The notes beneath the pieces are model-generated. The model did not search any database, was not told where the DNA came from, and saw only the letters and a program-made list of their open reading frames with translations. From positions 247,167 to 311,166 of the forward strand of contig KN832559.1 of NCBI GenBank assembly GCA_000827205.1: a stretch of DNA of 64,000 nucleotides, in the 5' to 3' direction. This document shows, piece after piece, positions 1-64,000 of this stretch. How positions within the stretch are numbered: position 1 is the stretch's first letter; every line of letters begins with the position of its first letter. Both the position numbers and the translations under genes were made by a program. This stretch comes from Plicaturopsis crispa FD-325 SS-3 (Eukaryota > Basidiomycota > Agaricomycetes > Amylocorticiales > Amylocorticiaceae).

Positions 1-663
1 AAGCAGGCATAGCCGGAACTTTGAAGAATGGCTCATCGCCGTCGTCGAGTCTAGGTTTCTTTCTGCTTCCTTCCGCATCTCCGTTCGCGGCTGCTTCTCG
101 TTTCTCCCGAGCAAGGCGGTCAAGACCGAGGATCGAGGTGCGTGGGGTTGGGGGCTCCAAAGGACGTGCCGGCTGCCTAAACGTGTGTCGCTGCAAGAGC
201 ACCGTCAAAATAATATACACCCGAGATAAACAGTACTCTTCGGCTTACCGTGTCATTCCGCACAAGACCACCCTGACGCACAGGGTCAGGCTCAAGAACT
301 TCGCTGTCATGGACGGTGATGCCCTGCATCGGTTGCGGTGCATGCCCAGTCTCCTGCTGCTTTGCATGCTCCAGTATTTCTGAATGTAACTCGGCCAGGA
401 AAGAGTCTTTGAACTTGCCGAAAGCCCGTGCCGCTAAGATATAGATATCAGTATCATGTGTGCTGCATCCGCGGAAGAAAGCATAAAGCACCTTTGATGA
501 AGCCCTCTACGGTATTCGTCTTTGCGATGTCGGTGACCCGCCGGGCAAGTAAGTCATTTGGGTTCACGGTGTTCAAGACACGGGACAGTTTGATAGCAAC
601 CTGGTGAGTAAACTCGTCCCTCTCGTCCTCGGTAGGGTGTCCATTTTGTACATGGGAAGCCAT
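1..663 (-). CDS. PRP16: Pre-mRNA-splicing DEAH-box helicase Prp16, N-terminal part (continues off the left edge)
   Basis: Prp16 (human DHX38) is the ATPase that remodels the spliceosome before the second step of splicing. Only its non-catalytic N-terminal region lies here. I join three exons, 663-492, 433-249 and 190-1, across two 58-base GT..AG introns. The product begins MASHVQNGHPTEDE and holds the helical N-terminal segment seen in fungal Prp16 (FTHQVAIKLSRVL...NPNDLLARRV, then AFGKFKDSFLAELHSEILEH). It then reads VHDSEVLEPDPVRQGGLV and, after the second intron, PTPRTSILGLDRLAREK, which is the family hallmark. The helicase core would lie to the left of the window. I chose the Met at 663 because the family starts close to this helix; an upstream Met at 711 is open but unlike the family. 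The identification rests on remembered family motifs and is strong. Confidence 0.88.
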
Positions 664-891
664 AGACACCAGAAACAACGCAGAGACCTCGGTGGTGGTT
701 TGTCGGTGCACCTAGGTGCAAGCAAGGTGCAAGAGATAATGTCGTCCGCCACAACCTTTCTTTGACTTTGTTTGCATTGTGGCGCTTTGCACGTCCAGAC
801 TCCAGTTGCATCTTGCACTGTGCAGTCTTTCTGATAGACGGACACTTGGACAGTGTAACCTGGACCTCCTTTCTGTACATTTGACTACATT

Positions 892-1224
892 ATGGCAGAC
901 GACGACGTGATAGACCTGACCAACGACTCCGACAACGAAGAACAGAATGCGAAACCCGGCATGGACGACATATCACGCACACAGCTTCACGTCGCGATCG
1001 CTACCGTGCCAGAAACGCGTCTACGCGAAATCGTCGCGAAACTGGTAGACACAATCCCTGCCGTCGGCAATGCATTTCTGAAAGAACTCGTCACCGTCGC
1101 GCCCGCCCGAGCACCTCAAGCGAATGCTGCGCACATCCCGGTCGCCCAACCCGCCGCGCCCGCATTCGTCCCGAGATGGGATGATGATGAATTCAACATT
1201 TATATCCCGCTACAAGCCAACTAG
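892..1224 (+). pseudogene. CHORD-like protein, N-terminal half cut off by an insertion
   Basis: This open frame encodes 110 residues starting MADDDVIDLTNDSDNEEQ, an acidic segment like a SUMO-interaction motif, then an alpha-helical stretch (about residues 28-70) and an Ala/Pro-rich linker ending in FVPRW. In related basidiomycete proteins, as I recall them, VPRW is followed directly by a cysteine/histidine domain (CxNC...CxYHPG). Here the frame instead runs into DDDEFNIYIPLQAN and stops. The missing domain appears 1.4 kb downstream, again beginning at VPRW. I therefore read 892-1224 as the 5' half of one gene whose 3' half is 2607-2950. It could also be a truncated paralogue that is still expressed. 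Confidence 0.55.
1167..1181 (+). repeat. 15-base direct repeat, left copy (possible target-site duplication)
   Basis: CGTCCCGAGATGGGA occurs here and again at 2606-2620. Both copies are in the same reading frame and encode the VPRW motif. They bracket the segment that separates the two halves of a CHORD-like gene, as a target-site duplication would. Confidence 0.6.
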
Positions 1225-2605
1225 AGCTAAGACGCGGCAGTGTACTACTGGGACCATAGACACCAAAGAGATAGGTAAAATGTCGAACGGTGAAAGATCT
1301 GCGGGGAAATCATGGAATGGCATATTGAACGGGGGGATTTGAACGGGGTGAATCATACGGGGGTTCCCAAGTCAACGAGAAAACTCGAAGCCAAAATGAA
1401 ACAGAAAACCTCATCCCAACAACAGACACAACACATTACCTCTCCTCCTCCTAACCCAATGTCCACCAGGTCGGACCGTTGCGGAAACGAGGGCAGGGCA
1501 GCTTCGGCTNNNNNNNNNNNNNNNNNNNNNNNNNNNNNNNNNNNNNNNNNNNNNNNNNNNNNNNNNNNNNNNNNNNNNNNNNNNNNNNNNNNNNNNNNNN
1601 NNNNNNNNNNNNNNNNNNNNNNNNNNNNNNNNNNNNNNNNNNNNNNNNNNNNNNNNNNNNNNNNNNNNNNNNNNNNNNNNNNNNNNNNNNNNNNNNNNNN
1701 NNNNNNNNNNNNNNNNNNNNNNNNNNNNNNNNNNNNNNNNNNNNNNNNNNNNNNNNNNNNNNNNNNNNNNNNNNNNNNNNNNNNNNNNNNNNNNNNNNNN
1801 NNNNNNNNNNNNNNNNNNNNNNNNNNNNNNNNNNNNNNNNNNNNNNNNNNNNNNNNNNNNNNNNNNNNNNNNNNNNNNNNNNNNNNNNNNNNNNNNNNNN
1901 NNNNNNNNNNNNNNNGGTGTCCTAAAAAAGCAAACGCGGTCGGGCTCGCCCTAGCCAGAGTGCAGGGGCTTCATGCTAATGTCCTTCTGTGGATGCTCCT
2001 GTAAGCCGCACGAGCAGACGGGGTAGATGTTGAATGTCGGAGTAGGATGATGATGATGAGTGCCAAGTGGGTCGAGGAATCCGTGGCAACGAGCACGACG
2101 GCAAGTGCAACACGACGATGGGAGACAGCGGCCGGGGGATAGATGGCGAAGGATGTTGTGCTGGGACAGATAGAGGGGAGAAAGAGAAACGAGCGCACAC
2201 AGAGCTCCGCGCGGGGTGGTTTTTATTCCCACCTACCCTAGCTTTCGCGACCTGAATCCTTCGACATGAGCGCGAGACGTCGTGGATGGATGTCGACTAA
2301 GGGTTGGACAGTATCGAACGGGTTGGGTGACTGGAAGTGGATGGATGGATCCGGATCCTGTCGGATGACGCTGGGATGAACCCGTGTCGACGTTGTCGTT
2401 GGGACGCAGTCGACGGGCGTCGTGCTGCAGCTTTGGCAGCGGATATTCTGGCGGTTGCGGCGAGGGGCTACCGACTTTTTGAGGTGTGCACAGAGGGTGC
2501 GAGCGTCGTTGGGACCTCGCTGTGCGTGTGCGCAACACCCCTCCTTGCCCTGCCAAAAGGCGTGGGAAAAACTCAACCAGATGGTGGTACGAGTTCAAGG
2601 AGCCC
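1182..2605. other. Unassigned segment between the two gene halves, with assembly gap
   Basis: About 1.42 kb, of which 406 bases are N. The readable parts hold short overlapping frames on both strands and no protein motif that I recognise. I see no terminal inverted repeats at the two junctions and no poly-A end. The frame spanning the N run is an artefact of the gap. The segment may be an inserted element, a rearranged copy of the neighbouring gene, or an assembly error. Confidence 0.5.
1510..1915. other. Assembly gap (406 N)
   Basis: An unbroken run of N. Its true length and content cannot be known from this sequence. Confidence 0.99.
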
Positions 2606-2620
2606 CGTCCCGAGATGGGA
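2606..2620 (+). repeat. 15-base direct repeat, right copy
   Basis: Second copy of CGTCCCGAGATGGGA, see 1167-1181. The frame here continues into the cysteine/histidine domain. Confidence 0.6.
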
Positions 2621-2950
2621 AATTTGCGCGAATTGCGAGGAAGAATATGACATGAGTGTCGAGCGGGAAGACGACGAATGCTGTTACCATCCAGGTGCGC
2701 TCTACCGAACACATCTCCATGCACTCGTATAAGATGAACGTCTTGCTTGACAGGCCAACTCAAGGTGAATTACGAGAGTTTCGAGGACTGGGACGAGGAT
2801 GTCCATGGCCCGGAAGACACGCCCCAAAATCGTAGGGACTTTCCGGAAAACTTCAATTGGACCTGTTGTGGAGAAAATGGTATGAGCGATGGCTGTGAGG
2901 TGGGCGAACATGTTACAGGGGGACCTCGGCCAAAGAAACGTCGATTTTGA
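2607..2950 (+). pseudogene. CHORD-like protein, C-terminal half with the Cys/His domain
   Basis: Two exons, up to 2694 and 2754-2950, are joined across a 59-base intron. They encode VPRWEICANCEEEYDM, then CCYHPG, an acidic stretch with DWDEDVHGPEDTP, then NWTCCGENG and GCEVGEH, ending in the basic PRPKKRRF. The spacing C-x2-C, C-x-YHPG, W-x-CC, GC-x-x-G-x-H is that of a divergent CHORD zinc-binding domain, although the loop between YHPG and WTCC is much longer than in classical CHORD proteins. No convincing start codon or N-terminal region lies directly upstream; a long open frame from 2337 looks like non-coding sequence. The simplest reading is that this is the 3' half of the gene that begins at 892. 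Confidence 0.55.
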
Positions 2951-3508
2951 GTCTTGAATTGTAACATATGTGAGTACTTCCCCAGGATTTCTGCCCTGAG
3001 AATTTAACAATACGAATGGGCTCAGGTAGTTTGAACGACCTTTTGTAACTCGCCCAAATAAATGCATTCCATTTCCAAGTTCCAACTCAGTGATATGAAC
3101 TTATGCTGGCCCTTTTGTCTCCGTCATCCGATATGAGCGCCACTACCTACCGACCTCGCGGAGGTGAAGGTGCACTTGCTCCCCCCGGAGATGATCGATG
3201 GCACCTGGAAGGCTATGGTACGTTCCATTTTATTGTCTGAGACAGTTGGTCAGCAGTTTGCCGAAGTATACCCCTTGTCTTTGCTGCTCGCCGTAATATT
3301 AAGCGGCGCAGTACTTAATGTGCACTAGGGCGCCTGAAGTATACGTTATATATGTGCGTGCGCAACGCATATACCTGTACGTGAATTTTGCCCCTGCCTA
3401 CCCGCCTCAATATGACGGCCATTCACGTATCCGTGCGCGCCACATTTTGGAACCTTGACTTCGTCTGCTCACAATATCGTACAGGCACCTGGATTCAGCA
3501 CAAGCGCC
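2951..3508. other. Intergenic stretch
   Basis: No gene can be supported. An ATG at 3133 opens a short frame (MSATTYRPRGG...) that ends at a possible donor near 3217. It could be a lost or alternative first exon of the next gene, but no acceptor keeps the frame. Confidence 0.5.
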
Positions 3509-3925
3509 ATGTCCTACAACGACACGACAGCCGTGCGAGACGCGTCTCAAAGTGACCACCACCTGCACATAATCCTTTCCCGCGTCGTAAATGCCGACCA
3601 GCCCACCGAGTTCTCTCTCGCGGACAGGAACACCGTCCCTTGCAGGAACTGTACGAAGGCGTTTGACGTTTGCCGACAGCGTGAGGCCGCAGAATGCATA
3701 TACCATCCCGGTGAGTGGATTTCCCGAGTGTATCCGTGCTAGCGAACGGCGTTGATCTCCGCGGTAGGTAAATTGGTGCCAGAGGCGTTCGATTTCGCCG
3801 TGGCCGGGACGATGCGCGTTACTATAACGCGAGTGCTGATGATGTGGACGTGCTGCGACGAGGACCCGGAAAGCCCTGGCTGTGTCGAGCGCGTACACGT
3901 CTCCGGCGTCACCGGGCACATGTAG
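3509..3925 (+). CDS. Small CHORD-like Cys/His protein (paralogue of the split gene)
   Basis: Exons 3509-3710 and 3768-3925 encode about 119 residues starting MSYNDTTAVRDAS. The zinc-ligand pattern is CRNC, CIYHPG, then after the intron WTCCDEDPESPGC and a final His. The intron lies at the same place, in the Gly codon of YHPG, as in the copy at 2607-2950, so the two share ancestry. This copy lacks the long acidic loop between YHPG and WTCC and the basic C-terminus. CHORD domains bind zinc and often work with Hsp90 and SGT1 in other eukaryotes, but nothing here shows that partnership. An in-frame Met at 3455 would add 18 residues; I chose 3509 because the added residues look non-coding. Confidence 0.6.
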
Positions 3926-4399
3926 CCGCGCGCATTTGGCGCCGACGAGGAACAGCAGCTTGTGTACCTGTTTAGCAGGGTGTCCGATCGTCACTGACAG
4001 CCGGGGAAATCTGAAGCACCAAAGCTCTCGATTCATCACAGGCTCGCAGCGATTACCCAGAGCAGTAAAGTGTGTAATATGGCAGGTGGTTGCATGTGTA
4101 AGATGGACAGCTAACTTACATGTAATGAAGGTTATAGGGACACAAGTCGCGTATACAGTACAAATCCAGATGTCCGTTCCGGGGCAAGCTCGCCCTGAGT
4201 CAGTAAGTAAAGTAGCCCCCCATGGGGCATCCCGAGCTAGAGTACGAAATATGTGCATGGTAATGGTGAGAAGCACGACTGGCGGTGCACCGCGTAGGAT
4301 AGATGGTGGAAGATTAAGGACGGCCGCGCCTCTGTAGAGCGCCGAGTATGGCCCTGGGTATCGATTGATCGCGAACACACTGCCTCCCTGTGAACGCTC
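3926..4399. other. Intergenic stretch
   Basis: 474 bases between two genes that end towards each other. I see no gene, repeat or RNA. Confidence 0.6.
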
Positions 4400-5107
4400 T
4401 CATGCTCCGCAGTCGACCATCTCCCAGTCCTCCCCGGGCACAACAACCCACGAGTTGCTCAGCACGCCGTCCGCCATAGATACCTCAGCCTCCGCCTCCC
4501 GCTTCTGGCGCGCCGCCACAATCCGCTCAAGCTCTCTTGTGGCAGTCAGAATCGACAGCGCCAGCCGCGGACCCATGTGCAATATTTTGCGGCCCTCGGG
4601 GGAGTCACGCATGCGCGTCGTAATGGCGACTCTGTACAAGTCGGGCGCAGGCTTCGATCGGGGGAATGTGGGGCGGGGAGGGAGTGTCTTTTGATTAGGT
4701 GTGAGGGGCGATGTTGCTCGGCAATGCGCCATCGCGGACTGCGATTGCGGAGGGGTGGGTTTAGGTGGAGCAAGTCTCCTAGACGGCGGCGAGGATGTGA
4801 AGGTGATAAACGATTCGCATCGTGTGCGGTCTAAGTTACGTTTGCACCGCTCGCGCTGGTCTTTGTAATACCGCAGCGTGCGATGGTAAGGAATGGGGGA
4901 GAGGCAGTCCTTCGTGTCGATTGACGTCCTTGGGAAACTCGTAGGCTCATTCTGCAGCCCCGGGAGTTGGATGAAGGATTCGGTCCGGCGCAAGCCCATG
5001 GTGCGTGGTACTTTGGCTGGCCTGGGCGTGGAAAACGAAGAGGTGCGTTTGCGGGGGACGGGGTTCGAGGGAAAGAACGGGGGCTCTGAGGGTAGAATGG
5101 AGTGCAT
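4400..5107 (-). CDS. Protein of unknown function, Pro/Ser/Arg-rich with a conserved-looking C-terminal helix
   Basis: A single-exon frame of 235 residues. The first 150 residues are rich in Pro, Ser and Arg and look disordered. The last 75 contain GRKILHMGPRLALSIL followed by TATRELERIVAARQKREAEA, a probable amphipathic helix, and end WVVVPGEDWEMVDCGA. That last tail resembles ends of other fungal proteins, but I cannot name the family. The frame is much longer than the antisense frames over it and its third positions look coding. No intron was needed. No function is proposed. Confidence 0.6.
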   Translation of the reverse strand: MHSILPSEPPFFPSNPVPRKRTSSFSTPRPAKVPRTMGLRRTESFIQLPGLQNEPTSFPRTSIDTKDCLSPIPYHRTLRYYKDQRERCKRNLDRTRCESFITFTSSPPSRRLAPPKPTPPQSQSAMAHCRATSPLTPNQKTLPPRPTFPRSKPAPDLYRVAITTRMRDSPEGRKILHMGPRLALSILTATRELERIVAARQKREAEAEVSMADGVLSNSWVVVPGEDWEMVDCGA

Positions 5108-6849
5108 AAGTACGGGGAAGACTCAGACAGATGCGACAAAGGGATTGATATAACGCCCCGGACAAAAGGTACGCCACAAGCGGGACAAGGCAGTCCAGCG
5201 TGTACTACGCGTGACGCCACCGAGTCACGTATAGCAAGCCGCGTTGCTTACTAAGCTCGCGTAAACCGGTCGGGTCTTGGTCTCGCGCCTCGCGCACGCC
5301 CCGCAGCGCCTCGAGGCTAGTCTGTATGAAGGCTACGGGCAGAGATGGGCGAGATTAGCGGCGTCCCGGGGTAGACAATCGCGACATTGAACGAGTGTGA
5401 CAAACGATTTGTGACAGAACTCGAGAGCAACTGTGAGAGTCGTCCGCAATCAAAGTCAGGATGACTTGAGACGCTGGCCAGAGATCATGTTCAACGGAGG
5501 CATCATTGATATGATGCTGGTAATTCCCGAGCGAGCGTTGTTACAGAACGAGATACACCCAAATTGAACCGCGTCGGCCATACGGACTGACGCGGGTTTA
5601 CCGGCGTTTCTCCTCGAAAAGCAAGACCAACGATGCTTGTATACCGTGGTCATGACTCATCTGGTTTGTCTACACCACAAAAAGCATTCTCAGATGATCT
5701 GGTAGAACATCGAGGCGCAGAACCCATGCATGCTGTTTACACGAGGCCACAACTTAAGAAAGATAAGCAGACAACCAACGATGCAATTGTGGAATACTCA
5801 GCGTTGTGCCGCTCTCAATTGGAGTGTACTGCACCACACTGGCAGTTTCAGCTGCCATCTACAGGCCCATGCATCGTAGGTTCCCAACAGTTCGGAAAGG
5901 AGCCAGAGGAGAGCTGGAGCCTGTAATCAAAGTGTATGGAGTCATGAGGCCATACAGAACAATCACATACGGAGACTCTTAACGACTATACCGGATCTGC
6001 TTTGAAGAAAGATTGGAGCCCCATCGCACATCGCATCAGCAAGTATCGCATCGAGAGGTGCATGTGGAGGTAACATAGCCGCAGATACATAATGGAAAGA
6101 GGTCCGCAGTTGTCGATCGAAGTGAATACTGAGTACTGGATAGCGAGCGGAAATAGTACGATTGCAGTACGAGGTCAAGAGTCAAGACGTAGAGGAGGAG
6201 TGATGAAACGGATTCCGCGGGACATCCGAGATTGACCAATAGGCTAAAAGCGTAAACGACAGAGGGTTCCTACTCACCACCGTCCTTGAGACCAAATGTT
6301 GCCAGGCTCTGCAAGACAGAACGCTTCCGAGTCTAGCTTCCACAATGCATCAGCGTCAGATGCCCAGCGAGTTTCTCCACACGTCTAAGGCGCGGCGACG
6401 AAGGCGGTTCAACGTGCAACGTTCAACTTGAAGCGGTGGGTCAACCAGCGCACCCAGAAACGAAGAAGATAAAAGGAAAAGGCGCGACGAGGGACTCGCT
6501 CGGAGCGATTGTGTATGAGAATCCTCCGGCGACGTCTTCATAGTAGTATGTCACGAACACCGACTCCGAGTCGGGTCGTGGTGTCTATCTTGTGATGTTA
6601 CTGTAGGCGCTTCCTCACCTGTGACTCTCACATAGCCCCCTGATAGCCCCTCTCAGTAGCCTGCCCAAAGCCTGGCGCACGCCCTGGGCCTGCATTCCGA
6701 TTATCAGGAATTGTGACCGGGTCACCAATACTTACAGGCTGTGTCATATCAAGCCGAAATCAGTAGCCTTTAAAGGCCTTTCAAATCCCTCCCCCCCTTA
6801 AGCCAAGCACCACGAAGAACGTCGCTAACTACCACATACAGTATCAACG
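5108..6849. other. Gene-poor stretch
   Basis: 1.74 kb without a supportable gene. Frames are short and overlap on both strands. The last 70 bases before the methyltransferase are rich in C and T, as expected of a fungal promoter and 5' leader. No repeat or transposon ends were recognised. Confidence 0.55.
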
Positions 6850-8775
6850 ATGGCTGCCACCACAATGGCATCCTTGGCCAAACTCATCTCAGAGTCTGTA
6901 ACGAAGATCGAGACCAACTGCGCGCAGCGCGGCGTGCAGCTCCCTACCCTCGATGACCCCTTCAGCCCCGAAAGCGAGGCCCCGCGCAATGACCCGGAGA
7001 TCCTCGACGCGACTGCAAAAATTGTGGCCGCTGCCGCCCAGTTGATTGCTCTCGTAAGGCCTGCCCCCTCCTCCTTGGTGACCGCTAGCTTGCAGGTGCG
7101 TATACTATTTGTCCCCATTCCCCCCTTTCATCCAGATGATTTTACTGTGATTTAGATGCATGTATCATCTGCGCTACGAGTGGCGCTTCAGACGAATACC
7201 GTTGAAATACTGAGGGAGGCTGGTCCTCAGGTGTGTATCAGCGGCTTCGATTTATCCGCCTGCTGAAACTTTGCGTAGGGCTTGCACATCAACGACATCG
7301 CTGCCAAAAGCAACACTGATCCCGGGAAACTGGGTAACTAGAATCATATGTTTGAAAGCATCAGCAAGCACTGACTATAATCTCTATCAAGGCCGTGTTC
7401 TTCGCCTCCTAGCTACAGAATGCATCTTCAAAGAAGTCTCTCCAGACGTATTCGCAAACAACCGCATCTCCTCCGTAGCCGACACAGGAAAACCCGCCTC
7501 CGAAATAATTGCAAAGTGCGTATGCACTACCCTTCCTATTGCGATGTGAAACCTGACTAGAAATACAGCCCCAAGGATAAACACGTAGGTACCAGTGGTC
7601 TGCCCGCCATCTTGGAGCACACGTGAGTGCTCTGGTATCCTGTCGGCCGTGTCTGTCGCTTAATGCGGCATTTGGCAGCGGCGACGAGGTGTTCAAGGCC
7701 TCCGCCTACCTCGGCGAGGTTTTCAGTAACCCTGATTATGTGCACTCCTACGCAGCCAACCGTGCAGCGGTGAACCTCGCGTTCAACATGGATCTGCCAG
7801 TGTTCCAGTGGTTCGAGCTCCCCGAGAACGAGCTCCGTTTACATCGCTTTGGCATAGGGATGGAAGGCATGACGAAAAGTTCGTCCTCGGACGTCATCGT
7901 AAAAGGTTCGTTTTGCATGGCTGCGCACATTCCATGGAGTCCGAGCTTACTTTTTGCGAAGGGTTTGATTGGCAGGATCTTCCGGAGGGAAGTGTGGTTG
8001 TGGATGTTGGAGGCGGCATAGGGTCTCAATCATTGGCAATCGCGAAGGTATTCCCTCATCTCAAGATTATCGTCGAAGACCGTCCCGCCACTATTGCGGA
8101 TGGAGACAAGGTACATTATTGTCGTTCACGTTCTCAAACACATCCATGCTTAACAGACATCGCCCCATTCTCGTGGTAGTTCTGGCGCGCTGCACTTCCC
8201 GAAGCCTTAGACTCCGGACGTGTTGTCTTCCGAGGTAATCATTGTCACTCACAGCAACCGTAGTCGTCCCCTAACACTTTGTTTCTTAGGACACGATTTC
8301 TTCGAGGAGCAGCCGATCAAAGGTGCTGCGGTATACTTTATGCGGGCCATCCTCCACGACTGGTCGGACTCCTACTGTCTCGACATCCTCAAGCGCATTC
8401 GCGCGGCAGCGGCACCGCACAGCCAACTGTTAGTTATCGACACGACGATGTCATACGCATGCCAGGACACCACCATTACGCGCGACGTCCCTGGAAGCCA
8501 AAGACCAGTCGCTCCCGAACCCTTGCTCCCAAACTTTGGTCATGCGAAGCTGACAGACTATCTAGCGGACATGCAGGTATGTCTTTACTCATACCATCCT
8601 GAATGGCTGCGTGAGCTGACGGGTGATGACACAGATGCTCGTTGCGTTGAATGGCCAGGAGCGAACTTTGGCACACTTCGACAAGCTCTTTACGGCGTCG
8701 GGATGGAAGCTACAGAAAGTTCGGCACACTGACGCCATCGCGGCTGGTTCCCATATGGTGGCCATTCCAGTCTAG
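6850..8775 (+). CDS. SAM-dependent O-methyltransferase 1 (COMT-like, fungal secondary-metabolism type)
   Basis: It should transfer a methyl group from S-adenosylmethionine to a small-molecule hydroxyl. Ten exons (6850-7095, 7156-7230, 7279-7333, 7392-7515, 7569-7622, 7679-7905, 7962-8110, 8180-8234, 8290-8576, 8635-8775) give 470 residues in one frame. The N-terminal half is the winged-helix dimerisation region of COMT-like enzymes. SAM motif I is VVDVGGGIGSQSLA near residue 272, with the acidic IVEDRP after it. The catalytic base is probably His351 in RAILHDWSD. The C-terminus reads GWKLQKVRHTD, typical of the family. Exon sizes and phases equal those of the copies at 8877 and 24294. The gene ends 101 bases from its inverted neighbour. 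Nothing looks broken. The substrate is unknown. Confidence 0.92.
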
Positions 8776-8876
8776 TACTAGCAGCCTACTAGAATGTAAA
8801 CGAGTCCATACTCCAAGCAATAACACTGTACAAGTCATATCGGGCGTCGCCTCTACAATACCTCCACTCGTACTAA

Positions 8877-10856
8877 CTACACTGGCACCGCAACTATATG
8901 CGAACCCGCAATAGTCGCATCCGTATGGCGCACCTGCTGCAATTTCCAGCCCGACGCCGTGAAGAGCTTGCCGAACTGCGCCAGCGTCCGCTCCTGGCTA
9001 TTAAATGCCACCATCATCTGGGCCAAAATCCTGAGCTCACCACAGGTCACTGCTAACACGATCCAGTCTCCAACCACATACCTGCAAGTCCAGCAGATAA
9101 TCGCGCAAATTCGCGTGCCCAAAGTTCGGGAGCAAGGGCTCCGGAGCCACAGGTTTTTGACCGCCGGGAACAGCCTGCGCGGCAGATGTGTCCAGGCATG
9201 CGTGGGCTATCACCGTGTCGATGATAAGTAGCTGGGTATGGGGTGCCGCCGCTGCACGGATGCGCTTGAGGATGTCGATGCAATAAGAGTCCGACCAGTC
9301 GTGGAGGATGGCCCGCATGAAATACACTGCGGCGTTCTTCACCGGCTGCTCTTCGAAGAAATCGTGCCCTAAAAACAAGCAATAAGTAACTGACTACATA
9401 TGATCATATGTGCGACTTACCTTGGAATGAGACCCGTCCGGTGTCCAGTGCCCCAGGAAGTGCAGCGTTCCAGAACTACGCTTGTCCTGTCTATCAGTCT
9501 ACACACCCGTTCTGGTATCTCAACGCACTGCCCGACCTTGTCCCCATCTGCGATAACCGCAGGCCGGTCCTCGATGACAAGTTTTATGTGGGGGAACACC
9601 TTCGCAAGGGCTAGCGATTGAGACCCGATCCCACCTCCAACGTCTACAACGACGCTGTCTTTCGGAAGATCCTGCCAGTCAAAGCCTTCGTCGTACAATA
9701 TACGCCTTCAGCACACTCCACGCGAAATCATTGCCATACCGTGAAACCGACAGACCTCTCACGATCGCATCCGTCGCTGAACTCCTTGTCACGCCCTCCA
9801 TGCCAATGCTGAATCTGTTCAGCTTGTACTCATTCCCGGGCAGTTCGAACCACGGGAACAGCCCTTGGTCCGTATTGTGCGCGAGGTTGAACGCAGTGCG
9901 GTCCGGCGCGTATGAGTACGCGTAATCGGGGTTGCTAAAGGTATCTCCTAGGAAAGCAGACGCCTTGTGAATCTTGTCGCAACTGATCGGGTGCATCGTC
10001 AACGGCGATTCAGCCCACGCAAGGCGGTGCGGGGTGCACTCACTCATGCTCCAGGATGGCGGCAAGGCCATTCGTAGCTACGTGCTTTTCGGCAGGGCTG
10101 AATCAGCTCGTTAGTCGCCCCCGCATCGCGGACCAGGAAATATGCAGAACGCACTTCGCGAAAATGTCGGACGCGGGCTTCCCTGTGTCGGCAGCAGACG
10201 ATATACGGTTATTTGCGAACACGTCAGGGGACACTTCTTTGAATATGTGTTCTGTGGCCAGGAGTCGTAGGATGCGCCCTGTCAATGGTACTCATTGCCA
10301 GTGGGACTGCCGCTGCCTTATGGCTATAAGAAGCTGAGCATCGTGTGAGACTTTACCTAGCTTCCCTGGGTCAGTATGGCTCTTGGTGGCGATCTCACTT
10401 ATGTGCAGGCCCTTCATACACGAAAATTGTCAGCAGATGAGAATTGGACGGCTGTCGCTCGAGTTTGTATGGCACAGACCTGCGGACCGGCCTCCCTCAG
10501 AATTTCAATGGTGTTGGTCTCGAGAGCCACCCGTAAAGCGGACGATACGTGCATCTACGGTCATGGGATGAGCAACGGGCTTCTTTCGCGAGATAAGCTA
10601 GTAGACATGCCTGAAAGCTCGTTGTCAGCAGTGTGACGGGTGCAGGCCGCAGGATTGCGATCAGCTGGGCGGCGGCGGCAATGGCAATGGAGGCCGCTTC
10701 TGCTATGCTGGGGTCGCTGCGCGGGGCCTCGCTGTCTGCGCTGAAGGGCTCGTCGAGGGAGGGGAGCTGCACGCCACGTTGTGCGCAATTGACTTCGATA
10801 TTGGCCACGGAGTCAGACATGAGTTGGATGAGTGATCGTAGGGTTGCGGAAGCCAT
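8877..10856 (-). CDS. SAM-dependent O-methyltransferase 2 (inverted paralogue)
   Basis: Ten exons, 5' to 3': 10856-10611, 10554-10480, 10411-10357, 10278-10155, 10097-10044, 9982-9756, 9685-9537, 9475-9421, 9368-9082, 9017-8877. They encode 470 residues, the same length as copy 1. Motif I is VVDVGGGIGSQSLALAK and the catalytic His is in RAILHDWSDSYC. The first intron starts with GC instead of GT (CAG|GCATGT), a recognised minor donor; the same intron in the other two copies starts with GT. The gene stands tail to tail with copy 1. The frame is intact throughout. It differs from copy 1 at many scattered residues, so the two may have different substrates. Confidence 0.92.
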
Positions 10857-11594
10857 TGCTACGTTGAAGGTGAGTTAGAAGGACATGTCACGCGTGATAC
10901 GCTTGCACGCATGCATACAGAAACACGACACACCTTCGAATTTTCGAGTCGGGCGGAAATCGGTTTGCAGTTGCTTTACCGCAGTGTCTCGAACGTATAT
11001 GCGAGGGGAGGGGGGGTCGTAGGTCGGCTTGTGCGAGACTCGAGGCGAACTTCAACTTAAACGGCTTCGCTTATGGTCTTGCCGAGAACGCAAGTCTGTT
11101 CCACGGTGTGAACTAGCAGCCTGTAGAGCATCTATGTTAAGCATTGTCCCAATTGTTCTTCCGAATGGATGTACTCACTAGTAAACCATCCACTTCTCCC
11201 GGGGGAAACAACACTAATAGTCCCAGCTGACGCACGGCATATGCATTCAGTTAATCAGAGGAACTGGAACTCGGGGAGACTCGAGACCATCGGAGCCATC
11301 TTTCCGTGTCTCGAATATGGGCGTCACGGTCATGTCGGACAATCGGCATCGCTGCCCTATGATATCCCAGGCTGCCCAGCTACTACACAGCGTGTTAGCC
11401 AGCTCTAGCTCGTGAGAGTTACATGCGAAATCCCTGAACTTCATCGCGAGCTGTTGGCGCTGCGACGCTCGAGGGTGGAACGTGGAAACACGAAACTTAA
11501 AACGCGTCGGTGGCGGGGCACGTGCGCATATAGCAGCCGCGGATCCGAAGACCAGCCCGAGGCTTGCCCGAGGCCGGATAGGTTGCGCACCGCG
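10857..11594. other. Intergenic stretch
   Basis: Promoter side of methyltransferase 2, then unassigned sequence up to the inverted-repeat element. A G-rich run lies near 11008. No gene seen. Confidence 0.5.
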
Positions 11595-11689
11595 GGCCGT
11601 GTAACTGTATACGGTTTTTCTAATAAATGTGTTCACGACCTAACACTGAAAATCGTTCACGGCCGGTCGTATAGTTTTGAGGTACCATT
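11595..11689 (+). repeat. Left terminal inverted repeat
   Basis: Pairs with 12380-12474 in reverse complement. The longest shared runs are TGTATACGGTTTT and GTGTTCACGACCTA. Confidence 0.75.
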
Positions 11690-11947
11690 TACGACACAAG
11701 AAATAACATGATTATGGTCTGTGCAAACCAAATTGAGGGTGAGAGGCGTGAATGGTCTCCAGGAATCATATCGATTTCAGAATAGTTGTCTGGCACCAAA
11801 AAAAATGCGAATGGTTTTCTGGTACCATAGCTGGTGTCGGTCATAACGGTGTAGAGAAACCGTATTGCGTTCGGTATCCGTGAACCATCTCGAGAACAGT
11901 GCGCCTAAACCAAGATTAAAATGGTTGTGCCGCACAATAAAAAATCA

Positions 11948-12017
11948 TACCCTTCCGAGGATCGAACGCGCGATACCTGTAAGAAATTGGCGCGCTGGAC
12001 CACTGTGCCAAACGGTC
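11948..12017 (-). pseudogene. tRNA-like sequence inside the element
   Basis: On the minus strand this 70-base stretch contains TGGCACAGTGG, a match to the RNA polymerase III A box, and GTTCGATCC, close to a B box, at tRNA spacing. A run of T follows. The acceptor ends GACCGTT and AAGGGTA pair at 5 of 7 positions. The T stem pairs only partly and no good anticodon stem forms, so this is a tRNA relic or tRNA-derived module, not a working tRNA. Confidence 0.5.
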
Positions 12018-12178
12018 ATACTACTCTTCTGGTGTAGTATATATACACTGTGTTAGAAATTTAGTATTTACAAACCAAATTGTCATTTTGGTTTACCACG
12101 ACTATTCCTGGTTGATTTGCGTCATGTAAACCATTTCTTTGGCTGCAATATGGTCAACAGAATCTATTATGAAGAATA

Positions 12179-12278
12179 GACCTGATAGTCTAATGGTTAA
12201 ATGGTCAACAAGCAATTTTGTATGGTTTCTGTGAACCATTTCATTTATGGGCGCTTGGGTTCAACTCCCCAGAATGGT
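12179..12278 (+). pseudogene. Second tRNA-like sequence inside the element
   Basis: TAGTCTAATGG matches the A box and GGTTCAACTCC the B box, with a T stem TTGGG/CCCCA pairing at 4 of 5 positions. The part between is longer than in a tRNA and contains an ATGGTTT...AACCAT hairpin where the anticodon arm should be. A tRNA relic interrupted by a small hairpin is the likeliest reading. Confidence 0.45.
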
Positions 12279-12312
12279 AATAAAAAATTCAATTTTACCG
12301 GTTTCAAGGTTA

Positions 12313-12336
12313 AAAATGGTTTGTGGAAACCATTTT
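12313..12336. repeat. Perfect 10-base-pair hairpin
   Basis: AAAATGGTTT and AAACCATTTT form a perfect stem around a GTGG loop. Looser versions of ATGGT...ACCAT recur through the element, for example at 12220-12237. Confidence 0.8.
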
Positions 12337-12379
12337 GGGACGAATGGTGGGTGAAAACTATTCTATTGTGGTTGTCTGG

Positions 12380-12474
12380 AATGGTTCATGAAAACTATAC
12401 GGCCGGCCGTATACAAGCTTTGGTGGTAGGTCGTGAACACGTTTATTAGTAAAACCGTATACACTTATACGGCC
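12380..12474 (-). repeat. Right terminal inverted repeat
   Basis: Reverse complement of 11595-11689 with scattered mismatches. A palindrome, ACGGCCGGCCGTAT, sits at its inner edge. Confidence 0.75.
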
Positions 12475-13750
12475 GGTCAAGCGCAGCCTGCCCCCCCCGA
12501 GGCTGAGCTTTCTTCTCGCCGCCACGTCCATACGCGAATAATTCTGTTTTGCCCCAAGCTTTGCGCGACAGACTTGCAGTTTGGATCTAGAGGGATGTTG
12601 CTATCCAAAGACATGCCGTGTGGTTGAAAATGTGGGGCGACTGATTGCCATCGCTCGAACAGGCCCGGACGGCGGACGCAGAATCTATGTTGGCAAGCGC
12701 CTTCCGTCCTTCGCATATTTGCAGGGGGCTCATCATCATCCCTACATAGCACGTAGTGCCCTCGAGAGCCGAACTTCCGCATTTTCTTGCAGGTCATGAA
12801 GCTTAACGAGGAACATACACTCCCGACGCACATCATCAGCCAGCGTCAGCGACCCGCGACCCACTGTTCTATGCATAGTAATACTTGTCTATCGACAAGC
12901 TTACCTATGCAATGAACAGGCCGATTACAGGTCTCATAAAACGTAGTAAAAACAGGCTGAGATACGCATGCCGTTGCGAGACTACCTGTTTGATCTACGT
13001 ACAGGTTCGTGGAAAATCTAGGCCATGCCATGAGAAGATGGCTTACTGAAGCTACCTGATTGTATGGACTTGAATCAGTGCAGATGCTATGGTCTTACTC
13101 GATGGCCAAGAGCAGACACCTGCTCACTTCGATGCACCTCTCAGTGCCTCACGGCGCCGGGTTCAAGTTGAAAACTGCACATAGTGAGCCGAAGCGAGCC
13201 CGAAGGCCTCAGGTTCGTCAACGATAATCTTGTTCTAGACAAGCATACTCGCCATATCGTTTATGCAGGTCTGTGAGCTCTCCGCCCTTTGGTGCTGATG
13301 CTCCCGGCAGCGCGCTCACCAAGGGAAACTCCAGAACATGCGTGCACGCCGCACGGTGTGCACTGAAAATATGATCTTGAGCCCGGGCACGGTCTCGCAC
13401 GGACAGAGCACAACAGCACAACATATGGCAACATATCAATTACAATTGGTATAAGGTATCTAGGTAACTGACGGAATGTAGGCTGCTATTTTGTTGGTAC
13501 CTTTCTGACTTCCTCGATCAATTTTCTTGGTGATAGAGCACCTTTCCTCGGACCCTGAGTCCCTGGACTACAAATACGCCATGGCTAGGCTCCGTTGAAC
13601 GTTTGTCCGTTCAAGTCTCCCCTTCCCCCTTCACTCCTGCATCCTCCGGGCCCTGCCAGTCAGGTCCCTCACTTTCATTATCCAGTCACTCTTTTTCTCT
13701 TCTGCTAGTCAGGCCCCCTTCACGTCGTCGACATTTTCTTAACTGCAAAC
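12475..13750. other. Intergenic stretch before the lectin gene
   Basis: 1.28 kb with no supportable gene. The last 130 bases are strongly C/T-rich, as expected of the promoter and leader of the next gene. Confidence 0.5.
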
Positions 13751-15297
13751 ATGCGCGCCTTTACATTCACTGTCGCGAGCTCTCTTGCCCTCGGTTGGAT
13801 CCAGCAAGCTGGAGCCGCCCCCGTCAGCTTTCCCCGTACCGTGACGAGCCTCGACCAATCCCAGATCGCCGAGGCGCAAGTCCGCGACGATACCGCCACA
13901 CGTGCCTTCTCTGCTGCACCCATCAAGGTGCGTTTTTTCAAAAACAATATATCTGGACTGAGCGTTCAACGATACTTACTTTGTGATGGGGCAGACCTCC
14001 GATGGACAATGCTTGACCATCGACAAGTTTGGCGGTGATGCCCGCGAGAATTTGATCCCTGTCACGGCCGCTGCGTGCGACGGTAGTGCGGGCCAGCAAT
14101 GGGACGTCATCACGAAGGGCAAGCACGCTGACCAAGCCGGCTTTGCCAACTTCGTCAGCACGCTCGTAAGTGCTATCTCTCTCGAGCACTTACTCTTCAG
14201 CAGCGTCCTAATTTTTTATTTGCTCAGACAAACGGTTGCTTGAATTTCGACCCTCGCCGTGCGGCGGGAAATCAAGTGCTACTCTTCTCGTGCGGTGGGC
14301 GTGCTGACGGCGGTGGAACCGTTACCAACTCGCAACTCTTCACCTTCGCCGACGGTGCCGGGGCTGCACCTCTTCCTCTCGTTCCCCAGAACGGTAACAA
14401 TGCCAAGTGTCTGACTGTCAATGGTGGAAACTTGGACGTCGCCGACTGCGATGCCAGCAACCCTTCCGCTGCTGAGGTTGGATATAGCCTGTCTTGTCTC
14501 CAAAGTGTAATATCTGACGATGTGTTACAGCTTTTCACCATCGGTGCCAGCGGGCAGGCTGCTTCGTCTGGAAGTGCCTCGGCGTCCGCTACCGCCTCTG
14601 CCTCCGCCACTGCCAGCGCTCCGGCGAAGACATCTGCAGCATCATCCACGGCTGCGCCTGCTTCAACCACAGCCGCTCCTACCTCAACCACTGCGTCTGC
14701 TACGACAGCTGCCGTTCAATCAGTCTCCCGTGCCGGCGGTGTGTAAGTAAAAATACATTCGTTCCCTACAAGTATCCCCCGTTGACAGATTTCTCCAGGT
14801 TGAACCCGTCTGCAGCAGCAGAGGCCAACCCTAAGGACAACACCGCGACTCGCGCATTCACCGGAGCCGCCGTCAAGACCTCTGACGGACAGTGCCTCAG
14901 CATCGACCCCGCCGCCGGCGACTTCCGCGAGAACCTAATCCCAGTGACCATCGCCGCCTGCGACGGGAGCGCGGGCCAGCAATTCGACGTCATCACAAAG
15001 GGGGTGCACCAGGACACCGACGGGCAGGCACTGATCGTCAGCTCTGAGACCAACGGATGCCTGAACTTCGATCCCCGCCGCGCGGCGGGCGACCAGGTCA
15101 TCCTGTTCTCCTGCGGTGGCCGCGCGGATGGTGGAGGATCTGTCACGAACTCGCAGCAGTTCGCGTTCACTGGGGGTAATGGTCCTATCCCTCTGACGCC
15201 CAACAACGCCGCTGGCACTTGCTTGGTTAACAACGGTGGAAAGTTGGACTCTGCGCCTTGTGACAAGAGCGATGCGCAGAACTTCACGTTTGCCTGA
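13751..15297 (+). CDS. Secreted two-domain ricin-B-type lectin-like protein
   Basis: Exons 13751-13927, 13995-14165, 14228-14476, 14531-14742 and 14799-15297 give 435 residues. Residues 1-22 are a signal peptide (MRAFTFTVASSLALGWIQQAGA). Two homologous units follow, each with SDGQCL, DGSAGQQ, CLNFDPRRAAG and SCGGRADGGG. The GQQW of unit 1 is the QxW motif of beta-trefoil ricin-B domains; unit 2 has GQQF. Between them lies a linker of about 60 Ser, Thr and Ala residues, probably O-glycosylated. Such proteins are thought to bind carbohydrate outside the cell or in the wall, though no sugar-binding residues can be assigned here. Unit 1 is split by introns while most of unit 2 lies in one exon, so introns were lost or gained after the duplication. 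Confidence 0.85.
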
Positions 15298-15658
15298 GGC
15301 TATATTTCTTACAGGGTATCATGGGATTATGAGGGTTTCCAATGATTTCGTGGCGGCGGGTCGTCACGACTGCAGTAACATTGTAGGATATCGCAACGCA
15401 TTATTCTTATTCTTGATTGAATGTTTGAACCTTCGCGCTACGCGTCTCTGAGGCCTCAGGTCTCAGAATCTCGACTGTCGTCCAGATTCCGTCCTTCGAT
15501 TGTGCGCATTGAACTTGCAAGTTTATTTAGGACATGGCGGCAAACCCAACGCTTGAGTTATATAAATACAAACAGCCCTTTCAAGACAATGAATGCAATG
15601 TACAAGCGACAAATGTTCCTCCAAGAGATTCTCTACAACGATTCGACAAAAGCCATGC
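15298..15658. other. Intergenic stretch between convergent genes
   Basis: The lectin and the profilin-like gene end towards each other. This should hold both 3' untranslated regions. No other feature seen. Confidence 0.6.
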
Positions 15659-16248
15659 TCATGCGCGAGGTGGCTTTTTGAGGAACCCGTCTACAATCAC
15701 ATTTGCCTCCTTGAGCTTGCTGTTGTCAAACTCGGCGATGAGGATGATGTGGTTCGCATGCCCGAACAGCGCGCGCTCGTTTGTTATCGCGAGGTTCGCC
15801 TTGTTCGTGATCTCGCGGTCGATGGACTGTACTCGCCGTCAGTACGTGCGCATGCATGCATATGAGAAGGATGTACGCACGGCGTCTTTCCGGTGTCCGA
15901 TGAGCTTCGTCTCGCTGAGGACACTGTCGATGAAGTACGGCTCGCCCGCAAGGAAGAAATCGAAGCCCTTCATGCCATCTACAAGGTCGAAACCGTTGGC
16001 GAGCTGGGCACCCTCCTCCCAGATAACCTACGCACACGATGCATTCAGTCGTAGTCTCAGATGCTAATGACCACAACTCACGTTATAGCCCGGCGATGTT
16101 GCTATTGGCTTTCCAGACGTGTCTAGGATCGCAGCTTTCGTGATGACGCCCGTCGCTAGGAGCTTCGAGATAGAGTCTATGAAGAGTAGGACATGTTAGA
16201 ACGAGAATGCAAAGTATTTCGAAAGCACTAACCTTCGTACGCGCCCAT
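15659..16248 (-). CDS. Divergent profilin-like protein
   Basis: Exons 16248-16233, 16176-16082, 16027-15881 and 15826-15659 give 141 residues. The stretch TGVITKAAILDTSGKPIATS aligns with the profilin signature (a small hydrophobic turn, AAI, then WATS). It is followed by GAQLANGF, then FFLAGEPYFIDS, then a basic TKLIGHRK, then ITNKANLAI, in the order of profilin strands. Profilin binds monomeric actin and polyproline. Here the usual W of the WATS motif is Ile, the N-terminus is short (MGAYEDSIS) without the usual SWQ start, and the C-terminus is longer, so actin or polyproline binding may be altered. The first coding exon is only 16 bases. It is more likely a profilin-fold paralogue than the main cellular profilin. 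Confidence 0.62.
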
Positions 16249-17184
16249 TGTTGATCAACGTAGATATGTACGGGGGGAATGTGAGGGTAGATGTGGGTGG
16301 AAGAATAATGAAATGCTGCTGCCCCGCCCCGCCATATATAAAGCACTGCGCGGGCGCTGCGCCCGGACGTACCCAGATATGTACCACCCCATTTTCTCGA
16401 AGACGCACCTTTTCCATCAGAGGAGCACCTGGGACTCGGAGCACCGTATACTTCATTTACCACAGGCATGCTTGAGAGTAGAGCATTATCGCCGGACGCT
16501 CACCGACCGTCTCGGTGGGGTGGAAAGGCAGGGAGGAGCGTTGAAACTCCGCACGAGGCTCACAATCCGCTTCCGTCGGCCAGCGGACTGGCTGAATATC
16601 GCCAGAACGGAGTATCTAGAGCAAAAGAAAACACCTGTCAGCCAATTGGTTCACGGCATAGTGTAACTTCCGGAGCGAGGAAAGGATGGACGTACACTTC
16701 GTAGGCTGAAAACAAGCCACCGGCGGGACATGCGGTGGACTGGCGGCGGATAGATGGAGTCAAGAACTCAGCAGTCAATATGAAACTCAACTTCGATTCT
16801 GGACCGTTGCACTCTGAATATGTCAATGCCACTCATAGGGTCAAGAAAATGCAATTTATGTGACATCCTAGAGGCCCTTCCGGAGGGCACCGTCAATCAA
16901 GAATGCCGCACCCAGAGGGCCACATTAGAGGCGGAGTAGAGATAGGGAGCTTGCCCACCGCGTATGTATGTGCCAGCTGCCGGTGAAGATGAAAAAAGTA
17001 TGGATGGATACAAAGGTATTGCGTTTGCGTGGTATGGATGTGGACGCGTGGATGAAGAATGAAGAATGACTGTCGTCAAGAAGTCGTCAGGTTGATGCGA
17101 GCGCGAAAACAGGATGAGAACGCGGTGCTGGAGGATATAGAAAGACGAAACAGGGCAAAGGAAATAGAACAAGGACAAGGGTGA
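16249..17184. other. Intergenic stretch
   Basis: Holds the promoter of the profilin-like gene and the 3' end of the LPMO gene. A few open frames on both strands do not look coding. Confidence 0.5.
16334..16342 (-). promoter_or_regulatory. Possible TATA box for the profilin-like gene
   Basis: ATATATAAA lies about 90 bases upstream of the start codon at 16248, in a C/G-rich context. It reads best on the plus strand, so the assignment is uncertain. Confidence 0.3.
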
Positions 17185-18419
17185 CTAGTATCCTTTGGAG
17201 GCAAGACGTGACCGGTGGAGAGCGCGACCATGTTCCGAACGCGAGGACTTCGAGGTCGAGGAGTTCGAAGAGACGAATATGTCGTTCTGAGCGCCGTCCT
17301 TGAAATCGTATAGGTCGTTGTAATACGGAGGAGAGTAAGTGCCCTCGAACATCTGTAATGACAAATGGGTTTAATTTTGCATTTTTGCATTGTAAAACGA
17401 ACTCACGTTGTTGCGCTCAGCTTGGTGCCAGTACAAAGGTTGCTTCGCGCCCTGGGTACAGTTGGAGGGAGTTGCCTGTTGTACACCATTTGCCGGGTCC
17501 GCGCCACACCGTCTAGCGAGCTGAGGCTTCATCAGTGCAGGGGCGTCAGCCTTAGCATTGGTGACACCGCAGTGGAAACCATTCATGAACATCTGCTCAG
17601 AGCCGGAGTCGGGCGAGTGGATCCAAAACCAGGCGCAAGTACAGCCACCTTCGGGGCACGCGGGCATGTCGGCTGGGACCTGAAAGCGCGAAATGAGCGG
17701 GGAAGCAAAGAAGCCAGACGTTGATGTATGACGCACCTGGAAATCAGTGAAGCGGTTCCATACACACGTGTGGTTGACGCTGAAGACAACGAAGTCCTCA
17801 GGTTGAACGTCGGTCGCGTTCGGCTTCTGAGCAATTGCGAGCGCGCAGCCTTTCACATCGTCTTCACCAGTAGTGTGGAACTGCGTTGACTGTTGGTTCG
17901 GGCACGGCCAGTTGCCTGCCTGAATGTTACCACTGCAGGAACCGCGAGTTTAATTTGATCGAACTCCTTGTAGAGATAGATGCGTCACTGACCCTTGCGA
18001 GCTGTTGAATAAAGTAGTAGCACCCTTATCGCACGCAAGCTCGGCGGTGACAGTCTGCCCGGCGGGGAGGTCGAAGGTCTTTCCGGGGGATGGCGGGTGG
18101 TCAAGGTGCCCATGGAACCACCAGTTCTGAAAGGTTGCACCTTGCAGAGGAACGACGGGACTTGATTTTATGAGAGGTAAGTCTGGTGTCTTATCGCGAA
18201 ACAGACGTCATGATGGAACGGGAACTTACCGGTTGTCGAAGTTGAACGTCGAATCGGTGACGTTGAATCCGTACTATTTCACGCGTCATTGGCATGCCAG
18301 GTCATAAACTGATAGTTCGGGCGTGCTCGTACCATGCTTTCGTGCCAGAATGCGATGTGTCCGGATGCCTTGGGGAGAAGCAGAAGGGCCGCTGCAAGGG
18401 TTGAGGGGAGGGAGAACAT
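17185..18419 (-). CDS. AA14-family lytic polysaccharide monooxygenase
   Basis: Exons 18419-18333, 18273-18230, 18160-17993, 17932-17737, 17679-17407 and 17352-17185 give 311 residues. Residues 1-20 are a signal peptide; cleavage leaves His21 as the N-terminal residue ([14 protein letters not shown]), as the copper site of LPMOs requires. His119 in QFHTTGEDD is mature position 99, where I recall the second histidine of the Pycnoporus AA14 copper brace. Other family marks are [32 protein letters not shown] and [18 protein letters not shown]14 enzymes were described as oxidising xylan coating cellulose in wood. The C-terminus ends in a short Ser-rich tail with no cellulose-binding module. Mature position 176, Tyr in the described enzymes as I recall, appears to be Phe here. 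Confidence 0.9.
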
Positions 18420-21400
18420 TGTCGGAGCGGGTAAGCGTAAGGACAGAGTAGTCGGATTGACTGTGTACCGCGACCAGAAGGAGGCGGGAGAGGAGGGGGA
18501 GATATGGAGGAGGGAAAAGAACGAAGTGGTTGGAAACTTGGAGCTCAAGCGTTGAAATTGAAGAATAATTTCTGTTGGTTTACAAGCGCCGCTTGAATAG
18601 TCAAGAGGCTATTTCAGATTGCAATTTCTCTGAGTTTCAACTGTAAGTAATGACAGTGGGGCGCATGCGCACACAACTTACCTACCAACGACCGTACATA
18701 TACTCGCTGAATTACCATCCGCATAAGTAGCTGCGCATGGAAATCAGAGGGGGCGGACAGGGACTGCCACAGAGCTGAGCGCTGAATACTCTGGCGCGTC
18801 ACTGAAGTGCATGCTGTTTTTACACCATTTTAGTCACGAACATGGCGACGCAAGTGAAGGGCCCCACTGCTCGTCATTTAGCTTAGACTCGGTTGCGACC
18901 CGGTTTGAGCGCTCAAGCCTGAGCTAAGGTGCGCAAGGGACGATCTCTTTTGCGACATGCGATCGCATTGACAGTCGACCATATTTTGATACAATCACTA
19001 TCGTGCAATGAACCAAAATGCGACTAGTAGACATGCCGTATGGGTGGACGCGTCGGAGGTGAAGACCGAGTGGGAAAGTCGCGCTAGCCTGCATGCGAGC
19101 ATAACGAAGATACGGAGAGGGCGCACACCTTGGGAGTTGGGAGCACTATGGAACCCAGAGTGGGTCAGAGTAGCTATGCCACAGAGCTATGTTCGTAGTT
19201 CACTAGGAAACCAAGCTATACCTGGTGAATTGGAACAGAGCTGGTTTGACTAAGAAAACCCGAGTGAATCTTTTTACTCTGCGCTTGAGCCACTATAGCT
19301 ATGGCGGGTTTGCCGCGGGAAATGCTAAGTCCCTCGCAGGCGCGTCCCCTTGTGCGCCACATGACAAACAAACACCAATGACAACCTCGCGACAATGCTA
19401 CCGTCCTGGCGACCACGCTCTTGCTCTCAACGTCCGCAACCACCTCGCACATCCTCAACACAGCACGAGAATAACGAAGCCATGGATCTGTCTCTCTTTC
19501 TCTGGGTCTGACTACGACAGCCGCCGCGGCCTCATCCACAAATACGATGTGGACGTCAAAAGCGAAAGGTTGACGTTCAAATCTTTGACGACGACGACGA
19601 TATGACTAGGCGCCAGCATGCAATACCACCGCTACCGGTTTTCGCATCGAGCAATTGACAGTGCTTACACGCAGCTGGGAACACTGCTCGGCTGCCAAAA
19701 GTCTGTCCATTGCAAAGTAATGGTGGAGGTACGCATCCTGCCGGGCTCGGGGTTGTTAATACGAAACAAACAGGTGAAGGCCTCGTGAAACATGATCATG
19801 GTTCTGCTGCACTGCTCCCAGTGCGCACGAAACCCAACAGTGAGTACTTATATCGCTTGTGACCAACCATGCGAACTGATTCTTTCATTCAAATCACCTC
19901 GCTATCGCATCCCTCCCGTTTCCCTAAGGCCGAAGGTCTTGTCGCGTGCTGGCTCCGGTTTCTAGCAAGTAGTGGCTGCTCGGATACACAGGTCGAGCCA
20001 TGCCCCCGTCTCAAAATCCGTCAGGGCCGATTCCATTTGTGCGGTCCACTTGAGTGCGAAACAAGGTACGAGTTTCTCGTGAGATACCAGGCTCCCCGGG
20101 CACTCATATCTTCAACAGCACATCGATGTGCATACGTGCAGTTCCACACACCGGCACCCTCGACCAGCTCCGCTCTCACTGACTGCCGGCGTCCAAAGGT
20201 CGGCTGCCGGGGTGCAAAGACGAGGCAAGAGCATGTCGGCCACGCCGAGGCATAGGTTCCTTGCGCTCGCGCTCGTTGATACGGACCCCGTCTTCCGTGG
20301 CTTCGAACTGTCAGTATGCGAGGCGAGGGATGCAGTGCAGTAAACAACCGAGATACTCGGTCGGCGGGCGTCCCATCCTCGGGATGTTGCTTGCCCTGCT
20401 CTGCTAGTATTCTCATTTTTGTACCTACATTATCAATTAAACATTTGATTTTCGCTGTAACGGATGTACGCAAGCGTCGAGCAGTCACTAAGTACCATAG
20501 CATAAGTGACCAAGAGAAAGAGTGAACACAAAATCACCAAGCTAATGCTACGGCGCCGAGCGTACGGACACAAGCACTGACAGTGAGTCAAAACGGACAT
20601 TCAAGGAGCTAAACCAGCTCGGTCCCACATAGCGAAAAATCACTTGTTTGCCTGGTGAATTTTTTGAGACTAAGTCACTTCGGCTTTGTATAAAAGCTAC
20701 TGTATCCTGATGTCAGAGTGATTACCCCAGCTAGAGTCGCTCTGTCTGGGTTTCATAGTGGGAGGATGTCGGGGGATGATCGATGATCCTGTGTTGCTCC
20801 AGCGGCGATCCATTTCTATCTGTGGAAGTGAAAGTGGCCGTAAACGCGCATAACGACGGTTGCGAATGGTACTTTGTGATCCATATGACGGCCTTTTTCC
20901 TTAGCTTTAACTTGGCCATCTTGTTCTGCAAGCATACCTTCGTCATTGGTCGTGTCGCACTGTCTCAGTTCAGTTCGAGCCTAGCCAAGAGTACTGTCTT
21001 CCTCTTATTCCGCGGTACTCGCCTTTTGAGCGATATGCAACCCCTCTGTCCATGGGCATTGGGCAGTGGCTTCGGGAACCGCATTGTAAGGATTGAATCC
21101 TCGCCGTTTGTCCATGATCGTCCTAGCTATCGGTGCTGACAAGTTTTGACGGTGATCTATGCGCAGGTCCTTGCAGTCACCGTCGTGTCAATGCGTCGTA
21201 CGTGCACCTGGGTGTCCAGAAGCCATACTGCACTGTCGACCGGCGGCATCTCGGTCTTGCTCTTCGAGCTTGGTAGGCTATGCGACATCGGCAAAGCAGT
21301 CTGTTCGATATGTTTTCAGGAAGAGCGGCACCGTGGCGGTGTGAGTCTCGTCTACTCAAAATGACGCACCACAGACGCCTGCGACTCGCATCCGTCGACC

Positions 21401-21507
21401 GGAGTTGCGGAGTCTGAAAATATAGCCCTTGAAGTTGACCGGAGCCGCGCTTACTGGAGTGGCCTCTGGGTTGAACTCTTTCTACCAACTGCTTTCTTTG
21501 TTCTGCG
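18420..21507. other. Large gene-poor stretch (3.1 kb)
   Basis: The longest empty stretch of the window. Open frames at 19225-19605, 19869-20255 and 20021-20503 overlap antisense frames and lack motifs. A TATAAAAG at 20689 is not followed by a convincing gene within a few hundred bases. No inverted repeats or transposon genes were recognised. An unrecognised non-coding RNA or decayed gene cannot be excluded. Confidence 0.5.
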
Positions 21508-23783
21508 ATGTCGTCTTCATCGCGTGAAATCATAAATGTCCAGGCCGGACAGGTGAGCGCCATCCGATCGCGTCGTGCGCGCCATCTGACCATCCAAGGC
21601 CGGAAACCAAATCGGGGAGAGTTTCTGGGAAATGCTGCTCGCTGAGCATGGACTCGATCACTCTGGGGTACGTTATCCATTCTGCTACCTTGCGTATCCT
21701 GGTGCTAATGGCATAGCTGATAGCTGTACACGGGTTCCGACCCGCAACAACTCGTACGGGTGAGTGGAGCCTCCTATCGGATAGGAGCCTCAGTTATTGA
21801 TGCATTGTGTAGGCTGGCGTGTACTTTACCGAAGTCGAGTCAGCAGGAAAGAGCAAATATATCCCGCGGAGTGTGCAGATTGACCTTGAGTCCGGCGTGT
21901 GCGACAGAGTACGTTGTACAGCGTGTCTGACGCGTCATTTGAGTTCAAACATGTAAACCAATTTCAGATTCGTGGCGGCCCACTCGGAGCTCTATTCCGT
22001 CCCGACACGTACCTGCATGGATCTTCCGGCGCGGGGAACAACTGGGCGAAAGGATGTAAGTCGTCATATGTCTCGTTCTTTAGCTCTTCGCTGACCTCTT
22101 TGTAGACTATACTGAAGGTGGGCGATTCACGTGGATGCCTATGCCTACGTCATACTAATCTCTCGCAGGTGCTGAGCTTGTCGACTCCATCCTGGATGTG
22201 CTCCGGCGGCAAGCAGAACAATGTGATGCGCTGCAGGGTTTCCAACTGATACACTCGCTCGGTGGAGGGACGGGTGCTGGACTAGGCACGCTTCTCCTGT
22301 CCAAAATCCGTGAAGAATTCCCGGACCGTATGCTCGCCACATTTTCCATATTGCCGTCTCCCAAAGTATCTGAGACGGTCGTTGAGGTTGGTGTGGCTTT
22401 CCGTCCTCAGGGGTATATCGATATCTGACGACTTTGCAAAGCCATACAATGCATTGCTCTCCATCCATCAGCTTGTTGACAATGGCGACTTGTCCATCTG
22501 CCTCGATAATGAAGCGCTGTGAGTTGCCCCTGTGTGCCCCTTGTGCCCCTTTGTGCCCACTCTCATCCCCCCAGATACGACATCACAAATCGGACACTCA
22601 AAATTGAGACGCCATCGTTCACCGACCTGAACAAACTTGTCGCTCAAGTCATGTGCGGCGTGAGCACAAGTCTGCGCTTCCCCGGTCAGCTGAACGGCGA
22701 CCTCCGCAAGCTCGGAATGAACCTAATTCCGTTCCCGCGGGTAAGCTACAGCGTTAACTGATGTACACGGCTATGCTAACAGTGTGTGCAGCTGCACTTC
22801 CTGATGCCGAGTTATGGCCCATTGTATGACCCACGCTCGCAGACGTTCCAGGGCATATCTGTGCCGGAACTCACTTCTTCGTATGTTCTGCTTGCCTTCC
22901 TAATTCTCTGTCTGCTCTGGAAATCTCTTTTCCTAATGCTCATTTCGTAGACTGTTTAACCGCAAGAATCTACTTGTAGCATGTGATCCTCGATTCGGGT
23001 TCGTATCTCGCTTGATTAAGCGTAATCTTGTTCACTAAGGCAGTGACTGGTCACAGACGGTATCTGACTGCGGCGACCATCTTCCGTGGCAAAATTTCCT
23101 CCCGTGAGGTATGTCCTAATGCTATACTCTGTTTGAGTGATCCTTACTTAAATACATTTTTCACAGGCCGAAGTGAGTCTTCAAAACAGTGCATGGTTGC
23201 GGTGCTAACGCTACGATTTGCAGTATGCTGTCGGCGAGCTTCAGCGGAAGAATTCAAACCATTTCGTCGAGTGCGTCCGGATCTTTCAGTGATATCGTGG
23301 TCCCATTATTAACGAGCGGATGGTGGGCAGGTGGATTCCCGATAACGTCTCTGTATCGCTCTGCTCCGTTCCGCCTGTTGGCCAGACGCAATCCGCGACG
23401 GCACTGGCAAATTCGACTGCCATACAAGAGGTTTTCAAACGTTCTCTTGACCAGGTACGTGTTACTTCAGTTTCCTGCACTGATGGTCGCGCAGCACGCT
23501 TACGCGTGTGTGTCATAGTTCACCGCCATGTTCAAGCGGAAGGCATTCTTGCACTGGTACACAGGTGAGGGCATGGACGAGATGGAGTTTTCGGAGGCAG
23601 AAAGCAACACCCAAGATCTCATGTATGTTCCATATCGTCTTTGGCATTCTATGCCGTCTCACGCTTCGTTGTTTTAGCGCCGAATACCAGCAATATCAAG
23701 AGGCTGGATTAGACGATGTCGAGGAAGTCGAATACGAAGAAGAGCAAGGCCTCGATGCCGTCTCCGCCATCGGATCAGGCTAA
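21508..23783 (+). CDS. Divergent beta-tubulin paralogue
   Basis: Seventeen exons give one intact frame of 460 residues: 21508-21552, 21599-21667, 21724-21759, 21813-21908, 21968-22055, 22106-22117, 22169-22386, 22442-22518, 22575-22740, 22792-22880, 22951-22998, 23057-23108, 23167-23172, 23224-23270, 23331-23454, 23519-23622, 23678-23783. Beta-tubulin marks are [11 protein letters not shown], the GTP-binding [47 protein letters not shown] and an acidic tail. It departs from ordinary fungal beta-tubulin in several ways. The MREI start that controls tubulin mRNA stability is replaced by MSSSSREI. Cys12 at the nucleotide site is Ala (QAGQAGNQ). The acidic tail ends in [10 protein letters not shown]. 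Exon 13 has six bases (Ala-Glu). It is probably a specialised second beta-tubulin. Confidence 0.9.
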
Positions 23784-24293
23784 CATCCAGCACGCGACAT
23801 GGACTGTTCGCCTCCGCCCTCATCTATTTGGATCTTCCACACCTCGCTACCAATGCTGATCCCAAAAATGTTCTGTACATTCACGGATGGAAAAAATCTA
23901 CTTACTGTCACGCTACTCCCTACCCTACTACTTATTGCTTTCCCCTCACTAACTCGGACGACTAACTCCCTTTCCCTTCATCACGAATATCGTAGTTATA
24001 ATGCATTACTATGCTCCCATCTTCCCTTTCATCCTTTTGTCTAGTCCTTGCACCCACCTCCTTTCTGTAGCCAATGATTTTTCTTCTTCGTGCTGTGTGA
24101 ATGCTGCTCAAGCAAAATACACGCTGTGACAAAGTGCACGTGAGTGTTACAATGCGTTCTACGGTTGAGCGTTGAACTAAACTTGAACGGTGGAGCGTTC
24201 ACTATAAGTACAGGATTGGTATGCTACAGATTTCGACCAAGTGTAAAACTTCCATGGACCTGCGGATGCCGCAGAACTGCGTAGTAGGTGATC
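23784..24293. other. Intergenic stretch between convergent genes
   Basis: Shared 3' region of the tubulin paralogue and methyltransferase 3. C/T-rich in its first half. No other feature seen. Confidence 0.6.
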
Positions 24294-26229
24294 CTAGGCT
24301 GGAACGGCCACAATATGCCAGCTAAACATCCCAGCCTTACTGCCGCGCACTCCTTGCAGCTTCCAGCCCGACGCTTTCAAAAGGCTATCCACGTGAGACA
24401 GGGTTCGCTCCTGGCCATTGAAGAGCACGAGCATCTGCACATGGGTCAAAGGGTAGTAGGCAATCACGGTACGAGAGGTAACACGAGTAGCATACCTGCA
24501 TGTCCAACAGATACTCTCGTAGATTGGCGTGCCCCGCATTAGGAAGTAAAGGCTTCGGAGGTACACGCCTTTGGCTGTCCAGAAGGCGTTCTGTGGCAGT
24601 GGTGTCCTCACATGCATATGAGACTATCGTGTCGATAATCAGCAATTTACTGTGAGGCGCCGCCGCGGCGCGTATCTTCTTGAGGATGTCCACACAGTAA
24701 GGGTCTGACCAATCATGGAGGATTGCGCGCATGAAATATACTGCAGCGTGTTTCACGGGCTGTTCGTCGAAAAAACTGTGCGCTGTGCGTAAAGGTAAGT
24801 AATTCCGAAGGATAAGATAGCAAGGATGTTGTGACAACGCAAACATACCTTGAAATCTTACTCTTCCAGAGGGTATTGCGTCGGGTAATGAGGCGCGCCA
24901 GAACTGATAAATGCATCGCTCGTAAATATGTTGTTGGCACGAAATGCACAAACTGACCATCTCTCCCTCAGGCACAACTGCAGGGCGATCCTCAATGACC
25001 AGTTTTAGGTGAGGGAACGCTTTCGCAAGCAGCAGTGATTGCGATCCAACGCCTCCACCAACATCGACGACTGTGCTGCCCTCCGGAAGATCTTTCCAGT
25101 CGAAACCTGTGGGATTGTTGTTCTTAAGTATCAGGCTCGCTGCCAAAGAGACTAACAAGGTGGAAAAACTGACCTGTCACGATCGCGTTTGTGGCAGAAT
25201 TCTTTGTGATCCCATCCATGGTAATGCCAAATCTACGCAATCGATATTCGTTGCCCGGTTGCTCGAACCACTGGAATACCCCTTGATCTGTTTTGTAGGC
25301 CAAGTTGAATGCCGCTTTTTCGGCTTTGTACGAGTGCGCGTATTCTGGATTGCTGAAAACTTCTCCCAAATATGCCGACGCCTTGAACACATCATCTGTG
25401 CTGTCTCACGCTCTTCAGGCCACTTAATACAATCACAGATGGGACATAGTACGCACCTGTGTTCTATGGCAGCTGGCAAACCGGAGGTGTCGACATGCTT
25501 ATTAACGGGACTGTACTATGTGCTTAGCTTCGGTGAAGCAACATATAGTGATGGCAAGCTTACTTGGCACGGATCTCAGAGAGTGATTTCCCAGTGTCAG
25601 CCGCGGACGATATGCGATTATTTGCAAAGACGTCTGGGGACAACTCCTTAAAAATGTGTTCGGTAGCAAGTAGTCGCAGGACGCGAGCTCCATCGGAAAA
25701 CGGTTAGCCTCCAAAGAAGCTAGATAAATGGTGGACGACCTACCTAGCTTTCCCGGGTCAGTGTTGTTCTTTGCCGCGATGTCTTTGACGTGCAGGCCCT
25801 AAGAAGAGACGAGTGTACATAAACGAAACATAGCAAGATTTATCGATATAATACGAACCTGAGGGCCCGCTTCCCTCAATATTTCGACCGTATTTGTCTC
25901 CACTGCAACTCGTAGAGCAGACGAAATATGCATCTGCATAAGCAATGAGTCGGGGAGTAGAACAGACAGCCAAGAAGGCATACTTGAAGACCTGTGGTGA
26001 TAAGTGTGATGGGCGCGGGTCTGACGATTGCAATCAAGTGTGCGGCGGCAGCGATGATATCTGACGCCGCTTCAGAGATATCGGGGTCGTTTCGAGGAGA
26101 TTCACTCTCCGGAGTGAAGGGGTCGTCCAGAGTGGGGAGCTGTACGCCGCGTTTCTGGCAAGCGCTGTCGATCTTGGACACAGAGTCCGAGATAAGTTTT
26201 GCGAGAGTGTACATGGTGGTGGAAGCCAT
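24294..26229 (-). CDS. SAM-dependent O-methyltransferase 3
   Basis: Exons, 5' to 3': 26229-25984, 25933-25859, 25798-25744, 25687-25564, 25510-25457, 25400-25174, 25106-24958, 24903-24849, 24782-24496, 24434-24294. They encode 470 residues with exon lengths identical to copies 1 and 2. SAM motif I reads VVDVGGGVGSQSLLLAK; the catalytic His is in RAILHDWSDPYC (near residue 351). Copy 3 has drifted more: HSFFDEQ in place of HDFFEEQ, DWKDLP for DWQDLP, EGEM for DGDK, and a different C-terminus (GSKAGMFSWHIVAVPA). It is separated from the other pair by about 13 kb and has the same orientation as copy 2. The frame is intact, so it is probably active. Confidence 0.92.
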
Positions 26230-26864
26230 GGCAGTACTTGCGCTGCTGCTTGCTACGCAAGAGGTATATCACTATCTTCGCAGACAATCCTTTATTCTTT
26301 ATACAAAAGAATCGAATGTCACATACCGATTTGTCAATCTCTCTAAGCCTGCACGTTCTTGCATCGATGGGCATATAGATGCAGAGATAATTGGCCCGGT
26401 GAATCAGAATGATGATGCTTGGAGCTTCGGGCGAGCTATGGGGAGGCCATACGGCGTCCGGTCTAGCAAGACAACGTGACAAAGAAACAGTCATATTTGC
26501 TCAGCTGCTTCACGATGAGCTGGTTCTCATGTGAATTTTAATGATCTGTATGACCAACGAGGGAACGAAGTGGCGATGAGAACTGCAGAAAGGCTGTCAG
26601 CAAGCATCACGGTGACACTCAGAGCATTGAGACACACACATCGCGCTGGTCAGAAGACGATGTAGGTCAGGCTGAAGTATAGCCATACAAGGGTCGCAGT
26701 GGATCAAGCCTACCGTGTCAATAAGACGGATGATGTTCAAACAGCTCCAGGAAAGCCTGTGACGCGCTCATAACAAGGAGTCTGAGTAGGATCCATGAAT
26801 TGCCCGAAAGAAAAAGACAACATGATTATCCACACCTAATGAATACCTGGCCAGAGACGATATA
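26230..26864. other. Intergenic stretch
   Basis: Promoter of methyltransferase 3 and the 3' region of the next gene. No gene or repeat recognised. Confidence 0.55.
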
Positions 26865-28172
26865 TTAAATGCCTTCGTTGCGTGACGCCATCCCCGCAAG
26901 CGAGACCTCGAAATATGGATTATACGACGACTTCCTGGCAGTGCGAGCTACGACCTCGTCCACGATTGAGGTATTTGCAATGCCGCTGGCTGATAAGGAA
27001 GCCTGGCCCTGGAATGCGGCATTGCTGTCGCCGTTTGCTTCCCCGGCCATGTAGAGAAGCGCATCGTCCATCGTCTGCGCGAGAGAATTGTTGTTGTCTA
27101 GCGGGGGGAACAAAGAGACCTCTCGGGAAAGTGGCGATTGCAGTGAGCTACCGATGGGCGAAAATGCAGGCCCGTTCTTAAGGTGGGGTAACAAGGGGGA
27201 AGGCAAGAGTTCCATAGGGGACGGCATGTTTGCCGTGAATTGTGGACGCAGGCGTCCCTTCTTCGGGCTGTCCAGGATGGGCGAATTTTGCGCGATATGT
27301 GCTTCAGCGAGGGTTGTCATGCTTATCATCGGAGGAAGCCCTTCCATTGGAGACGGCGAATTCAGCATATCGGTAGGCCGCAAACGCATCTTCGGCAGTA
27401 ACACTTCCGATCGTGGTGACATCGGTGAGAGAATGGTTGGGGCCAGATGATGTGTGGGAGGCGACGGAGGTTGCACAGGGCAATATGACACGGACGCTGC
27501 TCGAGGCGTGCGCAACGCAGGATGAATTGAAGGGAATCCAATTCCTAGACCCATGGGCGTCTTATCGTTGTCGATCTTGGACTTGTAAACGTAGGCGGGT
27601 ACGGTTCCTAGGTCAATTGCCATTGACCGCTTCAACCGTGCGGCACGTGTTGATCCCGAGGGAGTTGCGGAGCTCGACGAGTGTATAGTCGGAGAGGCGG
27701 AGAAGTCAGGGAGCGCAGCAGGAGGGGTAGCTAGCCTCGACCGTCGGACCTCGCTTTTTATGCGTTTACTTTCCGACCGCAGAAGCTGAGGGCGAGGAGA
27801 TGCCGGTGAGTTCGATAGCTTGGATCTATCGCGACGCCGATCATCGACCTCGGACTCGTAGCCACCCTCCCCTGCTACCTCTGAGCGTATCCATGGAAAG
27901 GACCCAGACTTCGGTGTAGACAGACGTGGTGTCTTCTCCGCGTCGAGAAACCTAGACGCAGCCTGTTCAATAGTGAACTTTTCACGCGTGAGGAGCGAAG
28001 GCGACAACGTCAGTCGTGCGAGGGAGACCGGCTCCTCTTTGACCGGAGAGTGGGGTGGGGTATAGTCGGACTGCGAGCTCTCGGATAGAACGCGATCTTC
28101 GAGGAAAATGGAGTCATAGTCGGAGGCTGACGACGAGGACGAAGACGACAGGCTGTGGGTCAAGGGCTCCAT
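26865..28172 (-). CDS. Ser/Pro-rich protein of unknown function
   Basis: A single-exon frame of 435 residues starting MEPLTHSLSSSSSSSASDYD. It is low in complexity, with many SP and TP sites and repeated short units such as SPMEGLPP and SPMELLPSPLLP. This suggests a disordered, phosphorylated protein, for example a regulator. No folded domain is visible. A cluster near residues 200-220 (DLGTVPAYVYKSKI) looks more conserved in character. The frame also has a Met four codons further upstream, at 28184; the C/T-rich leader before 28172 argues for the inner start. No function is proposed. Confidence 0.65.
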   Translation of the reverse strand: MEPLTHSLSSSSSSSASDYDSIFLEDRVLSESSQSDYTPPHSPVKEEPVSLARLTLSPSLLTREKFTIEQAASRFLDAEKTPRLSTPKSGSFPWIRSEVAGEGGYESEVDDRRRDRSKLSNSPASPRPQLLRSESKRIKSEVRRSRLATPPAALPDFSASPTIHSSSSATPSGSTRAARLKRSMAIDLGTVPAYVYKSKIDNDKTPMGLGIGFPSIHPALRTPRAASVSYCPVQPPSPPTHHLAPTILSPMSPRSEVLLPKMRLRPTDMLNSPSPMEGLPPMISMTTLAEAHIAQNSPILDSPKKGRLRPQFTANMPSPMELLPSPLLPHLKNGPAFSPIGSSLQSPLSREVSLFPPLDNNNSLAQTMDDALLYMAGEANGDSNAAFQGQASLSASGIANTSIVDEVVARTARKSSYNPYFEVSLAGMASRNEGI

Positions 28173-28574
28173 TCTAAGGACCAAGAACGGAGGATACCAG
28201 TGGAGGAGTAGGGAAGACGCGCGGAAACGGTCCTGCCAGAGGATAGTAGGAAGGAAAGGATGTTAATGAGCGCCGCAGTAGTGAGCAAAAGGTTATGACT
28301 TACACTGCTGGTCTGAAACACGCCGAACAAATTGTATGGCACGGGGGAGAGGAAAACGAGTGGCAAATTAGTGGATGGTCTGAATTGCAATATGGGGCGT
28401 TAGTCCGAAAGATAGTCACCGGATTGCAGATTCGCATCGACCGTCAACATGCGCAGGAAAGCGAAGACGACTGCATTGCATAATCATATAATTGCATGAA
28501 CATTAGAGAAAAATATAACTGGTGGCGCCAAAAATGCTACCACCGATAAGTAGCCATCTGTCGTGGACGGCTGA
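28173..28574. other. Intergenic stretch
   Basis: C/T-rich (on the minus strand) promoter and leader of the preceding gene, then the 3' region of the next one. Nothing else seen. Confidence 0.55.
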
Positions 28575-29626
28575 TCAAAGGTGAGGATTCCCATGCAGTC
28601 TGCTTCGCTTGATTTTGTCGGTGGACGGCTAACACAGCACGTGAGATGGGCAAAGAGGAAGCAGCAGGGCAACTCACTTCAAGCACATCCGAAGCGTCTC
28701 GCTTGCGCTTCGGCTGCACAGAGGCTCTTGCCAAAGGCTGCGACGAAACGGGATTGACAGGCCTGTATGGCCGCTGTGACCGGCGAACGAAATGGGTGTT
28801 CACCTGCGTCGCGCTCGATCCAGGGTAGTATGCATCACTGTTATTGTCGCCAGTAGTGACCCGACTTGGGATATCGGATAGTTGGTCGTTTGCATGGTCG
28901 GCGGTAGAGGCAGCAACACTAGTCAACGACGACAAAGAGGAACTGCGCTCCAAAGTACGAGAATCAAGCAAGTGTGTCGGGCTGGGGATGCCTCGCTGTG
29001 TGCTACCACTGGCCTTCGGAGCTGTGATGGACAGTAGAAATGGAGCGATGCAGTAATTCTCGGGCTGTTCTCTGGCGCCTGGGACATGAACGTGGACAAA
29101 GATCCAACCCCTCGGACGACGCCTATTGGAGAGATTTCCGGAGCGAACCGTGGCAGCAGGAGCCTCACGCGCGATGCCCGGTGTCGGAAGCTCAAGTGAT
29201 ACAAGTCAGAATCCGTTGTCGATGATCTCCAAGATTGATAGGGCTCACTTTATGTTCCTTGCAGAACTCGGAGAACCTGTCAACATCGAGAACTTCGGTG
29301 TGAGAGGCGCTTCCGTCGAGTTCGAGGGGGTCGTAGTCGAAGGTGACATCGGGGCACGGTAAGAAAGGAGGTGATCGGTAGCGCAGAGCGTCTTCCTCTT
29401 CAGGCGACAGGTCTGGTGCTTTTGGGTTGGGTTGCTTAGGTTGGACGGGTATGTGAGACGCGTCTAGACGCGCATTGAGCATCCACTCGGGAATGCCTTC
29501 GGTCTTTTCGGGTTCTTCCATTGTCGACGAGCTGTCTGGCGCGTGTCCGGGGATGGGGTCCGGGGGAAAGCCATCTTCTTCGATAAGCTGAGCAAAGCGT
29601 TCGTGATCAATGCGAATAGAAGACAT
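28575..29626 (-). CDS. Protein of unknown function with a short folded core
   Basis: Exons 29626-29249, 29190-28678 and 28628-28575 join in frame to give 314 residues starting MSSIRIDHERFAQLIEEDGF. The N-terminal third has a segment that looks folded (FDYDPLELDG, then VDRFSEFCKEHK). The middle contains NYCIAPFLLSITAPKASGST, which reads like the end of a conserved unit. The C-terminal half is Ser-rich and basic, with QPKRKRDASD, a possible nuclear localisation signal. I found the splice pattern by keeping the frame open across two introns of 58 and 49 bases, which makes the model plausible but not certain. I do not recognise the family. Confidence 0.6.
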
Positions 29627-30142
29627 TATATGGCAGAGGGTTGAGCAGGTGGGCAGGGGAGCTAAAGGCGGGCTTGAAAGTGCGAAATGGCAAAGGGTGA
29701 CTGAGGCGTAGGCTTGCAGAGATAATGGTCCTTGGAGAGCAAAGGAGAGTTTTGACGCGTTCAATGGACAACGGCAAATTCCAGCTAAAGCGGAGTTTTT
29801 TGGGTCCATTGTTCCACATCGCCAAAATAGGCACTACATGAAATTTGTGGACAATGTGTACTCGATGGCTTTCTGTCCGGGGATCACAAGAGTAATCAGT
29901 GTTTATACAAAATGTCAAATCCAGGTGTGACTTATCTGCGCAAGCACTTCATCGATGGGCCACCCGACTTTATGCCCCTGGTAAAATGGAAATAGTAGGT
30001 GTCCGAGATACATTTACCATCTAATGAACACCACTCTGGCGGGTAAGCCCAGTGAGAACCCCAAGAAGAGATGAATCGCTTGTTGCATTGAGTCCTTTAC
30101 GTTCCATAATCATACACTGTTCTCGTAGGACGACACGCTTTT
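29627..30142. other. Intergenic stretch
   Basis: Promoter of the preceding gene and 3' region of the cyanase gene. No feature recognised. Confidence 0.55.
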
Positions 30143-31036
30143 TACCACTTCAAGTATGGCAAAAACTTTCCACTGTTCCTGGTTTAGTGGGCGCTGCTAC
30201 GGGAGAGGAAGGGTACATACTCAAACGTGAGGATGACGCGGTCGCCTTTAGGGTCAGGCTTCCTAGAAACATCTACTTTGCAGTCGATCATGGACATGAT
30301 GCCATCTCCAAACTAGATATGTATTAGCATATACAATAAACGGTCGACCGCGACCTAGTACACACCTTCTCGTGAATGACAGCCTATTTTGTTTGCTCGT
30401 TAGCCTGGAACGTGCACTGCAACGATAGGACACACCTTAATAGAATGACCATAAACGAGGATACCCTGTTCGTGGTCGTAGAGGGTGTTCATTGCTAGAT
30501 ATGAATGTGTAGAACTTGAGTATGTACCTCGTACAGTCGATATATGAGAGGGTCGGTTGGGGGAACCGGTCCTAGAGCTGCCCGGTTCGGGAACCAATGG
30601 GCACCTATTCCAGCGGTGAGCGCTGAAGTTGGCAGCTCTAAAATTCCCGCAAGTTTCTGAAGCTCTTCCGGCGTAAGCTTAGCCTAGATAGATGTTTGTC
30701 GTCAAAACGACTATAGAAAGGTGGTCCAAAGGTGGTCCTGATATACCTGGCCATAGAAAGCCGCCGCGACCCAGACTTCTCCCTTGCCCAATGCTTTTGC
30801 GATCTCGTCGAAGGTCAAACCTTTGAAAGCAGCGGTCAATAGAACTCTCCTCTTGGGAGTGAAATGAGGTGGGAATTCACCTTTCTGAGCCTTGGCCTCC
30901 AAGAGCTGCACGCAAATTGGAGGTAAATTGGCGTAAGGTGCGGTGTTGGAAGGAACTGTCTAGAAATCAAGGTCCGGGTTTTCTGAGCGCAGATAAAAGC
31001 AACACAAAGGCACACACTCACCGCTGTTGAAGCCAT
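30143..31036 (-). CDS. cyn1: Cyanate hydratase (cyanase)
   Basis: Cyanase converts cyanate and bicarbonate to carbon dioxide and carbamate, which breaks down to ammonia. Exons 31036-31022, 30959-30881, 30820-30747, 30683-30528, 30465-30436, 30383-30366, 30312-30221 and 30173-30143 give 164 residues, the usual length. Residues of the active site known from E. coli fit as Arg105 and Glu108 in YRLYE and Ser131 in GIMSMID. Other marks are LTFDEIAKALGK, VWVAAAFYGQ, AHWFPNR and the end FLPYLKW. The second intron (30821-30880) is 60 bases, a multiple of three with no stop, so its retention would insert 20 residues; family comparison shows it should be removed. Expression in other fungi responds to cyanate or nitrogen supply; no such signal is visible here. 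Confidence 0.93.
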
Positions 31037-31558
31037 CGATGTTGTAGAGGAGAGAGGGGGATATCGGGAAGGTGAGAATCCTCCTCGCAAATGCGTCACC
31101 TTTATACCAGGAGGAGCGCCGCGGACTTGGTATATTTGTCATGTGATGCCCAGGGATAACTTCAAGAGTCCGAGGGAATAAAGTTATAAACGCGATGGAC
31201 CGGAACGGAGGTGTCAACGGATTGTAAAGGCGAGCTTGGGAAACAAATGACTGGCGGAATCAACACGGGGAACATACTGTGAATGTTTCCTAAGCAATCC
31301 GCTCCGCTCCGGATGAAAAGCGTATGCTGTCCAGCCTGTCTGCAGGAAAATTTCCATATGGCAGGATCTCGGCATATGTAGGAGGATCAGGAGATGGCTC
31401 CCGGAATATATGGTTCATGCCCAATGTTAGTGTTGTATAAACATGTCAGGTGGGTCCTTCATGAACGCAAACGCGCCTAGAATCAGAATGATTGTACTCC
31501 TGGGGTAACTGATATCGTCACTCACGGAGTACGTATGAGGAAGGATTGCCTCAAAGTA
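31037..31558. other. Intergenic stretch
   Basis: Promoter of the cyanase gene and 3' region of SDHAF3. Nothing else seen. Confidence 0.55.
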
Positions 31559-32149
31559 TCACTCTTTACCCTCCGCTTCAAGAACATCAACAGGTTTCCA
31601 CACCTCCTTCGTAGCATGCATCAGCTCGTACAGCTGCCCGAGCTGCTCCGGAGACATCTAATATTCTGTCAGCGCCGCATGTCACGCACGGCTGCGACAT
31701 CGCGTACCTTCTCAAACAGCTGCGCGTCCAATTTCTTTCCGGAAAAGTTGGTTGCGTCGGGTGTGCGCGGTAACTCGTCGAGGTAGACCTTCCACTGCGA
31801 GAGAAACCCAATGATATGTACTGGGTTGTTCACGGTTCTATGTCGCCTGAATTCTATACACATCAGATTAGGACTAGCCATCTTAGTGAGATAGGTCGGG
31901 TAGCACCTGCTTTAACATAGTCGTCCCCTAGTGAGCGCATCTCTCGGGGCAGGGAACGGTGCGCTCGTAGCAAACTCCGATACAGTCTTCGCGTTTTTCA
32001 GAGGTAAATAGAACGCGTATGTATGATAGCACTGCAAAAGGGTCGACGTACGGTAATGGCGGTAATAAGGTCGCACTGGCCTCACGGAGGTTCAAAGGCT
32101 TGGTCGTAACGGATTCGGCGAGCCTGGCAAGAGTTGGACGTAGAGACAT
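31559..32149 (-). CDS. SDH7: Succinate dehydrogenase assembly factor 3 (ACN9/SDHAF3, LYR protein)
   Basis: This mitochondrial matrix chaperone helps insert the iron-sulphur subunit into complex II. Exons 32149-32052, 31986-31907, 31853-31708 and 31657-31559 give 140 residues. The N-terminus ([16 protein letters not shown]) is a likely mitochondrial targeting sequence. The LYR tripeptide is at residues 34-36 ([14 protein letters not shown]). Then follow [16 protein letters not shown] and [12 protein letters not shown], the ACN9 hallmarks, and the C-terminal [13 protein letters not shown]. The first intron falls inside the codon before LYR. It shares a 340-base region with the divergent gene on the plus strand. 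Confidence 0.93.
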
Positions 32150-32489
32150 GATAGCTCGTATTTTTAAGCAAACGCACGATTGAGGCTCTGGGATCTATAG
32201 ATGGTCGTGGTTCAGCAGTGGTTCAGGTCGAAAGGCAGGCAGATCGAAATTGAGCGCAAGGTGTGGGGCCCGGGAAAGCAAGTCGTTTGGACGGAAGGAG
32301 CGCGGGGGCGGCGCGGCGCGGCGCATCTTCAACGTTCAAACAACGCCCATCATCTCTGCCCGCCATACCCTCTTCAATACCTCCTCTCACTGATACCCTG
32401 CGTCTTAGGGTCCGAATCTATCATTCTCGGTTTCCTGATTGCCCATATTTCATTTCCTCCAGCTGCGCACGCTTGACACGAGTCCCAAA
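32150..32489. promoter_or_regulatory. Divergent promoter region of SDHAF3 and the DUF4604 gene
   Basis: The two genes start away from each other from this stretch. It contains a GC-rich repeat (GGCGCGGCGCGGCGC near 32314) and a C/T-rich tract from about 32350 leading to the plus-strand gene. No TATA box is evident. Confidence 0.5.
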
Positions 32490-33150
32490 ATGGCACCCAG
32501 GGAGCCCACGAAGCACCAAATCTCTTCTCGTCTATCATACAGCCAAAATACGCCTTCCTTCCTGCTGAAGCTCCAGAACCGCATGGCGGGCTTGCCTGAC
32601 GAGGACGAAGAAGATCCAGAATTCGAGGACGACGGGTCAGGGCGACCGCCCATCCCGCGTCGACCTGCCATCCCCGAGCGGCCAGACGACGAAGCTGGGA
32701 GCGAGGATGAAGATGACGGAGATGAGAAACCACAGGTTGTCGTTCTCAAAGCTGGCAAACATTTGACTAGCAGAGAGGCGGAGAACGAGCGCCGAAGAGG
32801 TCCGTACATCCTCCTCGAATCTACAACCGCGAATTGCATCTAATTTCCAGGACCACTCAGAAAAGGGTCTGCCAGCGCTTCCTGATCCATCTGAATTACT
32901 GGAGAATGCAGCCGCAGCAGCCGTCGTAGAGACCGATGCCACGACGGCAGTGAAACCAAAGCAGAAGTCTGAAGGACTATCCTTTTCGTCGTCCAAGTCT
33001 GGTTCCAAGACCTCAGCTGGGAAGCGGAAGGCTATCGGCACAGGAGACGTGGATGATGATCACAGTAGCGGAGGAGCGAAACCCAAGAAACATCAGAAGA
33101 AAAAGGCGAAGACAGGGAAGACGCTTTTGTCATTCAGCGACGACGTTTAG
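32490..33150 (+). CDS. DUF4604 (KIAA1143-like) nuclear protein
   Basis: Exons 32490-32799 and 32861-33150 give 199 residues. The N-terminus contains SSRLSYSQNTPSFLLKLQNR followed by MAGLPDEDEEDPEFEDD, and then VVVLKAGKHLTSREAENERRR, the conserved core of the DUF4604 family (human KIAA1143). The C-terminus is Lys-rich (KKHQKKKAKTGK) and ends TLLSFSDDV, also typical. The protein is largely disordered and probably nuclear; its function is not established. I set the intron acceptor after ACTCAG at 32860 because only this keeps the KGLPALPD frame. A Met at 32439 would add a non-family leader. Confidence 0.85.
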
Positions 33151-33872
33151 CAGCTTTCGAGAGCGCTCTCACAGTACCTTGTGCAGTGAAGGGGTTCACA
33201 GTGAGTTGTTCATAATACAGCATCCTGCAGTCTCTTACTCGCTCGGTCCAGCCCCGGCAGACGATCTCATCATGCGTCTCTCGAACTATGCGTGTACTCA
33301 CAAGAGGCACGGACCGCGTCGCGACTTCTCGTTAGATGTTGCAGTGTCATCGACGCAGCACTACTACGTCGCGCTCCGACGCCCATCGACCGCGTGATTT
33401 AAAGTCCTTATCTGGTTGACCAGCGCTGCCCCACCGAGATACATTTCTTTGCGTCAAATCAGCGCAGTCACCCTCCAGATCGAAGTGGGGATGGACTGCA
33501 AGTCGAGGGACACTAGGAACGAGTTGTATATATACAATAGACAAGGAATTTCTCGTTGTATCAGACTCGGTTTTCTTCGATCTAAACCACGACTGTTTTC
33601 ACTGTTTTAACAGACTGAGACACCGAGTTGGGTTGAGAAAGTCGTCGGTACATAGTCCTTACTTGGTGTTTGGTAGCCTCGTGGCACCCGTTTGAAGCTT
33701 CTTCGCTGTTCACCGGTTTGAGAACTTGCAATTGAACTCTTTCGCGTCCCTCGACGTCCAACGCTCAGATCGACTTGAAGGGCCTCGAACCCGTATACGT
33801 ATCGGTATGGCGCAAAATATGAATCGATGCTGGTCGACTGTACTCATTAAATAGAAACACGCAGAATTAACT
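33151..33872. other. Intergenic stretch
   Basis: 722 bases between two plus-strand genes. Short frames only, no motif recognised. Confidence 0.55.
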
Positions 33873-34762
33873 ATGTCTGGCCCGAATGTCCCGCCGGTGC
33901 CCACAAGTATCCCGTTTGACCCCACACAGCTACCTCTCGCGCAGCTAGAGTCACTCAAGTTCAAGGCCGGGCAGATTTACGACTCGATACAAACGCTCAA
34001 ACATACTCTGGATTCACAGGGCCAGCCGTACATGCCCGCCTGGCCCGACATTCTCTCCAAATACAACATCCTGCTCTCGCAGTCGCACAACTTCGCCTCG
34101 TCGCTCAGCAGCGCGTTTGAGCGCATTGCGCTCCACCCGAACGTGGCGCTTACGGATGCACAGCTCGACGACGTGATACAGCTACTGCGGAACCAGCAGA
34201 CGAATGAGATATTGAAAGTGGAAAGCGCCACTGTGCGCCGGCTACAGGAGCATATTGCCCCGCCTTCCACGACCGTGCGTGGACGACATCTACCACTTTA
34301 TTTGCAAAGTTTACCACCCTTTGCTTCCAGACGAACCCTGCACATGCTAACCTCGAGTCACTGGAGCACGTAAAGTCAGCCCATGACGCGCGCGTTGAGC
34401 GCGCTGTACGTGCAGTGACAATGCTACGCGAACGGTATGAGTGGCGACAGCGGGTAGAAGTCGAGGTGGAGGAGCCGGAGGAGGTTGACTGGATACAGGA
34501 TCAGGGCGTGCGCGGCGCAGGGGACGGTGATGGGGAGGATGTGGATGACGAGGGTGATGAAGACGAAGAGATGGACACCCCTGGTGAAGGGGACGGTGAT
34601 CGAGATGGGCCTGATACGCCTGTGGATAGCAGCGTGATTGGGGCGACACCTACAGATGGTGCAGAACGGACACCTAAGAACGCAGTGGAAGACGGGAGCG
34701 ACGGTGAGGCGGACGCGGTGGAGGAAGAGTTGGACATGGTCGACGTTACTAACACTTCCTAA
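33873..34762 (+). CDS. MED8: Mediator of RNA polymerase II transcription subunit 8
   Basis: Med8 belongs to the head module of Mediator and links regulators to RNA polymerase II. Exons 33873-34274 and 34331-34762 give 277 residues. The fold region includes LAQLESLKFKAGQIYDSI, then PYMPAWPDILSKYNILLSQS, then ALHPNVALTD-like text and LDDVIQLLRNQQTNEILKVE, all matching the fungal Med8 profile as I know it. After the intron a helix (HVKSAHDARVERAVRAVTML) is followed by a long acidic tail rich in Asp, Glu and Gly. The acidic tail is unusually long compared with yeast. Start and intron are unambiguous. Confidence 0.85.
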
Positions 34763-34866
34763 CAAATGTGGGTATCACAATCTCTATTTCCGCTGAAGCA
34801 GGCAAATGTACATAAAATCACGAGGTAATTGTATGTGTAGCTGTAAAATTTAACAGGACAAGAACT

Positions 34867-36518
34867 CTAGACGGCAAACTTCACTCGGGGGCGCTTGTAA
34901 CCGCCGTCCTGCAACCTTACAGCATCAAGACGCATGGCGATGTCGTCCACGCCGCCGACTTTCAGAATGGGAGTGGGAAAGAAGACTGCGGGTGGAGAGG
35001 CGAGCGATAGCTTATGCGAGGGACGGGCGTCCACGCTTGAGTCGAGAGACGCGGGGGGTCGAGGTTCGAAGGTGCCAAATAAGCTAGGCCGCTTGGGGGA
35101 TTGCAGTGATATGATTGGAGAGCTGTACGGAGATGCATAGTCGGTCACGAAAGGCAGGGCACTCGGCCGCCTCTCACTATCCAGCGGGTGAGGACCGCCA
35201 AACACGAAACCACTTGCGGACCCGACGCGCTGCGAGAGTGTCGAAGACCGATGCTGAGGCCCGAGGTCTTCGAAAATGAGTTGTGAGCTGAAATCACCTG
35301 AAGGTTTGTACGTCCCGTCGTCGTGGTGGATTGTTCGCACGTAGTCGACAGCGTAAGTGGATAAGCGGGGATCAGAGCAGCAAGATTTCCTGGCATAGGT
35401 GTCCCAGTCAAACACGTCGGGGTAGGGGACATCAAAAGTGTCTGCAGGATAGGTGCTAGCGAGTAGTGGATCCCCCATTGAGGAGAAGGGCCGACCTCGG
35501 TCCGAGAATTGTGGCGAAGATTGGATAGAGTACACCGAAGCTGCTGACGCTATACTCGAAGCAGATAGCGCAGGTGGTATACCGACATTGGTAAGGACAG
35601 ATAGAGGTCGACGCCCTTCCAGTATCTTGAGGCCGCCGCTAGCACGAAGAGGTTGCCTTGTGTGATTTTCATTTGATGTCCTCTTCCCAGAATTTTCTTC
35701 TAGGGCGGCACTGAGCGTACGGGAGAAAACAGGAATAGGTGGCACGTCGGCAATATGGCGGGTACGGGAGACTTCTTTCAACAAGGGCGAAAGAGCAGCT
35801 GCTTTGAGGGGAAGGAGCAACGCCTCGGTGTCTGCATCGAGCCAGGAAGCCATGAACACCGGCTCTCCGGGATGTACAGGGGTGGGCATCGCGATGGAGG
35901 GCGCTAGGCAGGAATTGTCACCGGCGTCTACGTTGCATACAGGAGGGTCTGCTGGGGGTCGATGGGGATGTGCCGCTGGAGTAGCCAATAGTGCAGGATC
36001 TGGCATGCTGGTCTCCAGATATTCAGCTGCTGGGAATGATATCGGTGAGGATATCTTGAGAGCAGAAGGGCCACTCGGTTTGCGGATAAAACGTGCTCTT
36101 TCAACTCCCCAGTTCTCGATGCCCAGACTTGCTCGGTAGGGAGGCTTTGCAAAATCGTGTCGGGTCTACGGGCCGTGTAAGCAGGGATTCGCACCATTCT
36201 CTGGATTCAATATGGGCTAATTACTTGGGGCAATAGATTTCTGCTCCGGTGATCAGGCTGGGAATGGGTCCTCCGTTCGTAAAGATTCGCACAACGTTTC
36301 GCCAGTCGTCGCCAAAGAGTGCTGATAAGGTCGAGGCAGATGACACAGAAGTAAACGAGTCGCTTCGTCAAAGGACGCATAGAAGGGTCGGCATGAAATA
36401 GTCGAGACACTGGACTTTGGTCGGGTATGGAAAGCACAATATCCGAGTCGTGTTTCGGGAGTGGTCTTGGGCGCCCCCCTCGCTTAGAGGCTGACTGACT
36501 GGTTTTCAAACTGATCAA
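34867..36518 (-). CDS. Protein of unknown function, Ser/Pro-rich with a possible membrane segment
   Basis: Exons 36518-36225 and 36165-34867 join in frame across a 59-base intron to give 530 residues. The N-terminal exon holds a hydrophobic helix, RLVYFCVICLDLISTLW, flanked by basic residues. The second exon adds YRASLGIENWGVERARFI and then a long Ser/Pro-rich region, with DTFDVPYPDVFDWDTYARK as the only segment that looks structured. The C-terminus is basic (GGYKRPRVKFAV). No enzyme motif is visible. The splice join is supported because both flanking frames stay open without a stop on the same phase. Confidence 0.6.
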
Positions 36519-37274
36519 CGTTGAAGTATTACACCTTGAAATTTCAACCGCTCGTATCAGTACGATCGACGACGCGTCATAACTGCAGTTTTAAATGCAA
36601 CGGCAACGTACCGCAAATGTATACAGGACCCACCGAGCCCACATTAGTGATTATGGGCATACACAAGCCAAGAGTTTCTGCGAACTTTTTGTTGCAGCAG
36701 TCGGTGGTCGCGTAGTGTTCCGAGTTGTGGCCATCGTGCATCGATGAGAAGCATCCGAGGTCGTTCCATGGAGGTTTCAGTCCCGGGCAAAGTATCGAGC
36801 CATAGCCAATGTCTTCCGCCTCTGGACTCAAGAGAACTCAAGGGATAACTGGGAGAAAGTAGAGAACATCGACGCCAGCCTCAAGGAAAGCAGGTCTCGG
36901 AGACAAAGTCGGCGTCGCAGTCGAAGCCGTAATCGGAGATCGGAATTTCCCCCGGATTGCCAAAATCGCGGGATTTGTTGTGCCACCTGCCGACTTGTCC
37001 CCATGTTTTATAACGCGTGGTTTCCGGTTCACAATCCCTTTGTTCTTGACGACGACATGCCTGGCTATGTCTTACCCCAGGCGCCAAGTTAGCGCGAGTA
37101 CTCTCCTTCTCGCGCGCTTTACGGTCAACAACACGAGTCAGCCTCCTCAAGGTCTTCCTCGCCACGACTTCGACCGAACACGTTGATTACTGTCGACCTC
37201 CGTGCTCAAAAGCATACTTATTTAGGACTCTAGGAGGCGACGGAGCCATTGTTCCTCCTCTCTCTCCGACTACG
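36519..37274. other. Intergenic stretch between divergent genes
   Basis: Should contain both promoters. Short frames on the minus strand at 36577-36841 lack motifs. Confidence 0.5.
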
Positions 37275-38386
37275 ATGTTTCCAGACGATGCAACGCCATC
37301 CGATGCCCCCCAACGCATCTTACGACGTGAGTGGACAAGATATAAACCTGTGCGTATACTATGCCCTCTGCTATATATTGGACTCTACTAACGCTTGAGC
37401 CTTGTCTCTAGTATTTACCCAAATCGATTTCCTTACCACAGTTACAGTTAAGACCATCCCACAGACCGCTCTTCACCTGTTGTCGTTGCGGATTCTCGAA
37501 TACGTACATTCCGATGTGCTTATGGTGCATGTGGACATCGGACGACGCCAAACACGCTTTTGAGGACTCCATGCCGCGCGGTAGACGTATGAGCGCTCCC
37601 TGCAATGTTGCCAGCAGGATTACGATGCGAAGGACTCAGACGCCACCCCTACACTCGGAGGTGAAGCACTCTATCATATCTAATCACAACGCTATCAATG
37701 CTGCGCCCTGCACTGCGATGCAACCTCCCGGTGTACCTCGCACCAAACGTAGAATGCCCATTGTTTTTGCTGGCTCTGATTCCTACAACATCGACCACCC
37801 TTCATCTCCCGTTATCATCGATCTCCCCACCCTTGGGCACACACCTCCACGGACGCTGCGGCGCAAGAAACACATGACCGTTCTTCGGCAGAAATCATCC
37901 TCTTCACTGCGCAGACGCGCTACTGCATCCACTCGCCAGCGCGACGCGCTTCAGCCGAAACCATTTGTTTTCCCCGATCCGCAGGTACGGCTCGGCACCC
38001 CCGGTCGACCGTACTATACTGCAATTCGCGCAAATATGTCGCGCCCGACCTCACCACAGCCCCCGCCTCCTCCGACCACACCTAACCGCCATTCATCGCC
38101 AGCACCGTCGCGTCCGCCCGAGCTCGGTCACGGTCATCGCGTGGGAGACGCGAATATGCGCCACAGCTTCGCTACTGCCCCGCGCGCACGCCCAGCGCCG
38201 TCGCATGTACATGGGTTTTCCCTGAGCGGTGAGACGGAGCTTCATATGGCGCTTGCACGTTGGCGGTCGCAGGAGGCTGTCGAAGGAGAGTCAGAGTACC
38301 GGTTCTTGGACACACGGAAGGGGGTGAAGCAGAAGGTGAAGCGGTTGAGTCGGGGACTCAAGGACCTTCTAATGGGTAGAGCATGA
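37275..38386 (+). CDS. Protein of unknown function with a Cys-rich zinc-ribbon-like motif
   Basis: Exons 37275-37349 and 37412-38386 give 349 residues. The join produces WTRYKPYLPKSISLPQ. Residues about 46-66 contain FTCCRCGFSNTYIPMCLWC, a C-x2-C plus C-x2-C arrangement that could bind one zinc ion. The rest is basic, rich in Pro and Ser, with PTLGHTPPRTLRRKK and a C-terminal KQKVKRLSRGLKDLLMG helix. No known family is recognised. The short first exon depends on the splice prediction. Confidence 0.6.
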
Positions 38387-38565
38387 ACGCGCGAGCCGCC
38401 GACATCATTCGCATTTATTAATTGCACATGTATATGCACATCTATGGATCCTCATATACCCTGTAACTAATTGTCCGCCTTGTGTGATCTACCGCAAGCT
38501 TGTTAAGTTACTGAGTATGATGTCATGTCTAGATAGGGACCATGCTCTTGATTTGAAGCTGACGG

Positions 38566-39871
38566 TCATAAATTAGTTCCGATAAACTCCGTGACGAGTT
38601 GCTTGAATTCGTTTGGCCTGTAATAATCCGGTCAGACTGAGTTCGTCAACGACGATATGTGGACTCACTTCTCGGCGTGTACTATGATAGTGGACAGGGT
38701 CAGCATGTCGTCATGGTTGGTGGTGGAAGTGCTCACCCCAGTGGCTTGCTTCTAACGTTTCTAACGCCATGTTTGGGAAGAACGCCTTCGCCTGTGGCAG
38801 ATTGTGGCGATTTATGTATCTGTATCACGACGTCAGACACGGTCAATACGCGTCGGAGATCAGAGCCACCTACTTGCTCTTCGAGCCCTTGATGAACAAG
38901 GTCTTTCCGTCCCATGTTCGTTGCCCGACCTCGTACGGAAAAGACCCAATTTCTGGAATTGCCTCGTCGAGGATGTCGAGGGGAACCTTGAATTTCATTG
39001 CGGCGTGCTCATAGTGCGTAGTGTCGAGATTCGTCAACAGGAAGGCGCGAACGCCGGGATCCTTCTCGTAGTGGGAGAGTATTTCCTGCGCCTCCTTGCG
39101 TGACCGGACGTGGCTGGCTTCAATCTTCTTCATTCCCTCGAGGTACCCGCGAAATTCAGCGGATATGTCGCCTTTCGCCGGGCTTATGTCGGCGACTATG
39201 AGGTTTGCAAGGAGTTCGGCTGGCAGATCGGGGTTGAGAGCAAATGCCATCGCGACCTTTCCTCCCCTGGCGGCCGTCATTACACGTCGACACTCGAGAC
39301 AAGGCATATACCCACATGGAATGACCAAGGAGAGAAATGTTTCGCAATGAATGCGTGCGGCAGAAATGCAGAACGTCCGCAGACATTGCAGTGTAAGTCA
39401 TAGGTTTCGCATGAGGCGAGGATCCGGAATTACGCAAATCCTGGAAGATGTTAATACGGCTTCCCTAAACATACACGCTCACGCACCAACGCGTAGACCG
39501 GGCGGTTTAAATCCTTCATGAACGCTTTCGACAAGCTGCCCCAGTTGCGCTTCGATCCACTGTCGCGCGCAACGGTTAGAGCATGCTGTAGTGATAATAA
39601 ATTGTACGGACAAGAATCCATGGATGATGACCAGGGGATGATCATGCTTATTCCCGTTCTCTGGTATAACTTCGTCATACGCGAGGTCTACAGGCGTCAC
39701 AGACGCGGTAGAAGAGATTAATCCTGGATACACAACGGTCAGGAAATTTCCCCAGCGGAAAGGAGGACGCAATTTACTGCTGCAAGTGCTCCCCAATGGC
39801 CAATTGGCGCGCTTTCCAGCGAGCAGAGGACGCGAAAGCCTCGACGTCGAGAGCAGTCTGAGTGGAAGCAT
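38566..39871 (-). CDS. Mitochondrial alpha/beta hydrolase of the ABHD11/Imo32 family
   Basis: Exons 39871-39612, 39559-39487, 39440-39316, 39266-38874, 38819-38737, 38681-38669 and 38617-38566 give 332 residues. The Arg-rich start MLPLRLLSTSRLSR is a mitochondrial presequence. Family marks are PLVIIHG, FGSKRNWGSLSKAF, LRNSGSSPHA, the nucleophile elbow GHSMGGKVAM (Ser152), ISPAKG, and near the end ASHWVHAEKP with the catalytic His at about 310. In other eukaryotes ABHD11 protects lipoylated 2-oxoacid dehydrogenases; that role is inferred. The sixth exon has only 13 bases. It shares a 143-base promoter with TSC13. Confidence 0.9.
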
Positions 39872-40014
39872 GAAAAGGATGGGGAACTGACGTAATCCGC
39901 GGCGCGTTCCTCTTGGTTTCGGGCCTGCTCGATCTGCCACTCGCGCAAGTTGCGACAGCTTTACATCCTATTCTTTCGATTTACTGCTGCTAGGGCTTGT
40001 ACGGATTCCTTGTC
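39872..40014. promoter_or_regulatory. Short divergent promoter of the ABHD11-like gene and TSC13
   Basis: Only 143 bases separate the two start codons, so the two genes must share promoter elements. No TATA box is obvious. Confidence 0.55.
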
Positions 40015-41413
40015 ATGGTCGCCGTCAAAATTTCTGCGGCTGGGAAGACGCCCGCTGTTGGCCGGGGTCTTCCGTTCACGGTAGAAATCCCAGGGAAAGG
40101 ACTCGACGATGTGACAGTGGCAGACTTGAAGGATGCATTAGCAGCCAAATTTCCCAAGGTGTGCACCCGTTCGCCGCCATCATCTACACTGTGAACTGAA
40201 TCTACCTCCCCGTCCAGTTTTACGCGACACGTCAGAAGCTAACCGTGAAGGGCGACAAGAAAGCGCTCGCGGACGACGCGACGCTCCGCAAGGCAGGCAT
40301 AGTCGACGGCGAGGAGATATCCGTGAAGGACTTAGGGCCCCAAATAAGCTGGAGGACGGTCTTCCTGGTCGAATATGTGTGTTCTTGTCCCGCTGGTCCT
40401 TTGTTGCATAACTGCTCACGCATCCGTTGTAGGCGGGGCCCCTCGTCATTCACCCGTTGATATACCATCTCCCAAAGCTTTTTTACGGCGGTTCTGTCCA
40501 ACATAGCTTACTGCAAAAGTGCGAGAGCGACTATCGTCTCTGGTAATTGCCGCTCAAACCCAAGTCTCGCAGATATATCTATGGTTTTGTCATGCTTCAT
40601 TTCGCCAAGCGGGAACTGGAGACCTTATTGTGAGTAATATTTTCTCTGTCTAGCTTGCGCAAAAACCTATTCAGTTTGTCTATAGCGTGCACCGTTTCTC
40701 ACACGCGACAATGCCTGCGAGGAATATCTTCAAGAAGTACAGCAAATTTTCTATATGCTGGGAATTTACTGGCTAACACGCCACGACTTAGCTCCGCACA
40801 CTACCATCTATTCAGCGGTAAGAACTGCCAGTCTTGCTTTCAATTTCATGGTGCTTATTCCTTTTAACTACAGGCCTGGCCCTTGCATACGCAATCTATA
40901 GCCCAACATACGCCGCCACATCACCTTACATCCGCCAAACGATTCGTGACGACCCTCGATTCCTATTAGCGGGCACTGCATTTTGGCTTGTGAGTTTGCA
41001 TGCTTTTTCTCTTGGTCGACTCTATATATGTCTAACACGGAATGCCAACGAGTAGTTCTCGGAGCTGTCTAATCTCCATTCACATCTGACACTTCGCGCA
41101 CTCCGCCCGCCTGGCACACGTGAACGCAAGATTCCCTACGGCTACGGGTTCTCCCTTGTCTCGTGCCCCAACTACCTCTTCGAGAGTCTGGGATGGCTGA
41201 GCGTCGCTGTCCTCACAGGCAGCTGGGTTGGTCAGTACCCACCGTTCACTATCATAGCCATATACTGACGTGTCTCGTTTAGCATGGGGCTTCCTCGCAC
41301 TTAGTACTGCGCAGATGGGGCAGTGGGCCTTGAAGAAACACGCGCTGTACAAGAAAGACTTTGGAAAGGAATATCCAAGGGGTAGGAAGGCGATGATACC
41401 GTTTATCTTTTGA
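40015..41413 (+). CDS. TSC13: Very-long-chain enoyl-CoA reductase
   Basis: Tsc13 catalyses the last step of very-long-chain fatty acid elongation in the endoplasmic reticulum, using NADPH. Exons 40015-40158, 40218-40376, 40433-40518, 40573-40629, 40686-40736, 40792-40817, 40874-40989, 41056-41230 and 41283-41413 give 314 residues. The first 80 residues form the ubiquitin-like domain of the family (VTVADLKDALAAKF, then KLTVKGDKKAL). Then come VIHPLIYHLP, FVHRFSHATMP, the membrane helices, and the steroid-reductase-type core RKIPYGYGFSLVSCPNYLFE, which carries the catalytic Tyr. The end KKDFGKEYPRGRKAMIPFIF is diagnostic. All splice phases agree. Confidence 0.94.
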
Positions 41414-42117
41414 ATGATTTGTTGTGATTCATCAGGATGCCCTCCTTGACAAATATCACAAGCCTTTCGCGCACCATCCACCCGACTCCAGCGTGCGGCA
41501 CATTTGCCTTGACCAGGCCTAGCAAGCTACGCAAGCCCTGTGCAGTCGCTGAGTAGCAGGCAGGATACCCCCGTCGTCGAGGATACCCTGCCTCTGGAGT
41601 CTGGAAGTGGAAGCCCAGTTCAGTGCTAAGGACGCGCTTCGTCGTCTCCGACTCTCGCCCTTTTGGTAAAGATGCCCCTGAGATTTTTGCGAGTTCGCAT
41701 CCTACATAACCAGGTTCTGCGAAAAGTTCGTGTGCATCATTGGCATACTTGCCTCCTCTCTTCATTCTTTACGCTCTCCTTTGGCTGCCTCTACACACGT
41801 CTTGGCTTGGAGAGCTACTGAGTCTCGGGCGGGCAACCGAGTTTGGATCTCGTCCAGCGTACCTAGATCTTTGGAACAACCTGACAACCTCCTAACCGTA
41901 ACAGCAACGGTCCATATTTCATTTGACAGACCAGCGTGGACTCTGGACTCTGGAGCATGACTTTACTGGCAAATACGGCAGTAGCATCAGGATTGCACTT
42001 GCACACCCCCTTGTCCTCGTCCTAGCCCACCCATACACACTACACACGCTCTTTCGGTCTTTAGCAGCGCATTGCGCCCCTTTCTCTCATTCAGTCCTCC
42101 CACAAGTTTTTCTTCCA
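41414..42117. other. Intergenic stretch
   Basis: 3' region of TSC13 and the upstream region of the next gene. No motif-bearing frame seen. Confidence 0.5.
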
Positions 42118-43929
42118 ATGCTGGGCCGGAAGATCTCGAATTCGCAGCTGTTGATGGAGTTTGACGAGAAGGCGGATGTGAAAGTGGCAGGAGGGTCGAA
42201 GACGTTGGGTTTGCGGATAAACACCGACGAGGTCACTTGGAATAGACCGCTATCAGTGAGTCTCACCGGTTAACGTTCAACGTGAAACGTAGGACTTGCT
42301 AACAATATCTTCTGTCTCAAGGAACGCACTAATAACACTACGTTAACTAAATCAGAGTGGTTAACCCCAGGTCTACCACCCGCGTCTTTGTGCGTGCTGG
42401 CAGTTTTTCTCCTCGCCCGCTGTTCGCTTAAACACTACTCCTACAGCACACCCAACAGCACCTACACGTTCGGGCAACCCAACCCTACCACCATTATCTC
42501 TCCACCAGCTGACCCTATTCGCGATTCGTCGCGCCGACGTGAACGATATGTTCGAGAGGAGGAAGCCCTCGCGACCACCTTGCAACACTGCGCACCGGAG
42601 CCATCCCCCACGGAGCTCAAGATACGCACTCTAGAAAAGGCTACCGCTATGCTCAGCGCGCAGGCTACGACAGCACAGCAACGTGCTGAGAGTCTACGGT
42701 CGCATCTGGCAGCTGACCAGCGGGAGGCCGACCCGGTTACCTACGTGTCACTCCAGCGGGAGCGCTGGATGGAAGAGAGGCGCTCTGCGTCATTCGACGC
42801 GGAAGCAAAGGCGCTTCACGAACATCTTGCGTGTCTCACCAAGTCCATAAAGGATGGTGAATCTCCTGGAACACCGTTATCACCGCCTCCTCCCACGAAA
42901 GAGTCGCGAAAGCGCGCAAACCTTGCCGTCTTCTTCGCGCGCTCTCCGACGAAGTCGCCCATCTCCCCATGGAGATCTTCGCCGATAAACGTTGACCTCT
43001 CGCCCCGACGAATGACCAGGGATGATGTGACACCCATGCGCCTGCGTCCGCAATCCGTTCGGACTCCTCTCAAACTGCACGAGCGGTGCTGTTCCGTCGT
43101 CGAAAGGCTTGTCTCGGAGGCGTCCCAGCGCAATTCCGAGCAAGTATCAGCCAGTTCCCCGTCATCCTCTACTTCTGTACTTGACGCTGTAGACGAAGAT
43201 GGTGCCTCCTGCCCATCTCTTGCGCCTTCAGCACCGCCTTCGATGGACGAGCCCTCCCTTTCAGCGCCTAGTCAGGGCTCAGCCTCATTGGCAGAGGACG
43301 CTGCTGAGGACCATTGGGAACCCTTGACCAACGGAGGATACGCGACGATATACAGAGCGGCAGCACGCCGGACAAAAGCCGAGATTTTGGCAGCATCCCG
43401 CGAATATGATGTCTCGCTTCCAGAATATGCTCTCGAGCTCTTGGATGACCTTGACGTTATCCATGATTCCATTCCGCTCGACGACCCGCGAATTAACGAG
43501 TTCCGCTCTCTCCACCCCTCCATCCCTATCTTCACATTCGACCACACTACAAATGCTTCTTCTAGTCTGCCCAATTCTCCTTTGCCATCCCCAACCTCAT
43601 CGCACATCAATATATGCCCCGCATCGAAGTCCTCTCGAACGCTTGCCGCCGCCTCGACTCTACCGAAGCGAAGGAGTGTCCTGATGAAGAAACGACCCTT
43701 ACATCGTGCTATGCTCCCTGACCTGTTCGCTATCCCTGAATCTCCCTCCACTGCCACACCTACGCCGTCTCCGGGAACAGCCCGAGCCCGTAGTCATAGC
43801 GAGCTCACGAGACCTTTCCCTCAGCCTAATGCACGACAATCCACTGCGTCTCTCGATGCACCGCCTAGCGTTGCATCCCAGCTTCGCCGGCGTTTTTCGC
43901 AGCTAGGGCGAAAAAATCGGCCAGCATAA
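42118..43929 (+). CDS. Large Ser/Pro-rich protein of unknown function with coiled coil
   Basis: The main frame (42322-43929) has no ATG near its 5' end, so an upstream exon is needed. Joining 42118-42255 (MLGRKISNSQLLMEFDEKAD...) across a GT..AG intron keeps the frame and gives 581 residues. Early in the second exon a hydrophobic stretch (PASLCVLAVFLLARCSL) may be a membrane anchor. A region with EEALATT, LEKATAMLSAQATTAQQRAE and ERWMEERRSASFDAEAKALH is likely coiled coil. The rest is disordered with many SP and TP sites; RRRFSQLGRKNRPA ends it. The C-terminal half is certainly one open frame; the first exon is less sure. No family is recognised. Confidence 0.52.
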
Positions 43930-44177
43930 GTAGTTGGCCGGCGTGTTTTCCGGACCCAGGACGTCTCTATGGAACTTTTTAATTCGCATTTTTCTTGGAC
44001 GGACTCAGTTTGGACTGCACATACCGTATTATAATGTACAGACGTAGATCTGACCCTCATTTTGCATCTCCTTTTACATCTCTTATTCTTCTTGTTATGT
44101 TTTCGCCCACGTTTCTAAAGGCCCCAAGCACGGGGATAATTCTATGCCAGTGCGACTTCGTGTAAAATTGCTTGCAT

Positions 44178-45530
44178 TCATGGTATGCTGTATGCTAAGA
44201 AGGCTTCGCTCGTTTGTTCGTCGCCCACCCACCCGCTCACCAAACTTGCGGCTGCGGTCTTCACCATCCATCCAACCAAGATGATTATTGTGGTAAATAC
44301 CGGGTGGCAGTCCAGAATGACTGTTTATATATGAGTTTTCAGCATCTGACAGACGAAGAAAGAGTAGCACATACCTCGCAGCCCAAAGCCGGCAGCCATG
44401 CCACCTAGGACGTTGCGTACGATCCATTCCCTGTCGAGTTTGTCTTCGTCGAGTATCTCTAGTGCGCTCGATACGAAGACATTATCGAACGACGCGCGAT
44501 AGCTGGGCTCCGCGGCGACGGACGAGTTTGGGCGCCAGATTGACAGCAGGAAGAGGAGGAAAAGCTTTGTTAATGAGGAGTAGAATATCGTCAGAGGAAC
44601 CAACGATAGCCTAACAGTCATATTGAGTGAGATTCTATACCAGGGGATGAATGTCGCGAATACCTGAATTCGTCGCGGATCCCGGATTCCGAAGACGTCG
44701 CAGTCGCAGGCTTTCTCCTGAAGGCGCGCACCCGGTCTAGCAGGTTCAATACGACATAGCAAGCAAACATGACACCAATGTGGAACGCAACAGTTTCTGG
44801 TAACTTTGCTGAGCGCGACGTGATAAACGGTGGTGAAAGCAGGCAGTACCTACGAGGCAGCCAATCAAAATCCGCCCGAAGGCTTCCATAGTATCCCGAG
44901 TCCATGGGCTAACATCGTGTGGTTGGTTAGGATCTGTTTTCATTGAGTCTCTACGTCGCCCTTGTAGCAAAACCCGAAACGTACTCAAATGGGTCCACCT
45001 AATGACTGTTCGCAATCATCAGCGGTGGAGGGTCGCAAACATACTGCGAGGTACTCACAAGCATCTACGACAAGCAGTCCACTGCCTAGCCGTAATATAA
45101 GAAGCCAGCGAGCCTAGGCACAAATGGCGTAAAGCGTAAGCAGCTCGTAGATGGTCTAAAAGTCTGGCACGTACATTCTCTCTCGCTTTCTTTTTCATTT
45201 GACGCACTTTGTCGTCATCTTGAACAACGTCGGTCGCACTCGTGTTTCTAAACGCTCTTCGCGGTTCCGAGCCTCTGTTGTACAGAAGATGTCGGTACAC
45301 GTCGCGTTTTAGCAATATCAAGTCCAGCAACAACGTCAGCTCATCATGCTCGACGTAGGGATCGGCAAATTCGTGACATGATTTCTATTCGTACATACAC
45401 CGTCGTCAGCATCCTCGGACGTGTCTTAGAGAGTAGGACTTACACATTGTTCCAGCCTCAGATTGTCAGCAGATTCATAGACAGTGTAAAGGTATGGAAC
45501 AGGGTGCTCGCAGGACGTGCATATCGGCAT
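44178..45530 (-). CDS. ARV1: Sterol and lipid homeostasis protein Arv1
   Basis: Arv1 is a membrane protein of the endoplasmic reticulum that affects sterol transport and GPI-anchor synthesis. Exons 45530-45444, 45384-45175, 45113-45059, 45005-44985, 44933-44850, 44808-44664, 44610-44375 and 44320-44178 give 326 residues. The N-terminus is the Arv1 zinc domain: CTSCEHPVPYLYTVYES, LRLEQCKSCHEFADPYVEHD, then LLLDLILLKRDVYRHLLYN. Membrane helices follow (LLILRLGSGLLVVDAF, GVMFACYVVLNLL, PLTIFYSSLTKLFLLFLL), and the C-terminus has VILDCHPVFTTIIILVGWMV. The fourth exon has 21 bases. One donor could alternatively lie at 44731, dropping a basic loop; the version given fits the family better. Confidence 0.9.
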
Positions 45531-45849
45531 CTCCCTGGGCACATACGAGTACTAGTGAGACTGAGCACTGAGCGGCGAATATCACCCTAATCCCATTAGC
45601 CGCGGACTTGGAAAAACTCCAGAGATAGGTTGACCCAACGTGTCAGGACCATATTAGGCCGGACCGCTACCACGACTGCACTGCATAATCAGTGCAGACT
45701 AACGTCGCACTCAGAGATATATGATTCAACCTTGATACACAACTTCAAGAAGATCCTCAGCTTTTCCTTCCCGACGTGAAAGTGACGAAACTAGTCATCA
45801 GGCTCTCAGATCGGGTATAACTATGTACACTCGGACGTCCCTGTCAGAA
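45531..45849. other. Intergenic stretch
   Basis: Promoter of ARV1 and 3' region of the esterase gene. Nothing else seen. Confidence 0.55.
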
Positions 45850-48355
45850 CTATTGGGCCGTTTGATCTCCGACGCTTTCCCAAAAGCTAAACGAGAACGT
45901 GATCAGCTCAGCGCAAAGCAGTGTAGAATGGCAGGCACTTACGCGCAACGCTCCAACAGCGCTTGATCCGTCATGAAGGCATGTATATTGGGATCGCCAT
46001 TCGCAGTCGCATTGAACAGCATCTCGGTGGGGTTAGCGTCAGTCCATGCAGCCCAAGCTGGGGTAATGTCTTGAGAGTCGAATTTGGCATTCGGGTTGAG
46101 AGCGATCGCGAAGGAGTCGAAGGATTGAGAGAAAGATTTGATAAAGGACACGTTGTTGAATGGAGGAGAAGGGAGTCCCGTGCGGCTGTATTGGTAGCGG
46201 ATTAGCCCTTAAACTGGACCACGAGAGCGACGGTCTCACCTAGGGAAATAATATGAAACATCCACTCCATGCGTTCCGGGTGGAATAGCAAACTCTCCCT
46301 GCGCGCAGGATTAGTTTGCCCGCACCCGTATAGATATGTAGCTGGCACGAACCTTATGGGCGCGCCCATTGAAAGCCCGGAGGAGGAAATAGGTAGGACA
46401 GATGAAGATGGCTACAGATGATGTTAGTCCATAGGCCGAGCGCGTCGAAGTGGGCAGTTTGCCACTACGCACATTCTCCCATTATACCTATGACTTGGTC
46501 TAAAGTCGTGCCACCAGTTTGAGCGTACAGCGCTACCCCTTGCTCAATCTGAGCTTGCCCGAGGAACGGGAAAAGTTCGCTAATGTACAAAGTCGTGTTC
46601 CCAGTTTCGGGTTGTGACGCGTTGACGAAACTTTCTCCTTCAAATGCATTGGTAATCGAAAGTGCAAATTCCTGATGAACCAGTCGCGAAGTCAGGTGGA
46701 TCGAGATATGGGAGTTAAATGCATGTAGGACACTTACCCCGTTGACATCCCCTCTCGCTAAAGTCACCGTGGGCCGTTCCACAATGAACGAGCCGTCGAC
46801 GACAGGCACGAAGACAAAGGTCCCGAAAAAACCTGCTTCGTTTATGTTGACGTTGATTCCCTCCAGCGTGCCAACATCTACGCCGCGTAAACAGGATAAT
46901 GTGTCGTTGTTGCCAGAGCAGCTACAGTCGCAAAGGTCGGTTTGTCAGTCTGACTCTTGAAAAGAACACACTACAGGTGCTTACTTTGCTTGAGCAACGA
47001 CCTCGCTATAGAGTGCCTGCAGATCATCTGTACACGCAAGTAAAACATAGCTGGAGATAAGCATCTCTTACTTCAGGAACTTCATCGTCGAAATTGTACT
47101 GGGAAGGCAAGAACGAGGAGCTCGTAATACCGGCTCTGAATAACTGGGGCTCAGTACGACCCCCGTGTGCAACTATATGCTGCAAGACAGAGCCCGCTCC
47201 TACAAATAGGCGATTCAATGAGATAGTAACGACTGCGAACGGCAACACATACCAGCTGATTGGCCCCAGATGGTGACTTTCGAAGGGTCGCCGCCGAAAC
47301 TGCTTATCTGCAGAGCGGGTAAGCATCGTATGTATAAGGTCAATGTGTGCATCTAATGTCAAACGCACATGTTCTTGGACCCACTGCAGTGCAAAATTCT
47401 GGTCCACTGGTCCGCAGTCAGATTCCATGCAAACGCAGAAGTGGATGTAACACACGTAGGCCAGCATTCAAACCACCGTTCTTTTTCACTTCGGTGCCGG
47501 CCAGAAAACCTGCCGCAACCGTTTGATTGGAAATTCATCGGGAGTCGGGCATACATATGTACTCACCGAAAAGACCCAGTCGATATTCAATGGATACCAA
47601 GATCACACTGTTATCCGACTCTTGAAGGACTACAGTGCCATCATAGGCGTTAGCCGTGTCCGCCACGTAGCTTTCGACGGGAAAGTCAGACATCGCTGAC
47701 ACATTACTTAGGTTTCAGTATAGTGCAACACACCCTCCACCGTGAATCCACACAATCACAGGTAAGTTTACCTGTAGCGTAGATCCCGGGACATACACAC
47801 TATAAAAATCCACAGTTGAGATGCGTACTGTAGATGGAACTGATTGAACGGATGATGCTTACTCAAGGAATAAGCAATCCTCTGATGCCGATGGCGCAGC
47901 TTGTCGCTTTTTCATAAGCGGAGGGTCTGTAGGTGATACCCCCATGCCTGCTTCTATGCATCCTGCTTGAAACGCATTGGCCTGCTGGATACCGGGAGTA
48001 AACTCTGGACTTTGTGGAGCCCTCCATCGCTGAGAGCCTAGTAGGAAGCGATCATTCACAAAGTGACGCATGGGATGTGACCTGGGGGCAACGCACCCGT
48101 GGGAGGTGCAGCGTACCGAACACCTGTGCTGTGTTACAGCGGTCGTAGGATAAAGAGGGTCATAATTACCGCACCTAAGAAAGTTGTGATATTGGTGGTA
48201 GCGTTGACCGTGCCCTGATACTGAGCATATCCAAGGTCAACGATCGGCCCCGAGCCACTTGCACTGTCGACTCCTGCGTTTGATGTCAAAGTAGGGAGGG
48301 CAAAAACAATCACGCAGAGAAAAACACGCGCGACTCTCTGAAGGACGGTCGACAT
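45850..48355 (-). CDS. Type-B carboxylesterase/lipase, probably secreted
   Basis: Sixteen exons give 546 residues in one frame, 5' to 3': 48355-48175, 48123-48097, 48037-47863, 47799-47734, 47670-47567, 47509-47456, 47406-47369, 47307-47253, 47199-47072, 47016-46985, 46921-46738, 46671-46473, 46411-46353, 46298-46240, 46185-45943, 45886-45850. Residues 1-25 look like a signal peptide (RVFLCVIVFALPTLTSNA). Family marks are GVRYAAPPTG, EDCLFL, VIVWIHGGGYVADTA, DNSVILVSIEYRLGLFGFLA, LNAGLLDQNFALQWVQEH, the nucleophile elbow WGQSAG (Ser232) and GTHGVDVSYYFP (His444). Early models with a 27-base intron or a frameshift were replaced by better splice sites. It should hydrolyse carboxylic esters; the substrate is unknown. 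Confidence 0.88.
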
Positions 48356-49341
48356 TGATGCGTCGCCGGTCCAAAATTCGCGAGAGGAATGAGTGGAGCA
48401 CTGGAACGTTGAAGGCCACTGCAGGGCATTTATACGACTACGCCATGCTTCACACAGCTGACTCGCAGGCCCAGAGAATACGCACGCTATAAATTGTGGG
48501 GTTAGAGAATATTTTTATCGAGGAGAGTGATCAGGTGAGCGGCTGCATGAAGTCAGACACCGTCGAACGTACTTGTGCACTGGCATGAACAATTGAGGAG
48601 GACAAGAATCCCGTGGCAACTTTTCATAGCCCCGTATAGGAGATTCCGCAGGCTACAAATGTCGGCGTTGATTGACAATGATCACGCGTCAGCGCTTCAT
48701 GAGGCTGCAGTGCAAGGGGTCGACACTGTTGATGAGAGAAGTGTGAGTCGGGTGTTAGGACTAGTCTAACGCACCTCGAATGAGCGAGATATTGGTATGA
48801 AGTTGTTGGCCAAACAACGCGTGATTTGATGGTATCTTGGTATTAACTTAGTTTGAGCGTTTGAAGTTGTCAATCCAAGTCACGCTTCATATGCGCACTG
48901 GCAGCCTGAGATCCAGTGCAGTGCGTCAATACATCGAGTTTCGTGCTAGAAACGGCGCCAGACGTACCTATATGCTTGGTGACTCAGGTGTTAGAAATAC
49001 AAGGTGAGTCCACGCAAATATACGAGTTCCGAGCTGCAGTCAAATACAAGTACTGCCAATATCACATTATTACAGGTTCTGGAAGCGTAAACAGTCCAAC
49101 TATGATCCGTTGAGGTTGGCTCATAGTGCTCATGCACTAAGCGGCATCGCGTGCTGAAAAAAGGTGATCATCAATAGGAGGAAAGCAATTTTGCTGTGTT
49201 GCTGACTTTATGCCGGTATCCTTCTACGGAGTTGTATGCACGACGTTCAAAATCATTCCCAGAGGGATCCTCGGGATATACGTCCAATACGAACTCGGGC
49301 CTGTTCGGGGACTATCGTGATATGTGAGTCGTAGGTAGTAT
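48356..49341. other. Intergenic stretch
   Basis: 986 bases holding the esterase promoter and the 3' region of the next gene. Small frames only. Confidence 0.5.
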
Positions 49342-51234
49342 CTATATGGGGGTCTCGAAGGATACCTTGACTTGGTTCTGGTATGCGGCGTGGGGTGACA
49401 CAGGTCCTATTCCTGACCGCATCGCGTACGAGCTGCTATTCTGTGATCGCTGGGAGTGTAGACTACGTTTATGCTTGTCTCGTGCATTAAGGCTAGTGAG
49501 AAAAAATGCGAGGTGTGAGCGATTGAACACATCGCTTGAATAGAGAATACTCACGATGACAGAAACGAGATGGTGTATACTAGGGCATGATCCAATGTCA
49601 GTCGTTTTCAGTCAACTTCGCAAGCACGCACGACAAGACTCACATTTCCCGACACAAAAATCGAAGATAGTCCAGTAGAATGTGTTCGGATACGCTTTGA
49701 ACTATATATCTCTTTCAGCGGGGTACCATCGACTTTCGGATAGTGAAGGAGGCGGTACCATAATTAGATCTAACAGCTGGAATACACTGATAGGAATGAG
49801 CCAGTGATAACAACATTGTTAACGATGAAATATACCTGGTAAGCATGCCAGTGCTTACACTATACAGCATGATTTTATTCATGATAGAATCGGTTCTGAG
49901 ATGAGCAGGTGGTCAGATCCTAGGCCCGAGCGTTACAGTCGTGAGACTTACATCCTGTGCCCCGTGCGATTTGTCCAAAGATAGTAGCAAAGACTCCCCG
50001 CGATGAGTAAATCCGTGCTACAGCTGAGGACCACTCCCGCAATTATGACGGGCTTGTTAAAGGTCTAGCGTCAGGGAGGCTAAGTGCCATGCATATGAGT
50101 ACTCACCGACAGGTTTTGCTGGTCTGCGAAGGCCGGCCGCTGCATACTGGCGAGTATGGCACCGTCAACGAAGGTATTAGCAGTTCAGGAAGAGAGCTCA
50201 CGCCTTGACGCCATAGACTGTGCAAAAGTTTAGTTAGTAATCAACTGAGTGGGAGCTATATGCTCTTACTAAGTTGCATAGCTAAAAATGAGTCTCAAGA
50301 GTGAGCCCTAATCCAATTACCAGCGGATGCGACATACCAAAGTGTCCGCTTACAGTACTAATCTGTGGGAATAATGAGAGCCAACTTTAAGGAAGGGTAG
50401 CGAGCGCGTACAATGAGCGAGCATAACGCCCAATTTCTTCTTTTACCCACTGGCTGTATATGAGCAATCTCCAAGCATTCGCTTCAAGTTGGAACACTCA
50501 CATATCCACAAGCGATACACGAAGAACCTATGTAGGTGCATTAGTCGAGCTGCTGGTATCAGGAGCATGTTGCACTCACAACTCGACCCCGACAGCGTTG
50601 ATCCCCTACACATAAATGATGATCAATAGAGAATTTGCGGAAGAAGAGACAAGGAGCGTACCTGGACCACATCCGTAAGCTAGACGGGACCAAAGATCGT
50701 ATTCAGTTACCCTGGTCGTAAACGAATTTACTCACCAAAAACGACCTATATGATTCAGTTGTAACACAAGTGTATGTATACGCACGTGGAGCGACTCACC
50801 AGACACCCGTACTTAGTGCAGAGGGATTGCCGTAGTTGACGATCAAGTAATGATAGAACGAATTTATCAGCAACGCTTGGTGCAATGAATCCAGCCCCCT
50901 GTACGGTCATGTTTCTGAGTAGGGGAGTTCAACTGCTTTATTGAACATTGGCACTGCACCATAACGCTACCGCCTGTAAATTGCTGTTAGGACAAGGAGG
51001 AGAAAGCATCATGGAAGCGAACACACGAACAATCCATAGGAATAATTTCGGATCGCCCACGTTCAGCTCAAAATACGAGTACAGTTGCACGCAGCTCCCT
51101 CCGTACATCCTACCAAGCCTCGACGTTAGGCTAGTCGACATGTTGACGAGATAGCTGAGAACTTACATAGCCGACACTATGACCGCGACAAACCCGACTC
51201 CCCAAGTCGTACCCAAGCCATCCGCGGCGGCCAT
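49342..51234 (-). CDS. DUF6534-type multi-pass membrane protein split into 19 exons
   Basis: Nineteen exons give exactly 900 coding bases and 299 residues, 5' to 3': 51234-51167, 51109-51025, 50973-50960, 50898-50800, 50745-50736, 50679-50662, 50605-50580, 50527-50502, 50449-50412, 50362-50338, 50281-50270, 50217-50202, 50146-50107, 50052-49952, 49895-49836, 49786-49759, 49701-49644, 49579-49555, 49492-49342. Seven exons are under 26 bases (10, 12, 14, 16, 18, 25, 25). All phases agree. The product has the order of the fungal DUF6534 family: YGGSCVQLYSYF, LDSLHQALLINSFYHYLI, VELFFVYRLWI, VVLSCSTDLLIAGSLCYYLW, TDSIMNKIMLYSVSTGMLT, FYWTIFDFCVGKLYTISFLS, then a polar tail. Around seven helices are expected. 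Function unknown; paralogues are numerous in agaricomycetes. Confidence 0.82.
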
Positions 51235-52623
51235 TATCAGCAGTAGAGGAGGTGCTGTTCGACGTCGACGAGAAATCCCGCCCTCTGTTGACAGCTATGC
51301 TGCACCCATATATGATCATCGTCCATGATGGCGCCGTTATGTCGTGTGTGCTCCTGCAAGCTCCAAGGCTTATCCCGGGCCCTGATCATCAAAAGAGAGC
51401 CAAGTCTGCACATGAATTCGATGCTGCAAAACCCCATGCGATCCGCTACAAAGTCCGAACCAACATTCGTGGTGAAACACGCTGCTCCTCCGATACTCAG
51501 ACTCAGTATCCGCGCGCGCCGAGCAAGCTTCACATGCGCAGGGCGCATGCAACAAGTACTCGCAACGTAGCCTGAATAGAAGATAGAGCAGCCATCGAGT
51601 CCAAGTACTTACCAGTGTGCACGGCAACATCTGACAGCGAGTGTCAGAAAAGACAGTCTCGGTCCGCATGTGGGTCCGAGCACAGATGCGCTCCGAGTCG
51701 ATGTCTTTTGCGGGGGTGCCCCTGGGTGCCCGCCTGCGGCAAGGTCGGACACGATTGAGAATGGTGGGTGTCAACTGTTCCTCGCTGCGCCCGGAAATCA
51801 CACCGAATCGAGTAAATATCACTGATTCATGTCCTTGTCCAGGCGTATCAAACACGGGAGATGTAAATATAAGTAAACGTAGACAGACCTGCATCCAGCC
51901 GACGACGTCGTGATCCAAGGGCGAACAGAATCAAAACCGCAAGAGTACTAGTGCATAGATAAGTACTACTTAATACCAAGGGGTAGTCAACTAAGGCAGC
52001 TGGTTCGGTAGGCCTCTCGGCGCTCTCGCAGTTTGGTCGGGATCTTGGTGATTTGATAGCTGTCTTGAACTCTTGCCTGCCACGCGAAGCAGCGCATGGC
52101 TAGCAAGTACTGCACATTTCACGGCGCTGTTCGTCGATCGCCTGTGCCGTAGGTCCTCACAGGCCTGGGACGCGCGTTCCAGAAGTTGCAGATATAACCG
52201 ACCGAGCTGGCTCCCGAGTAACCCGATTGTATCGTTCACGGCCGTGAGAGTCGCACATGGACACCTCAAGAAGAAGACAATCCGCTAGACGGTGACCAAC
52301 ATATTCAAGCGTAGCAGAGCGGTCGGGCATCGCGCGAAAACGGAGGTGTGGCTGGTTAGTCATTGGATTAGATGACGAACGTGCTCACGGACGAAAGACG
52401 ACGGCGTCTTCCTAGCCGTTGAGAATTCGTTCGACCATTTCTGGTGAGGGCAATGCAGCGGTTGTGCTCTTATATTGTCATTGCGATCATCGATGCCAAT
52501 ACGACCATCTAATGCAGCAAATCCACGATGTCGGTCATGGTTCCATACTGTCCTGTGTCTGAGATGAGTGGGTTCCGCGAAAGCTCCGAGACGTTTATCA
52601 CTCACCAAGCTGCACACGTTGCG
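51235..52623. other. Unassigned stretch
   Basis: 1.39 kb between the membrane protein start and the RING gene end. Minus-strand frames at 51370-51918 and 51991-52269 are moderately long; the latter contains LGRLYLQLLERASQACEDLR and could be part of a gene, but I cannot build a model or name a family. It may be a decayed gene. Confidence 0.4.
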
Positions 52624-54259
52624 TTACACATACACCCCAACTGCCCCTTGGGTTTCATCCATAACCCATTTCCCATTAATGTGCACGCTGAGATGCTGAT
52701 GATGACACCCAGTGACGGGACACATCCATTCATACCGAGCATCCGCAGCCGGCGCGTGTGCTCTTCCTTTCCCTTTCTTCAAGATTCTCTTCGGAAGAGG
52801 CCGCACGCGTCTGGGCGACGACCCAGGGGACTGAGCAGGCTGTGTCACCGATGCACCTGCTTGCGAAGCAGACGAAGTCGAAGGCTGAGGACGAGGGCGT
52901 AGACGGGAGCGCATGGAATTCTCAGGGACATCTTGCGCGGAATTTGGAACGTCAATCGCCTTCCCTTTGCCTTTCGCATCTGACTTTTCCTCCGCCACTG
53001 ATGTCCACACTGGACTACTGTCTGTGATAGAGCTCCCGCTGGGCCCATCGGTAACGAGGGTGCCTGTCGCGTCTGGTTTCTGGAGGGGCTGCATGAGCTC
53101 TGCGGCGCATTTGCCGTCTATGAGATGACCACATCGGAGGCCCCATAGTCGGCGTTTGGCTCTCTCTTCGTCATCGGCAGTATTGTTCAAAACAAGGGGA
53201 TCGAGACAACGGGCGCACACAAGAATAGGGTTTGCTGCGTCGCTATCGCTTGTGGTCGCGCTGGAGCCCGCACTTGGCCCGGCGGCTTCATGAGGTGGCG
53301 GAGTAGGGGAGTTCGACCCAAAGTCAAATGTGAAGCCGGCACTGGGTTTTCCGGGATGGGTGAACTGTGGCTTGTATGCAGGCGCCTTTCGCTGGTGTGG
53401 GCCTGCATCATAGACACGGGGTTCGTAGAGAAGGAAATCGCCGTCGCTATCATCGTCCCAATCATATACAGCTACTCCCGGTCGTCGTCGCTCGAAAGGG
53501 GGGATGCCGAAAGTTTCCGCGTAAAAGTGACGACGCAGCGTGTCAACAACGTAGTCTGAGGCTCGATGAATAAGGGTGCGAGATCGGCGCTCCTCCAGTC
53601 GCTGTTGTACGCTGTCGTTGTGTAAGGACAGCAAGGCTCCACCGAATCCCATTGAGGGCTGATGGTGAGAGGGCCTAGCTGCTTGGATATGTGGGTCTGG
53701 ACGGGCATCACGAGAATTCCTCTGGCGTTCAACTGTTCGTATCTGTGCTTCGAAAGGAAAAGGGTGTGCATTAGGACGCACCACTCCGGACACCATAACA
53801 GGATCGGGAGGCGGGCGGCGGCGCATAGGATAGCCTTGAGCCGAGAAACGTCTAGGAACAGGCGGGACGGGAGGTATTGCGTTGTCAGGAAGAGGGGGCG
53901 AAGGGGAAAATAGGTCGCGATGATCTTCAATCCGTTGGCTTTAGTATAGGGGTGGCGGGGTATAGTCGAGGTATGCGGGAATACGCACTGTGTCCTTCCA
54001 CTCGCCTGCGTATGCGTCTGGGCCGCGCAAAATGGTTCCCGCTGCTCCCTGCTACCGCTTCCTCATCGCTATCCAAGACGATTATGGGTTCGATGTTCAC
54101 GTCCGATTCTGCATCAGCCTGTGTTCTCCGCTGAGTCGGCCGGACTGTACGAATTATGCGAATTTCATCGTCGTCGGCGAGATTATCAACATCGATAATT
54201 TCAGGTGCTGCCGCAACAGCCGCCATCGTATTCGAGCCTTGTGCCAGTGGCTCGTCCAT
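52624..54259 (-). CDS. RING-like protein with SUMO-interaction-like motifs (candidate ubiquitin ligase)
   Basis: Exons 54259-53989 and 53924-52624 give 523 residues. Near the N-terminus lie IIDVDNL (residues 21-27) and PIIVLDSDEE (about 58-67): hydrophobic cores followed by acidic residues, as in SUMO-interaction motifs. From about residue 328 a RING-like set begins: CARCLDPL, LWGLRCGHLIDGKCAAEL, and, after some 110 low-complexity residues, YEWMCPVTGCHHQHLSV. So the zinc-binding pairs are split by a long insert. SIMs with a C-terminal RING are the plan of SUMO-targeted ubiquitin ligases (Slx8, RNF4), which tag sumoylated nuclear proteins. That role is inferred. The acceptor at 53925 was chosen because the nearer one changes the frame. 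Confidence 0.68.
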
Positions 54260-55402
54260 GTTGTCCAAGGTCAAAATGCGGGACGTCGTGAGATCGATGT
54301 AGAAGTTAAGAACAAAGAGCTCCCCTCAGGCGTTCGTCGTCGACGATCGAAGCCGTCACCGACGCACGGACCTTTCTTACCAAACTCGGTCAAACTCCGC
54401 CCGACTATAAAACTTTTTTTCGCGCGTTTCCGCTTCTACATGGCTCTTGACTTTGTATTTCTTCCTTCTCCTTGTCTTGCGTTATGTTTTCGTGAGTCTC
54501 TTCTCCTTCTCATCTCGGTCTTGCAAACCACCTTCGTCCAAAGGATGACTTTATTCTCTTCCCCGTCCTATACGACCATGCCGAGGAATAGAGCACGTCT
54601 GTTCGCAACAGACTCGCCCTCTACGGAGGGCACAGTGTACTTGCCAGTGCCATTTTGTCTGATGCTATTCTACTTCGATCCGTTTCCAATCGATCGACAT
54701 TGTCTAACTCACCTTGTCTTTCAGGTCTGCCGAGCATGTACCTTCTCTGGCATTGGGCTGTATTTTTCTAGGGTGAGTGTCTTTCCTTCCCCATCGCACA
54801 CCCGCCCGCGGCACGTTCACTTGATGAGAACCTACCGTAAATTCGCAGTTTCCACTCTAGCGCCCTTCTTTGCGGAAGTACTCCCCCAATGCCGAACGTC
54901 TATATTCCCCCTCATCGTTGTGAACCCATTGCAACGTGTAGCGTGGGCCGCTCCCGTTCGCGGGTAGTGCGCTGGGCGAAAGGCGGGGGTAAGACGTGAT
55001 GCGAGTTGAAACGACCTTCCTTTGGATGTCTGACTTTTCTGTGTCCCCGCGCGGGTGGCGGCGTCTATGTCTTCATGACCTGATGTACTGACGTCCTTGT
55101 TTCCTTAGGTCTTCACGCTTCATCATGTCGTATCTGCGTTTTGTTCAGCGTTTCGGCTTGTATTACAGCTGTATAACAAATACAATTTTTTGCACTCCCA
55201 CACCTCCACCGATGTTAGCCGGAAACGAACTTAAAATTACAGTATGAGCTAGAAACAGTGCTACTAGCTGCTAGGACTTGGCTAGTTGCGAGTGTTGCGA
55301 GTGTTTTATTGGGAGAAAGTGCATAATGCGGCGCGCGCGTCCTTGCAAGATCAATCGTAATCCTTCCTTCAGAACACAACTACTTAATTCTAGGCTCAAC
55401 AG
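54260..55402. other. Intergenic stretch between divergent genes
   Basis: 1.14 kb. A plus-strand frame covers its first half, but it begins antisense to the RING gene and has no motif, so I leave it out. Otherwise promoter sequence for both neighbours. Confidence 0.5.
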
Positions 55403-56667
55403 ATGTCCACTCCTACCCCGTCTACCAAGGCGCTCAACGCAATACTCCCATTGATCGCGTCAGGGCAACGATACGAGGCGCACCAGAAAGCACGAACTTT
55501 CGCCGCACGCTATGCAAAATCCCACCAATATGACACCGCGATCGACGTGCTCTTTCAATCCGCGCGGGAGCTCTTGAAGGCAGGCGAGCAGGGCAGTGGA
55601 ACCGACCTGGCTGGGTTCTTGATCGACGTGTACGAGACGAAGGGCGAGTTGGTGAGCGCGGAATCGATAGGTGGGCGGCTCGCAAAGGCATCCCTGCCGA
55701 GTAATATACGACTATTGCTGACGCTCGAACGGTTGAAGGCAGGTTGAGGCAGCTTATTGTACTCACGGGCCCGTCGGGTTCTTGGCGGAAAACTACGATC
55801 GACAAATCCATCCAGTGCGCAATGCCCAAGCTTCATGTTATATACCGCTGATTAGATACCTACAGATGGTCAGCGAAACACGGACCATGTCCCGCTGGTG
55901 ATCAAGATCTCCATCTCTATGTCGGCGAGCTTCTATACAAAGGTAAGCCTCGTGTCTTCTCAGCCCTCTACACGATGTTTATTAGACCCTAGATGGTGCA
56001 TTCGACCTCGCCGAGCCCCATTTCTTGGCGTCGGGGAAGCGGGACAGCGCTCGCCTCCTTGCACAAATGTTCGCAGAATGGCACGCGGCGTCCGGCGGTT
56101 CACCGGGTGCATTCGCACTTCGCGGCACGCTACCGTACCTGCAGAACGGGAATATTCTCGCCGCACGCACTTTCATAAAACACTTCGTGGCGCAGCTCCC
56201 GCGTCTTCGCCCCGCTACGCAGCCGGACCCCATTCCTGTTGGCACAAGCGCGGGTGCCAGTGAGATTGTGCTTACCACGGAGCCAGTGGTGAATTTCGCA
56301 CAACTTGCTGTCTTGACATGCCAGCGTGCGCAAGGTGATCGGAACAAGACGATGCGTGAGGCTTGGGTGCGGTTATGCGGGACGTATCAAAGCAAAGGTG
56401 GACTGCTAGCCGAACGTGAGGTTCGCGTGGTGGGTCGAAGTTCAATTAATTTCAGTACGGAATGAAACGCTAACATCTTGGGAACAGGTATTGCAGGAGT
56501 TGGGGCAATTATACTTCGCTATCCCGCCTCCTAAAGCTCAGAACGCCAATCCGTTCGGGGATATGTTGTCTTCAATACTTGGTGGTGCGCCTGGCGGGGC
56601 AGCACCAGCTCCGCGGAGACTGCAGCTGCCATCCGGTGCCGCTGCCGGTGCACCAGGGCTGGACTGA
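55403..56667 (+). CDS. GET4: Golgi-to-ER traffic protein 4 homologue
   Basis: Get4, with Get5, hands tail-anchored membrane proteins from Sgt2 to the Get3 ATPase for insertion into the endoplasmic reticulum. Exons 55403-55670, 55739-55814, 55866-55942, 55993-56420 and 56488-56667 give 342 residues. Family marks are YEAHQKARTFAARY, YDTAIDVLFQSARELLKAG, GTDLAGFLIDVYE, LIVLTGPSGSWRKTTIDKSI, DLHLYVGELLYK and AEPHFLASGKRDSARLLAQM. These form the helical-repeat Get4 fold. The C-terminus is a Pro/Ala/Gly-rich tail of about 40 residues. The fourth donor was set at GAG|GTTCGC to keep the VLQELGQLYF frame. Confidence 0.93.
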
Positions 56668-56934
56668 ATAATACGACGTGACGCATATATACATCTTGAA
56701 CAATGTTCGAATTCGGCGAACATTTGCGGTTAGGTCTGTATGTGATGTGTAGCACTGTATAAAATACACGGGGATGCATTCGATATCTAGGGTACTGGCA
56801 TGCATATGACTGTGTCTTCATGCCCGGATGAAACTAAAATCAAAAGCATCCGAACCAAGTCCGAGTCGATATTCAATCTTAGCTGCGAGCCTCGAGGACA
56901 CCACGGCCCTTTCATTCTCTTCTATATTGGCACT

Positions 56935-57426
56935 ATGCCGCCGTCTTCTGCTCTGCCGCTGAAAGTCACGCCCGCGTCTACGCCGAACAAGCCATTCGCC
57001 AAGGACAACATGAGAGACCAAACGCTAACACCCGCGAATGGCAAGAAACCAGCACCTGCGAATCCTGGGGAGATATCGAGCCCGCACGAGCTCACGGCAT
57101 TCGTGCGTACGCGTCCTATCCTTTTGAATGACAGGGTGGCTCAGTGTCTTCTCTGGTATGTAGGTAGAGACATTGCTAGAGCAGCTCGACACGAAGTTCG
57201 ACGAGATGTCGACGCAGATTCTCGACCGCAGTACGTTGCGCTATCCAGTCGGCGTCGTGGGGCTAACATGTTCAAAAATTTCATAGTGGAGCAGATGTCG
57301 ACGCGTGTCGACGCGCTTGAGGCGTCCATCCAAGACATCATCAACGGCGATATAACCACGGCAAGCGTCCCAGCATCCCCAGCACCCGTGCCCGGTATCC
57401 GCAGGAGTGGAAGCGGTCTGTCGTGA
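56935..57426 (+). CDS. HSBP1: Heat shock factor-binding protein 1 homologue
   Basis: HSBP1 is a small coiled-coil protein that binds heat shock factor trimers and damps the heat shock response. Exons 56935-57102, 57164-57230 and 57287-57426 give 124 residues. The coiled-coil core starts at ELTAFVETLLEQLDTKFDEM and continues MEQMSTRVDALEASIQDII, the conserved HSBP1 heptad pattern. An N-terminal extension of about 53 mostly polar residues (MPPSSALPLKVTPAS...) and a Pro/Ser tail make it longer than the roughly 75-residue animal protein. It follows GET4 in the same orientation after 267 bases. Confidence 0.88.
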   Translation: MPPSSALPLKVTPASTPNKPFAKDNMRDQTLTPANGKKPAPANPGEISSPHELTAFVRTRPILLNDRVAQCLLWYVGRDIARAARHEVRRDVDADSRPQYVALSSRRRGANMFKNFIVEQMSTRVDALEASIQDIINGDITTASVPASPAPVPGIRRSGSGLS

Positions 57427-57825
57427 CGATCGTCAGCATACCCGATTTAATACTAGTATATACGCGGTGAGTTGCTTGCTTTTCACCCAAGGGTGTATAG
57501 CTGACTAGTTGCTGTAGATATTGTATAATAATAGAGATTGTATTCCACATGTTATCGGCCTGGTCACCCAACCGGAAGGATGCGAGCGTGGGCCCACGCC
57601 ATATTCTTCGTTGAGACCTGAAATGCATTGCCTGCACTGTCCACACACACAGTATTTGGCTGGGCAGCAACATGAAAGCTACTCTGATCGGAAGGACCGT
57701 CTCGAATCGTATAGGCGACGCTTGCAATTCCTTCCTCCAGAAATAAGGATTCGATGAATAATCATGATACATACAACATATCGTCCTACAACAGCGTCAA
57801 TTATCTTCCTTTCCTTCGCTCCAAT
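57427..57825. other. Intergenic stretch between convergent genes
   Basis: 3' regions of HSBP1 and NAS6. No other feature seen. Confidence 0.6.
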
Positions 57826-59026
57826 TTACCGTTTTCCGCAACGATCGATAATGTACTGTTTGGCGCGTTTCTGCTCTGGTCCGCCAACGCCCTCCATATC
57901 TTCCGGCGCCTCTTGATCCTGGTTTAACTGACAGGGATATCAGACCGAATACACACCGGACCATTCGCGAAGATTGACGTACCCGTTCGCGGTCGGCTCC
58001 AGCTTCAATCAGCAGGCAAGCCGCCTCGGCGTGTGCTGAATCTAGAGCAAGATGCAAAGGCGTATTTCCTGTTTAACGCAGACATTGAATGCCGGCAACA
58101 GATAGACCACATCGACGCGCATACCAATTCGATCGCCCGTGTTTAGACGCGTCTTAGGTGCGCCTTCCGGTGCCTTCAGGAGAATTGATATGAAGCCCGT
58201 TGAGCCAGTCGTAGCGGCTCGGTGGCTACAAAGCAAAGGTTACTCGGAGGGACCTGGCAGCATGGGGAAATAGACATACAGAGGCACTTGGTTTGCTTTG
58301 TCCTTGGCGTTTATCTACATTGGAAAGTGAGCAGCCGGTTCCGGAACGACATAGAGAGGTCGTACATCAGCGCCTCTAGAGATGAGGAATTTTCCTATCT
58401 ACGAAAGGGTTGAGCATCGCATATCTAGAAGATATCGGGAATGGCCTACATCGACTCGGGACTTGGAGGCGGCGTAATGTCTGCGTAGGTATCAGGATGC
58501 ACCCCTGCGGAAATGGCATGGATCATAAGCACTCACAAGGGTGTCAAGCCCTTGTTGTTTCTGTTGTTCACATCGGCCCCGGCGCCCACGAGTTCACGCA
58601 CAATTTCTTCGTGGCCCGCACTGACTAGGGGGCAAAACAATGCGTCAAGCTCTTGAACGATAGGGTGCAGCCAATCCACATACCGGCAATGTGAAGGGCA
58701 GTCCATCCGCTGCCATCTGGCTTGTCTACTTCCGCCCCTTTGTCGAGGAGATATCGAGTGACATCTACGGAGCCGGTGGACGCGGCCCAGTGTAAAGGTG
58801 TCCTATCATCCTAAGTATATACAAGAACGTCAGATGGGCTGGAGCGAGCGTAGAGCTAATTGCGCACCACGTCAACTGCATTCACGAGCTTGGGATCTTC
58901 GCTCAGTAGAGAACGTAGTAAAGATAGCTGGTCTAACGACCGGGTCCCGTCAGGTCGGACAAGGTAAGCTGGAAGTAGATCAAACGCACTGTTCTGTGCA
59001 GCCGAATGCACTGAGACTGAAGACAT
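57826..59026 (-). CDS. NAS6: Proteasome assembly chaperone Nas6/gankyrin (ankyrin repeats)
   Basis: Nas6 (PSMD10) binds the ATPase subunit Rpt3 during assembly of the 19S proteasome base. Exons 59026-58990, 58932-58871, 58810-58684, 58624-58537, 58480-58450, 58398-58366, 58314-58280, 58225-58125, 58068-57983 and 57927-57826 give 233 residues, close to the 228 of yeast. Ankyrin units are visible: DRTPLHWAASTGSVDVTRYL, GWTALHIAV...AGHEEIVREL, GLTPLHYAAS, QVPLHRAATTGS and NTPLHLALDSAHAEAACLLI. The C-terminus reads KRAKQYIIDRCGKR. The N-terminus (SVHSAAQNNQLSLLRSLL) fits the first repeat. The assignment to Nas6, as against another ankyrin protein, rests on length and repeat order. Confidence 0.85.
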
Positions 59027-59275
59027 GTTGCGAACTGGTTTAGTAGGATCCCTGTTCCAGTTTCAACGGAATTCCAAGATATGAAAGACGGGCAGGACGT
59101 AGAGAATGAAAGAGACGCATACGCGCGCGTGGGCCGCGCGGTTCCGACGCGCGGCGTCAATTCTTTGCACGCGTCTAATTGAACCTCGTCTAAACCGCCA
59201 GGGCACTTTTTGCTTTCTTTCTTTACCGTCTTGCTCGTCGATAGACCGCGTTGGCTCAGATAATGAGCGAGCAGG

Positions 59276-61337
59276 ATGCCTTCCGCCCCATGGTCTCCCG
59301 AAACCGATGTTCAAGATAAACCGCACGCCTTGTTACCTTTCCTCCAATCCCAGTCGCAGAATACCCTCACCCGTCTCTACCAACGGCCATCGTCATGCCT
59401 ATCTATCTTTCGGTAAGTACATCCGTCTCCTGCGTGTAACACCACGCATATATCATATTCTGCAGTCTTCTCGGCCCCGTGGAGAGGCAGCTCACCATGA
59501 ATCTACTCTGGCTCGAGTCCGCTATCCCCGCCTCGACGATGGCAGCATGGGTTATACGCGAAAATAAAAGGCAAGAGACCCTCAGATGTTCTCCTATTCT
59601 GTGTATTCAAATACGAGATTGGGGGATAGATTTTACGACAGCGCGCTGGGAACATTAGCACGTCTTCACATACTACCCAAATCAAACGTGAAGCTGTCGT
59701 TAAATCCGACATTCAAATCTAGTCTACGGCAGGCCTTAACGGGCGGGTGAGTCAGTAAAACGTTCACCGTTGACGGTCATTAAACGGTCGCAGGGGTACA
59801 AGCGGGAGCTTTGGTGTCCCCGCTGACTCCGAAGACAAACGGACGACGCCTGATATCGAATCATTGGATAATTTTGCACTCGAGCGGTGGGAGGTTAGCC
59901 ATTATTTTTATGCACGTGCGCAGTCGTGCTGACGGCGAGGACAGACCATTCTTCACTACATGGTCTCTGCAGGCCCTGGACAGAATCCCACAAAGCCATC
60001 CCATGGCGTATTGTATCTTCTCGAACGAAGTGGATTGATGGGGAGCTACCAGTAAGCCGCCAGTGACGGAGCGCCCGTTGGCAAATATTGACAGCGGAGT
60101 GCAGTGGATCCAGTCTACAAATTACGTCGGCAGGTTTTCAATTCCTCCTCCACTCGCCGCGGGCGCAGCTGTGGGATCTCCTTCTGCAATATCTTCAAGC
60201 CGAGGTGAGTTTGGCAAGTCTTCGGTCATGCGGTCCTTACCTACGTTGTTTATTTATCATAGGAACGTCAAATGGATGTCGTAGAGGTTCTTAGCTTTCT
60301 ATTCATGCTATCGACGATGGAACTCGGTCGAGTAAACATGCAATCATTCAGTCCCGGGACATCTCTCACGACCTTCGCATTGCAGGAGTATTCGACCGAA
60401 AATCTCAGCGAAACGCAAAAAGTGATGTTGGAGGATCTTCGCGACTACGGATTGGTCTGGCAGCGGAAGGTCAGCGCAGGCGGTTTCCCTCATACGAAAC
60501 GGCGTTTCTCATCATCTATCAGGGTTCATCTCGCCGTTTTAGCCCGACACGCTTAGCGACGACCCTGACGTCCTCATCGCCGCCTCTTCCGTCTGCTACA
60601 AGCGCCGGCTCGGGGCCTAAAGAGGGCTTCATCGTCCTCGAGACAAACTACAGGGTTTATGCTTATACTGGTACCGAGTCTGTCCTGCCCTCCAGCACGC
60701 GCTCTGATCACCCTCCGCAGATAACCCTCTTCAGACCGCTGTACTCAATCTATTCGTGACACTGAAATACCGCTTCCCAAACCTCGTGGTAGGTTCTATT
60801 ACTCGTGAAAGCGTCAAGAAGGCGCTCGGAAATGGTATTTCGGCAGAGCAGGTATGTCCCAGGTACCTTGCGGCGAACCACTCAATTCAATTCTGGGCAC
60901 ATAGATCATCAGCTACCTCACCGCGCACGCCCACCCCCAGATGCGGAAGAACGTACGTTTCCTCGTTCCCTCGCAGTCGCAAGCATACCCTGACCCCGCA
61001 TTTCACATCGACAGAATCCATTGCTGCCGGTGACAGTGCAGGATCAAATCAGATTGTGGGAACTCGAGCGCAATCGCCTCAAGTCACAGGAAGGTGCGTG
61101 CTATGTCCGCGCGCAGCCTCGCCGCAATCTAGAGCGGGCGAACTCACCGGGATTCTCTCAGGGTATCTATACACCTCCTTCACTTCGCAGGCAGACTACG
61201 AGTTTGTGCTCAAGTATGCGAAAGACGTCGATGTCGTTCTCTGGGAGAACCCGGCGAAACGCTGTTTCTTCGGCAGCCTGGAAGGGCATGCTAACATTAA
61301 AGGGTTCATCGAACGGCGGAAGACGGGTTCGGTATAG
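59276..61337 (+). CDS. TFB2: TFIIH core subunit Tfb2 (p52/GTF2H4)
   Basis: Tfb2 is part of the TFIIH core used in transcription initiation and nucleotide excision repair, where it anchors the XPB/Ssl2 helicase. Exons 59276-59412, 59466-59570, 59630-59746, 59794-59893, 59945-60051, 60105-60204, 60263-60331, 60386-60469, 60523-60670, 60721-60851, 60905-60952, 61015-61093 and 61162-61337 give 466 residues, the family length. Marks are LTRLYQRPSSCLSIFR, MNLLWLESAIPASTMAAWV, LNPTFKSSLRQALTGG, MDVVEVLSFLFMLSTMELG, YGLVWQRK, RFPNLVVGSITRESV, YLTAHAHPQMRKNNPLLPVT and VVLWENPAKRCFF. The second intron uses a GC donor (AAAAG|GCAAGA). The start at 59276 gives MPSAPWSPETD. Confidence 0.94.
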
Positions 61338-61588
61338 GTTGAATACAGTATGTGCAATATACACGCGGGTCCGTCCGTCCTTCCGCTATTAGGGTATGGA
61401 TATACAGAGCTATGTGAAGAATGCGCCAATCAAGAAACTAAGAGCTACATGTAAACCCCAAAAAGTTCGTGTATGATGTTCGTCCGTATGTATTATATAT
61501 GATGATGAAGGAAAACCCCCAAGAGTATATCGTAGGTATTATCTAGATGTCCGTACGCACCGTGGAGGTAATGCAGAATATCAGGTCG

Positions 61589-63378
61589 CTAGTTGTAGAA
61601 CCCGCTCGAATAATGCTCGCTCGGCCTCGTCAGCCCAGAGCTGGAGGCGAATGAACTCTGGTCCTCGTCAAAGCCGATGGAGGGTGTTTCAGGCAACGTT
61701 TGCAGCGGCGAGTACGTCGACTCCGGAGTGCTGTCGCTGGGAGACCACTGCGCGAGCTGGCGCTGAGGAAAGTCGTCGTACCCGCTAGTGTTCGTGTCGA
61801 CAGAGTACTGCGACTGCGCACGCGTCGGCGGCCACTCGAGGCCCGGGGCATGGTGGTTCCCCGTCGACGGAAGTGACCAGCTGCTCGACCCCGTGTCGGG
61901 GACGAAGTTGTCGCCCACGCCGGTTGCCGAGGTTTGCAGTCGGAGAGGATCGTTCGTTCCTGCAGAACGGTAGTCGAAGTGCAAGAGTGAGGCGGGGTCG
62001 CGCTGCGAGTCCTCGCTGGAAGGAAGCAAGTGCGAGCGCTGTGCGTACAAATGAGAAATCGGGGGAGAGGGCGAGTGCTTGAACGTGCGCGAGGATGAAG
62101 GGGCGGGAGAAATGCCGTTATATCTGAGGTCTGCGCTGTCGCGGTCGGCGGTGGCGAAGTGGCGCGAGAGACCGCCCCAGGAACTCGGCGCGGTGGCTGA
62201 ACCACCACCGACGTCGATATCTCGGTGCTTTTGGCTGTGTCTCGACGAGTGGGAGGCCGTGTTCCAGGGTGCAGAATTGCTAGCACGCGCAGAGCTGCGT
62301 GCAATGTCATAATTGTTTCTGTCTGCGATCCCCCACGAGCTCCCGCGCGAAAAGCCTGCACTGGACGACGACTCTCCCAACGGCGACGCAAAACCTCGGT
62401 GCCGAGTACTGCCGCTGCGTTCGCGCATGGTCGATGGCAGACTGACTTGACGATTGGAGATGGCAGGCGACCCATGTAACGACACAGAATCGTCCGAATA
62501 TTCCGACTCCATTTCGTCGTCCTCAGATCTAAGCAATCAAGCTATCAGACTTCGTCCTGTCCAATTATCTGCGCGGACTCACACCAGCCTCGCCTTGCCG
62601 TCGGGTCCTGTCTCAATTTTGGGTGGTGTCCGGAAATTGGTGAAACGGAAGATGTGAGGTGGAAGTTCTAGCGCGTAAACGTCGCGACGGCTGGTAGGTT
62701 TTTTCAATTTCCCCGATTTTATGTCGTCTTCGGTATAATACGAGATGAGATGCAGATTCGAATTGTCCATGGTAATTGTGATCGTCTAGTAGCCGGGTAT
62801 TAGGTCGCTAAGATTAACGGCGCCTGTGTTTAGCTCACCTTTTTCATCAGGCCGTTCTGTTTCATTGCTCCTTGGTTAGCCAAGAGGCTGGGTAGCTTGG
62901 GCAGTAGCGTTGGCGATTCTGTCTTCGTGGCAGCAGGCGAATCCTGATCGTAAGTGCGTTGGTGTGCTCCCCGGCTATTATCGCGCTCATTGATCTCTCG
63001 ATAGACCTGCAGCGAATCCCTTGGTCAGTTACAATAACCGGGCAACAGCCGTTTTTGGCGTACCAAGAAATTCCCGACAATGCGCGAGGGAGACCAAAGT
63101 AGGCCCTCTGTCCAGCGTCTAATGCCACTCTCTTCGACATCGAAGACGAACACAGCTTAAGGGACACAAGGTGAGAACGACTGCTCATGAGACGCCGTTG
63201 CGAAACACTTACCTCCACTCTTTATCATGGTGCGCCGCTCGGAGTCATTAAGGCGTCTTGTAATTCGCGGTATGACGCCCTGGCGGGCGGCATGGACAAG
63301 CCTCAGGGCGTGCTCCGTTGTTTCGACATACCCGTAGAATGGCTCTGCGGCCGAATCACCCACGACGTTTGGTAGCAT
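61589..63378 (-). CDS. Gti1/Pac2 (WOPR) family transcription factor
   Basis: WOPR-domain factors control morphology and secondary metabolism in fungi (Wor1, Gti1, Pac2). Exons 63378-63213, 63155-63064, 63006-62839, 62785-62583 and 62528-61589 give 522 residues. The first WOPR block reads PFYGYVETTEHALRLVHAAR, then GVIPRITRRLNDSERRTMI, FVFDVEESGIRRWTEGLLW and SPSRIVGNFLVYREI. The second block reads LMKKTITITMDNSNLHLISY and HIFRFTNFRTPP. A Ser-rich, probably disordered tail of about 300 residues follows, as is usual. An in-frame Met at 63480 would add 34 residues; I chose 63378 because the domain begins soon after it. Nothing in the window shows what it regulates. Confidence 0.9.
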
Positions 63379-64000
63379 AGCGGCAGGTAGCGGGATTCTG
63401 AAGCGTTCTGTGTGGGGTATGGTGTGTGCAAATTGGCCCCGGTTAGCAGTGAGTTTTAAAGGAACTTGAACGGTTGGCAATGATTTCCTTTCTTTACGGT
63501 TCCTGCTACTGGTACCATGGTGTCGATGATCGTGTTCTTAGTGAAAGATCGCCCACTAGAACGCCCAGGGCCCCAGGTAGTGAACTCCATACGCCACTTT
63601 TCCTGACTTCCGCCAATACTGGGATACGCCGTGGGTAAGGGCACCGGAACGCGTTAGCGGCACTACAAGATACAGCTCTGCTCAAGGCCATCATTCCTAG
63701 GCCGGACTACGATTTGTCGTCCGATCTTGTGTGAAATGGGACTTTGGGTGGTGCAACGCCACATAATTCACCGGGGCCGCGCCGCATTGCAGTGCGTCGT
63801 GTATCTCCTTCTCTGTCTCCGCACTGACATCTGGCACTTGAGTCGGAGCGGCGATTGGGTAACGGCTGCACCAGAAAAAATGGAGCCCCCCATATCATGA
63901 TAACGGGTTCGACTGCGTATGGCAACTGGGGCCGCCACTGACGACGCGCGAGATGGCACAAGGTACGCCCCAGGGTTCCTGCTACTGCGATGTGCTACCG
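63379..64000. other. Upstream region of the WOPR gene to the window edge
   Basis: Promoter side of the transcription factor gene. Minus-strand frames at 63456-63694 and 63707-63961 are short and without motifs. Confidence 0.5.

What the first reader, a model, noticed from the sequence alone, without database searches (positions are those of the whole stretch)
49342..51234. A 299-residue membrane protein divided into 19 exons, with seven of 25 bases or fewer
Eighteen introns in 900 coding bases means more intron than exon. Exons of 10, 12, 14, 16 and 18 bases are kept, and every phase agrees to give a clean DUF6534-type product. This is an extreme of intron gain even for basidiomycetes. It raises the question of how exons this small are recognised and whether the intron load is used for regulation.
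Basis: partly seen in the sequence, partly recalled or inferred. Interest (0 to 1): 0.7.

Follow-up and report, generated by a model that had tools for sequence, protein, structure and literature searches.

The report
Inherited 19-exon membrane-protein gene with microexons
A small fungal membrane-protein gene does appear to be cut into 19 pieces, some only 10-18 bases long, but it inherited this layout from an old ancestor that it shares with many sister genes in the same genome, so it is a well-preserved family member and not a new oddity.

Summary
On the minus strand at 51234..49342 a spliced alignment gives 19 exons, 18 introns of 49-64 nt and a DUF6534 protein (Pfam E 7e-24). Seven exons are 25 nt or shorter (14, 10, 18, 25, 12, 16, 25). 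One correction: intron 2 more likely starts 6 nt upstream (GTTCGT at 51030), giving 894 nt and 297 aa, not 900 and 299.

The interpretation "extreme of intron gain" fails. Paralogue L048 (37% identity) has all 18 introns at identical positions and phases; six more have 15-17 (24-32% identity in the three measured); three have more exons (20, 20, 22). Parsimony puts 17 of 18 introns in the ancestor of a 22-member half of the family, one ambiguous. Every target intron recurs exactly in at least six other members. Introner signal: none beyond a few short chance-like matches. No frameshift or stop was needed. In a close trio of paralogues, small exons are under purifying selection.

Short uniform introns fit intron definition, so exon size need not limit splicing; basidiomycete genes with 5-6 bp exons are in print. 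RNA and other species could not be tested; no evidence of regulatory use was found.

The parts
49342..51234 (-). whole coding gene, DUF6534-family membrane protein, 19 exons, 297 aa (refined model)
51167..51234 (-). exon 1, 68 nt (ATG at 51234)
51031..51109 (-). exon 2, 79 nt (first-pass model had 85 nt, to 51025)
   Evidence: same length in L048, L050, L035, L054, L031
50974..51030 (-). intron 2, donor GTTCGT; corrected boundary; if retained the frame stays open (316 aa)
50960..50973 (-). exon 3, 14-nt microexon, same size in L048, L027, L035, L036, L050, L054
50800..50898 (-). exon 4, 99 nt
50736..50745 (-). exon 5, 10-nt microexon, the smallest; same size in L048, L027, L035, L036, L049, L050, L054
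50662..50679 (-). exon 6, 18-nt microexon, phase-neutral
50580..50605 (-). exon 7, 26 nt
50502..50527 (-). exon 8, 26 nt
50412..50449 (-). exon 9, 38 nt (mostly 35 in the dense paralogues)
50338..50362 (-). exon 10, 25 nt
50270..50281 (-). exon 11, 12-nt microexon, phase-neutral
50202..50217 (-). exon 12, 16-nt microexon
50107..50146 (-). exon 13, 40 nt
49952..50052 (-). exon 14, 101 nt
49836..49895 (-). exon 15, 60 nt
49759..49786 (-). exon 16, 28 nt
49644..49701 (-). exon 17, 58 nt
49555..49579 (-). exon 18, 25 nt
49342..49492 (-). exon 19, 151 nt with the stop

Best explanation
This is an intact member of a large DUF6534 membrane-protein family (53 copies modelled in this genome, the target included). 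Its 19-exon layout, microexons included, was largely or wholly present in the common ancestor of a 22-member half of the family and has been kept since, while protein sequences fell to 24-37% identity and intron sequences lost all similarity. The introns are short (49-64 nt). The likely mechanism is splicing by intron definition: each short intron is recognised as a unit across itself, so an exon of 10-18 nt need not be recognised as such. Because two neighbouring complexes hardly fit on a 10-nt exon, the two flanking introns are probably removed one after the other. Shown by computation: the layout, its sharing between paralogues, the absence of stops and frameshifts, and purifying selection on small exons in a close trio of paralogues. 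Inferred: that the mRNA is spliced as modelled, intron definition, and the order of removal. Protein function is unproven; a published machine-learning study proposes DUF6534 proteins as a candidate new class of G-protein-coupled receptors.
For: 19 exons recovered with a profile that excludes the target, score +340 against a best of -68 in 384 controls. Identical intron positions and phases in paralogues: L048 18 of 18 (hypergeometric p about 1e-36), L050 17, L035 17, L027 16, L054 15, L049 15, L036 15. Fitch parsimony places 17 of 18 introns in the 22-member ancestor, one ambiguous. L048 shares 92 of 250 residues, 36.8%. 654 family introns of 40-130 nt: median 57, 5-95% 50-70 nt. In the trio L037/L046/L047, exons of 28 nt or less have dN 0.06-0.15 against dS 0.45-1.87. 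No frameshift and no in-frame stop in the models. Pfam PF20152 E 7.3e-24. Intron definition is predicted to predominate in a basidiomycete and in fungi (PMC2397502, passages); exons of 5-6 bp in basidiomycete genes compared with cDNA (PMC9142197, passages).
Against: No transcript data and no other species. Two of the 18 target donors are weak (introns 3 and 16, log-odds -3.5 and -4.1; 1.7% of 637 other family introns fall below -3), so those introns could be retained at times. In 15 dense members, introns beside exons of 18 nt or less do not have stronger signals; their acceptors are slightly weaker (p 0.008, uncorrected; donors p 0.46), unlike plants. All models come from one script, which allows only GT/GC-AG introns, and its first query was typed from recall. 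dN/dS of the target itself was not computed: its nearest paralogue is too diverged. Target-L048 identity in exons of 28 nt or less (19 of 60) is no higher than elsewhere (69 of 178). In one of the three trio pairs dN/dS is higher in small exons (0.25) than in large ones (0.13).
Confidence: 0.86

Rival explanations
1. The gene is an extreme of recent intron gain, for instance by introner-like elements spreading through it.
For: 18 introns in 894 nt is dense, 20.1 per kb. Target introns resemble each other very slightly more than shuffled ones on average (0.030 against 0.006, sd 0.062).
Against: Each of the 18 introns recurs at the exact position in at least six other members. The best intron pair (0.191) is below the best shuffled pair (0.210); introns at the same position in six paralogues are no more alike than introns at other positions; against the family introns BLAST gave five short matches (12-17 nt, E 0.004-0.07), and within the window each target intron matched only itself. 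A whole-gene DNA search of the genome found only itself, although that search skips very common words.
Confidence: 0.04
2. The gene is a decaying pseudogene whose frame only looks clean because short pieces were picked to fit.
For: Two weak donors (introns 3 and 16); no transcript evidence available.
Against: No stop or frameshift; every internal exon contributes to the score; 0 of 420 local shuffles equal it. All 18 intron positions agree with L048 at 37% identity; decay over that distance would have broken some.
Confidence: 0.05
3. The microexons and introns are kept because they regulate expression, for example by retention or by skipping of the phase-neutral exons 6 (18 nt) and 11 (12 nt).
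For: Retention of 17 of 18 introns would truncate the protein; skipping exon 6 or 11 keeps the frame, as does skipping exon 4 or 15. A regulated microexon is reported in Trichoderma Xlr2 (PMC11121469, part of the abstract and passages).
Against: A gene this split would show much the same retention pattern without regulation. The 12-nt exon is kept at exact length in L048, L027, L035, L036, L049 and L050 and can be read in L031 and L054. No special splice signals were found beside small exons.
Confidence: 0.1

Closest known systems
DUF6534 family (Pfam PF20152), candidate fungal GPCR class (PMC12842992, passages seen)
   Same: Same Pfam domain well over the cut-off (85.1 against 28.2 bits); multi-pass hydrophobic protein.
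   Different: That paper gives no gene structure ('intron' and 'exon' occur 0 times in its main text); receptor function is a machine-learning proposal.
Conserved microexon-tags of plants (PMC8831610, passages seen)
   Same: Microexons of fixed size and phase, kept in homologues and merged into longer exons where introns are lost.
   Different: Here a run of consecutive small exons lies in one short gene, in a fungus, with 50-60 nt introns and no stronger splice signals; no RNA evidence yet.
Basidiomycete bglA beta-glycosidase genes (PMC9142197, passages seen)
   Same: 17-22 exons in three of four species, smallest exons 18, 5 and 6 bp in those three, introns averaging 59-81 bp, borders compared with cDNA.
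   Different: Unrelated protein. The table gives a mean exon of 95 bp for the 22-exon gene, so roughly half the intron density of this gene.
Phanerochaete chrysosporium P450 genes (PMC1184071, passages seen)
   Same: Microexons (2-10 aa), small introns, many paralogues in one white-rot genome.
   Different: There gene clusters of more than three members are said to vary in layout; here a fixed layout is shared by distant paralogues on several contigs.
Introner-like elements (concept recalled, no paper read)
   Same: Would also produce genes saturated with short introns.
   Different: No meaningful similarity between introns was found.

Membership tests
DUF6534 (PF20152) | Profile match over Pfam's curated cut-off | tested here: met
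   85.1 bits against 28.2, E 7.3e-24, residues 168-253
DUF6534 (PF20152) | Seven transmembrane helices, as in the sequences studied in PMC12842992 | tested here: inconclusive
   Kyte-Doolittle peaks: six, about seven clusters at a lower threshold; no topology predictor or structure run
G-protein-coupled receptor | Couples to a G protein | not testable with these tools
   Only a published machine-learning proposal; no match to a solved structure at E <= 1
Conserved microexon array | Same exon size and phase in homologues | tested here: met
   14, 99, 10, 18, 26, 26 and then 25, 12, 16, 40 identical in target, L048, L027 and L035; positions
Conserved microexon array | Microexons present in mature mRNA | not testable with these tools
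   No RNA data; indirect support from purifying selection in exons of 28 nt or less in L037/L046/L047
Introner-like elements | Near-identical sequence among introns | tested here: not met
   Mean pair score 0.030, max 0.191, against shuffled mean 0.006, max 0.210; only short BLAST matches of 12-17 nt
Pseudogene | Broken frame or lost splice sites | tested here: not met
   All 18 introns GT-AG in the model, no stop, no frameshift; two donors are weak

The most novel reading that the evidence does not exclude
The family carries a fungal counterpart of plant microexon-tags: an array of up to eighteen introns with fixed microexon sizes, kept over distances of about two substitutions per residue or more because loss of single introns is selected against or the splicing pattern is itself used. 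It would then be one of the longest conserved microexon arrays known, in a candidate receptor family.
Probability: 0.12. Interest if true: 0.6.

Novelty: new member of a known kind. Interest (0 to 1): 0.3.

Why it matters
It removes a puzzle (a burst of intron gain in one gene) and replaces it with a testable one: why 15 members of a gene family keep 14-21 introns per roughly 250 codons while the others in the same genome have 6-13. The paralogues form a natural series with single introns precisely missing (for example intron 8 in L050, and the intron between the 37- and 16-nt exons in L047), useful for measuring whether microexon-flanking introns cost or aid expression. It also warns that domain searches on unspliced DNA underrate such genes: the target itself reached only E 2.3e-4, below the cut-off, there, against 7e-24 once spliced.

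Tried and rejected
First model with exon 2 = 85 nt (299 aa): replaced by 79 nt after training splice scores, because 79 removes an unmatched two-residue insertion and equals several paralogues. In L054 one search shows a 6-nt exon, but an acceptor 6 nt upstream gives the usual 12 nt (my reading of the sequence printed), so I do not claim a 6-nt exon. In L031 the exon after it came out as 7 nt, while one search had the conserved 16 nt.

Folding the spliced protein: not attempted, because structure prediction takes only proteins read letter for letter from DNA and this one is spliced. Solved structures by sequence: no match at E <= 1. Search for stronger signals beside microexons: none.

Rows dropped: L015 (score 144) and L034 (79) fell under the 150 threshold. 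L028, L045 and a second DUF6534 hit within L014 gave no model of 60 or more and were not followed. L001-L009 were not modelled apart because L010 and later loci, and the window itself, cover the same places. Three short models were left out of the tree. In the parsimony count, introns in the variable loop (profile nt 395-470) were called shared within 9 nt at the same phase; all other positions had to be exact. That tolerance also makes intron 13 look shared with 19 of 28 distant members, probably wrongly, so I do not use it. A few family models have end exons or inner exons of 0-2 nt that are surely artefacts. Papers: only passages were seen of PMC12842992, PMC9602373, PMC8955403, PMC1184071, PMC8831610, PMC9142197, PMC2397502 and PMC11121469; all others only as search listings. 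Of four papers that name DUF6534 I looked at passages of three. The held library lacks most subscription journals.

Full report
What is there. The gene lies on the minus strand, 51234..49342. Read as spliced by an alignment script that knows no intron positions (but allows only GT/GC..AG introns), it falls into 19 exons without stop or frameshift; completed to ATG and stop it gives 299 aa. Retrained splice scores keep all exons but move the donor of intron 2 by 6 nt to GTTCGT at 51030, giving 894 nt and 297 aa. Exon sizes: 68, 79, 14, 99, 10, 18, 26, 26, 38, 25, 12, 16, 40, 101, 60, 28, 58, 25, 151. Introns: 49-64 nt, all GT-AG, 999 nt in total. The product matches Pfam DUF6534 (E 7.3e-24).

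Is it more than chance. A profile built without the target scores it +340; 200 shuffles reach at most -71 and 184 other stretches of the window at most -68. Each of the 17 internal exons is needed (loss of 26 to 157 when masked), and 0 of 420 local shuffles around seven microexons equal the true score, although 30 of them still allowed one exon of the same length. So the presence of some small exon in such a stretch is not rare by itself; its fit to the family is.

Relatives. The genome (33.2 Mb, 49 contigs) has 41 places matching DUF6534 on unspliced DNA, the target among them, and protein searches add more. I modelled 53 members at score 150 or more, target included; this is a lower bound because not all places could be fetched. 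In profile coordinates the 18 target introns are met exactly by L048 18, L050 17, L035 17, L027 16, L054 15, L049 15, L036 15, L046 13, L037 13, L031 13, L047 12, L030 11, L029 11 and L021 10; nine members of an intron-poorer sister group share 4 to 7, five others share 3, and 24 share none exactly: 52 in all. The hypergeometric chance of L048's match is about 1e-36. L035 (20 exons), L049 (20) and L036 (22) exceed the target's exon number. Identity of the target is 36.8% to L048 and 24-32% to L027, L035, L036 and L037.

History. In a maximum-likelihood tree of 50 members, target and L048 pair with full support (100/99) inside a well supported group of 22 (99/96), whose inner order is less sure. 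Parsimony places 17 of 18 introns in the ancestor of these 22 and leaves one (intron 6) ambiguous; introns 2, 6 and 10 also occur in five of the 28 members of the other half and may be older. In seven members of the 22 the introns 4 to 13 are missing as a block, while six of the seven have an intron 2 nt away from the position of intron 7. So the visible recent events in the neighbourhood of the target are losses in others; none of its own introns is private. The root is not known, and counts on an unrooted tree cannot prove gain or loss at the deepest split.

Are the microexons coding. The target is too far from L048 for synonymous rates. In the trio L037, L046 and L047 (70-79% identity; exons of 18, 26, 26, 26, 9 and 28 nt in all three, the 16-nt exon in two) codons in exons of 28 nt or less show dN/dS of 0.149/1.44, 0.114/0.447 and 0.059/1.87; larger exons 0.222/1.71, 0.122/0.925 and 0.174/1.86 (the larger dS values are near saturation). 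The ratios are 0.10, 0.25 and 0.03 against 0.13, 0.13 and 0.09: purifying selection in both classes, lower in small exons for two pairs and higher for one.

How it works. Family introns have a median of 57 nt (5-95%: 50-70, n = 654). Such short uniform introns fit recognition across the intron, which PMC2397502 (passages) infers for fungi including basidiomycetes. In 15 dense members, introns beside exons of 18 nt or less have donors of equal strength (2.96 against 3.11 bits) and slightly weaker acceptors (1.19 against 1.69, p 0.008 without correction; 109 against 154 introns), so nothing special seems to mark them. PMC8831610 (passages) argues for plants that the flanking introns of microexons are removed consecutively; I infer the same here. 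If any one of 17 of the 18 introns stayed in, the protein would be cut short.

Ordinary or not. 52 of 53 family members have at least one internal exon of 18 nt or less, and 126 of 602 internal exons are that small (a few are model artefacts). The same window has stop-to-stop reading frames of 432 to 547 aa (not proven genes), which suggests that the density belongs to this family and not to the whole genome. In print, basidiomycete bglA genes have up to 22 exons and exons of 5-6 bp (PMC9142197, passages), and P. chrysosporium P450 genes have microexons (PMC1184071, passages). I did not find the fixed array in DUF6534 genes in print (searches; listings, and passages of eight papers). The finding is real by sequence evidence, well preserved and inherited; the claim of extreme intron gain is not supported.

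Noticed in passing
L047 (C19:346600-349600) against L037 and L046: Between close paralogues one intron is precisely missing in L047: its 53-nt exon equals the 37 + 16 nt exons of the other two. A clean recent intron loss next to a microexon.
   Followed up: partly
L033, L038, L041, L042, L043, L053, L056: Sister group lacks introns 4-13 of the target layout as a block but has (in six of seven tree members) an intron 2 nt from the position of intron 7; could be loss by recombination with a cDNA plus a shifted or new intron.
   Followed up: no
members such as L010-L025: A separate group of 23 tree members has its own recurrent microexons of 13 and 11 nt (profile positions 20|33 and 77|88) in many members and an intron at 139, one nt from target position 138.
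   Followed up: no
G000:C20:376748-376975 and G000:C15:729623-729955: DUF6534 hits over the cut-off for which the retrained spliced model gave no score of 60 or more; possibly fragments or decayed copies.
   Followed up: no
window 50959-50899 and 49758-49702: Introns 3 and 16 of the target have unusually weak donors (GTGCAG, GTACCG); candidates for intron retention.
   Followed up: partly
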